DNA of 64,000 bases from Acidobacteriota bacterium. Its GTDB lineage: Bacteria; Acidobacteriota; Vicinamibacteria; Vicinamibacterales; UBA8438. Location: contig VXRJ01000011.1 of the NCBI GenBank assembly GCA_009838525.1, positions 96,262 through 160,261 of the forward strand, read 5' to 3'. The position numbers and the translations under genes were made by a program. Positions 1 through 64,000 of the stretch are shown here, in pieces (positions within the stretch are counted from its first letter, which is position 1; the number at the start of each line of letters is the position of its first letter). The notes below the pieces were generated by a model, which ran no database searches, had not been told where the DNA came from, and was given only the letters and a program-made list of their open reading frames with translations.

Positions 1-279
1 CGGCGGCGGCGCGGCGACGAAAGCCATCATCGTCGCCGGCGTCGGCAGCGCGTCGACCGCCATCAGCGGCACGATCACGAAGGCGCCGATCGCCACGACA
101 TGCGCGATGATCGACAGTGGCAGTGTGTACCACTTCCGTGCGCCCACCTGAATGGACGGGTTCGCGATTTCCCCAAACATCACCGGAGCCTTCTTCGGCG
201 GTGCACCCTTTTTGGATGCAGCAGCGCCTGGTGGTGATGCCTTCGACGGCGGATTCGTTCTCTGCTGTGTATCAGCCAC
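1..279 (-). CDS. tonB: Energy transducer TonB, N-terminal part (cut by window edge)
   Basis: The visible 93 codons encode a Pro/Ala/Lys-rich cytoplasmic leader (about residues 1-45) and one membrane segment (about 52-75, LSIIAHVVAIGAFVIVPLMA), followed by the start of a proline run (AAPPP). This is the layout of TonB, the inner-membrane protein that passes proton-motive force to outer-membrane TonB-dependent receptors. The GTG start at 279 is chosen because a strong AGGAGG lies about 8 nt upstream and a consensus promoter lies beyond it. The periplasmic linker and C-terminal TonB domain lie outside the window, so the call rests on the N-terminus. A possible client receptor is encoded at 28142-30457. 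Confidence 0.8.
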   Translation of the reverse strand, partial: MADTQQRTNPPSKASPPGAAASKKGAPPKKAPVMFGEIANPSIQVGARKWYTLPLSIIAHVVAIGAFVIVPLMAVDALPTPATMMAFVAAPPP

Positions 280-332
280 GGAAACGCCCTCCTGACCTGC
301 TCAACGCACCTACGCCGATTTCCAAGGCGGCG

Positions 333-360
333 ATTATAGCAGGCCGATTGCCGGTGTCAA
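333..360 (-). promoter_or_regulatory. Consensus sigma-70 promoter for tonB
   Basis: On the minus strand TTGACA (355-360) is followed by 16 nt and TATAAT (333-338), both perfect consensus. Transcription would start near 326 and give a leader of about 46 nt that contains the AGGAGG of tonB. It is the best -35/-10 pair I see in the window. The rest of the 280-447 gap holds only a weak GGCCA/TGGCC pairing around a T-run near 405-425, which I do not call as a terminator. Confidence 0.8.
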
Positions 361-447
361 CGACGCGGAACTCCTCATCCGCGCGTTCATTCTTCTTCGA
401 CACCGGCCAGCAAAAAATGGCCCCTCCACTAGTCGCCGTCACGTCCG

Positions 448-2556
448 CTACTGCATCCAGGCGACGACGAGGGGAGCAAAAATGACGGCCACGATCGTCA
501 TCAACTTGATCAGGATGTTGAGGCTCGGCCCCGACGTGTCCTTGAACGGATCGCCTACCGTGTCGCCGATGACGGCCGCCTTGTGCGGGTCGGAGCCCTT
601 GCCGCCATGGTGGCCTTCCTCGATGTACTTCTTGGCGTTGTCCCAGACGCCGCCGGCGTTGGCCATCATCAGCGCCATCAGGACGCCGGTCACAAGCGCT
701 CCCGCCAGCAGGCCGCCCAGCCCCGATATCCCGAGCAGGAAGCCCGCCGCGACCGGCGCGAGAACGGCAATCAGTCCCGGTATGACCATCTCCCGGATGG
801 CGGACCGGGTCGAGATCTCGACGCAGCGCGCCGAGTCCGGCTCCGCATCCCCCGTCAGAAGGCCCTCGATCTCTCGGAACTGCCGACGCACCTCGCCGAT
901 CATGTCGTTCGCGGAGCGCCCCACCGCGTTCATGGTGAGCGCCGAGAAAAGGAAGGGCAGCATCCCGCCCAACAGCATGCCCAACAGGACGTTCGGGTTG
1001 TCCAGCGCGAGGCTTAGCAGGCGCGGCTCGAACGCCCCCGCGCCTCCTGCCGCCGCCACCGCACTGTCCGCCGTAGCGCGGAACGTACTGAAGAGCGCGA
1101 GCGCCGTCAGGGCGGCCGAACCGATGGCAAAGCCCTTGCCCATGGCTGCAGTGGTGTTGCCCACCGCGTCGAGTGCATCGGTCCGATCGCGGACGTACCC
1201 CTCGCAACCGCTCATCTCCGCAATCCCGCCCGCGTTGTCAGCCACGGGACCGTAGGCGTCAACGCCCAGGCTGATTCCGAGCGTGGAGAGCATGCCGACC
1301 GCCGCGATGGCGATGCCGTACAGCTCCGCCTGCGCGAAGCTGAACCAGATGGCGAGGCAGATCACGACGATCGGCAGCGCGCAGGACATCATCCCGACCC
1401 CGAGGCCGGCGATGATGTTGGTGGCCGGACCGGTCTCCGACTGCTGCGCGATCCGGTGGGCAGGCGCCTTGTCCTTGCCGGTGTAGTACTCGGTGATCTG
1501 TCCGATCAGTACGCCCGCCACTACGCCCGCCACCACGCACCAGACGATGGCCCACGGCATTTCGAACAGGGCGACCAGCACCATGGCGGCCACGATGACG
1601 ATCGCGGAGGCGGCGATCAGTCCGTTGTGCAGCGCACTGCCGATCTTCGCCTCGTCGTTCGTCCTGACGGCGAACGTGCCCAGTATCGACGCGACGATAC
1701 CGGCGCCCGCGAGCAGGATCGGGAACACTACCAGGTGCCCCTGCAGTGTTGCGAACGATCCCTCGTCGATGCCCCAGAGGGCACTGGCGGAAGCCGCGCT
1801 GAGCGCCCAGGCGAGCGCGATCGACGAAATAATGCTGCCGACGTACGACTCGAACAGGTCGGCCCCCATGCCTGCCACATCGCCGACGTTGTCACCGACG
1901 TTGTCCGCGATCGTGGCGGGGTTGCGCGGATCGTCCTCCGGGATACCCGCCTCCACCTTGCCGGAGAGATCCCCGGCCACGTCCGCCGCCTTCGTATAGA
2001 TACCGCCGCCGACGCGCGCGAAGAGCGCGATGGACGACGCCCCCAGAGAGAAGCCGAAGAGCGATTCGACGGCGCTCGCGCCCGCACCTCCGAGGCCACC
2101 GTAGGCGTAGTAGAGCCCGGAGATACCGAGCGTGCCGAGCGCGACCACGGTCAACCCCATCACGGCGCCGGAAGAGAACGCCACCTGCAACGCCGACGCA
2201 AGACTCTCGGTCGCGGCATGCGTGGTGCGCACTGCCGCGCTGGTGGCCGTCCGCATCCCGACCCAGCCAGCCGATGCCGACAGCACGGCGCCGAGCAGGA
2301 ACGCAATTCCGGTCAGCAGCGAATTCCCGGGCAGGAACAACACGAGCACCACGAACATCAACGCCACGAAGCCAGCCAGGACGGTGTATTCCGTCCGCAG
2401 GAAGGCCATGGCGCCGCTCCGGATCAGAGCGGCGATCCGCTGCATCCGATCCGTGCCGGGTTCGTGACTGTTGATCCGCCGAATCAGGAACAGGGCAAAC
2501 AGGGCCGCGACCATCGGCGCACCCCACCCGAGCGCAAAGTACAACTGTTGTTCCAT
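448..2556 (-). CDS. hppA: Membrane-bound ion-translocating pyrophosphatase (K+-dependent type)
   Basis: A 702-residue multi-pass protein that couples hydrolysis of inorganic pyrophosphate to pumping of H+ or Na+ across the membrane. Family signatures are present: [11 protein letters not shown] at about 183-193, the acidic Mg-PPi site [20 protein letters not shown] at about 207-226, and [10 protein letters not shown] at about 466-475. The alanine after GNTT, in place of lysine, is the mark of the K+-dependent subfamily. I cannot decide H+ versus Na+ specificity by eye. ATG 2556 is preferred to the in-frame GTG at 2574 because GAGGG lies just upstream of it. It has its own promoter and stands apart from the genes on either side. 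Confidence 0.95.
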
Positions 2557-2608
2557 TTCTCCCTCAACGGGCACGGCAGGCGCCTTCCGCCTACGCGCAA
2601 ACCCCGGA

Positions 2609-2637
2609 ACCTAACTTGCCGCGGCGAAACGTGTCAA
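2609..2637 (-). promoter_or_regulatory. Probable hppA promoter
   Basis: TTGACA (2632-2637) is followed by 17 nt and TTAGGT (2609-2614) on the minus strand, about 50 nt before the hppA ATG. The -35 box overlaps the stop codon of the upstream DUF502 gene, so hppA probably starts its own transcript. The -10 is a weak match. Confidence 0.5.
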
Positions 2638-3308
2638 GGATCGACGGACGATTCCGATCCGCCGCCGCCCAGCTTCTCCCGCTCGGTTCTGAGTCGTTCG
2701 CCCAACGCCATCCCGCCGGTCAGGAATACCTGCAGCCCTTCCTGCACGGTGAGCGACGGGAAAGAGACGACCGACCGGGGATAGATGTGGATGTCGCCGA
2801 AATAGACGTGGTTCGTCGGCACGTAGACGGCTACATGCGTCCACGAGTCCCAGTCGTCGCCAGTCGCCTGTGAACCGGCGGCGGCCGGCGCCTCGTCTCC
2901 CTCCAGGCGGAACTCCTTCGTGAGGAAACCGAGCACCAGTCCCCGTTTCGGATCGTCCACCAGTACTACCCGCTTGAAGCCGACCTGGCTCTCCGGCGAG
3001 AACGCGGTGACGAGTTGCTTGACCGTAGCGTAGACCGTGCCGAAGAGCGGCAGCCGGAGCAGCCACTCTTCGCCCCTGCTCAGAAGCCGCCCGAGGATTA
3101 CGTTGGTCGCCAGGGCTCCCACCAGGACCACAAGGGCCGCGAGAGTCAGCAGCCCCAGTCCCGGAATCTCACGTCCCAGCCAGCCGGAATAGATAGGCCC
3201 CATCACACCGTCGATCAGGCCGAACAGCCAGATGAACGCCGCCACGCTGATCGCGATCGGCACGATCACGACGATCCCGGTGATCAGGTTCCGCCGCAGC
3301 CACTGCAT
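2634..3308 (-). CDS. DUF502 family membrane protein
   Basis: A 224-residue protein with two N-terminal membrane segments (about residues 8-34 and 52-74) and a soluble C-terminal part containing LPLFGTVYATVKQLVTAF and VLVDDPKRGLVLGFLT, both typical of the DUF502 family. The function of the family is not established, so none is assigned. The ATG at 3308 has GGAGG about 11 nt upstream. It follows uppP by 43 bp on the same strand and may be the last gene of the yajC-secD-secF-uppP run. The C-terminus is Gly/Ser-rich. Confidence 0.8.
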   Translation of the reverse strand: MQWLRRNLITGIVVIVPIAISVAAFIWLFGLIDGVMGPIYSGWLGREIPGLGLLTLAALVVLVGALATNVILGRLLSRGEEWLLRLPLFGTVYATVKQLVTAFSPESQVGFKRVVLVDDPKRGLVLGFLTKEFRLEGDEAPAAAGSQATGDDWDSWTHVAVYVPTNHVYFGDIHIYPRSVVSFPSLTVQEGLQVFLTGGMALGERLRTEREKLGGGGSESSVDP

Positions 3309-3351
3309 CGGTGGATGACCTCCAACGGTTTCAACAACGCCAAGTCAAGCC

Positions 3352-4164
3352 TCAGAACAGCCCCCGCACCAGCATGCCCCCCGCCAGCGCCAACCGATAG
3401 AACGCGAAGGGATCCAGGGAGTGCCGCACGACATAGCGCAGGAAGTACTTTATCGCGAGGTACCCGACGACCGCCGAGACGACGAAGCCGACAGCCATTG
3501 CCGCATCGCCGCCCGGGGGCATCCCCTCGCGTGAGAGTGCGGCCGCTTCGCGCGCCCCCGCCGCCAGGATTGCGGGAATGCCAAGCAGGAACGCAAAGCG
3601 GGCGGCGGACGCCCGCCCCAGGCCGAGGAACATCGCCACTACCAGCACGGCGCCGGATCGTGACACGCCCGGCACCAGCGCCGCCGCCTGGGCCATGCCG
3701 AGGACGATGGCCTCCCCCGCGGTGATGTCGGTCTCCTCCCGCCCGCCCGCAGCCACGCGTTCCACCAACAGCATGGCCCCGGCCCCGACGGCGAGTGCGG
3801 CGGCGGCCACCTCCAGGTTCCTGAGCGACATGGCGATCCAGTCCGCCGCGGAAAGACCCACGATCCCCACCGGCACCGTGCCGATGGCGATAGCTCGAAG
3901 GAGCGTGCTGGCGCCTCCGCGGTCCAGCCAGGTCCCGGGTGCAAGGGCGGCGCGAATCAGCGCGGAAACGTCCGTGCGGAAGTAGGTCAGCACTGCGGCC
4001 AGGGTGCCCAGATGCACCGCTACGTCGAACGCCAGTCCAAAGCGGGGGTCGACGGTCCAGCCGAAGACGCTGCGTGCCAGCAGCAGGTGCGCCGAGCTTG
4101 AAATCGGCAGGAACTCGGTCAACCCCTGGAGGATCCCGAGGAGCGCTGCCTCCAGCGCGGTCAC
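3352..4164 (-). CDS. uppP: Undecaprenyl-diphosphatase UppP/BacA
   Basis: A 270-residue multi-pass membrane enzyme that dephosphorylates undecaprenyl diphosphate, so the lipid carrier can be reused for peptidoglycan and other envelope glycans. The two family signatures are visible: LQGLTEFLPISSSAHL near the N-terminus (about 13-28) and PGVSRSGAVLV near the middle. Length matches the family (260-280). The start is GTG 4164. It has no Shine-Dalgarno sequence, but its GTGA overlaps the stop of a possible 21-codon reading frame that begins just after secF, so re-initiation is possible. Confidence 0.95.
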   Translation of the reverse strand: MTALEAALLGILQGLTEFLPISSSAHLLLARSVFGWTVDPRFGLAFDVAVHLGTLAAVLTYFRTDVSALIRAALAPGTWLDRGGASTLLRAIAIGTVPVGIVGLSAADWIAMSLRNLEVAAAALAVGAGAMLLVERVAAGGREETDITAGEAIVLGMAQAAALVPGVSRSGAVLVVAMFLGLGRASAARFAFLLGIPAILAAGAREAAALSREGMPPGGDAAMAVGFVVSAVVGYLAIKYFLRYVVRHSLDPFAFYRLALAGGMLVRGLF

Positions 4165-4226
4165 TTAGGAGCAACGCCGTTCAGACGGGATGCATCGCCG
4201 CTCGAACGTAGCGGGGGTTTCACCAC
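4161..4226 (-). CDS. Possible 21-residue leader reading frame between secF and uppP
   Basis: From GTG 4226, 6 nt after the secF TAG stop, a frame reads VVKPPLRSSGDASRLNGVAPK and stops with a TGA that overlaps the uppP GTG (GTGA). The layout would allow translation to pass from secF through this frame to uppP. No homology is recognised. It may equally be chance within a 68-bp spacer. Confidence 0.2.
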   Translation of the reverse strand: MVKPPLRSSGDASRLNGVAPK

Positions 4227-4235
4227 GGGCTGCTA
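4219..4235 (-). repeat. 17-nt stop-adjacent repeat TAGCAGCCCGTGGTGAA, copy 1
   Basis: The 17-mer TAGCAGCCCGTGGTGAA begins with the TAG stop codon of secF. An identical 17-mer lies on the plus strand at 28121-28137. Shorter relatives follow the stop codons of mutS2 (TAGCAGCCTGTGG), the TPR gene (TAGGAGCCCGTG) and the epimerase (TAGCAGC). Confidence 0.6.
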
Positions 4236-5231
4236 GGACGCTCGCGCCTTGCGGCGCCGCCGGGACGAGCGTGTCGGGGACGCCGCAGGCGCTCCCTGCG
4301 CGGCGGGCGTCGCGCCCGCCTGCCGCGCCCGGGCGGCGCGCCGCTCGGTGATCGCGATGGCGATGATCGAAGCGACGAAGATCGTGGAGTAGGTCCCGCT
4401 CACCACGCCAACGAGCATCGTGAAGGCGAAGCCGCGCAGAACCTCGCCTCCAAGGACGTACAGCGCCAGCACCGCCCCGCCGGTCGTCCCTGACGTGATT
4501 ATCGTGCGCACAAGCGTCTGGTTGATGCTGGTGTTCACCAGGTGAGGGAACGCGTCGCGCCGCATGACGCGGAGGTTCTCGCGCACCCGGTCGAAGACAA
4601 CGATGGAGTCGTTCACCGAGTACCCGGTAATGGTCAGCATGGCAGCGACGACGTTGAGCGACAGTTCGTAGTCGAACACCGCCAGCATCGCCAGCGTGAT
4701 CGCGATATCGTGGGCGACCGCGACCACCGCGCCGACCGCGAACGAGAAGCGGAAGCGGAGCCCGATGTAGACGAGGATTCCCGCCATCGCGAAGACGAAC
4801 GCGTTTACGCCGCGGCGCTGGAGCTCCTCACCGATAATCGGCCCCACCAGCTCCTGGCTGATCACCTGGAACTCGCCCAGCGGGCTCGCCCGGAGCTCGG
4901 CCGCCACCGCGTTCGCCCCTTCCTCGAGACTTGCGCCCGATTCGGGGCCGGAAATCGGCAGGCGGACCAGCACCTGGTTGTCGCCCGGGACGCCGTACTG
5001 CTGAACGACTTTTTCCTCGATGCTGGCGAGCGCGTCACGTACCGCCCCCTCGCCGGTCGGCTGCTCGAACTGAAGCACCAGCAGCGAGCCGCCGGAAAAG
5101 TCGATGCCGAGGGGCAGGCCACCCCTGGCGACCGCCACCGCTGCGCCTACCGCAATTACGACCGCCGACAGCGCGAACGCCGCCCAGCGCAGGCGAACGA
5201 AATCGATGTGGGGGACCTTGAGAAGAGGCAT
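4233..5231 (-). CDS. secF: Protein translocase subunit SecF
   Basis: A 332-residue membrane protein with an N-terminal membrane segment, the LGIDFSGGSLLVLQF motif, a periplasmic domain, and five more membrane segments including the RND-type stretch GYSVNDSIVVFDRVREN. With SecD it uses proton-motive force to help pull exported proteins out of the SecYEG channel on the periplasmic side. It follows secD by 15 bp and must be cotranscribed. The C-terminal tail of about 30 residues is rich in Arg, Ala and Ser and is cytoplasmic by topology. Confidence 0.96.
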   Translation of the reverse strand: MPLLKVPHIDFVRLRWAAFALSAVVIAVGAAVAVARGGLPLGIDFSGGSLLVLQFEQPTGEGAVRDALASIEEKVVQQYGVPGDNQVLVRLPISGPESGASLEEGANAVAAELRASPLGEFQVISQELVGPIIGEELQRRGVNAFVFAMAGILVYIGLRFRFSFAVGAVVAVAHDIAITLAMLAVFDYELSLNVVAAMLTITGYSVNDSIVVFDRVRENLRVMRRDAFPHLVNTSINQTLVRTIITSGTTGGAVLALYVLGGEVLRGFAFTMLVGVVSGTYSTIFVASIIAIAITERRAARARQAGATPAAQGAPAASPTRSSRRRRKARAS

Positions 5232-5246
5232 CGTACTGCAGCGGCC

Positions 5247-6800
5247 TCAGATACTGAGCGTCGCCGCCCGGCGGCGCGACAGGATGGTCTCGAAGAGCGT
5301 CCGCGATACGAAGACGGCCGTGAATACGTTGGAGACGAGTCCGAAGAAGAGCGTGGTCGCGAATCCCCGGATAGGTCCCGATCCGAACTGGAAGAGGAAC
5401 GCCGCCGCGATCAGGGATGCGACATGCGTGTCGATGATCGTGAGCAGCACCCGGTCGAAACCGGCCGCCATGGCCGCCTTGACCGTCTTGGCGGTGCCGA
5501 GCTCTTCCTTGATCCGTTCAAAGATGAGGACGTTCGAGTCCACCCCGATGCCGATCGTCAGGATCAGGCCAGCAATGCCCGGCAGCGTCAACACGGCGTC
5601 GATGTAGGCCATGCAGGCCATCAGGATCAGCAGGTTCAGCACGACGCCGACGACGGCGTTGATGCCCGCCAGACGATAGAACAGCAGCATGAAGATCGCG
5701 ACCAGGATCAGGCCTGCAATCGACGCGGCTACGCCTGCGCGGATCGAGTCGGCTCCCAACGTGGGCCCGACGGTCCGCTCTTCGAGGTAGGTGAGCGATG
5801 CCGGCAGCGCCCCGGATCGGAGCGTGATCTGCAGATCCTCCGCCTCCTGCTGGGTGACGCCGGTGATCTGTCCGCTGTCGGTGATGCGCCCCTGGATGAC
5901 GGGGGCCGTCCGAACCTGTTCGTCAAGGATGATCGCCAGTTGGCGACCGATGTTGGCGCTGGTGGTCTCCCCCATCCTGGCCGCACCCTCGCGGTTGAGC
6001 GTGAAGGTGACTGCGGGCTGGTTGAACTCGTCGAGCGACGGCCGCGCGTTCCGCAGGTCGCGTCCGCTCACCGCCGCGACCCGTCGCACGAGGTAGTAGA
6101 AGGGTTCGGTCCCACCGGTCCCTGACGGGCCCGTCAGAACTTCCATGTCGGGCGGGACGACGCCGTTCCGCGCCGCCAGCAGCGCATCGCGCGACGCCGC
6201 GGGGCCCTCTTCCACCATCTTCAGTTCCAGCAGCGACGTCGACCGGATGAGCGACTTGGCTCGGGCCACGTCCGAGACACCCGGCAACTGCACCAGGATC
6301 TGATCGCCGCCGATGCCGTGCGGCGCGACTATGGGTTCGCTGACGCCCAGTTCATTCACGCGCCGCTCGATCGTCTCGAGCGCCTGCCGCACCGCTTCCT
6401 CCCGAAGCGACGAGACGATGGGAACTCGCATCCGGAACGTATAGCTGCCGCCGGCGCCCGGCTCGCGGTCGTACGAGACGGACAATCGCTCGTCGGAGAT
6501 CGTTCGGAATTCGGCGTCCCGCGGGGTCGGTACTCCCTCGACGCGAATGGTGGTCGGATCGGTCGCGATCGCCGTCACCGTGTCCATGCCCTGGAGCGAC
6601 AACTGCTCGGCCAACTGCTCGGCCGCGGTCTCCGATTCCACCTGCAGCGCGTCATCGGTCTGCACCCGCAGCACCAGGTGGGCGCCACCCTGCAGATCCA
6701 GCCCCAGGCGGATCTTCTCGTCCGCCGGATAGACTCCCCACGCCGCCAGTCCGGTGATGGCGACAATGAACAGCAGCTTCCACTGCAGGTTCCTCTGCAT
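5247..6800 (-). CDS. secD: Protein translocase subunit SecD
   Basis: A 517-residue partner of SecF in post-translocational protein export. It has one N-terminal membrane segment, the conserved LGLDLQGGAHLVLRV, a large periplasmic region of P1 and other subdomains ending near LTYLEERTVGPTLG, and a C-terminal block of five membrane segments with GIGVDSNVLIFERIKEEL and the FQFGSGPIRGFATTL signature. Length is normal for a short-type SecD. It lies 33 bp after yajC and 15 bp before secF, the common yajC-secD-secF order. Confidence 0.97.
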   Translation of the reverse strand: MQRNLQWKLLFIVAITGLAAWGVYPADEKIRLGLDLQGGAHLVLRVQTDDALQVESETAAEQLAEQLSLQGMDTVTAIATDPTTIRVEGVPTPRDAEFRTISDERLSVSYDREPGAGGSYTFRMRVPIVSSLREEAVRQALETIERRVNELGVSEPIVAPHGIGGDQILVQLPGVSDVARAKSLIRSTSLLELKMVEEGPAASRDALLAARNGVVPPDMEVLTGPSGTGGTEPFYYLVRRVAAVSGRDLRNARPSLDEFNQPAVTFTLNREGAARMGETTSANIGRQLAIILDEQVRTAPVIQGRITDSGQITGVTQQEAEDLQITLRSGALPASLTYLEERTVGPTLGADSIRAGVAASIAGLILVAIFMLLFYRLAGINAVVGVVLNLLILMACMAYIDAVLTLPGIAGLILTIGIGVDSNVLIFERIKEELGTAKTVKAAMAAGFDRVLLTIIDTHVASLIAAAFLFQFGSGPIRGFATTLFFGLVSNVFTAVFVSRTLFETILSRRRAATLSI

Positions 6801-6833
6801 GGCGGTCTCCTTCGGTGCGGCGCCGTCCCCGCG

Positions 6834-7187
6834 CTACGACGCGCTCCCGTCCTGCACCACCGGCTCCTGGCCCTGGTACCCGCCGATGGCGCTACGCGAG
6901 ACTTCTATCCGCACCCGGTCAGCGATCTCCACCTGTACCGACTTGTCGTTCAGCTTCGTGATCGACCCGTAGATGCCGCTCGTCGTCACGATACGGTCTC
7001 CCACCTTCAGTTCCGACTGGAACTCGCGGATCTTGTTCTGCCGCCTCCGCATCGGCATCCAGATAACCACGTAGAAGATCCCGAGAATGAGGATTAGCGG
7101 CAGAAACTGCACGAGCAGGCTAGGTTGCTGGCCGGCCGGCGGCTGCGCCATGGCGAACAGCGTCACGATGTCGTCAAGGATCAACAT
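6834..7187 (-). CDS. yajC: Preprotein translocase subunit YajC
   Basis: A 117-residue single-span protein associated with the SecDF complex. The membrane segment LPLILILGIFYVVIWMPMRRRQNK is followed by the soluble KVGDRIVTTSGIYGSITKLND block, both diagnostic. ATG 7187 is used; an internal ATG at 7151 (MAQPPAG) would give a length closer to other YajC proteins. Neither has a clear Shine-Dalgarno sequence. The gene follows tgt by 27 bp, a tgt-yajC-secD-secF order seen in many bacteria. Confidence 0.93.
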   Translation of the reverse strand: MLILDDIVTLFAMAQPPAGQQPSLLVQFLPLILILGIFYVVIWMPMRRRQNKIREFQSELKVGDRIVTTSGIYGSITKLNDKSVQVEIADRVRIEVSRSAIGGYQGQEPVVQDGSAS

Positions 7188-7214
7188 GGATGATTGCGAT
7201 GCCTGAATTCGGAC

Positions 7215-8411
7215 CTACTGGAGCATGCCCGCGTACGCCGACGGCCCGCCGGCGTACGCGTGATGGAAGGCTTGCCGGAACCGTTCGAACCTGCCCGACC
7301 GGATAGCGTCCCTGATCCGTTCCATGGTGTCAAGGTAGAAGTGTAGATTATGCACAGTGTTGAGAACAGCACCGGTCATCTCGCCGGCCACCCGCAGGTG
7401 CCGAAGGTAGGCGCGCGAGAAACCGCGGCACGTGTAGCAGCCGCACTCCGCATCGACCGGCCGGTCATCTTCCGCGAACGACGCGCCCTTTATCGAAATC
7501 GGACCAGTCCGTGTGAACAGCTGGCCGTTGCGTCCGTTCCGGGTTGGCAGGACGCAGTCGAAGAGATCGACCCCGCGCGCAACGCTTTCCACCAGGTCGG
7601 GCGGGGTGCCCACTCCCATCAGATAGCGGGGACGGTCCTCGGGGAGGCACGTCGTCGTCGCTGCGGTCATGCCGTACATCGTGTCAATCGGCTCACCGAC
7701 GCTCAACCCGCCGATCGCGTACGCGTCGAAGTCCAACGCCACGGTGGCGCGCGCGCTCTCCTCACGCAGCGCCCGGAACATACCCCCCTGCACGATCCCG
7801 AACTGCGCCTGGCCGCGCGTCGTCATCATCGCGCCGGCGCCAGCCGGCGAGCCCCGCAATCGTGCGTGCCTCTCGCGTGACCGTTCCGCCCAGCGCAGGG
7901 TCCGTTCCATCGACTCCCGAGCCACGGACTCCGTAACCGGCCAGGGCGTGCACTCGTCGAACGCCATCGCGATGTCGCTACCGAGGCGGGCCTGAATGTC
8001 GGCCACCGATTCCGGCGTCAGCGTCTGCTCGCTGCCGTCGAGATGAGAACGGAACCGGACACCCTGCTCGTCGATTACCCGTCGCGCCGCCAGGCTGAAC
8101 ACCTGATAGCCGCCGCTGTCGGTGAGGATCGGGCGGTTCCACCCCATGAAGCGGTGCAGGCCGCCCTGGCGTGCAATCAGCTCGTCGCCCGGCCGCAGGT
8201 GGAGGTGATACGTGTTGGCCAGAATGATCCCGGCGTCCAGATCGTCCAGATCGCGAGGCGTCAGCCCCTTCACCGCTCCGGCGGTTCCGACGGGCATGAA
8301 CGCCGGGGTGTCGATGGCACCGTGCGGCGTCGTCATCCGCCCGCAGCGCGCCGCCCCGTCGGTTGCCGTCACCCGGAAGCCGAAAGCGCCGTCACCCACA
8401 TCGCGACTCAC
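7215..8411 (-). CDS. tgt: Queuine/preQ1 tRNA-ribosyltransferase
   Basis: A 398-residue tRNA-guanine transglycosylase that exchanges G34 for the queuosine precursor in GUN-anticodon tRNAs. Family features visible are the substrate motif DSGGYQVFSL, the HLDGSEQTLTPE block, GLSVGEP, the second catalytic region FDCVLPTRNGRNGQ and the zinc site CGCYTCRGFSRAYLRHL (three Cys and a His further on). The GTG start at 8411 has no Shine-Dalgarno sequence; a TAGTAT hexamer lies 8 nt before it. It heads the tgt-yajC-secD-secF run and diverges from ddl across 24 bp. Confidence 0.97.
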   Translation of the reverse strand: MSRDVGDGAFGFRVTATDGAARCGRMTTPHGAIDTPAFMPVGTAGAVKGLTPRDLDDLDAGIILANTYHLHLRPGDELIARQGGLHRFMGWNRPILTDSGGYQVFSLAARRVIDEQGVRFRSHLDGSEQTLTPESVADIQARLGSDIAMAFDECTPWPVTESVARESMERTLRWAERSRERHARLRGSPAGAGAMMTTRGQAQFGIVQGGMFRALREESARATVALDFDAYAIGGLSVGEPIDTMYGMTAATTTCLPEDRPRYLMGVGTPPDLVESVARGVDLFDCVLPTRNGRNGQLFTRTGPISIKGASFAEDDRPVDAECGCYTCRGFSRAYLRHLRVAGEMTGAVLNTVHNLHFYLDTMERIRDAIRSGRFERFRQAFHHAYAGGPSAYAGMLQ

Positions 8412-8418
8412 GAGCGCG

Positions 8419-8425
8419 TATACTA
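8419..8425. promoter_or_regulatory. Overlapping divergent -10 boxes for tgt and ddl
   Basis: The 24-bp gap between the tgt and ddl start codons contains GTATACTA. Read on the plus strand it gives TATACT (8419-8424), 11 nt before the ddl GTG. Read on the minus strand it gives TAGTAT (8420-8425), 8 nt before the tgt GTG. Both transcripts would be leaderless or have leaders of only a few nt. This is inferred from sequence alone. Confidence 0.55.
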
Positions 8426-8435
8426 CAGGTCACCT

Positions 8436-9542
8436 GTGCAGCGCCTGCGCGTTGGCGTGATCTACGGCGGACGGTCGAGCGAGCATGAGGTTTCCCTGGC
8501 GTCGGCCGCATCCATTTTCAGTCAGCTCGATCCCGCGCGCTACGATCCGGTTGCCGTCTATATCGATCGCACCGGCGGCTGGACAGTGCCCGAAGAGCCG
8601 CCCGCCACGCGATCGGCCGGCACGGTGATCCGAACCGCGCGAGCCGGCGGGCCGGCGCGGGGGAACGACGCGCGGGACCGGGAAGGCTCCATCCTCGCGG
8701 AACTCGACCTCGACGTCGTCTTCCCTATCGTCCATGGCCCGGGAGGCGAGGACGGCACCCTGCAGGGGCTGCTCGAGACGCTCGATCTGCCCTACGTAGG
8801 CGCGGGAGTGCTCGGCTCGGCCGTAGCCATGGACAAGTCGGTCTCCAAGGTGTTGCTCGCGGCGCACGGCCTTCCGGTGGTGCCGTACGAAGTGGTTCTC
8901 GGGGTCGACTGGGACGCCGATCCGGACGCCGTCGTAGCGCGCCTCGAAGCCGCCCTCGACTACCCGCTTTTCGTCAAGCCGGCCAACCTCGGATCGAGCA
9001 TCGGCGTCTCCAGAGCGCGGGATGCGACGGAACTGCGCGCGGCAATCGCGGATGCCTACGGGTACGACGACACGCTCGTGATAGAAACCGCCGTGCCTGA
9101 CCCGCGCGAGATCGAGTGTTCGGTGATGGGCAACCACATGCCCGAAGCGTCGATGCCGGGCGAAGTTATCCCGGCCGGTGACTTCTACGACTACGAGGCC
9201 AAGTACCTCGACGACCGCTCACAGGTCATCGCCCCGGCGCAGTTGAGCGATGGCCGGATCTCGGAGATTCGGGCGATGGCGGTGGCAGCCTTCCGCGCAC
9301 TCGGCCTCGCCGGCATGGCGCGAGTCGACTTTCTGCTCGACGAAACGGCGGGGCGGCTGTACGTGAACGAGGCGAACACGCTGCCCGGATTTACTACCAT
9401 CAGTCAGTACCCCAGAATGTGGGAAGCTTCCGGCGTCGCGTACCCCGAACTGCTCAATCGACTGATCGGTTTTGCCCTCGACCGGCACGCGCGCCGGCGC
9501 CGACCCGGCCGCGCTCCCGCCCGCAGCGTGGGTCCGACTTAG
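8436..9542 (+). CDS. ddl: D-alanine--D-alanine ligase
   Basis: A 368-residue ATP-grasp enzyme making D-Ala-D-Ala for peptidoglycan. The N-terminus VIYGGRSSEHEVSL and the motifs HGPGGEDGTLQGLLE, PYVGAGVLGSAVAMDK, KPANLGSSIGVSRA and LYVNEANTLPGFT are diagnostic. GTG 8436 is chosen because the protein then begins just before the conserved VGVIYGG strand; a longer frame runs upstream but overlaps tgt. It has only a weak AGGT before the start. In many genomes ddl sits in the division cluster, but here it is separate from the cluster at 47563-64000. It ends with an Arg-rich tail. Confidence 0.95.
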   Translation: MQRLRVGVIYGGRSSEHEVSLASAASIFSQLDPARYDPVAVYIDRTGGWTVPEEPPATRSAGTVIRTARAGGPARGNDARDREGSILAELDLDVVFPIVHGPGGEDGTLQGLLETLDLPYVGAGVLGSAVAMDKSVSKVLLAAHGLPVVPYEVVLGVDWDADPDAVVARLEAALDYPLFVKPANLGSSIGVSRARDATELRAAIADAYGYDDTLVIETAVPDPREIECSVMGNHMPEASMPGEVIPAGDFYDYEAKYLDDRSQVIAPAQLSDGRISEIRAMAVAAFRALGLAGMARVDFLLDETAGRLYVNEANTLPGFTTISQYPRMWEASGVAYPELLNRLIGFALDRHARRRRPGRAPARSVGPT

Positions 9543-9595
9543 CCCAACGGGCCTGCGCGGCCCGCGAAGACCGAGTCAGAAGCCGGCGGATTGGT

Positions 9596-9601
9596 TAGAC
9601 T
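9596..9601 (+). promoter_or_regulatory. -10-like box before the UPF0047-like gene
   Basis: TAGACT lies 8 nt before the GTG at 9610, with no Shine-Dalgarno sequence between. This is the same spacing seen at several other leaderless candidates in the window. Confidence 0.4.
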
Positions 9602-9609
9602 GACAGACC

Positions 9610-10713
9610 GTGCCAAAGATCCTGGTAGACCGGCACACCGAAACCCACGAAGCGCCTTTCCAAGCGACCCTTCAAATCAGGCCAACGGCACGCGTCGACC
9701 TTATCGACGTTCGGGGCAAGTTGCGTGACGAGTTCGGGAGCGAGTTCACGCGCTACCCGAAGGCCTTCTACATTTCAGACCACACGACGGCCGGTTATCT
9801 GGATCAGCGCCTGGCAAAGGCGCTCGATCATGACAGCAGCAACATTCAGGACTACCTCGAGGTCTTTCGCAAGTTGTTTCCGGCCGGTGCCGACTACACT
9901 CACGACAAGCTGCACCTCCGAACGGAGTTGTCGGAAGAACAGCGCGCCGTCGAGCCACTTAACGCCGACTCCCACCTGGCATTCATGGGAAGCGGCATGC
10001 GCAGCGCCACGTCGTACGAGCTGCACGGCGACGAACCGGTCTGGTTCGTAGAGCTGGATGGGGTCCACGTCGGTGGAACGCGCTACCGGCGCACGACGGT
10101 AGTCGCCTACAACGGCGAGGAAGACGTGGCGCAGAGCCAGGTGCAGGTGCCGGCATCGTCGCACTCCATCGATGCGCAGAACCTCCGCGACCCGCAACTC
10201 GGCTTGATCGCGCAGCTCGAAAAGCTGGCCCGAAAGCACCAGGTGTCTTTCGGTCGCTTCGATGTTTCTCTCGCCATGGAGGAGAACGAAGCAGGCCTGA
10301 CCGTCAACGAGTACGAGACCCTGCTCATGGCCCACGACCTGCGTGACGTTCTGAAGAACCCGCTTCGGTTCGTGGCGCAGATAGGCAAGGAGGCGCTCCA
10401 GGCGCCCCGGGCCATACCTGCCAAGGCTCTCAACTACGCGCAGTACGACGCGGTGCAGGTGTTCAACCGGCTCATGGACCAGATCGGCGCCCGCCGTTCA
10501 TTCGTTGAGCGGGTCGTGAACCGTGCGCTGGCCCTTCCCGTCTCGCACTTTCTGCGGATGAAGCGCGGCATCAGCCTCCCGGTCCTGGACCGGAAGGGCA
10601 CGGGGGCGGGAGAGATTGGCTGGGGCGTCTACCAGAGCCCGATTCTCGTGCAGTGGAAGGGCGCCAGCGCCTCCACCCGAACCCTGAACGTGCGGCTGGT
10701 CAGGTTCGTCTAG
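9610..10713 (+). CDS. UPF0047/YjbQ-like protein with an extra C-terminal domain
   Basis: A 367-residue cytoplasmic protein. Residues 50-170 follow the UPF0047 (YjbQ) pattern: SDHTTAG at 56-62, DYTHD at 95-99, NADSHL at 118-123 and ELDGVHVGGTRYRR at 148-161, matching the family's conserved histidines and its terminal G-T-W/R-R strand. Family members are normally about 140 residues and have been linked to weak thiamine-phosphate synthase activity. Residues 180-367 are an added region that I do not recognise; it contains LEKLARKHQVSFGRFDVSLAMEENEAGL and a helical stretch. The start is GTG 9610. Its end overlaps the convergent HEAT/cyclophilin gene by 4 bp. Confidence 0.65.
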   Translation: MPKILVDRHTETHEAPFQATLQIRPTARVDLIDVRGKLRDEFGSEFTRYPKAFYISDHTTAGYLDQRLAKALDHDSSNIQDYLEVFRKLFPAGADYTHDKLHLRTELSEEQRAVEPLNADSHLAFMGSGMRSATSYELHGDEPVWFVELDGVHVGGTRYRRTTVVAYNGEEDVAQSQVQVPASSHSIDAQNLRDPQLGLIAQLEKLARKHQVSFGRFDVSLAMEENEAGLTVNEYETLLMAHDLRDVLKNPLRFVAQIGKEALQAPRAIPAKALNYAQYDAVQVFNRLMDQIGARRSFVERVVNRALALPVSHFLRMKRGISLPVLDRKGTGAGEIGWGVYQSPILVQWKGASASTRTLNVRLVRFV

Positions 10714-12953
10714 TCGAAGCCATCCGCTGGGTCGGCGGAATCGTCCTCGGCGCCGCGGAACGGCTGCACTCCGTCCCACACCAGCACGCGGTCCATCCGA
10801 TCGCCCTCTTCGATGGCGTCCGCCGCTTCCATTCCGGCAACCACGGTGCCAAGCACGGTGTAGCGGCCGTCGAACTGCGGCTGCGGCGACAACGTGATGA
10901 AGAACCGGCTTCCCCCGGTATCCACCGCCTCGCGCGCGATCCCGACCGTGCCCCGCAGGAACGGCCGCTGATTCAGTTCGTCGCGCAAGGTGTAGCCCGG
11001 ACCGCCCGAGCCGTCACCTCGGGGATCGCCAGCATAGGCTACCTGGTGCCGCTCGACGCGATGAAACGTCAGGCCATCGTAGTAGCCATCCCGCGCGAGG
11101 GTCATGAAGCTCTCGGCCGCGAGCGGCGCGTCGAGAACCGCCAGCTCGATCTCGATCGTGCCGTGGCGTGTCTCGACGTAGACGTGCGGCGACACCTCGG
11201 GCGAAACGAGATGGGGAGCCGAGTAGTCCACCCGGCGCAGGCCGGGCGCAGGCCGGATCGCCGACTGGTGATCGCCGGTCGGATCCAGGCCTTCGAGTCC
11301 GGCCGCCGCGGCGACGCGGACCGCCCAGTCGCGGTCGGCAAGCGCCTTCCGCAGGGTTGCGACGGCACCTTCGCCGCCGCAGAGTCCGATGGCCCGAGCG
11401 ATCGCCGCGCGCGCGACGTACGACGGATTCGATTCCGCCGCGGCGTACGCCTCCGCCAGCGCGCCGGCTGATCCCGCCGGACAACGCGCCCCGAGCAGGC
11501 GCGCCGCGGCCGCCCGAACCGTAACGTCCTCCGCCTGGAGCCGATCGATCAGCAACCCAGGCAGGTCAGGTGGATCGATCGCGGCCAGCGCCTCCAGCAC
11601 CGACCGGACCACGCGCGCATCGTCGTCCTCCAGCATCGACCAGAGGCGCGGGATTGCCCCCGCCGGATCGACGTGGCGCAGGGCGTCCGCGAGCGCCTGC
11701 CGGACGCGCCAGTCGGAATCCGTGCCAAGTCCCGAGAGGACGAAAACGAACGACTGGGGGTCGGCAGCCGCCAGGGCGCGGACCGACGCTGCCCTGAGGT
11801 AGGGGGACGGATGGCCCAGAAGCTCGATGAACACCTCGATGGACGCCGTGGCGCCATGTCGGGCAAGCGCGTCTATCGCCGCGCGACGTAGCGGCTCGTC
11901 CAGGCGCCGGATCCGGACGAACCGGTCGAGCGCCTCGATCGCGTCGGGATGATCGATCGCACCCAGGGCGCGGACCGCGGCGGTAACCACCCTATGATCG
12001 CGCCGGTCGAGATCGAGCAGCTCGACGAGCGGCTCGATCGCCTCCGGATCACCCAAGGCGCCCAGTCCGTCGGCCGCCAGGGCCACACCGTGGCTTCCCA
12101 CAACGCCCGAGAGCGTGGCCAGCGGCGACAGGGCGCGGTTGTCCCCGGTCCGGCCGAGCGCGTAGCTGACCGGCCACCACCACAGAACGGGCTGCTCCGC
12201 GTCGCCGATTACCGCGTCGGCAAGGGGCTCGTACGCGCCGAGCTCACCCAAGGCATAGAGTCCGCTGCGAAACGCCTCCACTTCGTCCGAGTGTGGATAG
12301 GCAAGGTCTTCCGGGTCCATCCCGAACGCGCCAGTGACGTACCGGCCCACCATCGCCCCGACCGCGGGCGCCGTGGCCGCGGCGCCGATCCTGGCGAGCG
12401 CGCGGGCGGCGCGCCCCTGCACCTTCGCCGAGACGTCACGCAGACTCTCTACGAGAGCATCGGTCGCGGTCGGATCGCCGATCAGCCCAAGCGCGAACGC
12501 AGCCATCTGCCGCACCTCCGGCTCACGATCGGCAAGACGCGCGATGAGGGGCTCCACCCCTTCGGCCTGGCCGACCCGGCCGACGGCGAGCGCGGCCCGA
12601 CGGCGAACGTACGGCTCCGGCGCCTCCAGCAGCGCAAACAGGCTGGGCCGCAGCGGCGGTGGCGCGGGCGGCACCGCAGGAACTTGCGCTGCCCCTGAGT
12701 CCCCGTTGCCTTCGCCCTGGGGTCCCGGATCGGCCGGCGGTTCCGGCGGAGGCGGATCCTCGAGGCGGCGCTCGTCCTCCAGGCGGAGGATCCAGGCAAC
12801 TTGGTCGGAGACGGAGGGCGGAGCGACTATTACCGGGGCGTCCCGCGTTGCACATGACGCCGTCCCGAGGGCGATCAGGATCGGAGGAAAGAGCTTCGCG
12901 CGGAGGATGAGCGACGCGCGCAACAGGAGGGATGCACGTCGGTCCCGGGACAT
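10710..12953 (-). CDS. HEAT-repeat lipoprotein with C-terminal cyclophilin-type peptidyl-prolyl isomerase
   Basis: A 747-residue exported protein. The N-terminus (RASLLLRASLILRAKLFPPILIALGTASC) is a lipoprotein signal with a likely lipidated cysteine. About residues 90-560 are tandem HEAT/PBS-type helical repeats (for example RRRAALAVGRVG, RQMAAFALGLIGDP). The last 150 residues are a cyclophilin domain: VETRHGTIEIEL, ESFMTLARDGYYDGLTFHRV, GGSRFFITLSPQPQFDGRYTVLG. A role in folding or assembly at the envelope is inference. ATG 12953 is chosen because it starts the signal peptide; an upstream in-frame ATG would run into folC. The start is preceded by TATCAT 9 nt upstream. Confidence 0.85.
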   Translation of the reverse strand: MSRDRRASLLLRASLILRAKLFPPILIALGTASCATRDAPVIVAPPSVSDQVAWILRLEDERRLEDPPPPEPPADPGPQGEGNGDSGAAQVPAVPPAPPPLRPSLFALLEAPEPYVRRRAALAVGRVGQAEGVEPLIARLADREPEVRQMAAFALGLIGDPTATDALVESLRDVSAKVQGRAARALARIGAAATAPAVGAMVGRYVTGAFGMDPEDLAYPHSDEVEAFRSGLYALGELGAYEPLADAVIGDAEQPVLWWWPVSYALGRTGDNRALSPLATLSGVVGSHGVALAADGLGALGDPEAIEPLVELLDLDRRDHRVVTAAVRALGAIDHPDAIEALDRFVRIRRLDEPLRRAAIDALARHGATASIEVFIELLGHPSPYLRAASVRALAAADPQSFVFVLSGLGTDSDWRVRQALADALRHVDPAGAIPRLWSMLEDDDARVVRSVLEALAAIDPPDLPGLLIDRLQAEDVTVRAAAARLLGARCPAGSAGALAEAYAAAESNPSYVARAAIARAIGLCGGEGAVATLRKALADRDWAVRVAAAAGLEGLDPTGDHQSAIRPAPGLRRVDYSAPHLVSPEVSPHVYVETRHGTIEIELAVLDAPLAAESFMTLARDGYYDGLTFHRVERHQVAYAGDPRGDGSGGPGYTLRDELNQRPFLRGTVGIAREAVDTGGSRFFITLSPQPQFDGRYTVLGTVVAGMEAADAIEEGDRMDRVLVWDGVQPFRGAEDDSADPADGFD

Positions 12954-12962
12954 CGCGGGCGC

Positions 12963-12972
12963 ATGATAGCAT
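12963..12972. promoter_or_regulatory. Overlapping divergent -10 boxes for the HEAT/cyclophilin gene and folC
   Basis: The 25-bp gap between the two start codons contains ATGATAGCAT. On the plus strand TAGCAT (12967-12972) lies 6 nt before the folC TTG. On the minus strand TATCAT (12963-12968) lies 9 nt before the ATG of the HEAT/cyclophilin gene. The hexamers share two bases. Neither gene has a Shine-Dalgarno sequence. Confidence 0.55.
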
Positions 12973-12978
12973 GCGGTT

Positions 12979-14301
12979 TTGGCCCCGCCGGACGATCCTG
13001 TCGGCCGTCTCTTCGACCTCGAGCGTTTCGGCATCAAGCTGGGACTCGACAACATCCGAACGCTCGCGCGGGCGCTCGATCACCCGGAGCGGAGCTTCTC
13101 CTGCATCGTTGTGGCGGGCACCAATGGCAAGGGCTCGGTGGCGGCAGCGATTGAGCGCGGACTGCGGGCGGCGGGTTATCGGACCGGACTCTATACCTCA
13201 CCGCATCTGAACGAACTGGCGGAACGGTTCGCCGTCGACGGCGAGCCCGTAGACGATGACGCGCTCGCCACCGAGGCGCTGACCGTCGTCGATACGGCCG
13301 ATGCCCTGCAGGCGTCAGGCCGTCTGCCGCATCCTCCCACGTTCTTCGAAGCGACCACCGCGCTCGCGCTCGCGCTTTTCCGCCGGCGAAACGTCCAGGC
13401 CGCGGTTCTCGAAGTCGGACTCGGTGGACGCTTCGACGCGACGAATATCGTCACACCGGCGGCGGTCGCCATTCCCTCCATCGACATCGACCACCAACAG
13501 CACCTGGGGGAAACGATCGAGGCGATCGCCACGGAGAAAGCCGGTGTCATCAAGCCGGGATCTCTGGTGGTGACCGGAGAGACGAAGCCGGTAGCCAGAA
13601 GGGTTGTGGACGGCGCGGCGGCCAAATGCGGCGCACGCGTCATCGACATCGACGACGGCGTCACCGTGCGTTGGACCATCGACGATGCCGGCCTGACCCG
13701 CGTCTCTCGGCTCGCGACCCCGCTCGGCGACTACGGTCCGCTAACCCTCGCGCTTCGTGGCCGCCACCAGGTGCGCAACGGGCTGGTCGCCGTCCGCCTG
13801 CTCGAAGAACTGGGCGCGGCGGGCCTCCAGGTTTCGCGCGACGCGATCCTGTCGGCGCTCACGGACGTTCGCTGCCGGGGACGGCTCGAGCTGGTCGACG
13901 CCGCGCCCGGCCGTCGCGTGCTTCTCGATCCGGCGCACAACGTTGCCGCTGCCACGGCGCTGGCGGACTACGTGAGGACCCTGGCTCCGGCCGGGCTTCC
14001 GGCCGTCTTCGGCGCGCTCGCCGACAAGGACGTGATCGGCATGCTGCGCGCCCTGGGCCCGGTCGTGACCCGAGTCATCTGCGCCCCCATCGACAGTCCA
14101 CGAGCCCGGTCCGTGGACGACCTGCAGGCCGCCGCCCGCACTGCCTGCCCCGACCTTCCGGTGAGCTCGGCGAACACGCCCGACGCCGCCCTCGATCAGG
14201 CGTGGCGCGATGGTCCACTCGCACTGGCCACCGGCTCGATGTACCTGGTAGGAGCGCTTCTGCCGAGGCTGACCCCGCGGGGCGAAGGGCCACGCGCGTG
14301 A
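12979..14301 (+). CDS. folC: Bifunctional dihydrofolate/folylpolyglutamate synthase
   Basis: A 440-residue Mur-ligase-family enzyme that adds glutamate to dihydropteroate and to folates. Visible features are the ATP site VVAGTNGKGSVAAAIERGL near residues 45-63, SPHLNELAERFAVDGEPV, GLGGRFDATNIVTP, and the C-terminal domain with LLDPAHNVAAATALADY. Length is normal. The start is a rare TTG at 12979, 6 nt after TAGCAT, so the mRNA is probably leaderless. The folC end is 25 bp before the lptD start, which has its own -10 box. Confidence 0.94.
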   Translation: MAPPDDPVGRLFDLERFGIKLGLDNIRTLARALDHPERSFSCIVVAGTNGKGSVAAAIERGLRAAGYRTGLYTSPHLNELAERFAVDGEPVDDDALATEALTVVDTADALQASGRLPHPPTFFEATTALALALFRRRNVQAAVLEVGLGGRFDATNIVTPAAVAIPSIDIDHQQHLGETIEAIATEKAGVIKPGSLVVTGETKPVARRVVDGAAAKCGARVIDIDDGVTVRWTIDDAGLTRVSRLATPLGDYGPLTLALRGRHQVRNGLVAVRLLEELGAAGLQVSRDAILSALTDVRCRGRLELVDAAPGRRVLLDPAHNVAAATALADYVRTLAPAGLPAVFGALADKDVIGMLRALGPVVTRVICAPIDSPRARSVDDLQAAARTACPDLPVSSANTPDAALDQAWRDGPLALATGSMYLVGALLPRLTPRGEGPRA

Positions 14302-14312
14302 TACTGCGCGGG

Positions 14313-14318
14313 TACAAT
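14313..14318 (+). promoter_or_regulatory. -10 box directly upstream of lptD
   Basis: TACAAT lies 8 nt before the lptD GTG (14327) in the 25-bp gap after folC. No Shine-Dalgarno sequence or recognisable -35 is present. A leaderless or 1-2 nt leader transcript is predicted. Confidence 0.5.
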
Positions 14319-14326
14319 CGAGTGCA

Positions 14327-16795
14327 GTGGGCACAGTCCATCGACCAGCGTTCCTCGCGGCCGTAGCGGCTGTTCTCCTGCTTCCGGCGAGCGCCGCGGC
14401 GCAGCTCTTTCCGAACCTGCCGTTCGACTATCGCCAAGGGCACTACGAGGTGGTGAGCGGTTCACACCTCCGGCTCAGCGGCGATGTCCAAATCAACGGC
14501 GAGACGTTCGATCTCTCCGCCGACCAGGTCGACATCTACATCGACACCGAGGAAACCGGATCGGAGGGCGACGCCGTCGCGGAGGGCGAACCCGGCAGCG
14601 ACGCGGAGGCGGATTCCGAAGGGCAGGACGAGGACGGCGGGGCGGGCAACCGCGAACCCGAGGACGACGCGGAAGAGGACGCCGAGCCTGTCGATCCCCT
14701 CGCCAACATCACCGCGCGACTCGTTGCCAGTGGCAGCGTCGTCTACAGCGGGCTCGACGCCCGCATTGCGGCCGACCGTCTGGAGTACCGGACGAAGGAC
14801 CAGACGGCCGTATTCGAGAACGCCAGCGGATCGATCAACCTGGCCGACGAGGTGGACCGAAGCATGTTCGGGACGCAGGAACCCGACATGCTCTTCTACG
14901 GCCAGCGCATCGAGCGGCTCGCACCCCGCACCTACCGGATCACGAAGGGGGCGTTCACCAGTTGCGTGCAGCCGACCCCCCGGTGGGAACTTGTCTCCAG
15001 CTCGTTCACGATCAACCTCGACAGTTACGTCATGCTCCGGAACGCGGTGCTCAAGGTGAAGGGCGTGCCGGTCTTCTACATTCCGGCCCTTCCCTATCCC
15101 ATCCCGGAGGAGGGGCGCGCGACCGGCCTCCTGATGCCCACCTGGGGCAATTCCTCCTACCACGGCAGCAGCCTCAGCAACGCGTTCTTCCTGGCTCTCG
15201 GCCGCAGCCAGGACGTCACGCTGTACAACGACTGGTACACGTCGCTCGGCGGAATGGGGTCGGCGGCGGAGTATCGCTACACGCGGGGGGGCGGGTCGCA
15301 GGGGAACGCACGGATCCACTACCTCAACGAGCACGAGGCGGAAGTCACGGGGCGGGGCGGCACGTTCACCCGGCAGGCGCGCAAGAGCTACCGCCTCACG
15401 GGTCAGACGCGGCAGGCGTTGCCGGCCGGATGGATGGCGCGTGGCCAGCTCAACTACTTTTCCAACATCGACGTGCAACAGACGTACAACCACAACGTGT
15501 TCGACGCGTCCAACAGCTCGCGCAGCATGTCCGGCAACGCGAGCGGCCAGATCGGCCGTTACCAGGTAAGCGGCACGTTCGACCGGAGCGAGACGTTCTT
15601 CGGCGGGACGCACTCGGCCGTCTACGGCGGGGGACCGCGCGTCACGGTTGGCCAGGGCAAGACGGAAATCCCCGGCACCCCCCTCTACTACTCGCTCGAC
15701 ACGGAGTACGTCCGGCTGCTCCGAGCCTCGCGGATCCGGGGCGCGACGGGCACGGACGTCGTCGACTCCGGGTTGAACCGGCTCGACGTCAACCCGACCA
15801 TCCAGTTCCCGTTCACGCAGTGGCCCTTCCTTACATTCGACTCGAGCGCGCAGTTTCGCTGGACCTACTGGGACGAGAGCCTGGAGGACCGGCGGCAGGT
15901 GCCGGTGGGCGTCGGCCGCTCCTACTTCGAACTGGCGAGCACGGTGACCGGCCCGTCTTTCGTCAAGATCTGGGACACGCCGGGCAGCGGCTACTCCGAA
16001 CGGATGAAGCACCTGATCGAGCCGTGGTGGGGCATCCGCCGCGTCAGCCCGATCGACGAGTTCGACAGGATCGTCCGGATTGAGGGTATCGACTCGATCG
16101 TCGGCGACATCTGGCAGTACCAGTACGGGCTGGACACGCGGCTGTTCGCGCGCGTGTACGAAGGTGGGCGGGGCGAGTCGGTAGCGCGCGAGATCCTGTC
16201 GGCGTCGATCACGCAGAGCTACTACACGGATGAGAACGCCTCGCAGTACGATCGGAACTTCCGGACCAGCTTCACCGGCGCCAGTCCGACCCACTGGTCG
16301 CCAATGTCGTTCGTGGTCCGGGCGGATCCGACCCGCGAGATAGGCGCGACGATGCGCGCCGAAGTCGATCCCACCTACCGGACGCTACGGTCCATTTCGG
16401 CCGAGGGGAGCTACGAACGGGGAGGCTGGTTCGAGGTGCGCGGCGGCTGGAGCCAACGTCGGTTCATCGCGCAGCTCCCCGGTTTCAACGACAAGAGCCG
16501 GCTGGATCACTACCTCAACGCGTACACGTCGCTGCGAACGCCGAACAACGTGGTGGGAGGGCTCTACTCGTTCAACTACGACTTCCGGCGCGGACACCAC
16601 CTGATGCAGCGGCTGCTCGTCTACTACAACGCGCAGTGCTGCAATATCAGCTTCGAGTACCAGGTGTACAACTTCGAGGGGCTGGGCGCCCGCGCCTTCC
16701 TGCCGAACGACCGCCGAGTCAACGTCTCTTTCACCCTCGCCGGCCTCGGCCGCTTCGCCAACGTCTTCGGGGCCCTCGGGAGCGGCGTCAACTAA
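14327..16795 (+). CDS. lptD: LptD-like LPS-assembly outer-membrane protein
   Basis: An 822-residue exported protein: signal peptide at about 1-25 (AAVAAVLLLPASAAAQ), an OstA/LptA-like periplasmic jellyroll with YEVVSGSHLRLSGDVQINGETFDLSADQVDIY and RIAADRLEYRTKDQTAVFE, then a large C-terminal beta-barrel with aromatic strand patterns. LptD-type proteins place lipopolysaccharide in the outer leaflet. The VFYIPALPYPIPEEGRATGLL stretch is typical of the family. Residues 75-123 are a very acidic low-complexity insertion inside the jellyroll. The GTG at 14327 starts the signal peptide. No lptE or surA is adjacent. Confidence 0.88.
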   Translation: MGTVHRPAFLAAVAAVLLLPASAAAQLFPNLPFDYRQGHYEVVSGSHLRLSGDVQINGETFDLSADQVDIYIDTEETGSEGDAVAEGEPGSDAEADSEGQDEDGGAGNREPEDDAEEDAEPVDPLANITARLVASGSVVYSGLDARIAADRLEYRTKDQTAVFENASGSINLADEVDRSMFGTQEPDMLFYGQRIERLAPRTYRITKGAFTSCVQPTPRWELVSSSFTINLDSYVMLRNAVLKVKGVPVFYIPALPYPIPEEGRATGLLMPTWGNSSYHGSSLSNAFFLALGRSQDVTLYNDWYTSLGGMGSAAEYRYTRGGGSQGNARIHYLNEHEAEVTGRGGTFTRQARKSYRLTGQTRQALPAGWMARGQLNYFSNIDVQQTYNHNVFDASNSSRSMSGNASGQIGRYQVSGTFDRSETFFGGTHSAVYGGGPRVTVGQGKTEIPGTPLYYSLDTEYVRLLRASRIRGATGTDVVDSGLNRLDVNPTIQFPFTQWPFLTFDSSAQFRWTYWDESLEDRRQVPVGVGRSYFELASTVTGPSFVKIWDTPGSGYSERMKHLIEPWWGIRRVSPIDEFDRIVRIEGIDSIVGDIWQYQYGLDTRLFARVYEGGRGESVAREILSASITQSYYTDENASQYDRNFRTSFTGASPTHWSPMSFVVRADPTREIGATMRAEVDPTYRTLRSISAEGSYERGGWFEVRGGWSQRRFIAQLPGFNDKSRLDHYLNAYTSLRTPNNVVGGLYSFNYDFRRGHHLMQRLLVYYNAQCCNISFEYQVYNFEGLGARAFLPNDRRVNVSFTLAGLGRFANVFGALGSGVN

Positions 16796-16822
16796 GTCAA
16801 CCAGGAGCCGGGTCGCAGCGCG

Positions 16823-16838
16823 GGCAGCGACGGCTGCC
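16823..16838. terminator. Short hairpin after lptD
   Basis: GGCAGC-GACG-GCTGCC forms a 6-bp stem in the 68-bp spacer between lptD and the epimerase gene. There is no T-run, so a terminator role is uncertain. Confidence 0.25.
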
Positions 16839-16863
16839 GAATCGCCGCTCCGCAACCGAATCG

Positions 16864-17781
16864 ATGCCCCACCGCGTTCTCGTCACCGGCGCCGCGGGTT
16901 TCGTCGGCCAGCACCTGGTCGCCGCCCTGCGGGCCGACGACGTCGTCGCACCGGTCACGGCCTGGCGACGCGCGGACGTCGACCTCGTCGAGGCCGGCGT
17001 CGTCCATCGCGCGGTCGCGGCGCTACGGCCCACCCACGTCTACCACTGCGCGGGCGCCGCCAGCACGGCGAACTCCTGGCGGACACGCGCCGCGACGCTC
17101 CGAACCAACGTCATCGGCACGCAACACCTGCTTGACGCGCTGCAGGCGCACGCGCCCGGCGCCCGCGTGCTGATCCCCGGATCCGCTTTCGTTTATCACC
17201 CGAAACCGACGGCCCTCACCGAGGACGATGCGCTCGGTCCAATCAACCCGTACGGGGTGAGCAAACTGGCGCAGGAAATGCTGGCGCGTCGCGTAGCCAC
17301 CGCCGACGGGCTCGACATTATTCTGACCCGATCGTTCACCCACATCGGTCCGGGCCAGGGCACCGGATACGCCGCGTCCAGCTTTGCCAGTCGGATCGCG
17401 CGGATCGAGACGGGCGGCGTCGAGCCGGTCATCGACGTGGGCGCGCTCGACGCCCGTCGCGACATTCTGGACGTCCGCGACACGGTTGCCGCCTACCGGG
17501 CGCTGATGAACCGGGGCCGGGGCGGAACCGTCTACAACGTCTGTTCCAGCACGGCGCATCCCATGCAGACGGTGCTCGACCGGCTGCTGGCGCTCTCGGA
17601 CCGTCCGATCGGTGTCCGGGTAGACGCCGCCCGCCTGCGGCCAAGCGACTACCCGCTCCTGCTGGGTGACAACGCACGGCTGACCGGCGCCACCGGCTGG
17701 CGCCCCACCGTCAGCCTCGACGAGGCGCTCGCCCGCCTGCTCGACGACTGGAGGGCGAGAGTGCGGAAAGAAGTAGCCTAG
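16864..17781 (+). CDS. NAD(P)-dependent epimerase/dehydratase (nucleotide-sugar type)
   Basis: A 305-residue extended short-chain dehydrogenase. It has the Rossmann motif VTGAAGFVGQHL at about 6-17, a catalytic Ser followed by NPYGVSKLAQE (the YxxxK pair) and RSFTHIGPGQGTGY. The general pattern resembles GDP-6-deoxy-D-mannose reductases and GDP-mannose 4,6-dehydratase relatives, but exact substrate cannot be read from sequence. The ATG at 16864 begins the protein just before the Rossmann strand. It follows lptD on the same strand, so a role in an envelope glycan is reasonable inference. Confidence 0.8.
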   Translation: MPHRVLVTGAAGFVGQHLVAALRADDVVAPVTAWRRADVDLVEAGVVHRAVAALRPTHVYHCAGAASTANSWRTRAATLRTNVIGTQHLLDALQAHAPGARVLIPGSAFVYHPKPTALTEDDALGPINPYGVSKLAQEMLARRVATADGLDIILTRSFTHIGPGQGTGYAASSFASRIARIETGGVEPVIDVGALDARRDILDVRDTVAAYRALMNRGRGGTVYNVCSSTAHPMQTVLDRLLALSDRPIGVRVDAARLRPSDYPLLLGDNARLTGATGWRPTVSLDEALARLLDDWRARVRKEVA

Positions 17782-17802
17782 CAGCTAGGGAGCCTGGCGC
17801 CG

Positions 17803-17822
17803 GCGCGCCCGCAAGGGCGCGC
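17803..17822. terminator. GC-rich hairpin between convergent epimerase and htpX genes
   Basis: GCGCGCCC-GCAA-GGGCGCGC is a perfect 8-bp stem closed by a GNRA-type tetraloop. It fills most of the 40-bp gap between two converging genes and touches the htpX stop codon. It has no T-run. Close relatives lie at 20601-20620 and 46544-46571. Confidence 0.5.
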
Positions 17823-18658
17823 TAGATCGTATTCAGCAGGGCCTGGACGCGCTGCTCAGTCGGCGGGTGCGTGCTGAAGAGAGACATCATTCCGCTCCCG
17901 CCGAAGGGCTTCATGATGAACATGTGCGCCGTTGCCGGGTTGGCGTCGAGCGGGACGCGCCGCGACGCCGCCTCGATCTTCTTCAGCGCGTTGACCAGAC
18001 CGTAGGGACTCCCGACGATCTGTGCCGCAGCGCGATCCGCCGCGAATTCCCTCGACCGGGAAATCGCGGACTGAATCAGGGCCGCCGCAAGCGGCGCCAC
18101 GATGATGGTGGCGAGCAACGCCAGGGGGTTCCCTCCCCGATCGTCCCGCCCCCCGAAACCGCCGAAGATCGCGGCCCATTGCGCCATGTTCGCGATCATC
18201 ATGATCGTCGCCGCGATCGTCGCCGCGATGGAGCTGATCAGGATGTCGCGATGCTTGACGTGGGCCAGCTCGTGAGCCATGACCCCTTCAATCTCCGCAT
18301 CGCTCAACACGCGCAACAGGCCTTCGGTCGCCGCCACCGCCGCGTGCTTCGGGTTGCGGCCGGTAGCGAAGGCGTTCGGCGAACCGTCCGGGATGACGTA
18401 CACCTTCGGCATCGGCAATTCCGCGCGCTGCACCAGCCGGGACGTGATGCGATGGAGCTTGTGATCCGGTCCCACTTCGCTCGCGCGGTACATCCGGAGG
18501 ACCACCTTGTCGGACCACCAGTACGACCCGAAGTTCATGACGACGGCGAACACGAAGGCGATCACCAGCCCGGTCGATCCGCCGAACCATTGCCCGATTA
18601 CCAGCAGCAGGCCGCTCAGCAACCCGAGCAGCAGCGCCGTCTTGAGTGCGTTTCCCAT
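17822..18658 (-). CDS. htpX: HtpX-like M48 membrane metalloprotease
   Basis: A 278-residue zinc protease of the inner membrane that degrades damaged membrane proteins. There are two N-terminal membrane segments (about 7-50), then [21 protein letters not shown], the zinc motif [10 protein letters not shown] (HExxH) with a third ligand in [13 protein letters not shown], and two more hydrophobic segments after the active site. ATG 18658 is used because AGGAG lies 7 nt upstream; an upstream in-frame start would overlap the M20 gene. It lies 52 bp downstream of the M20 peptidase on the same strand, and a TAAGAT box in that gap may give it its own promoter. Confidence 0.93.
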
Positions 18659-18710
18659 TGCTTGCTTCTCCTGACTCGATCTTATCAGTCCGGCCGCTGG
18701 CGGCCCTTCA

Positions 18711-19889
18711 TCAAGCCGACTCACCGCTCCCGACGCCGGACGGGGCGTCACCACAGGTTCCCAGACGATCGATCAGGCCGGCGACCAGCGCCGCCCGCCA
18801 CGTCAGTTCAGCCGTCAGGAGGTGCTCGTCGAGCGCGTGCGCGCCGTCTCCCACGGCACCAAGGCCGTCCAGGGTCGGCACACCGAGAGCACCGGTGAAG
18901 TTGCCGTCGGATCCGCCGCCGGTCGTCCCCTCGCCCAGTTCCCGCCCCAGCTCGGCGGCAATGGCGCGGGCCGTCACATACAGTCGGGCGACGGCCGGCG
19001 TACGCTCGAACGGTGGCCGGTTGAAGCCGCCAGTCACCTCGAGCGCAGCGCCCTCGATGGTCGGCCGCAGCCCCTGCATCGCCTCCTCGATCCGGTGCGC
19101 GTCAGCCATCGTCCCGGCCCGCACATCGACGACCGCACGTGCGGAGTCCGCGACGACGTTGGGCCGACTGCCCCCCTCGACGATTCCCACGTTCAGGGTC
19201 ACTCCGCGCTCAGGGCTGCGCAGCGCACCGATCGCGCCGATCTGAGCCGCCAGCTCGTCGATCGCGCTGGCGCCGCGCGAGGGGTCGATGCCGGCGTGCG
19301 CTGCAACGCCCTGGATGCGGAGCTCGAACTCGCCGCAGCCCTTCCTGCCGGTCTTGACGGCGCCGCCCGGCAGTCCCGGTTCGAGAACCAGCACGGCCCC
19401 GCACGGCCGGGCCTGATCTTCCACCAGGGTGCGCGACGTAGCGCTCCCCCGTTCCTCGTCCGCGGTCAGGAGCATGGTGACGCGACGTTCAGCGAGTCGC
19501 CCCGTCGCCGCCAGCGCGCGCAGGGCAAGCAGGCCGATCCCGATACCCCCTTTCATGTCGTACACACCCGGACCGTGCAACCGCCCCTCCACCTCGCGAA
19601 TCGGCATCCGCTTCAGTTGCCCCACCGGCCAGACGGTGTCGAAGTGCCCCAGAAGCAGCATCCGATCGCCTGAGCCGCCGCCGAATCCGGCAACCAGGTG
19701 GTCGCCGCAGCCCTGCGAACGAACCAGCTCGACCTCTCCTCCCTGTTGCCGCACGAGCGCCGAGATCAGGTCGCCGCAGCGGTTGGCGGCGTCACGGTCG
19801 GTGGTGGGTGACTCGGCGGCGACGAGCGCGACAATCGTCTCCATCAACCAGTCGTAATGGGCGTCGCAGAACTGCCTGATGTCTCGCAT
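18711..19889 (-). CDS. M20 family metallopeptidase (carboxypeptidase G2-like)
   Basis: A 392-residue di-zinc hydrolase of the M20 family. Metal and catalytic motifs are visible: [12 protein letters not shown] (His and Asp), [10 protein letters not shown] (bridging Asp), TADEERGS (catalytic Glu pair), [15 protein letters not shown], and a C-terminal [10 protein letters not shown] ligand. The pattern is closest to glutamate carboxypeptidases; substrate is not certain. No signal peptide, so cytoplasmic. The ATG at 19889 has no Shine-Dalgarno sequence but is preceded 7 nt upstream by TATTAT. It diverges from an exported protein gene across 18 bp. Confidence 0.85.
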
Positions 19890-19895
19890 TTAGGG

Positions 19896-19902
19896 CATAA
19901 TA
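19896..19902. promoter_or_regulatory. Overlapping divergent -10 boxes (CATAAT / TATTAT)
   Basis: The 18-bp gap between two start codons contains CATAATA. On the plus strand CATAAT (19896-19901) lies 6 nt before the GTG at 19908. On the minus strand TATTAT (19897-19902) lies 7 nt before the ATG at 19889. The two boxes share five base pairs, so initiation in both directions would use one melted segment. Confidence 0.6.
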
Positions 19903-19907
19903 CGTCT

Positions 19908-20543
19908 GTGACGCACGTCGATGCGGCGTCTCGGATTCTTCCCGCGCTGGGAGTAGCGCTCCTCGCCCTGATCGTCGTTGCGGACGCGGCCGAAGCGCAG
20001 CGGCGGCCGCTGGCGCCCCGCCCCTTTCCGACGGTCGGGGAGCCGGAACCCGAAGCGGCTACGTCACCCCAGGGAGCCGTAGCCTCCACCACCACGGCGC
20101 CGGCGCAACCATCAGGACTCGACGGTTCCCCGTCGGCGGCCGACGCGGCGATGTCCGGTCCGGAAGAACCCACCGAGGCGGAGCTCGGCGTGAACATCTT
20201 TCCGAGCGCACGGTACATTACGTCGTACGACGCGGGAAGGGGCCAGCGCTTCCACCTCTTCGGCGCCACCGTACCGTTCGTGGACCTCGTGGATTACTAC
20301 TCCGTCATCCTTGACGAACGGGGTCGCCGCGTCTACGACCGTCCCGCGATTCACCAGTTCGAGACGGCCCGGTTTCGGGATCGGGAAATGGACTACCGCC
20401 CGAGCGTGACGATCAAGGACTACACTTGGAACGGGTCGCCCGGCTATCTGAACCCAGCGCCGGGCTCGGACCCTCCGGCGTTCCCGACGATCATTCAGAT
20501 CACGACCCTTCCGAACTCGCCGGCCGCCACGGATCGACGCTAG
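19908..20543 (+). CDS. Exported protein of unknown function
   Basis: A 211-residue protein with a signal peptide (about 9-30, RILPALGVALLALIVVADAAEAQ), an Ala/Pro/Ser/Thr-rich linker of about 60 residues, and a C-terminal domain of about 110 residues with ARYITSYDAGRGQRFHLFG and FVDLVDYYSVILDERGRRVYDRP. I do not recognise the domain. GTG 19908 starts the signal peptide and lies 6 nt after CATAAT. It ends 86 bp from convergent thiC. Its function is unknown; location is periplasmic or cell surface. Confidence 0.75.
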   Translation: MTHVDAASRILPALGVALLALIVVADAAEAQRRPLAPRPFPTVGEPEPEAATSPQGAVASTTTAPAQPSGLDGSPSAADAAMSGPEEPTEAELGVNIFPSARYITSYDAGRGQRFHLFGATVPFVDLVDYYSVILDERGRRVYDRPAIHQFETARFRDREMDYRPSVTIKDYTWNGSPGYLNPAPGSDPPAFPTIIQITTLPNSPAATDRR

Positions 20544-20600
20544 CCGAGGAGCTTGCGAGCGCGTCCGCCAGGGTGCGCTGTTGCGCCAGCGAGACTTCCA

Positions 20601-20620
20601 GCGCGCCGGTAAGGGCGCGC
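20601..20620. terminator. GC-rich hairpin between convergent exported-protein and thiC genes
   Basis: GCGCGCC-GGTAAG-GGCGCGC forms a 7-bp stem in the 86-bp gap between two converging genes. It matches the hairpin family at 17803 and 46544 and has no T-run. Confidence 0.45.
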
Positions 20621-20629
20621 GCACCGCGT

Positions 20630-22952
<2,323 letters not shown>

Positions 22953-22956
<4 letters not shown>

Positions 22957-24245
22957 CCGACACGCTTGACGCCCTCGACATCACTGCTCCACTCGCCGCG
23001 CGCGACCCGGAGATCGCCGCTGCAATCACCGACGAGGTCAACCGGCAGAACGACGGCCTTGAACTGATCGCCTCGGAGAACTTCACCAGCGCGGCGGTCA
23101 TGGAGGCGATGGGCTCCGTCCTTACCAACAAGTACGCCGAGGGCTACCCGGGGAGACGCTACTACGGGGGCTGCGAGTTCGTGGATGTCGCTGAATCCCT
23201 CGCCATCGCCCGGGCCAGGGCGCTCTTCGGCGCCGAGCATGCCAACGTGCAGCCGCACTCCGGCGCGCAGGCGAACATGGCGGCCTACTTCGCGCTCATC
23301 AAGCCGGGCGACACCGTGCTTGGCATGAACCTCGCGCACGGCGGGCACCTCACGCATGGCCATCCGCTCAACTTCTCCGGCCAGCTCTACACCATCGTGC
23401 CGTACGGCGTGCGGCGCGACGACGAGCGGATCGATTACGAGGCCCTCGAGAAGCTCGCCCGCGAGAACAAACCGCAGATGATCATGGTAGGCGCCTCCGC
23501 CTACCCACGCGTTATCGACTTCGCGCGAATCGCGGCGGTCGCCTCGGACGTTGGCGCCACGGTAGTGACCGACATGGCGCACATCGCCGGCCTCGTCGCC
23601 ACCGGCCTTCACCCGAGCCCGGTGCCGCACTCCGACGTCGTCACCACGACCACGCACAAGACGCTCCGCGGTCCGCGCGGCGGGCTGATCCTCTGCCGGG
23701 ACACGCACCGTCCCGCGATCAACCGGGCGCTGTTCCCCGGGGTGCAGGGCGGGCCGCTCATGCACGTGATCGCCGCCAAGGCAGTTTGTTTCCGGGAAGC
23801 CGCGGAGCCGGCATTCGCGGACTACCAGCGGCACGTAGTGCGCAACGCGGCCCGCCTGGCGGACGCCCTCGCGGCGCAGGGCTTCCGAATTGTCAGCGGC
23901 GGTACGGACAACCACCTGCTGCTGGTCGATGTCTATTCGCGCGGCCTGACCGGGAAGGTGTCGGAGGAGGCCCTCGGCCGGGCCGGAATCACGGTCAACA
24001 AGAACGCGATCCCGTTCGACGAGCAGCCACCGATGGTGGCAAGCGGCATCCGGTTGGGAACCCCCGCGCTCACGACCCGAGGCATGACGGAGCCGGAAAT
24101 GGAAACGGTCGCGGAGCTGATCGGCCGCGTGCTTGCCGATCCCGAGGACGAGCGCGCCGTCCGCATGGTCCGGACCGAGGTGGAAGCGCTATGCCAGAGG
24201 TTCCCCCTGTACCCGACGACGGCGTCGAGCCCGAGCGGGAACTGA
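22953..24245 (+). CDS. glyA: Serine hydroxymethyltransferase
   Basis: A 430-residue PLP enzyme that converts serine and tetrahydrofolate to glycine and methylenetetrahydrofolate, the main source of one-carbon units. Diagnostic stretches are [68 protein letters not shown] and the PLP-lysine site [17 protein letters not shown] 22953 overlaps the rpiB stop by 4 bp (ATGA), so translation is probably coupled. The 3' end overlaps the start of the helicase gene by 55 bp. Confidence 0.97.
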
Positions 24246-26416
24246 CGGTCGAACCGGACGCCGACGCTCAGCCCGACCCCTGGGCGGACGCGGAGTTCGA
24301 GATCCAAATCGACAGTGATCTCGATTCCGATCCCGGCTTCGATCCTGACGCCGGCCGTGCCGAGGGAGCGGGGGACGCCGCGACGGATCTGCCGCGGCGG
24401 GTGATCGAAGCGCTGGCTGACGACGGGCCCCTCGCCCGCGCCATGCCGGGCTTCGAACCGAGGCCAAGCCAGCGCCGGATGGCGGGCGCGGTCGCGAACC
24501 TGCTCCGAACCGGCGGCGTGCTGCTCGCCGAGGCGGGAACCGGCACCGGCAAGACCCTCGCCTACCTGGTGCCGGCCATCCTGAGCGGGGAACGCGTGGT
24601 GATCTCGACCGGCACCCGCAATCTGCAGGATCAGATCTTCTACAAGGACCTGCCCGAACTGCGCGACGCGCTCGGGATCGACTTCAGCGCCACCTACATG
24701 AAGGGACGCGGCAACTACCTGTGCCTGCACCGCTTCGAAGCGGCGCGGACGGAGGCGCAGATCCGGCTGCTGCCCGCCGCGGAAAACGACATGCTCGAGC
24801 GGATCGCCGAGTGGGCCGGGCAGACCGAGACCGGCGATCGGGCGGAAATCGAGGACCTGCCGGACGACCTGCCGATCTGGAACGACTTCGCCGCAACGTC
24901 CGAGAACTGCATCGGGATGGACTGCCCTCGGTACCGCGACTGCTTCATCACGACGATGCGGCAACGGGCGGCCGAGTCGGACCTCGTGATCGTCAACCAC
25001 CACCTGCTCTGCGCCGACGCCGCGGTGCGCCACCTGGCTGCCGGCGCCGGCAGCGTCATCCCGGATTGTGCGACCGTCGTGATTGACGAAGCTCACCAGT
25101 TGGAGGACGTCGCGACGCAGTCGTTCGCGAACACCATCAGCAACTTCAAGCTGGCCGAGCTCGACGCCGATGGCCGGCGGCTGGCGTCGGGCGCAACCGC
25201 CGGGGCGACGCACGCACCCTCCCCCGGGGACGGGACCGACGGCGAACGGACGGCGACCGCCGACGCCCTGAGCGACGCGGACGCTCGCGAGCTGCACCGG
25301 CGGCTCGACACCGTCAGGGCCGACGCGCGCAATTTCTTTGCCCTGCTCGAACCGCTCGCTCCGGGCCACGACCGCATCCGGGTTACCGCCGACATGCTCG
25401 CCCCGGCCACCGAAGCCGGCCGGATGCTCGCCCGCGGTCTTGGCGATCTGGCCGACATGCTGTCGAAGGCGGCCGCGCCGACGGAGGATGCCGAGCTCGC
25501 CAACCTCGGACGCCGGGCCGATGGACTCCGCGAGCAGGTCGAATTCCTCGTGGCGGCGGACGATCCGCGCTTCGTCTACTACCTCGAACGGCGTCGCCGC
25601 GGCATCTTCCTGCGCGCCGCACCGATCGATGTTTCCGACATCATCCGGGAACTGCTGATAGAACGGATGCGTGCGGCGCTCTTTACCTCGGCCACGCTGA
25701 CCGTGGATGAATCGTTCGGGTACGTTCGTGGCCGCCTCGGCATCGATGACGCGACCGAGCTGCAGGTGCCCTCCGAGTTCGACTATCGTCGCCAGGCGGT
25801 GCTGTACCTGCCGCGCCGCATGCCGCCGCCGGGCGACCGTGGCTTTGCGGAAGCGGTTGCCCGCGAAGTTCGGGAGTTGCTGGACGTTACCGCCGGGCGC
25901 GCCTTCGTGCTCTTCACCAGTTATGCCAACCTGGAGGCGGTCCGCGCCCGGATGGAGCCGGCTTCCCGATATCCGCTCCTCGTGCAGGGAACCGCGCCTC
26001 GCAGCGTCCTCCTGCGCGAGTTCCGAGCGACTCCGAACGCCGTGCTGCTTGCCACGTCGAGTTTCTGGCAAGGAGTGGACGTCGTTGGCGACGCCCTGAG
26101 CTGCGTCGTGATCGACAAGCTGCCGTTCGCCTCCCCCGGAGATCCGCTCGTCGCCGCGCGAGTGGAACAGATCAACGACGATGGCGGGAACGCGTTCGCC
26201 GACTATCAGGTGCCGCTCGCCATCCTGACGCTGTTGCAGGGCCTGGGGCGCCTGATCCGTCATCGGACGGACCGCGGGGTTCTCGCCCTTCTCGATCCCC
26301 GTCTCCGGACCCGGGGCTACGGCCGGCGCTTTCTGAAGTCGCTCCCCCCGGCCCGAGTGACGCACGACCTGGCCGACGTAGACCGCTTCCTGAACAGCGA
26401 TAGACTGGAACCATGA
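24191..26416 (+). CDS. dinG: DinG/XPD-type ATP-dependent DNA helicase
   Basis: A 741-residue superfamily 2 helicase. Walker [11 protein letters not shown] lies at about 113-122. Four cysteines (about 178, 240, 245 and 251) fit the iron-sulfur domain of DinG/XPD enzymes, DEAH lies at about 299-302, and the C-terminal motifs [24 protein letters not shown] and [22 protein letters not shown] complete the core. Such helicases unwind 5'-to-3' and act on repair or recombination intermediates. The N-terminal 65 residues are acidic and probably disordered. ATG 24191 lies inside glyA (55-bp overlap) with a weak GAGGTGGA upstream; a later start cannot be excluded. Confidence 0.88.
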
Positions 26417-27360
26417 TCCGATGCAACGGCGCGGCGCTCGCCGTCCTCCTCTGGGCCGGCGCGGCGCTCGCCCAGGCGACGGGCGCTGTCCAGGGCGCCG
26501 TGGCCGACGCCGATGGCGCTTCGATCGAGGGCGCGTTGGTGATCCTCCTCCCGATGCGCGAGGGGAGTGAAGCGATCGAACTCGAAACCGGAGCGGACGG
26601 CCGGTTCGCTCACCCCGACGTCCCGTCCGGGTTCTATACCGTCACCGCGGCCTTGGGGGATCAGCGGAGCGAGGTCTATCGAATCCAGGTTCGCGACGGC
26701 CGCGTGGCGGACATCCGCTTCATCCTAGAAGCGGGACGTAGCGCCACGCCCTGGCTCGGCGCCGGCGGCGACGAGTCGGAACTCGATTCGCTCTTCGATG
26801 CGGGCGTCGCCGCGAACCGGAATGGCGCGTACGCCGAGGCGATCACCTACTTCAATCTCGGCGCGCAGCTCTTTCCCGGTTGCGTCGAGTGCTATTACAA
26901 CGCCGGCGTCGCGCACGGCGCCCTCGAGCAATGGGACGAAGCCGAGCGTGCTTTCCACGGCGCCCTCTCGGTGCAGCCCGAATACACCGCCGCGTACTAC
27001 GGCCTGTCGGACATCTACGGGAAGTCGGGGCGGCCGGAAGACGCGATCGCCGCCCGCGAAGAGGCCACCCGGCTGACGCTCGCCGCCATCGCCACGAACC
27101 GGGAGCAGGCCTCCGACGCGGTGGAGTTGGGCATCGTGTTACGTGAGGCTGGTAACCTGGAAGGCGCCCGGGCGCGCTTCGAGGAGGCGACCACCCACGA
27201 CCCACAATACGCGCCGGCGTACTACTGGCTCGGCGTTACGCTCTCCGACCTGAGCGACCCTGCCGCCTCCACCGCGGCCCTCTACCGCTACCTCGCCCTC
27301 GACGAGACCGGCGAGTACGCCGACGACGCACGGTCCCGCCTAGCCGCCCTGGATCCCTAG
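26413..27360 (+). CDS. Exported protein with a carboxypeptidase-regulatory-like domain and TPR repeats
   Basis: A 315-residue protein with a signal peptide (about 1-20, AALAVLLWAGAALAQ), a beta-sandwich domain at about 22-110 of the carboxypeptidase-regulatory type (GAVQGAVADADGASIEGALVIL ... GRFAHPDVPSGFYTVTA), and tetratricopeptide repeats at about 130-310 (NRNGAYAEAITYFNLGAQLFP; QWDEAERAFHGALSVQPEYTAAYYGL). It is probably a periplasmic scaffold or binding protein; the partner is unknown. Its ATG overlaps the helicase stop (ATGA). It ends with TAG, and yggS starts 6 nt later. Confidence 0.8.
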   Translation: MIRCNGAALAVLLWAGAALAQATGAVQGAVADADGASIEGALVILLPMREGSEAIELETGADGRFAHPDVPSGFYTVTAALGDQRSEVYRIQVRDGRVADIRFILEAGRSATPWLGAGGDESELDSLFDAGVAANRNGAYAEAITYFNLGAQLFPGCVECYYNAGVAHGALEQWDEAERAFHGALSVQPEYTAAYYGLSDIYGKSGRPEDAIAAREEATRLTLAAIATNREQASDAVELGIVLREAGNLEGARARFEEATTHDPQYAPAYYWLGVTLSDLSDPAASTAALYRYLALDETGEYADDARSRLAALDP

Positions 27361-27366
27361 GAGCCC

Positions 27367-28092
27367 GTGCTGAGCACGCCGCCGTCCACGGATCGGCTCG
27401 CCGCGAACATCCGTTCCGTCCGGGACCGTATCACACGCGCCGCGCGCGCCGACGGCCGTGACGCCGGAGACGTTCGGCTCGTTGCCGTCTCGAAGACCTT
27501 CCCGCTGGAGGCGATCGCCGCGGCCGCCGCCGGCGGGCTCGAAGACTTCGGGGAGAACCGCGTGCAGGAGGCGCTCGCCAAGATGGACCGGGCCTCCGAC
27601 CCGTTGCCGATCCGCTGGCACCTTATCGGTCACCTGCAGTCGAACAAGGCACGCCAGGCAGCGGCCAGGTTCGACTGGATTCACTCGGTCGACAGCTTGA
27701 AGCTGCTTCGCCGCCTCGACGCCGCCGCCCTCGATGCCGGCACGCGACCAAAGCTCCTGATCCAGGCCGATCTGGCGGGTGAAGCGAAGAAACACGGCGC
27801 GGGCGCAGACGAAGTGCAGCGCCTCTTCGACGCCGCCGCGGACTGCCGCGCCGTGGACGTGCGCGGCCTGATGCTGATGCCTCCCTGGAACGCCGATCCG
27901 GAGCAGACCCGCCCGTACTTTCGCCGCCTCCGCGAATTGCGCGACACCTTGCGGCACAAGTGTGTGCCGGAACCTGCCCTCGCGGAACTCTCCATGGGCA
28001 TGAGTCACGACTTCGAGGTCGCCATCGCCGAGGGCGCGACGATGGTCCGCGTCGGCACCGCTCTGTTTGGGCGACGGACGCCGCCCGTGTGA
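27367..28092 (+). CDS. yggS: PLP homeostasis protein of the YggS/PROSC family
   Basis: A 241-residue PLP-binding protein with a TIM-barrel fold related to alanine racemase but without known catalytic activity; it buffers pyridoxal phosphate and affects amino-acid pools. Diagnostic stretches are LVAVSKTFP (PLP lysine), DFGENRVQEAL, WHLIGHLQSNKA, RGLMLMPPW and SMGMSHDFEVAIAEGATMVRVGTALFG. The GTG at 27367 lies 6 nt after the TPR-gene stop codon; AGGAG in TAGGAGCCCGTG overlaps that stop. It is the last gene of the rpiB operon and ends in a hairpin. Confidence 0.94.
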   Translation: MLSTPPSTDRLAANIRSVRDRITRAARADGRDAGDVRLVAVSKTFPLEAIAAAAAGGLEDFGENRVQEALAKMDRASDPLPIRWHLIGHLQSNKARQAAARFDWIHSVDSLKLLRRLDAAALDAGTRPKLLIQADLAGEAKKHGAGADEVQRLFDAAADCRAVDVRGLMLMPPWNADPEQTRPYFRRLRELRDTLRHKCVPEPALAELSMGMSHDFEVAIAEGATMVRVGTALFGRRTPPV

Positions 28093-28099
28093 CGGGCGG
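28081..28099 (+). terminator. Hairpin over the yggS stop codon
   Basis: CCGCCCGT-GTG-ACGGGCGG is a perfect 8-bp stem with a 3-nt loop that contains the yggS TGA. There is no T-run. It could stabilise the mRNA end or act with Rho; the exact role is unknown. Confidence 0.4.
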
Positions 28100-28119
28100 G
28101 CCGCCTGCGGCGCGAGCGC

Positions 28120-28145
28120 CTAGCAGCCCGTGGTGAAGCTGCTAG
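28120..28145. repeat. Inverted repeat with the 17-nt stop-adjacent repeat, copy 2
   Basis: CTAGCAGC (28120-28127) pairs with GCTGCTAG (28138-28145). The left arm and loop contain the 17-mer TAGCAGCCCGTGGTGAA (28121-28137), identical to that at 4219-4235. The right arm includes the stop codon of the TonB-dependent receptor. It lies between the convergent ends of yggS and the receptor gene. Confidence 0.6.
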
Positions 28146-30457
28146 AAGGCCATGTGCAACTGGCCCATCACCTGCCGCTTCAGGACGTCGCCGAAGATGT
28201 GTTGCTGGATTTCCTGATTCAGCAGGTTCGTCACCTGGATCCTCGGGTTGAACCGACCCTCCGCAAAACTGAGGCCGACGCTGGCGTTCACCATCGTGAA
28301 CGGCTCGGTCCAGCCGTGGAAGTCCGGCCCCAGCACGTCGGACCAGAACGCCCCGGTCGTGTGATTCACGGTGAGGCTGGCCGACAGCCGGTCGTTGCGG
28401 GCGTCGATGCCGGCGTTGAAGCGGTGCGCCGAGGGGATGTTGTAGGCGTTCGGATCCCAGTCGCGAACCTCCGGATCCGCCTGCCAGGAATAATTGACGT
28501 AGGTGTTGACCCGATTCGTTACCGCGGCGTTCATCCCCAGCTCGAGCCCCTTGTTCCGGATGAACCCCCGGTTGACGTAGGTGAGCTCCGCCGGCAGCCG
28601 GCCGCCGAAGATGGCCAGCAAATCGACCAGGACGGCCGGATTCTGCGCCACCGCACTCAGGAACGGCGCGAGGTGCGGCGGCAAGGCGCCGGGCGGCAGC
28701 ACGGCCGGCAACGTGGCGGCAAAGTGCCGCAGTCCGGCAAGACTGCTGTTCCAGTTGTCCGGCGGGTTCGCCGTCGAATAGTACGACAGCTCCGTAAAGT
28801 CGATGCTGTCGGTGATGTCGTTGACGTAGAAGGCCGCCGTTACCCCGACACGATTGCCGATGCCGCCGGCGTAGGCCAGCTCGTACGCGGTCAGGTTCTC
28901 GGCCCCGAGCGGCCGATTAAGGGCGTGGGACCCGGCGGCGTGCAACGGCAGGAGATAGTCGATCGTGCCTGGCAGCGGAATCGGCAACTGCGCGGCCGCC
29001 GGTCCCAGCACGGCGCCGACCAGATCCCCCAGTGGCAGGTGGACCGGCTGCAGGATATTCACGTCGAGGAAGCTGTCGGTGAGCGAGGGAGCGCGGAAGG
29101 CCTTGTTGTACGAGACCCGGATGGAGTGATCGTTCGCCGGCTTGAAGATGAACGTCGTCCGGGGCGAGAATCGGACGTCATCCAGCGTGCTGACCCGGTC
29201 CGCGCGTCCACCGATGATCCAGCGGAACCGGTCGTGGAGGAAGATCTCGTCCTGGATGTAGAACCCCTGCTCGTTCCGGCCGTCCCCGGCCGGCCCCAGA
29301 TCGAAGCGCATGGTGATCTGCCGGACGTTTCCGCCGTAGCTCAGGATGTTCCGCGTGCCGATCACGGTGGTGTTCGAGAAGCTGAGGTCCATCGTGTTCG
29401 AGAGCATCTCTCCGTCGATCAGCCCGTTGGCATCCTGAACCAGCAGGGTCCGGAAGGGCGAGTAGCTGGAATTGACGAAGCCGCCTATCTCGAAGTTGTT
29501 TCGCTGGTACTGCAGCCGGCTGTACGCCATCCGTGTGCCCGGCCTCAATTCGAACGGGCCGATGCCGGTGTGGAGGGTGCCCTGACTGCCACCGTAGCCG
29601 GCGCTGACTCTGATGTGGCTCACGCCGTCAGGCGCGTCCCAGTCGCCGCGAAAGTCGAATTTCGGCGTCCGGCTGTCGAGCGCGCCAACGGTGGGATAGA
29701 GTTGCGTCCGGCCGGTAATGTTCGGAACCTCACCGACCGGCCGGGCGAACGCGGCTGACTCCGTGTAACCGACGGACATCTTGTAGGCGAAGCTATCGGT
29801 CGGTGCGGCCGCGTGGGTCCCCATCACCGAAAAGGTAGACCCCGGTTCCATCTCGTGGCCGGGGAGGCTCCGGTCGAATGTCCCGAAGTTGATGTCGAGC
29901 GTCGTCCCCAGCATGTCGCGCGGCCGCTTCGTGATCAGGTTGACGACGCCGGACATCGCATTGGCCCCCCATACGGCGGAGGCGGGGCCACGCACCACCT
30001 CCACCCGCTCGATGTTGTCCGGGGTGATGGGAAGCACGTCCCAGGCAACAAAGCCATAGAAGTCCTGGTAGACCGTCCGGCCATCTATCATCACGATCTG
30101 CGACGGGGAGAGCGTGCCCGTGGCGCCCCGGCTCGTAACGTTGAAGTCGCGGTTCGACGTCTGGATGACGTTGACGCCAGGCACCTGGCGGACCAGTTCG
30201 CCGATGCTCATGACGGACTGCGCCTCGATCGCCTCCGCTCCGATCACGGTCACCGTTGCCGGCGCGTTGATGATCTCCTGCTCGACGCGGGACGCGGTCA
30301 CGACGACGGTTTCCGCGAACGTGACCGGCTCTTCCCCGGCTTGTTCCTCCGTCTGGTCCTGGTTGGTCTGTTGCGCCGCCGTGCACAGGGCCGGGAGGAG
30401 CAGCATGGTGGCCACGGCGCCAACGAGCAGGGATCTCGGATGTGAGGTTTCGGGCAC
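28142..30457 (-). CDS. TonB-dependent outer-membrane receptor
   Basis: A 771-residue outer-membrane beta-barrel receptor. It has a signal peptide (about 8-28), a TonB-box-like ETVVVTASR at about 49-57, a plug domain with IGELVRQVPGVNVIQ, RGATG, VMIDGRTVYQDFYGF and IERVEVVRGPASAVWGANAMSGVVNLITK, then a barrel of about 580 residues ending in a terminal Phe (QLHMAF). Substrate is unknown; the plug resembles vitamin- and siderophore-type receptors in general. GTG 30457 is preferred over GTG 30463 because AGGAGG then has 5-nt spacing. It lacks the N-terminal carboxypeptidase-like domain common in SusC-type receptors. Confidence 0.92.
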   Translation of the reverse strand: MPETSHPRSLLVGAVATMLLLPALCTAAQQTNQDQTEEQAGEEPVTFAETVVVTASRVEQEIINAPATVTVIGAEAIEAQSVMSIGELVRQVPGVNVIQTSNRDFNVTSRGATGTLSPSQIVMIDGRTVYQDFYGFVAWDVLPITPDNIERVEVVRGPASAVWGANAMSGVVNLITKRPRDMLGTTLDINFGTFDRSLPGHEMEPGSTFSVMGTHAAAPTDSFAYKMSVGYTESAAFARPVGEVPNITGRTQLYPTVGALDSRTPKFDFRGDWDAPDGVSHIRVSAGYGGSQGTLHTGIGPFELRPGTRMAYSRLQYQRNNFEIGGFVNSSYSPFRTLLVQDANGLIDGEMLSNTMDLSFSNTTVIGTRNILSYGGNVRQITMRFDLGPAGDGRNEQGFYIQDEIFLHDRFRWIIGGRADRVSTLDDVRFSPRTTFIFKPANDHSIRVSYNKAFRAPSLTDSFLDVNILQPVHLPLGDLVGAVLGPAAAQLPIPLPGTIDYLLPLHAAGSHALNRPLGAENLTAYELAYAGGIGNRVGVTAAFYVNDITDSIDFTELSYYSTANPPDNWNSSLAGLRHFAATLPAVLPPGALPPHLAPFLSAVAQNPAVLVDLLAIFGGRLPAELTYVNRGFIRNKGLELGMNAAVTNRVNTYVNYSWQADPEVRDWDPNAYNIPSAHRFNAGIDARNDRLSASLTVNHTTGAFWSDVLGPDFHGWTEPFTMVNASVGLSFAEGRFNPRIQVTNLLNQEIQQHIFGDVLKRQVMGQLHMAF

Positions 30458-30561
30458 GAGCACCTCCTCAAGGAACCGCTGGACGGCTCCAATATGCCTT
30501 GTCCAACACCCTCACGATCATATTAGGACGAATCGGACTCGTGGGATAGCCCGATGGCAGG

Positions 30562-31827
30562 CTACACCGTCCGGTGGCGAAGCTCCCCCGCGCCGCGGAT
30601 GGCGCGCTCCACGTGTTCGCGCGTGTTGTAGACGTGCGGGCAGAGGCGAAGGCCTCCGGTCGCCGCTCCGGCCACGCCATGCCGCTCATACAGGGCGGTA
30701 ACCAGCGCACCGCGCCGCGCGGAGTCGACCGCGGCAATCGCGACGCCGCCGCTCAACTCGGGCGCCGCCGGCGTGATCAGCTCGAAACCGGCTTCCCGCA
30801 ACCCGGCCTTCAGCAGCGTCGCCAGCTCAACCACCCGCGCTTCGATACGCGCCATTCCGAGACGGTCCTGGAACGCGACGGTGGTGCCGACGGCGGCCAG
30901 CGCCGCGTCGTCGCGCTGCCCCAGCGACTCGAACTTGCGGGCGCCGCGCGGCCTCGGGGCCACGTCGTTGCCCCAGCTTGGGGCGACGACGCCTGGCCAG
31001 ACGTCTTCGACCCGATCGGCCCGGACGTAGAGCAGTCCCACCTCCTTCGGTCCGAGAAACCACTTGTGCGCGCTGCCGGTATAGGAATCGCAGCCGAGGT
31101 CCCGCAGGTTCACGTCAAGCGCGCCCCAGCTCTGCGCGCCATCGACGTGCACGTGAATCCCGCGGCGGTGAGCCACCTCGCACAACTCCCGCACGGGAAG
31201 CCGCACGCCGCTCACGTTGGATACGTGCGTCAGGGCCAGGACCCGCGTTCGGGGCGAGAGCGCGCGCTGGAACACCGTCACCAGCTCGTCGACCCCGGAC
31301 GGCGCCGCCGGGGTCGTCACCCGCGTCACCCCGAATCCGTAGCGGGCGGCCCGGACCTCCCAGGCGACGTTGTTGGTGGGGTGATTCTGGTCCCAGACGA
31401 CGACCTCGTCCCCGGCGTCGAGCGGCAGCCCGGCGTTGATGACGTTGTTCGCCTCGCTCGTATTGCGCACTAGTGCGATCTCGTCCGCGGTGACGCCGAG
31501 CTGGCTCGCGACCGCCTCGCGCGACGCCTCGAGCAGCGGCCCGAACTTCGCGCGGTTCGGGAACGAGCAATCGACGTCGATGTCGCGCGTCAGCTCGCTC
31601 ACCCGATCGGCCACGACGCGGGGCGATGGGCAGAGGTTGGCCGCGTTCATCGGGATGTGTTCGTCGCGGAACGCGAACTGCCGCCGGACCTCCTCCCAGA
31701 GCCCCTCCGGCGCGGGGCCGCCATGCGACGGCTGGGCGCCCGCCGGACGACCGGAGAGGAGCGGACGGACGACGCCGGCCGCCGCCAGCGTCCGCAGGAA
31801 CCGCCGCCGGGTGGTATTGACTGTCAT
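30562..31827 (-). CDS. Tat-exported class V aminotransferase (isopenicillin-N-epimerase-like)
   Basis: A 421-residue PLP enzyme of fold type I. It begins with a twin-arginine signal, TRRRFLRTLAAAG at about 6-18, followed by a hydrophobic stretch and an AGAQ cleavage-like site, so it should be exported folded to the periplasm. The PLP-lysine site GSAHKWFLGPKEVG has K255, and the cofactor aspartate is in HVHVDGAQSWG (D229). Similar proteins are annotated as isopenicillin N epimerase-like or cysteine-desulfurase-like; the reaction is unknown. It lies 28 bp after the M28 peptidase gene and is probably cotranscribed with it. Confidence 0.85.
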   Translation of the reverse strand: MTVNTTRRRFLRTLAAAGVVRPLLSGRPAGAQPSHGGPAPEGLWEEVRRQFAFRDEHIPMNAANLCPSPRVVADRVSELTRDIDVDCSFPNRAKFGPLLEASREAVASQLGVTADEIALVRNTSEANNVINAGLPLDAGDEVVVWDQNHPTNNVAWEVRAARYGFGVTRVTTPAAPSGVDELVTVFQRALSPRTRVLALTHVSNVSGVRLPVRELCEVAHRRGIHVHVDGAQSWGALDVNLRDLGCDSYTGSAHKWFLGPKEVGLLYVRADRVEDVWPGVVAPSWGNDVAPRPRGARKFESLGQRDDAALAAVGTTVAFQDRLGMARIEARVVELATLLKAGLREAGFELITPAAPELSGGVAIAAVDSARRGALVTALYERHGVAGAATGGLRLCPHVYNTREHVERAIRGAGELRHRTV

Positions 31828-31855
31828 GGCGGACCTCCAGGTATGGCGCCTCCCG

Positions 31856-33121
31856 CTATCGGGCGATCGTCGCTCCGGCCAGCTCGGCTATGGCGGCCAG
31901 CGTCGTCTGCGCCGCGTTCAGTCCGAGCCGGAAGTCGTCATCGGTGAACGTGACGTAGAGGTCGGTCGGCTGATGCCAATGAGGATTCCAGCCGGCTCCG
32001 ATGTGCATGCCGCGCTCGTTCTCCCGCAGGCTGATGGATGGCGTGACGTTCATGAACGGGGTCGAGTCGGTGTTGGTCATGTGGGGGCCGACGGTCGCCG
32101 GATAGTCCGTCGCGTAGGCATCGTTGGCCGCCTTGAACCGGAACGCCAGGTCGCGCGACTCGTCGGCCAGATCCGAGTTCGACTGGAATTCGATGTTGAC
32201 GTCCGCCTCAGGCCGCTGATCCCGGCTGACCACGCCGTCCGGTCCCGGCGCCCCGTGGTCGAACAGCATCATGTCGTGCTGGATCATCCCGAGCCAGCGC
32301 GGCTCCGGAAAACGGCCCGACCCGGGCGGGTCTTCCAGGCCCTGCCGCTCGCGTCGCTGCTCGACGTAGGCGCGGCTGCCGTTGAGTCCGGTTTCTTCGT
32401 CGTTCCAGAGGGCAAAGCGTATTGATACGTCGGTCCGCACGTCCGGCGCGCTCAAGATACGGGCCAGCTCCATCACCAGCGCCGTCCCCGACGCGTCGTC
32501 GTCGGCCGCCTCGCCGAACCCGTGCCCGTCCATGTGCGCGCCGAGGATGTACATCTCGTCGGGCCGCGTGGCGCCCACCTTGGTGCAATACACCTGCGAT
32601 CGCTCGCCGTTGGTCGGCTCCTCCAGGTTAAGCGCGCGCAGTGCTTCGTCCGGCTGCATCAGCGGATCGCGAACGACCCCGGTGCGCGCCCGGTAGCCGA
32701 AGATGGAGCTTCCGCCCGGACCACTTCCGTTGCGTCCGATACGTCCGCCGGTCGGCGTCGGTTCGGTCGGATTCAACGAGTCCCGCCCGGCGCCGCCGCG
32801 TCTGGCGCCGCCCTCCCGCGGCGGGGGATCGTAGGTGTAGTGCAGCCGCTCGGTGGGACAACCGGCCGCCTCAAGCTGCGCCTCTATCCAGTCGACGGCG
32901 TCTCGGTTGCGTTGCGTTCCCTGCCGCCGGTCGCCGAACTGCGTCAGGCCCTTGATGACTGCCTTGTAGCGTTCCAGATCGAGCCGGCCGACAAGCACGG
33001 CGATGGGGTCGTCCGCGCCGTCGGACGAACCCGTGAGCCGCTGCTCCGCGACGACGCTCCGGTCACTTGCCGCGATGGCCAGCGCCACCACGACGGCCAA
33101 TCCTGCCACGGTCGCACGCAT
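31856..33121 (-). CDS. Secreted M28 family zinc aminopeptidase
   Basis: A 421-residue exported peptidase. It has a signal peptide at about 1-25 (VAGLAVVVALAIAA). The zinc-site residues are in GAHMDGHG (H196, D198), AADDDASG (D208) and LWNDEETGLNGS (catalytic E242, E243), which fit the M28 family of co-catalytic di-zinc peptidases. Residues 99-140 form a Gly/Arg/Pro-rich insertion between the N-terminal cap and the core. The ATG at 33121 has AAGGGGG upstream. It lies 37 bp after lepB and 28 bp before the aminotransferase gene. Confidence 0.9.
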   Translation of the reverse strand: MRATVAGLAVVVALAIAASDRSVVAEQRLTGSSDGADDPIAVLVGRLDLERYKAVIKGLTQFGDRRQGTQRNRDAVDWIEAQLEAAGCPTERLHYTYDPPPREGGARRGGAGRDSLNPTEPTPTGGRIGRNGSGPGGSSIFGYRARTGVVRDPLMQPDEALRALNLEEPTNGERSQVYCTKVGATRPDEMYILGAHMDGHGFGEAADDDASGTALVMELARILSAPDVRTDVSIRFALWNDEETGLNGSRAYVEQRRERQGLEDPPGSGRFPEPRWLGMIQHDMMLFDHGAPGPDGVVSRDQRPEADVNIEFQSNSDLADESRDLAFRFKAANDAYATDYPATVGPHMTNTDSTPFMNVTPSISLRENERGMHIGAGWNPHWHQPTDLYVTFTDDDFRLGLNAAQTTLAAIAELAGATIAR

Positions 33122-33158
33122 CGGCCTACCCCCTTGTGATTGCGTCCCGCCAGCCGGG

Positions 33159-33955
33159 TCAGCGCACCTGGTGAAGCATGCGATCCCACCGCGTGCGCGC
33201 GAAGAAGCCGACCGCTCCCGACGCGGCGCGCCGGACCGCGGCGCCGAGGCCCGGCTCCGGGATCACGACCGGCGGCCCGGCGTCGTACGACCAGTAGATC
33301 ACCACCGCCTTGCCCTTGAGGTGACCGGCCGGCAACGGCCCCCAGAACCGGCTGTCCTCGGAGTCGTCGCGGTTGTCACCCATGGCAAAGTAGTGCCCGT
33401 CCGGAATCTGGACCGGACCGTGATTGTCGCGGCCGCCCACCGCTTCCTCACCGGACCGGAGGCTCCGCTCATGCTCCGGGAGGTACGGCTCGTCGAGAGC
33501 CACGCCGTCGATGTAGACCCGCTTGTCTCGCACTTCGAGGGTTTCCCCCGGGAGACCGATGATCCGCTTGATGAAGTCGCGCTCCGGATCGAGCGGGAAC
33601 TTGAAGACGACGATGTCGCCGCGCTCGACATCCGTCTTCGGCAGCATGGCCTGCTCCGCGCCGGCCAGCGTCGGGCCGAAGACGAACTTGTTCACGAGGA
33701 TGTAGTCCCCCACCAGCAGGTTGTGTTCCATCGACCCGGTCGGAATGGTGTACGCCTGCACCACCCAGGTGCGGACGAAGAGGGCCAGAATCACCGCGAT
33801 GACGATCGCCTCGAGGTACTCCCGCGCCGTCGACTTCCGGAACGGCGGCGTCCCCTCCAAAGCCAACGCTTCACGGCCCGCGCGAACGCGCTCGCGGCCC
33901 GCGCCGGGAGCCGGCTCCTTCCGCCTTGCGCCGCGTGTCGCGCCTCGTCTCGCCA

Positions 33956-33956
<1 letters not shown>
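33159..33956 (-). CDS. lepB: Signal peptidase I
   Basis: A 265-residue membrane serine protease that removes signal peptides from exported proteins. After an Arg-rich cytoplasmic N-terminus of about 45 residues there is one membrane segment (AIVIAVILALFVRTWVV), then the catalytic serine in IPTGSMEHNLLVGD, the catalytic lysine in DFIKRIIGLPGE, and the signature GDNRDDSEDSRFWGPL. ATG 33956 overlaps the lepA stop by one nt (TGATG); the longer in-frame ATG would lie inside lepA. The lepA-lepB order is widespread. Confidence 0.96.
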
Positions 33957-35794
<1,838 letters not shown>

Positions 35795-35820
35795 GGGGGC
35801 GGGCCGAACGGCCGCACCAA

Positions 35821-36966
35821 TTATACGCGCCGGCCGAGCGGCACGAACGGCTGCGGCGGCTTGGCCCCGGTGTAGTCGGCGCGGGGGCGGATCAGGCGGT
35901 TGTTGGCGTACTGCTCGAGGACATGCGCCGTCCAGCCGGCGATTCGGCTGACCGCGAAGATCGGCGTGAAGAGCCCGATCGGGATGCCCAGCATGTGGTA
36001 CGTCGAGGCGGAATAGAAGTCGACGTTGGCGTCGATCCGGCGCACTTCCTTCATCACCCGCTCTATCGTCCGGGACATGCCGAACCACCGTGTCTCCGTC
36101 TGCCTGGACAGCGTCTCGGACATCTGCCGAAGATGGGTGGCTCGGGGATCCTCGGTGCGATAGACCCGGTGGCCGAAACCGGGCACCTTCTGTTTCTTCG
36201 CCAGCATGCCGCGAATGGTGCGTTCCACCACGTCGTCCGGTGCGTCTTCGCCCAGATCGAGCAGCATCCGCATCACCTCGGCGTTCGCACCACCGTGCAA
36301 CGGACCCTTCAGCGCTCCGATTCCGGCGACCGCGGTCGAGTAGACATCGCTCAGCGTCGCACCGGTGACGCGCGCCGCGAAGGTCGAGGCATTCAGCTCG
36401 TGGTCGGCGTGGAGAATCAGCGCGACGTCCAGCGCCCGCGCGGCTTCGCGCGTCGGCCGCTCGCCGTTCAGCATCAGCAGGACGTTCGCGGCATGGTCGA
36501 GCGCAGGGTCGGGAGCGACCGGTCCGCCGCCGGCGGCAAGGCGGCCCCAGGTGGCGACCAGGCTGCCCACCTGGGCGGTCAGCCGGACGGCGGTGCGGTA
36601 CGCGGTGTCGGGATCCTGCACCGCGGCGCCGGTCCGCGCATCCGCCTGCGGATCGATCAGCGCGAGGGCGGAGACGAGCGTGCGAAGCGCGTCCATCGCA
36701 TCGCCCGGCGGCAACGTCCGCACGAGACGGAGCATCGCCTCCGGCAACGGACGGGCGGCGGCGAGGTCCGACCGGAGGTCCCCCAGTTCGGCGCGCGTTG
36801 GAAGGCGACGGTGCCAGAGAAGATGACAGACCTCCTCGAAGGTCGCCTCGCGCGCCAGATCGTGGATGTCGTAACCGCAGTACGACAGCAGGCCCTGCTC
36901 GCCGTCGATATGGCAGATCGACGACGTCGTGGCGACAACACCCTCCAGACCTCCCTTTGCCGCCAT
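35821..36966 (-). CDS. Citrate synthase (or 2-methylcitrate synthase)
   Basis: A 381-residue small-type citrate synthase, the first step of the TCA cycle, joining acetyl-CoA and oxaloacetate. Catalytic residues are H224 in [12 protein letters not shown]266 in PGFGHRVY and D316 in [16 protein letters not shown]. Length and N-terminus ([29 protein letters not shown]) match the short subgroup that includes 2-methylcitrate synthases, so the substrate cannot be fixed by eye. ATG 36966 overlaps the glycosyltransferase stop by one nt (TGATG), which suggests translational coupling. Confidence 0.92.
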
Positions 36967-38528
36967 CACGACGCCTCTTCCGCCCAATGGGAGGAGTGCC
37001 GCGCGCCGGCATGCTGAAGGTCTGCCCGTGTCCGCCCACGCCGCCGCCGGGAGCGCCAGTGAGCCCAGGTCTCCGCCAGTGACGCGCACGCGGCGTACAG
37101 GAAGCCGAACAGAAAGAAGGCGATGAACGGCGTCACCATGTACGCGCCGGCGGTGAACGCGCGAAGCAGGGCGACGGCGAACCAGACGCCGAAGGCCAGC
37201 TCCACCAGTGGCTGCCACGACGACACCAGGCGATAGCGGCCGTCGGCCGGACGGGTGGCGCGCGAGGACGTTGCGGCCGTCAGTCCATACTTCGGCGTGC
37301 GGCGGAACTCACCGGTGCGGCCGGCCAGCGCCTCGAGGACGGCAACCGCGTTGTTGACCGACAGGCCAAGCCCCAGCGCGATAGCCGCCGGCAGATCCCG
37401 CAGCCGGGCTCGCCAGCCGACTCCCAGCGCCCGTTGGCTGACGCCGTAGAAGCCGGACACGGAAACGGCGGCGGACGCGAAGAACACCGCGTCGATCCAG
37501 AGCGTGCGGGGATCGCCGCCGGCGCCGGTCCGGGCCGCGATCGCGGGAACCACCAGGAGCGAAAGGGCGAGCAACAGCAGGTAGTTGAGATTCGCGGTCA
37601 GGTGGAGCGCCGCCTCCAGCTTGACGCGGAACGGTAGGCGGGCGCGCAGCACCGCCGGCAGCAGCTTGCGGCACGACTGCATGGATCCCTTGGCCCAGCG
37701 GTGCTGCTGCGACTTGAAGGCGTTCATCTCCACCGGCAGTTCCGCGGGAACCACGACGTCCTGGAGGAAGACGAATCGCCAGCCCGCGAGCTGTGCGCGG
37801 TAGCTCAGGTCGAGATCCTCCGTCAGGGTGTCCGCCTGCCAGTTGCCTGCGCCCCGGATGGCGGCGCGCCGCCAGATGCCCGCCGTGCCGTTGAAGTTGA
37901 AGAAACAACTGCCGCGGTACCGGCCGCCATGCTCCAGGACGAAGTGGCCATCGAGCAGCAGCGCCTGCACGCGCGTCAGCAGCGAATAGTCGCGGTTCGC
38001 GTGGCCCCAGCGCGCCTGGACCATCCCCACCCGCGGGTCGGCGAAGGGAACGATGGCGCGCTCGAGAAAGTCCGCCGGCGGCATGAAGTCCGCGTCGAAG
38101 AGCGCGACCAGGTCACCCGTCGCGGTGCGCAGCCCCTCCCGCAGGGCGCCCGCCTTGAAGCCGTCCCGCGAGGTTCGGTGGAGGTACCGGATCGCCACGC
38201 CTCGAGAGCGCCATGCCCGGACGGCGCGCGACGCGATGTCCCGCGTCTCGTCGGTGGAATCGTCGAGCACCTGCACCTCGAACCGGTCGCGTGGGTACCG
38301 GATCCGGGCAACCGCGGCGATGAGGCGCTCCGCGACGTGCCGTTCGTTGTAGAGCGGCAACTGGACCGTTACGCGCGGCAAGGCGCCGTGAGCGCCATGC
38401 TGCCGCCTCGCGCGCCGCCGGCCTCGGAGATAAGACCAGACGAGCAGACTGCGGTGCGCGCCGTACACGCTCAGTCCGCAAAGGGTTGCGAAGTACAAGA
38501 CGAGGATGATCCCGTCCGCCGAGGCCAT
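36966..38528 (-). CDS. Membrane glycosyltransferase, family 2 (cellulose-synthase-like)
   Basis: A 520-residue processive-type GT2. An N-terminal membrane segment (about 6-24) is followed by the catalytic domain with [15 protein letters not shown], the D89-D90 pair in [10 protein letters not shown], the DAD motif at 145-147, TED at 236-238 and QQHRW at 274-278, then about five C-terminal membrane segments. Such enzymes make or extend polysaccharides or glycolipids; the sugar is unknown. ATG 38528 is preferred to the TTG at 38567 because a promoter (TTGACG-N18-TACCGT) ends 9 nt before it. It overlaps citrate synthase by TGATG. Confidence 0.85.
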
Positions 38529-38537
38529 GTGGCCGCC

Positions 38538-38567
38538 ACGGTACCTGTCGGCTGGCCGGTCCGTCAA
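38538..38567 (-). promoter_or_regulatory. Promoter for the glycosyltransferase-lepA-lepB run
   Basis: TTGACG (38562-38567) is followed by 18 nt and TACCGT (38538-38543), which lies 9 nt before the ATG at 38528. The spacing would give a leader of about 2-3 nt. It is one of the few near-leaderless candidates with a recognisable -35. Confidence 0.5.
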
Positions 38568-38597
38568 ACTCGCGGGCGGCGGACAAACCTCAAGAAA

Positions 38598-39455
38598 CTA
38601 AGGCTTGACTCCAAGCAGGATCACCTGCGCGACGGAGTAGTGCCGGGAGTGCGTCAGCGTGAGGAGCGCACCGCTTCCCCCAAGTTCATCGAATCGCCGT
38701 CGTGCGCCGCCGTGCAGCGCCAGCGTGGGAGGGCCGCCGTGCCGGACCACTTCGATGTCGCGCCAGAGAACGCCACGCGCCCGGCCGGTGCCGAGCGCCT
38801 TCATGGCCGCCTCCTTGGCCGAGAACCGCGCCGCGAAGTGGGGCGCGGGCGCGCGGCGCTTCCGGCAGTAGGCCGCTTCGGCGTCGGTGAAGATCCGCCC
38901 AACGAAGCGGTCGCCGTAGCGCCGCAGGAGCTCTTCGACGCGCCCCACCTCCTCGATGTCGATCCCGATGCCGATGATGCCGGCCGCGCCAGACGCCGGC
39001 TCCCGGCGGGCGGCGGGAGCAGCGCGTCCTGACGGCGCGCCGTCCAGGGCCTGGTTGGCGAGCCGGTCCGCCCTGACGTTCTGTTCCCGCGGAACATGTT
39101 CGTACTTCACGGAATCGAACCGTGCCGCGGTGGCGGACGCCCGGGTGTGAAGCGCCCGCAGCGCCGGCGCACGGACGCGGTAGGCGCCGGTCATCTGCCT
39201 TACCAGCAACTCGGAGTCGGAACGGATCAGCACGTCGCGATGACGCTCTGCCGCGAGGTAGTCCAGCGCGGCAAGAAGTCCGCGGTACTCGGCGACGTTG
39301 TTGGTCGTTGCTCCGATCACCTCGTGCAGCTCGGTGACGAGGCTGCCGTCTTCCGACTCGATCCGCACCCCGTAGGCAGCCGGGCCTGGATTGCCACGCG
39401 CCGCGCCGTCGATCCAGGCGATGGTGCGCGGTGCGATTGGCAGGCGGGCAGTCAC
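38598..39455 (-). CDS. Fused ribonuclease HI and holo-[acyl-carrier-protein] synthase
   Basis: A single 285-residue frame with two enzymes. Residues 12-136 are an RNase H type 1 domain with the catalytic set D16 (WIDGAARGNPGP), E56 (NNVAEYRG), D80 (IRSDSELL) and D130 (NVRADRLANQALD). After a 20-residue Ala/Pro/Arg linker, residues 159-282 are AcpS: GIIGIGIDIEEVGRVEELL with the Mg ligand D166, then ARFSAKEAAMKALGTG (E215, K219) and LTHSRHYSVAQVI. AcpS attaches phosphopantetheine to acyl carrier protein. The usual AcpS start Met is Gly here and no ATG, GTG or TTG lies nearby, so it is not a separate gene. GTG 39455 overlaps the zinc-ribbon stop (GTGA). Confidence 0.9.
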   Translation of the reverse strand: MTARLPIAPRTIAWIDGAARGNPGPAAYGVRIESEDGSLVTELHEVIGATTNNVAEYRGLLAALDYLAAERHRDVLIRSDSELLVRQMTGAYRVRAPALRALHTRASATAARFDSVKYEHVPREQNVRADRLANQALDGAPSGRAAPAARREPASGAAGIIGIGIDIEEVGRVEELLRRYGDRFVGRIFTDAEAAYCRKRRAPAPHFAARFSAKEAAMKALGTGRARGVLWRDIEVVRHGGPPTLALHGGARRRFDELGGSGALLTLTHSRHYSVAQVILLGVKP

Positions 39456-40168
39456 GACGCGGTCGCGGCCGGAAAGTAGAGGATGCGCTGGCAGCTCTCG
39501 CACCGGATCAGCGCATCGTTGCGCCGCACTTCGTTCAGGAGCTGGGGCCGAAGCCGGACCTGGCAGGCGTCGCAGCGTCCATTACGCACCGCGCTGACCG
39601 CCAACCCATTTCGGTGGCTCGCCACGCTCTCGAACAGCGCAAGGACCGACGGCTTGAGTTCGACGACAAGCGTTGCCCGCTCCCCGGCCTTCTGTTCCAC
39701 CTCCGCCTGTAGCCGGTCGCGCTCCGCTTCGAGCGCCTGCCGCGCCTCGGCCACTTCCGCCTCGGCGGTCGTCAGCGCGGCGCGGGCGGCATCCGCCGCG
39801 GCCACAAGCTCGTCCGCCTCGATCATCATTTCCAGCAGTCGATCCTCGTGGTTTTGCTTGTCGGCCTCGCCATGGGCGATTTCCAGCTGCACGGCGTGGA
39901 ATTCCTTGTTGGTCTTCACCGCCATCAACTGGTCCTTGAAGCGCGTAAGCCGCCCCTCGACCTCGGCCAGCTCCTTCTCGATGCCGACGCGGGCGGTCTT
40001 CTGATCGGCTTGCCGCGTCTCGGCCTCGTCGACGGCAGCGCGGCACGTCTGCAACTGCTGGTCGAGCGCGGCGAGCTGTTCGGGGAAGTGGCCGATCGAC
40101 TGTCGCGCGGCGGCGACGTCGAGATCAATCTGTTGGAGGCGGATCAGCCGTTCGAGGTCTGGGTGCAT
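39452..40168 (-). CDS. C4-type zinc-ribbon coiled-coil protein
   Basis: A 238-residue protein with a long coiled coil at about 1-180 and a C-terminal zinc ribbon with two Cys pairs, GRCDACQVRLRP and IRCESCQRILYF. This is the bacterial C4-type zinc-ribbon family, often next to RNase H-like genes; its members are poorly characterised. The ATG at 40168 has no Shine-Dalgarno sequence and lies only 7 nt after the encoded CCA end of a tRNA gene. Its stop overlaps the RNase H-AcpS start by GTGA, so the two are translationally coupled. Confidence 0.88.
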   Translation of the reverse strand: MHPDLERLIRLQQIDLDVAAARQSIGHFPEQLAALDQQLQTCRAAVDEAETRQADQKTARVGIEKELAEVEGRLTRFKDQLMAVKTNKEFHAVQLEIAHGEADKQNHEDRLLEMMIEADELVAAADAARAALTTAEAEVAEARQALEAERDRLQAEVEQKAGERATLVVELKPSVLALFESVASHRNGLAVSAVRNGRCDACQVRLRPQLLNEVRRNDALIRCESCQRILYFPAATAS

Positions 40169-40175
40169 GAGAGAG

Positions 40176-40251
40176 TGGTGGGCCCGCCAGGATTCGAACC
40201 TGGGACCACCCGGTTATGAGCCGGTGGCTCTGACCGCTGAGCTACGGGCCC
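40176..40251 (-). tRNA. tRNA with CAU anticodon, probably tRNA-Ile2 (lysidine type)
   Basis: Cloverleaf on the minus strand: acceptor GGGCCCG/CGGGCCC, D-stem GCTC/GAGC, anticodon loop CTCATAA, T-arm CCAGG-TTCGAAT-CCTGG, A73, and an encoded CCA (40176-40178). One anticodon-stem pair (27-43) is A.G. Anticodon CAU fits elongator Met, initiator Met or Ile2. C4-G69 and C5-G68 in the acceptor match known TilS determinants for Ile2, and the acceptor starts with a normal G-C pair, so it is not an initiator. It lies 8 nt after rpoD and 7 nt before the zinc-ribbon gene. Confidence 0.9.
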
Positions 40252-40258
40252 ATACAGC

Positions 40259-40264
40259 ATTATG
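40259..40264 (-). promoter_or_regulatory. -10 box directly before the tRNA, inside the rpoD stop
   Basis: CATAAT on the minus strand contains the rpoD TAA stop codon and lies 7 nt before the first base (G) of the mature tRNA. If used, transcription would start at or within 1-2 nt of the tRNA 5' end. No clear -35 is visible. Confidence 0.45.
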
Positions 40265-41975
40265 ACGTCCCTCCCTCGAGGAACGCGCGAAGCTTCCGGC
40301 TGCGCGACGGATTCCGGAGCTTCCGGAGCGCTTTCGCTTCGATCTGGCGAATCCGCTCGCGGGTGACGGCGAAGCTCTGGCCCACTTCCTCGAGCGTATG
40401 TTCACTTCCGTCGCCGACGCCGAAGCGCATCTTGATTACCTTCTCCTCGCGCGGCGTCAACGACTTGAGCACCGAGGCGGTCTGCTCCTTCAGGTTCCTG
40501 TCGATGACGGCGTCGGCGGGATTGACGGCGTGGCGATCCTCGATGAAGTCGCCGAGGTGGCTGTCTTCCTCTTCCCCGACCGGCGTCTCGAGCGATATTG
40601 GCTCCTGCGCGATCTTCTGAACGCGGCGGACGCGGGCGGCGGGTATATCGAGCCGTTCGGCCAGTTCTTCTATGGTCGGTTCCCGTCCGTACTCCTGCAC
40701 CAGCGAGCGCTGTGTCCGGATCAGCTTGTTGATGGTTTCGATCATGTGGACTGGAATCCGGATGGTCCGGGCCTGGTCGGCAATCGCGCGGGTGATCGCC
40801 TGCCGGATCCACCAGGTGGCGTACGTGGAGAACTTGTAGCCGCGGCGGTACTCGAACTTGTCGACCGCCTTCATCAACCCGATGTTGCCCTCCTGGATCA
40901 GATCGAGGAACTGCAGCCCGCGGTTCGTGTACTTCTTCGCTATGGAGACCACCAGGCGGAGGTTTGCCTCGACCAGCTCCGTCTTGGCCCGTTCTGCGAG
41001 CATCTCGCCGCGCCTGATGACCCGGAGAGACTGGCCGCGCGTTCTCGTCGTCTCGCCGAGCTGCGCGGACCGTTCGCGGATGTTCGTGCGGAGCTCGCGT
41101 TGCCGGCGCCCAAGCGCCCGCCGCTCACTCTCCGGGAGGCGCGCGGCGTTCGACCGGCGAAGACGCCGGTTGACGGTCTTCAATTCCTGCTGATCCCGCC
41201 GCATCTCGGCGGCCGTTGCCTTGAACAGGACGATCCAGTCGCCGATGACCGACTCGGTGAACTCGATGCGGCGCACAAGACGCGAGAGCGCGACCCGGGC
41301 GCGCAGCAGCCGCTGTCGCGTCTGGTTCCGCAGCGCGCGATTCTGCCGCGAGACCTTGGCGAGCCGCGTCCGCTTCCGCTTCAGTTCGGCATTCGCGGCG
41401 CGGATCGCGTCGACGTCGCCGAGGAACTGCTCGCCACACTCGCCGATCCGGTCGGTGGCAGCCGTCTCGTCGTGCAGCACGATCAGTTCGCGGAGCGTCC
41501 GGTCGCCCCGGCGCAGTTCCTCCCCGAACCGAATCACGTCCGCGGCGACGGCCGGCGACCGGGAGATCACCTTGAGCACCAGCAGCTTGCCCCGCTCGAT
41601 CCGCTTCGCGATGGCCACCTCGCCCTCGCGGGTGAGGAGCGGAACGGTTCCCATCTCCCGCAGGTACATGCGGACCGGATCGCCTGTCTTCTCCACCACG
41701 CCGGGCGTCAGGTCGAGCGCGCCGTCGGTCCGGCCGTCGGGAGAGCGGTCCGCCTGGGCCCGCTTCGCCTCTACATACTTCTCCTCGGACTCGACTACGT
41801 CGATTCCGGCCGCGTTGAGGGCAGTGAACAGCTCGTCCAGATCGTCGGACGTAACTTCGGGGGGAAGCAACTCGTTGATCTCCTCGAAGAGCAGGAACCC
41901 GCGTTCCTTTCCGACGACGACCAGCTGCTGGATCTCGTCGTACTTCTCTTCGATCGACAACGGCTCGTTCGGCAT
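40260..41975 (-). CDS. rpoD: RNA polymerase primary sigma factor RpoD
   Basis: A 571-residue housekeeping sigma-70 factor. It has region 1.1 ([32 protein letters not shown]), region 1.2 ([21 protein letters not shown]), a non-conserved Arg-rich insertion at about 180-330, region 2 ([45 protein letters not shown]), region 3 ([13 protein letters not shown]) and region 4 ([27 protein letters not shown]). ATG 41975 has GAGG upstream; a longer frame lacks conserved sequence. It follows dnaG by 81 bp, and its own promoter overlaps the dnaG end. Confidence 0.97.
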
Positions 41976-42033
41976 ACCGTTACCTCGCGCGATCCGCGCG
42001 GACGCCGCGCGCCGGTACGATTCGCAGGCCCAG

Positions 42034-42060
42034 ATTGTAGCCAATCAGCTGCATCGTCAA
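42034..42060 (-). promoter_or_regulatory. Probable rpoD promoter
   Basis: TTGACG (42055-42060) overlaps the dnaG stop codon and is followed by 15 nt and TACAAT (42034-42039). It would give a leader of about 50 nt with the rpoD Shine-Dalgarno sequence GAGG. The 15-nt spacing is shorter than optimal. Confidence 0.5.
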
Positions 42061-43886
42061 GTCCCGTGCCCCAACCATATGTCGCGCCGGGCGCTCCTGT
42101 CACTTGATGGCAGGTCCGTTCCGGTGTCGAGCGCGGCGAGCTGGCGCTGCAGGTCCAGCTTCCGGGCGAGGAGCGCGTCATCGATCGCGCCGGGTGCGCC
42201 GTCGCGCTGACGACGATCGATCTCATCCTGAACTTCGGCCAGGTCGCGTTTGTGCCGCCGCCGCCGCAGCTCGTCGCCGCAGTCCTCGACGCCGGCCGGC
42301 GCCATCTCGATCGCCGCTATTGCCCTGACGAGCGCCGTCTCCTCCTCCGTCAGCCGCTCCAGCATCGCTTCGGGCATCCCCTCCGCCGGGACGCCGGCGA
42401 GGCCGTGCGCCATTTCCAGGATCGAGGCGGTCCGGAGGCCTTTGAAGTGCGCGGGCTCGAGCCGCAGAAGGACCTGCTGGGCCTCTTCCGTCTGGTGCAT
42501 GACGGCCCAGATCAAGCCCTTCTCGGACTCCTGGGGGTCGGGCGCCGCTGTTCCTTCCGGCGAGGTTTCCGGGGATTTCGGGCGCCCCCCGGCGATCTCC
42601 TGCCGGATGGCGTCGCGCACCACCGCCTCGGTGGCGCCAGCGCGGTGGGCAATCCTGTCAGCGAACTGGTCGCGCGCGACGACGTCCGGAATCCGCGCGG
42701 CGATGGCTCGCATTTCGTTTACAAACCCGGTGCGCTGACTCTCGCGGGTCAGGTCGCGCGAACTCGCGGCGCGCTCGAGGACGTAGTCGAGATACGGCGT
42801 CGATCGCTTGAGCCGATCGACGTAGTACGCCGCGCCATGCTGACGAATTGCCGTGTCGGGATCCTGGCCGTCCGGCAATCGGACGACGTTCACCTGGAAA
42901 CCGGCGGCAATGAGCAGTTCACCGGAACGGGCTGACGCGCCCACCCCGGCCGCATCGGGATCGAAACTGAGGAGCACCTTCGTGCAGAAGCGGCGGAGGA
43001 GCTTGGCCTGCCGCTCGGTCAGCGCCGTGCCGCACGTGGCCACCACCGGCGCGATTTCCGCCTGGAGCGCCTGCGCAAGGTCGAAGTAGCCCTCGACCAG
43101 GATCGCGAAGCCGCGCTGACGAATCGCACGTTTCGCCAGGTGCAGGCCGTAGAGAGTGCGACCCTTCGTATAGAGCGCGGTCTCGGGCGAGTTGATGTAC
43201 TTCACCTGCTGATCGCCGCCCAGCGCGCGGCCGCCGAAGGCAATGACCGATCCCGTCTCGCGGCAGATCGGGATGATCAGCCGCTGGCGGAATCGGTCGA
43301 TGGGCGGCCGGCCGTCGGACTCGGTCACGAGGCCGCTCTTGCGGAGCAGCTCGATGGGCTGCCCCGCGTCGAGCAAATGGCCGGTCAGGCCGTCGCGGCG
43401 GGGCGGCGTGCAGCCGAGACCGAGCCGGTCGGTCGTATCGGGAGCGATGCCGCGCTGCTCCAGGTACGCCCGGGCGCCGGCGCCGGAAGGCGCGGCCAGC
43501 TGTTCGCGGAAATACGCCGCAGCCAATTCATGCACCTTGACCAGCGCTTCCCGCTCCGCCTCGGCGGCCCGGTCACGTTCCGGGTCGTCGGTCTCGGGAA
43601 GCTGCACGCCCACGCGCTGGGCAAGCGCCTTTACCGCTTCCGGAAAACTCAGTTTCTCGTACAGCTCGATGAACTTCAGGACATCGCCGCCGGTCGAGCA
43701 GCCGAAGCAATGAAAGAACCCCTTGTCGGGGTTGACGTGAAAGCTCGGGGTCTTCTCGTTGTGAAACGGGCAGAGCCCCTTGTAGCTGTTTCCCGCCTTC
43801 CTCAGCGGCACGACGTCCTGGATCACCCGCACGATGTCGGCTTGCATCTTCAGATCCGCGATGAAGCCGGAGGGGTAGCGCGCCAC
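42057..43886 (-). CDS. dnaG: DNA primase
   Basis: A 609-residue primase that makes RNA primers at the replication fork. It has the N-terminal CHC2 zinc site GLCPFHNEKTPSFHVNPDKG then FFHCFGCSTGGD, the Toprim core with VEGYFD and SFDPDAAG, and a C-terminal helicase-binding region. The GTG at 43886 lies 6 nt after the mutS2 stop; the spacer AGCC resembles the stop-adjacent motif and there is no Shine-Dalgarno sequence. Order mutS2-dnaG-rpoD lacks the rpsU gene often found before dnaG. Confidence 0.97.
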   Translation of the reverse strand: MARYPSGFIADLKMQADIVRVIQDVVPLRKAGNSYKGLCPFHNEKTPSFHVNPDKGFFHCFGCSTGGDVLKFIELYEKLSFPEAVKALAQRVGVQLPETDDPERDRAAEAEREALVKVHELAAAYFREQLAAPSGAGARAYLEQRGIAPDTTDRLGLGCTPPRRDGLTGHLLDAGQPIELLRKSGLVTESDGRPPIDRFRQRLIIPICRETGSVIAFGGRALGGDQQVKYINSPETALYTKGRTLYGLHLAKRAIRQRGFAILVEGYFDLAQALQAEIAPVVATCGTALTERQAKLLRRFCTKVLLSFDPDAAGVGASARSGELLIAAGFQVNVVRLPDGQDPDTAIRQHGAAYYVDRLKRSTPYLDYVLERAASSRDLTRESQRTGFVNEMRAIAARIPDVVARDQFADRIAHRAGATEAVVRDAIRQEIAGGRPKSPETSPEGTAAPDPQESEKGLIWAVMHQTEEAQQVLLRLEPAHFKGLRTASILEMAHGLAGVPAEGMPEAMLERLTEEETALVRAIAAIEMAPAGVEDCGDELRRRRHKRDLAEVQDEIDRRQRDGAPGAIDDALLARKLDLQRQLAALDTGTDLPSSDRSARRDIWLGHGT

Positions 43887-43892
43887 AGGCTG

Positions 43893-46505
43893 CTAGTCCT
43901 TCAACGCGATCACGGTAACGCCGCTCCCGCCATGCTCCGGCGCGGCGGCGGAGTATTTCTCGACCAGAGGGTGATCGGTCAGGAACTCGGCAATCGCGCG
44001 GCGGAGCTGTCCGGTGCCGTGGCCATGAACGATGCGCAGTTCGCGGCGCTCGTGGAGCATCGCGCGGTCGACGTACTTCTCGACGCGGGCCAGCGCCTCG
44101 TCGACCCGGAAACCGATCAGGTTCAGCTCCAGGGGCGGCGCGCTCTCTTCCGCGACGTTCACTGTGACGCCGCCGCGGCTGACCGACCGTGACCCGGCGC
44201 CGCGGGCGGCCGAGTCGGCGGCTGCCGGTCCGACCGGGCGGAGGTCGCGCACGCGGACATGGATCCGCTTGCCGAGCGCTTCTACTTCGGCGTCGTTGCC
44301 GTTGATGGTCGCCAGAATGCCGTCGAGACCAAGGCCGGCTACCTGCACGCGGGTTCCCGGTACCGGGGGCGCCGCGTTCGGCGGTGGTTCCGACGTCGCG
44401 ACGCGCGACCCGCCAGCGATCGTATCGAGCGCGTCCACCGCGTGTTTCTTGAGCGCGCCGGTATGCCCGGTGGACACGGGCGGCGCCGACCGGTCCTTGC
44501 GCGCCACGCGCTTTTCGAGCGCCTCGCTGCGCTTCCGCAAATCGCCCACGATCGCATCGATGTCCCGGCGCGCCTTGCGGAGTTCCGCGTCGACCCCGCT
44601 CCGCAGCCGCTCCCTGGCGGTCGCTTCCCTCTCCTTCAACGCCAGTGCAGAGGCAGCGAGCTGCTCACGCTCGTGCTCCAGTACGCGCCGTTCGGCAGCC
44701 AGCGCGTCGCGCTCCTTGGACACTTGCGCCAGATCCCTTTCGACCTGCGCCAGGTGGTCGGCCAACTGGGCCTCGCGCGCGCTCCGGCGCGCGCGTGCGT
44801 CCTCGATGATCGATCGGGTGACGCCGAGGCGGGTCGCGATCTCCAGGGCGAGGCTCCGGCCCGGCGAGCCGTAGGTCAGCCGGTATGTCGGAGCGTACGT
44901 TTCCGGGTCGAAGCCGAAACCGGCGCCGACGACCCCCTCGGTGGTTGCCGCATACGACTTCAGCATGTCGTCGTGGGTCGTCGCCAGCACAAGCGCGCCG
45001 CGCTGGCGGAAGTGATCGACGATCGCCGCTCCGAGCGCGCCGCCCTCCAGCGGATCGGTCCCGGCCCCCACTTCATCGAGCAGCACCAGCGCGGGCGTAC
45101 GCAGCCGCGCATCCATCGCGACAATGTGCGCAACGTGGCCGGAAAAGGTGGAGAGACTGTTTGCGATCGACTGCTCGTCGCCAATGTCGGCGAAGAGCGA
45201 CCGGAAAACCGGAAGGGACGCGCCTCGCGCCGCGGGGACGTGCAGGCCGGCCTGCGCCATTAACGCAAGCAGGCCTGCCGTCTTGAGCGCCACCGTCTTG
45301 CCGCCGGTGTTTGGACCGGTCACCATCAGCGCCCCGGTCGGCGGCGTCAGCAGGATGTCTACCGGCACCGGTCCGCCGGGGGCGGCCGGCCCTTCCCGGG
45401 AGGCGCTCGGTTCCTCATCGGAACGGCCCGGCTCTTCGTGAGAGCCGGCCAGCTCCTCGCGGGAGCTGTCAGCCTCCGCCGCGTCCACGGAAGAGGCCGC
45501 AGCAGGCGCTGCCGTTCCTGCCCGATCCACGACCGCCGGCATCAGAAGCGGATGCCGGGCCGCCGGCAACTCGATCCGCAGGTCGGCACTGAGCTTCGGC
45601 TCAACGCCGTCAATCAGTCGCGAGAATCGTGCCCGCGCCTGCATCAGGTCCAGCTCCGCGACCGACTGCAGCGTTCGGCGCAACTCGAGAGGCCGGGTTC
45701 GGAACGCGTTCGACAGGTCGAGCAGGATTCGGTGCACCTCCTGCCGCTCTTCCTCCTCGAGGGCGACGATCTCGTTGTTGATCTCGACGGTGCTGAGCGG
45801 TTCCAGAAAGAGGCTGGCGCCGCTGCCGGAACTGCCATGGACGATGCCCGGAATCGCACTTCGGTGTTCGGCGCGGACTAGCAGGACGAATCGGCCGGCC
45901 CGTTCCGTGACCACTTGTTCCTGCAGGTACTTCGCCGTCTCGCGTCCGCGCAGATAGGACTCCAGGGTGCCGCGCAGCCGCTGGCGCAGCCGCTGCAACT
46001 GCTGCCGGATGGCCGCCAGGCGCGGCGTCGCGTCGTCGGCGACTTCCCCCTCCGGCGTGATGCGGCGCTGGATGTTCGCCGTCTCGCGGTCAAACTCCGC
46101 CAGGCCGTCGGCCGCTGCCTGGAGCACTGGCCACCGGCCCGGTCCGTCCGCCGCACCGGCCGCCGTCCGGATTGCCTTCGCCGTCGCCGTGACGGAACGC
46201 AGAAATCTGGCGAGTCCCAACAACTGCACGGCGTCGAGTGGACGGCCATCGATGGCGAGAACAGAGATCGTCGCTTCCAGATCGTCCGGCGCCTCAAGCG
46301 GGAGCGGGTGACTCACGTCGAGGTAGGTAGCGATCTCGGTCGTCGCCCGAAGCGTTTCGGCGACCGCCGCCAGGTCGGTCTTCGGCGCCAGGCGGCCTAC
46401 TGCGGTCCGGCCGATGGGTGTCAGCGCGAAGCTCCGAACCGCGGCGACGACACGGTCGAACTCCAGTGTCCGGAGCGTTGCGTCGTCCGTCGGCAGGGAT
46501 GGCAT
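43893..46505 (-). CDS. mutS2: Endonuclease MutS2
   Basis: An 870-residue MutS-family ATPase without the mismatch-binding N-terminal domain and with a C-terminal Smr nuclease domain. The Walker A is MVTGPNTGGKTVALK, followed by FADIGDEQSIANSLSTFSGH and LVLLDEVGAGTDPLEGGAL; the Smr domain ends with RELRIVHGHGTGQLRRAI. It is thought to act on recombination intermediates or stalled ribosomes. Residues of about 345-375 are an insertion just before Walker A, acidic and repetitive, and its DNA contains two adjacent palindromes. The next gene, dnaG, starts 6 nt after its TAG. Confidence 0.95.
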   Translation of the reverse strand: MPSLPTDDATLRTLEFDRVVAAVRSFALTPIGRTAVGRLAPKTDLAAVAETLRATTEIATYLDVSHPLPLEAPDDLEATISVLAIDGRPLDAVQLLGLARFLRSVTATAKAIRTAAGAADGPGRWPVLQAAADGLAEFDRETANIQRRITPEGEVADDATPRLAAIRQQLQRLRQRLRGTLESYLRGRETAKYLQEQVVTERAGRFVLLVRAEHRSAIPGIVHGSSGSGASLFLEPLSTVEINNEIVALEEEERQEVHRILLDLSNAFRTRPLELRRTLQSVAELDLMQARARFSRLIDGVEPKLSADLRIELPAARHPLLMPAVVDRAGTAAPAAASSVDAAEADSSREELAGSHEEPGRSDEEPSASREGPAAPGGPVPVDILLTPPTGALMVTGPNTGGKTVALKTAGLLALMAQAGLHVPAARGASLPVFRSLFADIGDEQSIANSLSTFSGHVAHIVAMDARLRTPALVLLDEVGAGTDPLEGGALGAAIVDHFRQRGALVLATTHDDMLKSYAATTEGVVGAGFGFDPETYAPTYRLTYGSPGRSLALEIATRLGVTRSIIEDARARRSAREAQLADHLAQVERDLAQVSKERDALAAERRVLEHEREQLAASALALKEREATARERLRSGVDAELRKARRDIDAIVGDLRKRSEALEKRVARKDRSAPPVSTGHTGALKKHAVDALDTIAGGSRVATSEPPPNAAPPVPGTRVQVAGLGLDGILATINGNDAEVEALGKRIHVRVRDLRPVGPAAADSAARGAGSRSVSRGGVTVNVAEESAPPLELNLIGFRVDEALARVEKYVDRAMLHERRELRIVHGHGTGQLRRAIAEFLTDHPLVEKYSAAAPEHGGSGVTVIALKD
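45430..45467. repeat. Two adjacent palindromes inside mutS2
   Basis: GGCTCT-TCGTG-AGAGCC (45430-45446) and AGCTCC-TCGCG-GGAGCT (45451-45467) lie side by side in frame. They encode the acidic EELAGSHEEPGR segment just before the ATPase core. The palindromic structure suggests insertion of a short repeat rather than gradual divergence. Confidence 0.6.
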
Positions 46506-46543
46506 GGTGCTGACTCAGCCTATCCCAACCGGTGGTCAGGTGT

Positions 46544-46571
46544 GCTCGCGCGCCCTTGCGGGCGCGCGAGC
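46544..46571 (-). terminator. 12-bp GC-rich hairpin after larB
   Basis: GCTCGCGCGCCC-TTGC-GGGCGCGCGAGC is a perfect 12-bp stem; on the minus (transcribed) strand the loop is GCAA. It begins 3 bp after the larB stop and lies between larB and mutS2 on the same strand. No T-run follows. It is the longest member of the hairpin family at 17803 and 20601. Confidence 0.55.
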
Positions 46572-46573
46572 TC

Positions 46574-47335
46574 CTAGTCGAGGTGATTGATCAGATGCGC
46601 CATGACGGCGGCGCCGAGACCGTTGTCGATGTTGACGACGGCGACGCCCGAGGCGCAAGAGTTCAGCATGCCGAGCAGGGCGGCGAGGCCACCGAAGCTG
46701 GCCCCGTAGCCGACGCTGGTGGGGACCGCGATGACCGGGGTTCGAACCAGGCCGCCGACAACGCTGGGTAACGCACCCTCCATCCCGGCGACTACAACCG
46801 CGACGCGGGCCGCATCGAGGCGCTCGCGCTCGGCGAGCAACCGGTGCAGCCCGGCCACCCCGACGTCGTACAGGGCGTCGACGCGGTTGCCGAGGGTCTC
46901 CGCTGCGACGCGAGCCTCTTCGGCAACCGGCAGGTCCGAGGTGCCGGCCGCGGCCACCAGGATCGCGCCGCGTCCGGCCGGTGGGTTCGGGGCCGGCCGC
47001 GCGATGATCCGCGCCGTCTCGTGCCACTGCGCATCCGGAACCATCGCGCGTACCGCATCGAACGCCTCGATGGTGGTGCGGGTGACGAGCAGCGGATCGC
47101 CGGCGGCGACGATCCGCTCCGCGATGGCGCCGATCTGCGATGGCGTCTTTCCCGCGCCGTAGACAACCTCGGGGAATCCCTGCCGGGCGGCGCGGTGATG
47201 GTCGACCCGCGCGAAGCCGAGATCCTCGAACGGCGCGCGGCGAATGGCGTCCATCAGGCGGTCTTCCGCCTCGCGGGCATCAATCGCGCCCGTCGCGAGG
47301 GCGTCGATTACCTCGCGTACGTCGTCCTGCGTCAC
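46574..47335 (-). CDS. larB: Nickel-pincer cofactor biosynthesis protein LarB
   Basis: A 253-residue homologue of PurE-type carboxylases. LarB carboxylates and hydrolyses nicotinic acid adenine dinucleotide in the first step of making the nickel-pincer nucleotide of lactate racemase. Visible features are [12 protein letters not shown] and the PurE-like core with [46 protein letters not shown] and [29 protein letters not shown]. The start is GTG 47335, 6 nt after CACAAT. No larC, larE or larA is in the window. It precedes mutS2 on the same strand. Confidence 0.92.
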
Positions 47336-47341
47336 GCGCGA

Positions 47342-47347
47342 ATTGTG
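47342..47347 (-). promoter_or_regulatory. -10 box directly before larB
   Basis: CACAAT lies exactly 6 nt before the larB GTG, the same geometry as TACAAT-N6-ATG of rpiB. A leaderless transcript is predicted. An AGGAGG further upstream is too distant to act as a ribosome-binding site. Confidence 0.5.
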
Positions 47348-47411
47348 GCACAGCCCTCCTGGATGGCGCCTTGCCGGCTAGGAGCTTGCGCCGTAGAAGT
47401 TCCGCGCCAGT

Positions 47412-47554
47412 GGTGCGCCGGCGTCCACGCCGGCATTTGCTGTTCTTATGCCGGCCTGGAGGCCGGCGCACCGTTTCTTATGCCGGCCTGGAGGCCGGCG
47501 CACCGTTTCTCATGCCGGCCTGGAGGCCGGCGCACCGTTTCTCATGCCGGCCTG
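47412..47554. repeat. 32-bp tandem repeat with internal palindrome between ftsZ and larB
   Basis: Three full 32-bp units (47443-47474, 47475-47506, 47507-47538) and half of a fourth (47539-47554) are nearly identical, differing at one T/C. Each holds the palindrome GCCGGCCTGGAGGCCGGC and ends CGCACCGT. A diverged unit in the opposite orientation lies at 47412-47436. The array ends 8 bp before the ftsZ stop. With the larB -10 it accounts for most of the 227-bp gap; there is no gene in it. Confidence 0.9.
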
Positions 47555-47562
47555 CTCGTGCG

Positions 47563-49020
47563 CTACTCCCCCGCCGAGCGGAGAAACGCGGGGAGACGAT
47601 CGTCGATGACGCCAAGCCCTTCCTTGCCCTCGCCGACGTCGAGGTCGATGTCGGCGGCGGGTTCACCGGACTTCGCGGCCTCCGCATCGGAAGCGATAGG
47701 CAAGTCGATGGTCGGCCGGCGCGCGATCGAGAAGTTCGTCAGCGCACGCGCCTTGGCAATCGCCTGATCGGCCGCGGATTCCTCCAGCGAAACGGGAGCG
47801 GGGTGGTCCGAAACATCCGCGTCCGCGACTTCAGCCCCCGCCCCTTCCGCCTCGACGACCTCGCCTACGGACTCCGTCGACATCGAACCGGCGACGGCGA
47901 CCGCCCGCGCCGCCTCCTCCTCTTCCTGATCCTGCCGGGCGACGTAGGCGTTCAGGTCGTTCGGCGTCGGCGCGGCCGAGGCGGCGACGGCAACGGCTTC
48001 CGGCTCGACCTCCGCGGGTTTCGCCTGGTCGAACTCGGTGGCGATCACGGTGATCTTCACTTCTTCTCCCAGAGAGGGATCGACCACCGCGCCAAAGATG
48101 ATGTTCGCATCCTCGTGAGCCACCTCCTGCACCGTGGTGGTCGCCTCGCTCACCTCGATCATCGACAGGTCCTTCCCGCCGGTAACGTTGACGATGACGC
48201 TGCGCGCTCCTTCCAGGCCGGCGCGCTCGAGCAGCGGACTGGAAACCGCGCGCGTTGCGGCATCCACAGCGCGGGACTCCCCCGTTGCGGTGCCGGTCCC
48301 CATGATGGCGGGCCCCTTGGCGGCCATCGTGGTCTTCAGGTCGGCGAAGTCGAGGTTGATCAATCCCGGCACGATGACCAGGTCCGCGATCCCCCGGATC
48401 GCCTGCACGAGCACGTCATCGACACACTCGAACGCCTGCATCAGCGGCATCGTCCGATCGATGGTGCCGAGCAGCCGGTCATTCGGAATCGTGATCACCG
48501 AATCGGCCGCCGCGTGCACTCTCGTGAGCCCTTGTTGGGCGCGCCGCGCGCGAACCCGCCCCTCGAAGGTGAACGGCATGGTCACCGCCGCGACCGTCAG
48601 CGCACCCAGTTCGGAGGCAAGCGAAGTCACGATTGGGGCCGCTCCGGTTCCGGTGCCGCCACCCAGGCCAGCCGTGATGAAGATCATGTCGGCGCCGGCC
48701 AGCGCGCTGAGCAGCTGCTCGGTATCTTCCAGGGCCGCCCGCTCCCCGATCTCGGGGTCGGCGCCCGCTCCCAGGCCGTTCGTCAGCTTCGACCCGATCT
48801 GCAAACGGATCGGCGCGCTGTTTTGTTCCAGCGCCTGCTTGTCCGTGTTGACGACTATCAGGTCGACGGTTCCGCCGCCAAGCCCGGCCTTCGACATCCG
48901 GTCGACGGCATTGTTGCCGCCTCCCCCGACGCCGACGACCTTGATGCGGGCCCCGGTTCCGGAAACATCCTCCAGCGTGATGCGAAGCGCGCGCTCCGCA
49001 GAGGTTTCTGGTTGGTTCAT
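47563..49020 (-). CDS. ftsZ: Cell division protein FtsZ
   Basis: A 485-residue tubulin-like GTPase that forms the division ring. Core motifs are VVGVGGGGNNAVDRM, the GGGTGTGAAP tubulin signature and the T7 loop NLDFADL. The core ends near residue 325 and is followed by an Ala/Glu-rich linker of about 145 residues, longer than in many species, and the FtsA-binding tail DDRLPAFLRSAGE. ATG 49020 has AAGGAG 10 nt upstream and overlaps the ftsA stop (ATGA). It is the last gene of the division cluster; a palindromic repeat array begins just beyond its stop. Confidence 0.98.
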   Translation of the reverse strand: MNQPETSAERALRITLEDVSGTGARIKVVGVGGGGNNAVDRMSKAGLGGGTVDLIVVNTDKQALEQNSAPIRLQIGSKLTNGLGAGADPEIGERAALEDTEQLLSALAGADMIFITAGLGGGTGTGAAPIVTSLASELGALTVAAVTMPFTFEGRVRARRAQQGLTRVHAAADSVITIPNDRLLGTIDRTMPLMQAFECVDDVLVQAIRGIADLVIVPGLINLDFADLKTTMAAKGPAIMGTGTATGESRAVDAATRAVSSPLLERAGLEGARSVIVNVTGGKDLSMIEVSEATTTVQEVAHEDANIIFGAVVDPSLGEEVKITVIATEFDQAKPAEVEPEAVAVAASAAPTPNDLNAYVARQDQEEEEAARAVAVAGSMSTESVGEVVEAEGAGAEVADADVSDHPAPVSLEESAADQAIAKARALTNFSIARRPTIDLPIASDAEAAKSGEPAADIDLDVGEGKEGLGVIDDRLPAFLRSAGE

Positions 49021-50255
49021 GAAAAATACTCCTTGAAGAATCCGCGCAGGCGGCCCGCTACCCGGCGGAGACCACCGGACGACCGTTCCCGATCCAAGGC
49101 GCGGTGTCGGTGTGCATACATGACGAGTCCCACCGCGGTGGCGAACGAGGGACTGCTGACGTGGTCGGTCAATCCACCGACGCCCATCGGCGTCCCGCGG
49201 CGGATTGGCAGGTTGAAGATCTGATCGGCAATCTCCGGCAGGCCGTCCAGCACGGATCCCCCGCCGGTCAACACGAGGCCGGAGTGGAGCGAGCTCTCGT
49301 AGCCTCCCGCCCGGAGGTCGTCCCACAACTTGTGGAAGATCTCCTCCGCGCGGGGCTGCAGGACTTCGGCGAGCAGGCGTCGCTTCAGCACGCGGGGCTG
49401 GCGGCCGCCCACGCTGGCAATCTCGATGGACTCTTCATCCTCAACCAGAGACGCGAACGCGCAGCCGCTTCGGCGCTTGGTCTTCTCGGCCTCCGGGATC
49501 GGCATGCGCAGCTGGACCGCCGCGTCGTTCGTGAAGTGGTCGCCGCCGATCCCGATGGCGCCGGTGTGCCAGACGCTGCCCCGCTCGAACACGGCGAAGT
49601 CGGTTGTGCCGGCGCCGATGTCGACCAGGGCGACGCCGAGTTCCTTCTCGTCCGTGGTCAGGACCGCTTCGGTTGCGGCCAGTGGACCAAGCACGGTACC
49701 CGCCACCGTCACCCCGGCCCGGTTGACGCAGGCGATCAGGTTCTGCATCGTCGAGGTGTTTCCGGTGATGACGTGGACGTTCACCTCCAGCCGGGCGCCG
49801 GTCATTCCCACCGGTGAACTGACGCCATCGTGCTCATCCACCATGTAATCCTGGGGCAGGATGTGCATCAGTTGCCGCCCGTGCGGCAGTTGGGCCCTGG
49901 CGTGGGCCGACTCGATGGCTCGCCGGACGTCCGTCCGGTCGATCTCGCGGTTCTTGCCGGCTACCGCCACCACGCCGCGGCTGTTGAACGCACGGGCGTG
50001 CTCACCGGAAAGCGCGACCCAGACCGTGTCGATCTCCACGCCCGCGGTCAGCTCGGCCTCCTCGATCGCACGCTTGATCGCTTCGACCGCCGCCTCGAGA
50101 TTGACGACGACGCCGCGGCGGATGCTGTTGGATGCAGCAGCGACACCAATGCCGATGATGTCGAGGCTGTCGTCCTCCATCACCTCGCCGACGACAGCGG
50201 CAATCTTCGACGTCCCCACGTCGAGTCCCACCAGATACTGATCCCTACGTGCCAC
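49017..50255 (-). CDS. ftsA: Cell division protein FtsA
   Basis: A 412-residue actin-like ATPase that tethers FtsZ to the membrane. It has the phosphate-1 motif GLDVGTSKIAAVVGE, the 1C domain region with LPQDYMVDEHDGVSSPVGMTGARLEVNVHVI, VDIGAGTTDFAVF, GGDHFTNDAA, LTGGGSVLDGLPEIAD, and a C-terminal amphipathic tail (RRVAGRLRGFFKEYFS). The GTG at 50255 has GGAGG upstream. It lies 89 bp after ftsQ, the largest spacing within the ftsW-to-ftsZ stretch, and overlaps ftsZ by ATGA. Confidence 0.97.
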   Translation of the reverse strand: MARRDQYLVGLDVGTSKIAAVVGEVMEDDSLDIIGIGVAAASNSIRRGVVVNLEAAVEAIKRAIEEAELTAGVEIDTVWVALSGEHARAFNSRGVVAVAGKNREIDRTDVRRAIESAHARAQLPHGRQLMHILPQDYMVDEHDGVSSPVGMTGARLEVNVHVITGNTSTMQNLIACVNRAGVTVAGTVLGPLAATEAVLTTDEKELGVALVDIGAGTTDFAVFERGSVWHTGAIGIGGDHFTNDAAVQLRMPIPEAEKTKRRSGCAFASLVEDEESIEIASVGGRQPRVLKRRLLAEVLQPRAEEIFHKLWDDLRAGGYESSLHSGLVLTGGGSVLDGLPEIADQIFNLPIRRGTPMGVGGLTDHVSSPSFATAVGLVMYAHRHRALDRERSSGGLRRVAGRLRGFFKEYFS

Positions 50256-50344
50256 GATGCCTCCGTCGGCCGCAACCCGCGCGGCCCGCCGTTGCCGTCT
50301 TCCCCACTGCCGGTCCAGTCATGGCCGGGTCTTCCTCAACATCG

Positions 50345-51193
50345 CTAGCGCCGGTCAGGCGACATCCCGTCCAGTGCCGCAGGCCGGACGAACACCTGCC
50401 GGCCGAACCGCATGTCGACCGCGTCGACCGACGAAACGCCGCGACGAATGGCTCCTGCAACATCGATGTACGCCCGAAGCCGCTCCGCGAAGGCTGTCTC
50501 TCCGAGGTGGATCAAGGCGGGGTCGCCGCTCAGCAACACCACCGCGTCGTGCGGGTCGGTGACTTCGATCTGCGAAACACGCGCCGCGAGGGCGGGGTCG
50601 GCCGCCAACTCCGCGACGACACGCGCCGCGAGGGCGGTTCGCCTGTCGCGCACCACGCCGTCGTCCGTTTCGGCCGGGGCGGGCAGTCCGTCGACGATCG
50701 GCAGATCAATCTCCGCATAGCGAGGTCCGAACTGATCGATGAGATACCCGTCCGCATCCATCAGGTAGAGCCGCTCGCCGAAGCGGGCCAACGCGACGGG
50801 GCTGCGCTCGATCACCCGCACCTTGACGGTCGAGGGAAAAACCCGCCGCAGGGCCGCCTCACGGATCCAGCCGGAACCGAGCAGGGCGGCGCGGGCGCCG
50901 TCGAGGTTCGCGTCGAGAAGGTTCTCGCCACGGAGCGGCGCAAGCAAGCCAAGCAACTCCCCCTGTGACATCCGCGCGTGTCCGCTAACGGCAATCGTCT
51001 CGATGGCCAACGCGTCAGCATGACGCGCCGCGTACGCCAGCGGGGCCGCGCTCGCCGCGAGGGCCAGACCGACGAGCGTCCGGTGCAGCCACCTGCGACG
51101 CCGGCGAGCGGGCCGCGAGCGTCCCTGCACGCGGCGTGGTCCCCGCTTCGGCGTCGGACCCCCGGCGCGGCCCGCCGCAGGGCGCGGAGTCAT
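50345..51193 (-). CDS. ftsQ: Cell division protein FtsQ/DivIB
   Basis: A 282-residue single-span division protein. It has an Arg-rich cytoplasmic N-terminus of about 37 residues, a membrane segment (LVGLALAASAAPLAYAAR), a POTRA domain at about 62-130 (IETIAVSGHARMSQGELLGLL ... RVFPSTVKVRVIERSPVALAR), and the FtsQ domain beyond. It bridges early and late division proteins and works with FtsL. The ATG at 51193 overlaps the murC stop (ATGA). The murC-ftsQ-ftsA-ftsZ order is normal. Confidence 0.94.
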   Translation of the reverse strand: MTPRPAAGRAGGPTPKRGPRRVQGRSRPARRRRRWLHRTLVGLALAASAAPLAYAARHADALAIETIAVSGHARMSQGELLGLLAPLRGENLLDANLDGARAALLGSGWIREAALRRVFPSTVKVRVIERSPVALARFGERLYLMDADGYLIDQFGPRYAEIDLPIVDGLPAPAETDDGVVRDRRTALAARVVAELAADPALAARVSQIEVTDPHDAVVLLSGDPALIHLGETAFAERLRAYIDVAGAIRRGVSSVDAVDMRFGRQVFVRPAALDGMSPDRR

Positions 51194-52590
51194 CGCGTCC
51201 TCCTGTCCAGCGCGGCCTTTATCCGCGGACGGAGCCCACCAATGGGGCCGGCGCCCAGGATCACGACGGTGTCGCCATCTCCCGCCGCCGCCGCGACCCG
51301 CGCCGCCGCGTCTTCATGGTCCGCTGCGACGGCGATGGGAATGTCCGCGTGCCGCCGTACGGCCCGCGCCACGGCGTTCGCATCGACGCCTTCGATCGGG
51401 CGCTCGCTGGCGGCGTGCAGCCCGGTCAGGACGACGTGGTCGGCGAGGGCGAGCGCGGCGCCGAAGCGGTCGAGCAGCCGCGCGGTCCGGCTGTAGCGGT
51501 GCGGTTCGAAGACAAGAATCAGCCGGCGCGGATTCCGGAGACGCGCCGTCTCCACCACGGCGGCGATTTCGGTCGGATGGTGGCCGTAGTCGTCAATCAG
51601 TTCGACGCCACCCGGAGCGTGGAACGTTTCGAAACGGCGTCCGACGCCGGTGAACCTCGCGAGCGTGGCCGCGGCATCACCCGGCGCGACACCCATGGTC
51701 ATCGCCGCGGCGACTGCGGCGAGCGCATCCAGCAAGTTGTGCCGCCCCGGCACCGGCAGTTCCAGGTCATGAGCTTCGCCTCCGGCCAGGACTTCGCAGC
51801 GTGTGCCTTCGGGGCCGTATACGGGGGCGCGGGCGCGGACGTGCGCCGTCTCCGAAGCGATGCCGAACCCGCCGGTCGTCGCTCGGGCGTCGCCGTACCG
51901 ATCGAGTATCGCCTGGAGACGGGGATCGTCGGCGCACCAGACCACCTTTCCACCGCCCGAAAGGACGCGCCGGACAAAGGCGCCGAAAGCCTCTTCGAGG
52001 CCGCTCATCCCGTCATACGCCTCGAGGTGCTCGTCGTCCACGTTCGTCAGGACCGCCACCTGCGGGGCCAGCGCCAGAAACGACCGGTCACTCTCGTCCG
52101 CCTCGAGCACCATTACCTCGCCGGTCCCCTGGCGGACGTTGCCGCCGAAGGGGCGGACCACGCCGCCAACCACGACCGTCGGGTCAAGCCCCGCCCTTTC
52201 GAGCACGAGCCCAAGCATCGACGTGGTCGTGGTCTTGCCGTGGGATCCGACGACCGCGAGCGCCCGCTTCGTCCGGGCCAGCTCCGCCAGCATCGCGCCG
52301 CGGCTCACGACCGGGATGCCGCGGCGCCGCGCCTCGATCAGCTCCGGATTGTCCCCAGGAACGGCGGAAGAGAGGACCACCAGGTCCGGCGCGGCCGGCA
52401 GATCGAGATGCGACGCGTCATGACCCACGGCGATCGGCAGGCCGGCGGCACGCAGCCGTTCCACCGCGGCGGAAGCGACCAGATCCGAGCCGCTCACCTC
52501 GTACCCCTGGCCGTCAAGCAACGCCGCAATGCCGCTCATCCCCACCCCGCCGATGCCGACCATGTGAACCCGCTTGACTCCTTCGAGCAC
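51190..52590 (-). CDS. murC: UDP-N-acetylmuramate--L-alanine ligase
   Basis: A 466-residue Mur ligase adding L-alanine to UDP-MurNAc. It has VHMVGIGGVGMSGIAALLDGQGYEVSGSDL at the N-terminus, the ATP motif VVGSHGKTTTTSMLG, VLEADESDRSF, and the C-terminal DDYGHHPTEIAAVVE and RLILVFEPHRYSRT. GTG 52590 is preferred because the protein then aligns with the usual MurC start (about ten residues before VGIGG) and GAAGGGA lies upstream. A GTG at 52629, overlapping murG by 8 bp, would add 13 residues. Confidence 0.96.
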   Translation of the reverse strand: MLEGVKRVHMVGIGGVGMSGIAALLDGQGYEVSGSDLVASAAVERLRAAGLPIAVGHDASHLDLPAAPDLVVLSSAVPGDNPELIEARRRGIPVVSRGAMLAELARTKRALAVVGSHGKTTTTSMLGLVLERAGLDPTVVVGGVVRPFGGNVRQGTGEVMVLEADESDRSFLALAPQVAVLTNVDDEHLEAYDGMSGLEEAFGAFVRRVLSGGGKVVWCADDPRLQAILDRYGDARATTGGFGIASETAHVRARAPVYGPEGTRCEVLAGGEAHDLELPVPGRHNLLDALAAVAAAMTMGVAPGDAAATLARFTGVGRRFETFHAPGGVELIDDYGHHPTEIAAVVETARLRNPRRLILVFEPHRYSRTARLLDRFGAALALADHVVLTGLHAASERPIEGVDANAVARAVRRHADIPIAVAADHEDAAARVAAAAGDGDTVVILGAGPIGGLRPRIKAALDRRTR

Positions 52591-52621
52591 ACGTGACGTC
52601 CCTTCACACGCTCGCCAGTGG

Positions 52622-53716
52622 TCATCCACCCGCCGTGGCGAGCCCCATCAGCTCTTCCGCCCGCAGCACGATGCGGTCCGCCGCATCGGGACGCGCCAAC
52701 CGCCTTGCCGCCTCGCTCATGGACCGCCGTCTCGCCGTGTCCGTGGCCAACGCCGCCATTCGTTCGGCAAGCAGGGAATCCAGCTCCGCCTCCTCTATCG
52801 TCTCGGCCGCCCCCGCCTCGGAGAAGATTGCGGCGTTCCGCCGCTGGTGATCGCCGGCGGATACCGGCAGCGGCACCACGATCGCCGGCAGACCCGCGGC
52901 CGCCACTTCGGCAAGCGTGGTCGCGCCGGCCCGGCAGGCAATCAGGTCCGCCGCCGCCATCTCGTCCGCCATTGCATCGAAGAAGGGCTCGACGCGCGCG
53001 TCTATTCCCGCCCGCCGGTAGCCGTCACGCACGTGTTCGCAGTCGCGCTCTCCCGTCTGATGCGTCACGTCCATACCTCCCGGTACGGCGGCGGCGACGG
53101 CAGGTGCGGCTGCGAGCATGGCCACGTTCAATTGGTGCGCCCCCTGCGATCCACCGACGACCAGGAGGCGCGGACGCGCATGCGCGCGGGCCGCCCGTCC
53201 TGCGCCCGCCTCGAAGAACGCGGCGCGGACGGGGTTGCCGGTCACGAACGCCTTCGCGCCGAAGCGCGCCGCGGCCGATGCGAAAGAGACCGCCGCCGCC
53301 CGCACCACCGGGGCAAGCATCCGGTTCGTCACTCCAGGCACTGCGTTCTGCTCCATCAGCATCGTCGGCCGGCCGCTGAGCGCCGCGGAAAGAACGAGTG
53401 GGCCGGCGCTGTAGCCTCCCAGGCCGATCACCAGGTCGGGCCGGGCGTGCCGCAACAGCCGGATCGCATCGGTGAACGAGCCGGGAAGCTGAGCAAGCCC
53501 CCGGAGCACTCCCGGCAGCGATTTCCCCACCAGCCCCGCGCTCCTCACCACGACGAACGCAAACCCCTCCCGCGCGAGCGCGTTGGCCTCGACGCCACGC
53601 CCCGTCCCCGCAAACACGACGGAAGCCTCCGGATGCCGCGTTACGAGCGCTCGCGCCACCGCGATCCCGGGAAACAGGTGGCCGCCGGTTCCGCCTCCCG
53701 CAAACATCACCGTCAT
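52622..53716 (-). CDS. murG: UDP-N-acetylglucosamine transferase MurG
   Basis: A 364-residue membrane-associated glycosyltransferase that converts lipid I to lipid II. It has the N-terminal Gly-rich loop FAGGGTGGHLFPG, IGLGGYSAGPLVLSAAL, the second Gly loop VVGGSQGAHQLN, and the C-terminal UDP-GlcNAc motif ADLIACRAGATTLAEVAAAGLPAIVVPLP. ATG 53716 overlaps the ftsW stop (ATGA); the frame is open further upstream only as a shadow of ftsW. It precedes murC. Confidence 0.97.
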   Translation of the reverse strand: MTVMFAGGGTGGHLFPGIAVARALVTRHPEASVVFAGTGRGVEANALAREGFAFVVVRSAGLVGKSLPGVLRGLAQLPGSFTDAIRLLRHARPDLVIGLGGYSAGPLVLSAALSGRPTMLMEQNAVPGVTNRMLAPVVRAAAVSFASAAARFGAKAFVTGNPVRAAFFEAGAGRAARAHARPRLLVVGGSQGAHQLNVAMLAAAPAVAAAVPGGMDVTHQTGERDCEHVRDGYRRAGIDARVEPFFDAMADEMAAADLIACRAGATTLAEVAAAGLPAIVVPLPVSAGDHQRRNAAIFSEAGAAETIEEAELDSLLAERMAALATDTARRRSMSEAARRLARPDAADRIVLRAEELMGLATAGG

Positions 53717-54813
53717 GTCCTGGCCGACGCGTGTTGCGACACGTTCAGCAGTATTCCCATTCCGACGAGTCCGATCAGCAACGACGACCCGCCCGCACTG
53801 ACGAACGGCAGCGGGATGCCCGTCGTCGGCACGAGTCCGAGCACGACGCTGACGTTGAGGAAAGCCTGCAGCGCGACCATCGTCGTGAGGCCGATGGCGA
53901 GGAAGGCGCCGAACCGATCGGGTGCGTGCGTCGCCACCAGAAGCCCGCGCCAGGTAATCACCGCAAAACAGACGAGGATGACCGTGGCGCCCAGCAGGCC
54001 GGTCTCCTCGGCAATCACCGCGTAGATGAAGTCGGTGTGGGGCTCCGGCAGGTAGAAGAGCTTCTGCACTCCCCGCATGAGGCCCTTCCCGAAGATGCCG
54101 CCGGTCCCGACCGCTATGAGTGACTGGACTACCTGGAATCCGCCGCCCAGCGGGTCGGCCCACGGATCGAGGAAGGCGAGGACACGCGCCCGCCGGTACG
54201 GCACCTGCCAGACAAGCGCGTGGAGCAGCGGCGCCGCGAGCAGCGCCAACCCGATGAGGTACCGGTAGTGCAGCCCGGCGGCGAACACCATGACGCCCAG
54301 GATTACCAGGATCGCCATCACCGTTCCGAAGTCCGGCTGCAGCAGAATCAACACCGCCGCCGCGCCAAGAGCGCCTGCAAGGGGGAGTGTCGCCCGGAGC
54401 GATGAATTGACCCGCGCCATCTCGCGATCGAGTTGCGCCGCGGCGAAGATGATCAGGGTCAGCTTCGCCAGTTCTGACGGCTGCACGCCGAAGCCCGCGA
54501 TGCCGAACCACCGGCGCGTGCCATTGATCGGCGCGGAAAAGAGAACCGCGACCAGCGCTAGCGCGGTAATCCCCAGCCCGGCCCAGAGCACGTACGGGTG
54601 CTTCAGCTCGCGATAGTCGAGCCGCATCACGAGCAGGAGCAGCAGGCCGCCGGCCACCACCCAGGTCGCCTGACGGAAAACGAAGAAGTCCGCCTGCTCG
54701 AACCGTTCCATGGCGAGCATCGCTGAAGCGCTGTAGACCATCACGACACTCGCCCCCAGGAGCACGAGCGTCGCAATGAAAAGGGGCTTGTCCGATTTCA
54801 GCTTTCGCGCCAT
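53713..54813 (-). CDS. ftsW: Peptidoglycan glycosyltransferase FtsW
   Basis: A 366-residue SEDS-family membrane enzyme polymerising lipid II at the septum with FtsI. Conserved regions are NGTRRWFGIAGFGVQPSELAKL, LLQPDFGTVMA, RVLAFLDPWADPLGGGFQVVQSLIA, KLFYLPEPHTDFIYAVIAEETGLLG and TTGIPLPFVSAGGSSLL. The ATG at 54813 has only a weak GGCGAG upstream. A 188-bp gap with an inverted-repeat element separates it from murD, so a second promoter may exist there. It overlaps murG by ATGA. Confidence 0.97.
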   Translation of the reverse strand: MARKLKSDKPLFIATLVLLGASVVMVYSASAMLAMERFEQADFFVFRQATWVVAGGLLLLLVMRLDYRELKHPYVLWAGLGITALALVAVLFSAPINGTRRWFGIAGFGVQPSELAKLTLIIFAAAQLDREMARVNSSLRATLPLAGALGAAAVLILLQPDFGTVMAILVILGVMVFAAGLHYRYLIGLALLAAPLLHALVWQVPYRRARVLAFLDPWADPLGGGFQVVQSLIAVGTGGIFGKGLMRGVQKLFYLPEPHTDFIYAVIAEETGLLGATVILVCFAVITWRGLLVATHAPDRFGAFLAIGLTTMVALQAFLNVSVVLGLVPTTGIPLPFVSAGGSSLLIGLVGMGILLNVSQHASART

Positions 54814-54838
54814 ACTCGCCGTCCGCTTCGTCGCCCGA

Positions 54839-54857
54839 TCCGCGCTACAGGCGCGGA
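54839..54857. other. Hairpin in the ftsW leader
   Basis: TCCGCGC-TACAG-GCGCGGA is a 7-bp stem about 26 nt upstream of the ftsW start. Its role is unknown. No -10 or -35 box is clear between it and the inverted-repeat element. Confidence 0.35.
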
Positions 54858-54893
54858 GCGCTCAACCCGATACAGTTGGGTGCCGGAGCGGTC

Positions 54894-54999
54894 AGCAGTC
54901 ATCAGTCGGACCGGGGAGGAGACACCGACCTCGCAGACGAGGGTTGGTCTGCGTTCCCAGCAGCCGGCTCTCCGCCGCGCGAACCGACTGATGACTGCT
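54894..54999. repeat. 106-bp inverted-repeat element between murD and ftsW
   Basis: A perfect 16-bp inverted repeat, AGCAGTCATCAGTCGG (54894-54909) and CCGACTGATGACTGCT (54984-54999), flanks 74 bp of non-coding DNA. Inside is a smaller CAGAC/GTCTG pairing. The right arm lies 2 bp beyond the murD stop codon. No coding capacity is seen. It resembles a small non-autonomous palindromic element, but no target-site duplication is evident. It interrupts an otherwise tightly overlapping division cluster. Confidence 0.8.
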
Positions 55000-55001
55000 C
55001 A

Positions 55002-56369
55002 TCACTCCAGTGCTTGCACTGCCTCCCTGAATGCCGCCCCCCGCGCGGCGTAGTTGACGAACATGTCCAGGCTGGCGCACGCGGGCGCCAGCAACACGGT
55101 TCCCCCGGGGCGCGTTTCGGCCGACGCGGCCCCGACCGCCTCGGCCATGGTGTCCGCCTCGCGCACCGTCACGTCCGGGTCAAGCGCGGCGCGAATTCGA
55201 TCGCGCGCTTCGCCGATCACCACCACCGTGGCGCCACGATCGACGAGCGCGGAACGGAGATCTTCGAAGCGCCCGCCCTTGAAGCGCCCGCCCAGGATGA
55301 CGGTCAACCCGGGACCGAAACACTCGATCGCGGCGCGCGCCGCCACCAGGTTGGTCGCCTTCGAGTCGTTGACGTAGCGAACCCCGTTCACCTCCCGCAC
55401 GAACTCGAGCGTGTGAGGCAGCCCGGTGAAGGACTCCACCGCGCGCGTCATCGCTTCGGCGGCCACGCCGGCAGCGGATCCAACCGCCGCGGCGGCGGCG
55501 ACATCGCTCAGCAGGTGCCGGCCCGGCACGCGGATCGCGGTCCTCGGGATCAGGCGTTCTTCGCCAGCCACCGACCGCCGGGTGATCCACTCGTCGGTGA
55601 CCTGAACGCCGTCAGCCAGCGGCGCGTCGATCGCGAAGCGGAGCGCGCGGGCCTGCCCCTTCCGCGCCAGCTCCAGCACCGCCGGATCATCCGCGTTGAT
55701 CACCATGGCGTCGTCACTGGTTTGATTGGCGAAGATGCGTCCCTTCGCCTCGGCGTACTCCGCGAAGCTGGCGTGGCGGTCGAGATGGTCCGGCGACAGG
55801 TTCAGGCAGACGGCGATCCAGGGCCGGAAGGTGTCGGTAAGCTCCAGTTGAAAGCTGCTCGCCTCGACGACGTGAACCGCATCCGGCGTCGACGCCTCGA
55901 CCTGGCTGCTCAGGGCGACGCCGATGTTGCCCCCCACGACCGCGCGCCGTCCGTCCGCGTCGAGCATGCGCCCGGTCAGCACTACCGTGGTCGACTTCCC
56001 CTTGGTGCCAGTCACCGCGACGATGCGCCCCCGGAGCCATCTGGCCGCCAGCTCCAGTTCACTCATGACCGGAATGCCCCGCGCGCGCGCCGCCGCCACT
56101 TCGGGCAGACGAGGCGAGACCCCCGGGCTCAGCACGATCAGATCGGCGGCAGCGAAAGTCTCCGGACGGTGCCCCCCCAGTTCCAGCGTTACACCCGCTG
56201 CCAGCAGTTCCGTCGCGGCTTCCGGCGTGTCGGCAAGGCGTTCGCTGAGCGTGACGCGCGCGCCGCGCCGGGCGAGGAGCCCGGCCGCCGCCACGCCGCT
56301 GCGGCCGGCGCCCACCACGACGGCCTCCGCTCCCGTCACCGAGTAGCCGCGCGCTCGGTCCCCGTTCAT
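55002..56369 (-). CDS. murD: UDP-N-acetylmuramoyl-L-alanine--D-glutamate ligase
   Basis: A 455-residue Mur ligase adding D-glutamate. The N-terminal Rossmann motif VVVGAGRSGVAAAGLLARRG, the ATP motif VTGTKGKSTTVVLTGRML, EASSFQLE, NLSPDHLDRH and C-terminal NDSKATNLVAARAAIE and LLAPACASLDMF are diagnostic. ATG 56369 overlaps the mraY stop (ATGA). The N-terminal ten residues are non-conserved. Its stop is directly followed by the inverted-repeat element, which separates it from ftsW. Confidence 0.97.
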   Translation of the reverse strand: MNGDRARGYSVTGAEAVVVGAGRSGVAAAGLLARRGARVTLSERLADTPEAATELLAAGVTLELGGHRPETFAAADLIVLSPGVSPRLPEVAAARARGIPVMSELELAARWLRGRIVAVTGTKGKSTTVVLTGRMLDADGRRAVVGGNIGVALSSQVEASTPDAVHVVEASSFQLELTDTFRPWIAVCLNLSPDHLDRHASFAEYAEAKGRIFANQTSDDAMVINADDPAVLELARKGQARALRFAIDAPLADGVQVTDEWITRRSVAGEERLIPRTAIRVPGRHLLSDVAAAAAVGSAAGVAAEAMTRAVESFTGLPHTLEFVREVNGVRYVNDSKATNLVAARAAIECFGPGLTVILGGRFKGGRFEDLRSALVDRGATVVVIGEARDRIRAALDPDVTVREADTMAEAVGAASAETRPGGTVLLAPACASLDMFVNYAARGAAFREAVQALE

Positions 56370-57451
56370 CGCAGTTTCAGCGTCGTCAGGCTGAAGAGCG
56401 CAAAGACGATCGCCAGGATCAGGAAGCGACTGATGATCTTCGGCTCGCTCCAGCCGATCTGTTCGAAGTGGTGATGAATTGGCGCCATCTTGAAGATGCG
56501 CCGACGGGTCAGCTTGTAGGAGCCGACCTGCAGGATGACGGACACGGCTTCGATGACGAAGACGGCGCCGACGATCGGGAGCAGCAGTTCCTGCTTGATC
56601 AGCAGCGCGACCGTACCCAGCGCGCCGCCTAGGGCGAGCGATCCGACGTCGCCCATGATCATGTCGGCGGGGTACGAGTTGTACCAGAGGAACCCGAGTC
56701 CGGCCCCGACGAGGGAGCCGCAGAAGATCGTCAGCTCGCCGGCGGGCGGGAAGCGGACGAGCAGCAGGAACTCGGCGATCTCGGCATGGCCGCTGACGTA
56801 GGTGAGCGCCGTAAACGCGCCCGCCGCCACGGTGAAGATGCTGATCGCCAGGCCGTCGAGCCCGTCCGTCAGGTTGACCGCGTTCGACGCGAATACCAGT
56901 ACGAGCATTGCGAACGGGACGTAGAGCCAGCCGATGTCGGGCGTGAACTGCTTGAAGAACGGGAAGAGTATCTCGGTGCTGTAGACCCCGGCGGCGGAGA
57001 GCTGCAGCAGAGCGACACCGACCCCGGCCCCCACCGCCCCCTGGAGCACGAGCTTCCCGCGCGCGGAGAGCCCGCGATGGGAGCCTACCCGCACCTTCAG
57101 CAGGTCGTCGGCAAGACCGATCGCCCCGAACGCCGCGGTCGCGATGAACGCGATCCGGACATAGACGTTCGTCAGATCGGCCCAAAGCAGCGTGGGGACG
57201 AACGCGGCGGTCAGGATCAGCAGCCCGCCCATGGTCGGGATCCCCTGCTTCTGCTGATGCGTCGCCGGTCCGTCGTCCCGAATCGGCTGCCGCGCGCCGA
57301 GGGCGCGAAGCCAGCGGATCGTGACCGGGCCGAACGCGAGCGTCACCACAAACGCCGTGATGCTGGCCGCGGCGGTCCGGAAGGTAATGTACTGGACGAC
57401 GTTCAACGCCCCGAACTGCTCGTGCAGCGGGAAGAGAAGGTGGTACAGCAT
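56366..57451 (-). CDS. mraY: Phospho-N-acetylmuramoyl-pentapeptide-transferase
   Basis: A 361-residue ten-span membrane enzyme that makes lipid I. Conserved blocks are THQQKQGIPTMGGLLIL, the aspartates in GAIGLADDLLKV, SNAVNLTDGLDGLA, MGDVGSLALGGALG and RRIFKMAPIHHHFE. ATG 57451 overlaps the murF stop by one nt (TGATG), with AAGGAGGT about 10 nt upstream. The ATG at 57460 is too close to that site. The murF-mraY-murD order is standard. Confidence 0.97.
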   Translation of the reverse strand: MLYHLLFPLHEQFGALNVVQYITFRTAAASITAFVVTLAFGPVTIRWLRALGARQPIRDDGPATHQQKQGIPTMGGLLILTAAFVPTLLWADLTNVYVRIAFIATAAFGAIGLADDLLKVRVGSHRGLSARGKLVLQGAVGAGVGVALLQLSAAGVYSTEILFPFFKQFTPDIGWLYVPFAMLVLVFASNAVNLTDGLDGLAISIFTVAAGAFTALTYVSGHAEIAEFLLLVRFPPAGELTIFCGSLVGAGLGFLWYNSYPADMIMGDVGSLALGGALGTVALLIKQELLLPIVGAVFVIEAVSVILQVGSYKLTRRRIFKMAPIHHHFEQIGWSEPKIISRFLILAIVFALFSLTTLKLR

Positions 57452-58878
57452 CAGGCCCATACCTCCTTCAACCGGTCCGCCACCACCTCCGTGCGCGTCC
57501 CGCGCGACCCCTTGACCAGCACCAGATCGCCGGGCCGGATTCGCTCGATCGCCACGTCCGCGGCCGCGTCGCTGTCGGCACAAACGGCAGCGGCGGCGGC
57601 GGGCAAGCCTGCCGCCCGCGCGCCGTCGGTCAGCGCCGCCGCATCGTCGCTCCCCACCGCGATGACCAGGTCGAAACCGGCCTCTCTGGCAGCCCGACCG
57701 CTCTCACGGTGCAATTCCGACGCGCGGTCGCCCAGCTCGCGCATCTCGCCCAGAACGGCGACACGGCGCGCGTGAGCAGTCTCCCGGCCGAGCGACGCAA
57801 GGATCTGGGCGAGCGCGGCCGGATTGGAGTTGTAGGAATCGTCGACCAGCGTGATCCCGTCCCGCAGGCGAATGACCTCGCCGCGACGGGGCGGCGGTCC
57901 GAACGCTGCGGCGGTCTCCACCATCGCGTCCAGCCGCACACCGAAGCGGAGCGCGACAGCGATCGCGGCGAGGACGTTCGCGACATGCCCCGCGCCGACA
58001 AGGCGCGAGCGAACCGTGGCGTCGCCCGCCGGGGTGCGGACTTCCGTCGACCAGCCGTCGAGCCCGCGATCGGCCACCGCCGTTGCGCAAACGTCGGCAG
58101 CGGTCGCCGTCCCGACGCCGAAGGTCGTCACACCGCCCGGGAAACCGGCGATCCGGGCCATCGCGCGCGGGTCGCCCGCGTTCGTCACCAGGTGATCTTC
58201 CGGCCCCGCCCCTTCGAGAATCTCCGCTTTCGCATCGGCAATGGCCTCGATCGACGGGAAGGACTCCGCGTGCACCTCGCGCACATTGGTCCAGACACGG
58301 ACATTCGGCTCCGCGATGCCGACCAGCGTCCGGATCTCGCCCGCGTGGTTCATTCCCAGTTCCATCACCGCCACGGGGGCGCCATGACGCAGTTCGAGCA
58401 GCGAGAGCGGGAGGCCGATATGGTTGTTCAGGTTCCCCGGATTCCGCACGACGCTATGGCGGGTCGCAAGAAACGCCGCGGTCAGCTCCTTGGTCGTCGT
58501 TTTTCCGACACTCCCGGTAATCGCCACGACCTGGGCGCCGGACCGCCGCCGGATGTGGCGTGCGATCGACTGGAGTGCCTCGGTGGTGTCGTCGACGACG
58601 ATCACCACCGGGGCCACTCCCGTCCCGCTGGACCCGGGCAACGCTTTGCGGTCGCTCGCGATCACACCCGCCGCTCCTTGCTGTAGCGCGTCGGCGATGA
58701 AACCGTGACCGTCGAACCGTTCGCCGCGAATCGCGACGAACCAGTCGCCGCGCCGAATCCGGCGGCTGTCAATGGAGAAGCCTTCCACGGTGCGCTCCGG
58801 CCGACCGGACACGAGGACTCCCCCGGCCGCCGCCGCCAGCTCATCCGCCCGAAGCCGCACCGGCTCCCCACGTGCCAC
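57451..58878 (-). CDS. murF: UDP-N-acetylmuramoyl-tripeptide--D-alanyl-D-alanine ligase
   Basis: A 475-residue Mur ligase adding the D-Ala-D-Ala made by Ddl. It has the N-terminal FSIDSRRIRRGDWFVAIRGERFDGHGF, the ATP motif VVAITGSVGKTTTKEL, NPGNLNNHIGLPLSLL, ELGMNHAGEI and the C-terminal DDSYNSNPAAL and LVKGSRGTRTEVV. GTG 58878 is the likely start, 7 bp after the murE stop; longer in-frame starts run into murE. The exact start is uncertain, as a GTG seven codons downstream (58857) also has GGGGAG nearby. Confidence 0.95.
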   Translation of the reverse strand: MARGEPVRLRADELAAAAGGVLVSGRPERTVEGFSIDSRRIRRGDWFVAIRGERFDGHGFIADALQQGAAGVIASDRKALPGSSGTGVAPVVIVVDDTTEALQSIARHIRRRSGAQVVAITGSVGKTTTKELTAAFLATRHSVVRNPGNLNNHIGLPLSLLELRHGAPVAVMELGMNHAGEIRTLVGIAEPNVRVWTNVREVHAESFPSIEAIADAKAEILEGAGPEDHLVTNAGDPRAMARIAGFPGGVTTFGVGTATAADVCATAVADRGLDGWSTEVRTPAGDATVRSRLVGAGHVANVLAAIAVALRFGVRLDAMVETAAAFGPPPRRGEVIRLRDGITLVDDSYNSNPAALAQILASLGRETAHARRVAVLGEMRELGDRASELHRESGRAAREAGFDLVIAVGSDDAAALTDGARAAGLPAAAAAVCADSDAAADVAIERIRPGDLVLVKGSRGTRTEVVADRLKEVWA

Positions 58879-58885
58879 TCTCCCG

Positions 58886-60445
58886 TCACGCCTCGCTCCT
58901 GCCCCGGCGGTTGCCGAACGCGCGCCTGGATGGCGCACCTCGCTCGGCTAGCGCCGCGCGGGCCACGGCAGCATCGTTGAACGGCAGCACGTCCGGCCCA
59001 ATGACCTGTGCCCGTTCATGGCCCTTGCCGGCAATTACGACCATGTCGCCCGGCGCAGCCTCGCCGATCGCCTCGGCAATCGCGCGAGCACGATCCGGGA
59101 TCGTCCGATAGTCGACAACGTCGCTGCCGCCGGTGATGCCCGTTTCGATCTCCCTGATGATCGCGACCGGATCCTCCGAGCGGGGGTTGTCGGAGGTGAC
59201 GATCACGAGGTCGCTCCACCGTGCCGCGGCCGCTCCCATCAGCGGGCGCTTTGTCGCGTCGCGATCACCGCCGCAGCCGAATACGGTGATTACGCGCCGG
59301 GTCGCGAGGGGACGGAGCGTTTCGAGGAGGCGGCGGAGAGCATCGTCGGTGTGGGCGAAGTCGACGATCACGTCGATGTCGTCGGCCGGCGTCGACACCT
59401 GTTCCATTCGGCCCGGCACCCCCTCGACCGCCTCGAGTCCTGCCTCGATCGCGGCGGACGGCAGGTCCAGCGCGACGCCGGCGGCGGCCGCCGCCAACAG
59501 GTTGCCGGCGTTCGTTCGACCCACGAGGGACGAGCGGATGTCGAGGGATCCGCGCGGCGTAGCGGCGGCGATCCGCGTTCCGTCAACCCCGGTGTCCAGC
59601 CGCGCGGCGGTGACGTCGGCCGGTGTGTCGAGAGCGTAAGTAAACGGCCGGCGCACGGTCTCGGCGAGGCGTGCGCCGTAGGGATCGTCGACGTTGACGA
59701 TGGCGTGCGCACGATCCGTCAACAACTCGAAGAGCCGCCGCTTGGCGGCGAAGTACGACTCCATTCCGCCGTGGAAGTCGAGGTGATCGCGCGTCAGATT
59801 GGTGAAGACGCCTGCGTCGAACCGCACATGGTCCACGCGGTGCAGGGCGAGCGCATGGGACGAGGTTTCGAGCACGCAGGCGCGCGCCCCCGCGTTGCGC
59901 ATGGCGCGAAGCATCGCGTGCAGGTCCGGCGCTTCGGGAGTAGTGTGAACCGCCGGCTGTTCATCTTCCGCGTCGTTCCGCGCGATTCGGTTCGAAACGG
60001 TACAGACCCGGCCCGACGGAATGGCCGCCTGCTCGAGGATGGATTCGATCAGGTAAGTCGTCGTGGTCTTGCCGTTGGTCCCGGTCACCCCGACTACCAG
60101 GAGCTCGCCGCTTGGGTCGCCCTGAAACGCAGCGGCGAGGGTGGACATCGCGATCCGCGCATTCGGGACAGCCAGCCAGGAAATCGGCAGGTCAGCCGGC
60201 GGCGGCGACTCTGCCACGACGAAGGCCGCGCCCCGAGCCGCCGCGTCGGCTGCGAACTGTCCGCCGTCGTACCGGGCACCCGGCACGGCGACGAAAACGG
60301 ACCCCGCGGTGACGCGGCGCGAGTCGTAGCAGACATCCGCGACAGGCGCCTCGAGCAGCGCGGCATCGAGGGGGGGCGACGCGCCGCCCGGCGCGATCCC
60401 CGCACGCGCCAGCAGCATGGCGACGGTCACGAAACCTCCCGTCAT
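58886..60445 (-). CDS. murE: UDP-N-acetylmuramoyl-L-alanyl-D-glutamate--2,6-diaminopimelate ligase
   Basis: A 519-residue Mur ligase. It has the N-terminal DVCYDSRRVTAGSVFVAVPGARYDG, the ATP motif VVGVTGTNGKTTTTYLIE, NLTRDHLDFHG and VFGCGGDRDATKRPLMG. The substrate motif TSDNPRSEDP contains DNPR, the mark of enzymes that add meso-diaminopimelate rather than lysine. ATG 60445 overlaps the ftsI stop by TGATG. The gene order ftsI-murE-murF is standard. Confidence 0.97.
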   Translation of the reverse strand: MTGGFVTVAMLLARAGIAPGGASPPLDAALLEAPVADVCYDSRRVTAGSVFVAVPGARYDGGQFAADAAARGAAFVVAESPPPADLPISWLAVPNARIAMSTLAAAFQGDPSGELLVVGVTGTNGKTTTTYLIESILEQAAIPSGRVCTVSNRIARNDAEDEQPAVHTTPEAPDLHAMLRAMRNAGARACVLETSSHALALHRVDHVRFDAGVFTNLTRDHLDFHGGMESYFAAKRRLFELLTDRAHAIVNVDDPYGARLAETVRRPFTYALDTPADVTAARLDTGVDGTRIAAATPRGSLDIRSSLVGRTNAGNLLAAAAAGVALDLPSAAIEAGLEAVEGVPGRMEQVSTPADDIDVIVDFAHTDDALRRLLETLRPLATRRVITVFGCGGDRDATKRPLMGAAAARWSDLVIVTSDNPRSEDPVAIIREIETGITGGSDVVDYRTIPDRARAIAEAIGEAAPGDMVVIAGKGHERAQVIGPDVLPFNDAAVARAALAERGAPSRRAFGNRRGRSEA

Positions 60446-62547
60446 CACGGTTCCACGAGTGGTGGATCCGACGGCGCCGGCGCGTGGCGATCGAGCCACA
60501 CGATTGCGTCGTCGCCCGCCTCGATAGCAGCGCCGGCCATCGGATCATGTCCTGCCACGACACCGTCCCCGACGATGCGGGCACGCAGATCGAGCCGCGC
60601 AAGCGTCTCGACCACCTCGCGCGCACTCAGTCCGCGCAGATCGGGCATCCAGCGGCCAGTGGAAACGGGCCGGGGTGGGCCGGCGGCTGCCAGCGCCGGC
60701 TGGCGGTCGACCGCGGCCGCATCGGCCACCACGACCGGAGGCGCGCTATCGCCCGTCGCCGGCACCTCCAGGCGCCGGAACGCCTCCGAAGCGACCCGCC
60801 GAAAGATCGGCGCCGCCACCGCGCCACCGGTGTAGACCCGCTGCAGCACGCCGTTGATGACGGCGGAGCGGGGCGTGTCGATCATGACCAGCATCACGAA
60901 ACGCGGATCCCCGACGGGCGCGAACCCGACGAACGACGCGTTGTGGTCGTAGTGCGAGTACACGCCGTCAATCAGCTTCTCCGCCGTGCCGGTCTTGCCG
61001 GCGATCGAGTAGCCCGCCACCCGCGCGTTGCGCGCCGTGCCACGCTCGACCACCTGCGTCATGATGTCGGTCAGCTCGCCCGCCGTCTGTCGCGCGATCG
61101 CACGGCGTATCACGCGACGTTCGCGCTCCTCACGACCATCGGACCGGATGACGGCGCGGACCAGCCGCGGCGCGATCAGTTCGCCGCCGTTCGCCACCGC
61201 GGCCACCGCGGCAGCCACCTGCAGCGGCGTCACCGCGACCTGGTAGCCCATCGCGATCGATGCGATGGCGCGCTGGGTGAGCGACTCCGCCGTCCAGACC
61301 AGACCGGAGCTCTCCGAGGGAAGGTCGGGTGATAGCGCCTGCCCGAAGCCGAAACGTCGGACGAAACGGCTGAGCCGCTCCGGCCCGAGCCGCAGCCCCA
61401 CCTGGATCGCACCGACGTTGCTCGACCGGACAATCACGTCGTTGAACGTGAGCGGCCCCATCCTTCTGAAGTCGGGGATCCGGTCGCCGCCGACGACTAT
61501 GTATCCGGCACTCACGTCGAACACCTCGTCGCGATCGACGACCCGCTCCTCGATTGCGGCGGAGGCGGTGACGACCTTGAACGTGGAGCCCGGTTCGTAG
61601 AGATCCTGCACCGCGCGATTGCGTCGCCGCTCCGGCGTTGCGCCCGCGAAAGCGTTCGGGTTGAACGTCGGCTCGCTCGCGAGCGCGAGGATGTCGCCGT
61701 TACGCGGGTCAAGCATGACCACCGCGCCGGCGTCCGCATTGTGCCTCTCGATGCCGGCGCGCAGTTCGCGCTCGGCAATGTGCTGCAGCTGTGCGTCGAT
61801 CGTCAGCTCGATCGTGGCCCCGACGGTAGGAGGACGCTCAATCCGGCTGAACGCCTGCCGGCGTGCGTCGGTTTGCACCAGCACTTGGCCGGTGTCGCCA
61901 CTGATCTCGCTGTCGTATGTCGATTCGATTCCGCTGAGCCCCTGGTTGTCCGTTCCGACATAGCCGAGCACGTGTGCGGCGAGCGTGCCGTTGGGGTAGT
62001 AACGACGATTCTCGGTCAGGAAACCGACGCCGCTCAGGCCAAGTTCAGCGACGCGGCGCGCCTCGTCAGGCGTCACGCGCCGCTTGACATAGGCGAACGC
62101 GTTGCGGCGACTGAGCCGTTCAGCGATGCCGCCGCGCTGCTCGCGCGCGCAGTCGTCCAGCGCGCCACACAGCGCGGCGGCGGCCTCCACCGGATTCTCC
62201 ACCTCGGCCGGGACCGCGTAGATGGTGTCGGCGTCGACGCTGTAGGCAAGCACGCGTCCGTGCCGATCGACGATTTCCCCCCGTTTCGGATGGAGCTCGA
62301 TCACGCGCTGATGCTGGTTGCGGGCCCGCTCCGCCAGGAAGTTGCGCTCAACTACCTGGAGGTGGACCAAACGCGCCTCTATTCCCGCAATCCAGATTGC
62401 GAAGCCGCAGCCGGCGACGATTACCCGCCGGCGCAACTTCAGGCGCCAGTCGAACTGCGGCGGACCGGAAGCGCGTTGCGGACCGCGCCGGAGCACACGG
62501 TCGAACCACATGCGGAACCGGTCGCGGCGTTCAGTTTGTCTGCGCAT
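60445..62547 (-). CDS. ftsI: Septal peptidoglycan transpeptidase FtsI/PBP3 with PASTA domain
   Basis: A 700-residue class B penicillin-binding protein that cross-links peptidoglycan at the septum. It has one membrane segment near residues 40-57, a dimerisation domain with KRGEIVDRHGRVLAYS, and the transpeptidase with catalytic S321-K324 (GSTFK), S375-S376-N377 and K518-T519-G520. A C-terminal PASTA domain starts after about residue 640 (MPDLRGLSAREVVETLARLDLRARI). The PASTA domain is more typical of Gram-positive PBPs. ATG 62547 overlaps ftsL by 17 bp. Confidence 0.95.
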   Translation of the reverse strand: MRRQTERRDRFRMWFDRVLRRGPQRASGPPQFDWRLKLRRRVIVAGCGFAIWIAGIEARLVHLQVVERNFLAERARNQHQRVIELHPKRGEIVDRHGRVLAYSVDADTIYAVPAEVENPVEAAAALCGALDDCAREQRGGIAERLSRRNAFAYVKRRVTPDEARRVAELGLSGVGFLTENRRYYPNGTLAAHVLGYVGTDNQGLSGIESTYDSEISGDTGQVLVQTDARRQAFSRIERPPTVGATIELTIDAQLQHIAERELRAGIERHNADAGAVVMLDPRNGDILALASEPTFNPNAFAGATPERRRNRAVQDLYEPGSTFKVVTASAAIEERVVDRDEVFDVSAGYIVVGGDRIPDFRRMGPLTFNDVIVRSSNVGAIQVGLRLGPERLSRFVRRFGFGQALSPDLPSESSGLVWTAESLTQRAIASIAMGYQVAVTPLQVAAAVAAVANGGELIAPRLVRAVIRSDGREERERRVIRRAIARQTAGELTDIMTQVVERGTARNARVAGYSIAGKTGTAEKLIDGVYSHYDHNASFVGFAPVGDPRFVMLVMIDTPRSAVINGVLQRVYTGGAVAAPIFRRVASEAFRRLEVPATGDSAPPVVVADAAAVDRQPALAAAGPPRPVSTGRWMPDLRGLSAREVVETLARLDLRARIVGDGVVAGHDPMAGAAIEAGDDAIVWLDRHAPAPSDPPLVEP

Positions 62548-62926
62548 CGGCCGACTCCCGTGCCCCCGAATCGTCTCGCCGCTCGATCACTATCGCCTGG
62601 TCCGGCGCCGGCGCCACGAGATCCAACTGCTCGGTTGCGATGCGTTCAATCCGGCCAGGCGCCCGCAGGGTCTCGATCTCGAGGCGGAGATGCCGGTTGG
62701 TCTCCAGCTCGCGCGCCTGCTCCTGACGCAGCCGTTCCACTTCATAGCCATGCTGCAGCAACTGGAAATGCTGCCAACCGGTGACCAGAAGCAGGATCAC
62801 GAAGGGAAGCACCACCAGGAACAGGCGCTGGAATTCACGCTGCCGCTCCGCATCCACCTCCCGATGAATCCGGGTGTTGCGGATCTCCTGCGTGTAGAGG
62901 TCCTTCAGGAAATCTTCCTGCTTCAT
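62531..62926 (-). CDS. ftsL: Cell division protein FtsL
   Basis: A 131-residue bitopic protein with a cytoplasmic N-terminus of about 35 residues, one membrane segment (LFLVVLPFVILLLVTGW) and a periplasmic coiled coil (QLLQHGYEVERLRQEQARELETNRHLRLEIETL). Size, topology and position between rsmH and ftsI identify it as FtsL; sequence alone is weakly conserved in this family. With FtsB and FtsQ it activates FtsWI. ATG 62926 overlaps the rsmH stop by ATGA. Confidence 0.88.
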   Translation of the reverse strand: MKQEDFLKDLYTQEIRNTRIHREVDAERQREFQRLFLVVLPFVILLLVTGWQHFQLLQHGYEVERLRQEQARELETNRHLRLEIETLRAPGRIERIATEQLDLVAPAPDQAIVIERRDDSGARESADAQTN

Positions 62927-63858
62927 GCGGACCTCTCGGCGGCGCGCAGCTTCGCGCTGCGGGCGCGTGGGTTGCGCGACCGTTCGCCTTCGGACGGACG
63001 GAGCGGACGCCTGGTCAGGACACGGACGGCCGATGAGGAAGGGCCGTTCAGGCCTTCGCGTTCGAGGCGCCGAAACGTCTGCTTGACGACTCGGTCTTCC
63101 AGTGAATGGAAGGTGATCACCGCCAGTCGCGCGCCGGCGCGGAGACGGCGGCAGACCGATTCGATCCAGGCGTCGATACCCTCCAATTCCCGGTTCACCC
63201 AGATCCGGAGCGCCTGGAAGGTGCGCGTCGCAGGGTGGATCCGCCAGCGGCCAGGGCGTCCCACCGCGCGGCGGACGGCGTCCGCCAACTGGCCGGTCGA
63301 GGCTATCGGCTCCCGTTCACGGACGGCTGCGAGGCTGCGCGCGATCCGCCGCGCGTGGCGATCCTCGCCGTATCGATAGATGACGTCCGCCAGCTCCGGT
63401 TCCGGCACGTCGCGCAGCAGTTCCGCCGCCGTCGGCCCGGTCGTGCGGTCCATCCGCATGTCCAGTGGCTCGTCACGCCGGAAGCTGAAACCGCGCGGAC
63501 CGTCGAGCTGCATCGACGAGACTCCCAGATCGGCCAGCGCGCCGCCATCGATCGATCCGATACCGCGTGCGTCGAGGGTGGCATCAAGCGTCCGGAAGTC
63601 GGCGTGCGCCAGATCGACACGGTCGGCGAACGGTCGCAGCGTGTCGCGGGCGAGTGGCAACGCCTCGGCATCGCGGTCGATGCCCAGGAGTCGATCCGCC
63701 CCCGCTTCCAGAAGGGCGCGCGCGTGACCGCCGGCGCCGACCGTGCAGTCGACGAACAAGCCGCCACGGGCCGGATCGAGCAGCGTGACCACCTCGGCCG
63801 CCATTACCGGGGCGTGCGACATCGGCGCATTGCGGGGCGTCCGTTCGGTGCCAGCCAT
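62923..63858 (-). CDS. rsmH: 16S rRNA (cytosine-1402-N4)-methyltransferase
   Basis: A 311-residue S-adenosylmethionine-dependent methyltransferase (MraW). Conserved blocks are HAPVMAAEVVTLL, FVDCTVGAGGHARALLEAG, LGIDRDAEAL, GALADLGVSSMQLDGPRGFSFRRDEPLDMRM, TRTFQALRIWVNRELEGI and ITFHSLEDRVVKQTFR. ATG 63858 has GGAAGGA upstream; a second ATG at 63822 would start MSHAPVM and give a length nearer the family norm. It follows mraZ by 28 bp at the head of the division cluster. Confidence 0.96.
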   Translation of the reverse strand: MAGTERTPRNAPMSHAPVMAAEVVTLLDPARGGLFVDCTVGAGGHARALLEAGADRLLGIDRDAEALPLARDTLRPFADRVDLAHADFRTLDATLDARGIGSIDGGALADLGVSSMQLDGPRGFSFRRDEPLDMRMDRTTGPTAAELLRDVPEPELADVIYRYGEDRHARRIARSLAAVREREPIASTGQLADAVRRAVGRPGRWRIHPATRTFQALRIWVNRELEGIDAWIESVCRRLRAGARLAVITFHSLEDRVVKQTFRRLEREGLNGPSSSAVRVLTRRPLRPSEGERSRNPRARSAKLRAAERSA

Positions 63859-63886
63859 CGTCCTTCCGCCGGTCCTTCTTCTCGTG

Positions 63887-64000
63887 TCAGATCCCGTAGT
63901 CGGCCAATGCGCTCAAGTCGTCGTCGGTCAGCGGCTCCTGCTTCAACTTCTTCGCGAACCGGGCCTGGTTCCACACCTCCAGGTGATCGAGTTTCCCGAA
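63887..64000 (-). CDS. mraZ: Transcriptional regulator MraZ, C-terminal end (cut by window edge)
   Basis: The visible 37 residues FGKLDHLEVWNQARFAKKL ... LTDDDLSALADYGI match the C-terminal end of MraZ, a DNA-binding protein that controls the division and cell-wall cluster from its first position. The N-terminal part and the cluster promoter with MraZ boxes lie outside the window. Identification rests on the position before rsmH and on the FDHLEIW-like motif. Confidence 0.85.
   Translation of the reverse strand, partial: FGKLDHLEVWNQARFAKKLKQEPLTDDDLSALADYGI

Follow-up and report, generated by a model that had tools for sequence, protein, structure and literature searches.

An RNase HI joined in frame to holo-ACP synthase in a family of Acidobacteriota, and its separate, fused and reduced relatives

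A single uninterrupted frame in the window, the whole stretch of 64,000 nucleotides of Acidobacteriota DNA that was analysed, encodes an RNase HI joined to a holo-ACP synthase (AcpS), and it is best read, with a probability of about 0.78, as a two-enzyme polypeptide formed from adjacent genes, in which a flexible tether would hold two independent halves and their joining would be close to neutral. An earlier note, made from the letters alone, had proposed this fusion at 38598–39455, and the coordinates are correct; the strand, absent from the note, is minus. The frame runs from a GTG at 39455 to 38598 with 285 codons and a stop, both domains were found by Pfam, RVT_3 (PF13456) at residues 16–136 (E 1.7e-19) and ACPS (PF01648) at residues 162–257 (E 1.4e-19), and the catalytic residues named in the note, its linker of about 20 residues, its GTGA coupling to a zinc-ribbon gene and the identity of that gene were all borne out, as follows.

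39452..40168, minus strand: coiled-coil zinc-ribbon gene of the CT398/HP0958/MSMEG_4306 type, whose stop overlaps the GTG start of the fusion (GTGA)
38598..39455, minus strand: fused gene for RNase HI, linker and holo-ACP synthase, 285 aa, GTG start at 39455
39042..39425, minus strand: RNase HI domain, residues 11–138, archaeal/Rv2228c type, with D16, E56, D80 and D130
38979..39041, minus strand: Ala/Pro/Arg-rich linker, about residues 139–159, start codon absent, pLDDT <50 at residues 143–154
38607..38978, minus strand: AcpS domain, residues 160–283, with D166 and E215

The N-terminal half carries the DEDD catalytic residues and the fold of an RNase HI, with 3hst as its best sequence match in the PDB (44% identity), whereas the C-terminal half is a whole AcpS domain (group I PPTase) that scores 82.9 bits against the NCBIfam model TIGR00516 (curated cut-off 59.8), keeps the Asp and Glu metal ligands and the fold, and shares 36–42% identity with the AcpS of E. 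coli, Vibrio and S. coelicolor. AcpS ordinarily occurs as a separate protein some 120 aa long that forms a homotrimer with its active sites between subunits; unlike it, the AcpS described here is fused at its N-terminus and its own start codon is gone. In the AlphaFold2 monomer model (mean pLDDT 92, pTM 0.53, linker <50), two complete domains are predicted with confidence and their mutual arrangement is not fixed; the RNase H half matches Halobacterium RNase H1 and Rv2228c with TM of about 0.90–0.95 by target length, and the AcpS half matches Vibrio/E. coli AcpS with TM of about 0.9, its fold agreeing with 3qmn and 5vbx. Judged by its sequence, the protein is built like the bifunctional RNase H/acid phosphatase family of Rv2228c (NF005567), yet it is no member, as its 143 bits fall below the cut-off of 326 and the match is confined to residues 15–148; no curated NCBIfam family covers the RNase HI–AcpS pair, NF005567 reaching only the RNase half.

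A protein search of relatives recovered the full-length fusion in at least six divergent genomes of three genera in one Acidobacteriota family (f1): the window genome (genus g1); G010 and G017 (g2); and G005, G013 and G020 (g6). Among 162 genomes of the order the fusions are confined to this family. The five other proteins share 59–66% identity with that of the window. The public Acidobacteria MAG CO36386bin_12 (L023), with a match at identical coordinates, is apparently the same genome as G010. When 396 genomes drawn from the phylum were screened at a strict threshold, only the window's own fusion was returned; a further 396 genomes, from the phylum of L058 (a Rhodococcoides), returned none. 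The apparent internal stops of G010 and G017 proved to be the terminal stop, which the alignment had overrun; those of G156 and G157 are real, which makes them separate genes, and the long match in G064 is RNase H only. The fusion genomes are mostly drafts, and in all six the frame crosses the linker and reaches the end of AcpS without a stop, so that an uninterrupted heritable gene is present in several independent genomes. Differential constraint was observed along the protein: the catalytic residues of both halves are complete in 6/6 fusions, while the linker is poorly conserved and ranges from about 20 to 39 residues; the median amino acid identities of RNase H, linker and AcpS are 65%, 33% and 68%, and their median pN/pS values, without multiple-hit correction and at high pS, are 0.43, 0.81 and 0.36, respectively. 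By these sequence measures the RNase H and AcpS domains are under similar constraint and the linker is variable.

The earlier note had found no obvious explanation for the fusion, and here the relatives supply one, comprising neighbouring genes, surviving intermediates and an RNase H half that later disappeared twice. Other families of the order have the zinc-ribbon gene followed by rnh, an opposite-strand Cu-oxidase_4/PgeF-like gene and acpS. The opposite-strand Cu-oxidase_4 (YfiH/PgeF-like) gene was observed between rnh and acpS in L024, L025, L030, L033, L037, L052 and L064, and its identity was confirmed by Pfam in L025 and L033. In the related family f14, acpS lies immediately next to rnh but is not fused to it, the two being either in different frames (L014, L017, L027–L029 and L031) or in the same frame with a stop in between (G156 and G157). 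Such gene arrangements indicate that rnh and acpS were neighbours before they fused. The likely order of mutations would begin with an ancestor in which rnh, the usual zinc-ribbon partner, and acpS were co-directional neighbours; the pgeF-like gene separating them would then have been lost, rnh and acpS would have come to overlap or nearly touch, the rnh stop codon would have been lost in frame with acpS, and the AcpS start codon, now unused, would have eroded.

On the LepA tree the fused genes lie within one clade, (g6,(g9,(g1,g2))), and their pattern requires three changes, which fits one gain of the fusion with the RNase H half lost twice thereafter; a single fusion event would be the parsimonious reading, with support of 93–95% at the relevant nodes. 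In g9 and two g2 genomes the AcpS follows the zinc-ribbon gene directly and the RNase H half is absent. These AcpS-only genes apparently remained after a fused gene had shed its RNase H segment, because they start at the same ATGA/GTGA overlap where RNase H starts in the fusions and still have no Met at the beginning of AcpS. An AcpS that has apparently taken over the former RNase H start in this way, overlapping the zinc-ribbon stop, was seen in L009, L010, L011, L012, L013 and L015.

The pairing of the zinc-ribbon gene with an RNase HI of the archaeal/Rv2228c type is widespread across phyla, and the product of 39452–40168 belongs to the same zinc-ribbon coiled-coil family as CT398/CdsZ, HP0958 and MSMEG_4306, a conserved upstream neighbour outside the fusion itself, with nothing unusual in the window gene. 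A tRNA-Met gene lies at 40176–40251 of the window, between rpoD (40260–42044) and the zinc-ribbon gene. The earlier note had stated that in actinobacteria the same zinc-ribbon family adjoins an RNase H–phosphatase fusion, and this holds for Rv2228c/MSMEG_4305 (PMC7466739). The Actinomycetales RNase HI–CobC proteins share with the Acidobacteriota fusion the type of RNase HI, the zinc-ribbon neighbour family, a variable linker and an unrelated metabolic enzyme at the C-terminus, and differ in that enzyme, CobC in the former and AcpS in the latter; the two fusions are independent, since they belong to different phyla. In mycobacteria the two domains are functionally dissociable with little or no coupling in vivo, removal of the CobC domain hardly affected growth in a strain dependent on the RNase H domain, and the authors judged the fusion to be most probably fixed by drift (PMC7466739).

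Independent tethered enzymes are favoured here because the variable linker, the separate constraint on the domains, the origin from neighbouring genes and the later loss of one half match the RNase HI–CobC case. The RNase HI half would cleave RNA in RNA/DNA hybrids, its ordinary role, and the AcpS half would move phosphopantetheine from CoA to acyl carrier protein; the flexible tether would join them without catalytic coupling, and the fusion would force equal synthesis of both enzymes and otherwise be close to neutral. Both activities, the absence of coupling and the near-neutrality are probable rather than certain. The fungal FAS alpha subunit is likewise a larger polypeptide that ends in an AcpS-like PPTase (PPT domain), and it follows that an AcpS-type domain can tolerate N-terminal fusion; its partner there is the fatty acid synthase itself, whereas in Acidobacteriota it is an unrelated nuclease.

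An unlikely alternative is that the fusion couples the two activities; RNase H might, for example, bring AcpS to RNA or to the nucleoid, or lipid synthesis might be tied to R-loop load or replication. The fusion persists in three genera and six genomes, every one of which has lost the independent AcpS start, and this could reflect some benefit of coupling; against this stand the variable linker, the lack of domain contact in the prediction, the two losses of RNase H with AcpS retained, and the mycobacterial analogue. Far more doubtful still is the version in which RNase H would open CoA-capped RNA to AcpS or position AcpS at the nucleoid, thereby coupling carrier-protein activation physically to RNA/DNA-hybrid processing.

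As improbable as functional coupling in general is an inactive half that is simply carried along, for example a vestigial RNase H beside a canonical RnhA. Redundancy exists in the window genome, which also contains a canonical RnhA as second RNase HI and an Sfp-type PPTase of 254 aa (PF01648 and AASDHPPT_N), and the relatives that lost the RNase H half carry canonical RnhA, except G001. Nevertheless, a dispensable half accords poorly with the complete catalytic residues and the similar constraint on both halves, and in G005 and G013 (the latter 88% complete) the fusion is the sole RNase HI found. G013, at that completeness, also shows no other PPTase, and these genomes make it probable that each half is important to some lineages at least. 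Canonical RnhA was not found in G005, G009, G012 and G013, where the zinc-ribbon-linked RNase HI, fused or unfused, was the only one detected.

A separate acpS gene was sought in the window genome, as the earlier note had suggested, and none was found; each of the six fusion genomes has exactly one TIGR00516 match, the fused gene itself. The note's premise that AcpS is essential is weakened, as the Sfp-type PPTase is a possible backup and a sister lineage within f1 has no AcpS-type gene: TIGR00516 matched none of its 16 genomes (G002–G004, G006, G007, G009, G011, G012, G014, G015, G018, G019, G021, G024, G025 and G027), several of which are >95% complete. All of these except G002 have a PF01648 match in a longer frame that looks Sfp-type, and AcpS has apparently been replaced by an Sfp-type PPTase in this clade.

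Separate production of AcpS is slightly less probable than an inactive half; it would require initiation at a non-standard codon inside the gene (ATC160/161) or cleavage of the linker, which is predicted to be disordered and could be cut in the cell. The former Met position in the window gene reads Gly-Ile-Ile (GGC ATC ATC), so the AcpS start holds several ATC codons; but no in-frame ATG, GTG or TTG occurs between codons 117 and 169, the nearest being 116, inside RNase H, and 170, past the catalytic Asp, so the claim that AcpS alone cannot be made from a normal start stands. Across the six fusions the residues at this point are GII, LVV, RVI, GVI, GVL and DVV with a start codon in 0/6, and where the Met codon once stood there is GTC, ATC, CTC or GTT, depending on the genome, so no near-cognate start, which would have undone the earlier claim, is conserved. 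An assembly error or frameshift artefact, for which the 38-contig draft state of the window genome is the only point and no supporting evidence was found, is extremely improbable given that the in-frame fusion recurs in five further divergent genomes.

No description of an RNase HI–AcpS fusion was found in the open-access literature searched; the pair is new as found, while fusion of RNase HI to an unrelated enzyme is already known from RNase HI–CobC. Two unrelated housekeeping genes have here become one, and the separate-adjacent, stop-separated, fused and later-reduced stages are all present in living relatives. Together with the mycobacterial RNase HI–CobC, this suggests that an RNase HI gene of this type can tolerate fusion to any downstream enzyme, and it cautions that gene fusion need not prove functional linkage. 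The fusion looks like a by-product of adjacent genes rather than a new function, and its interest lies mainly in the well-preserved evolutionary series.
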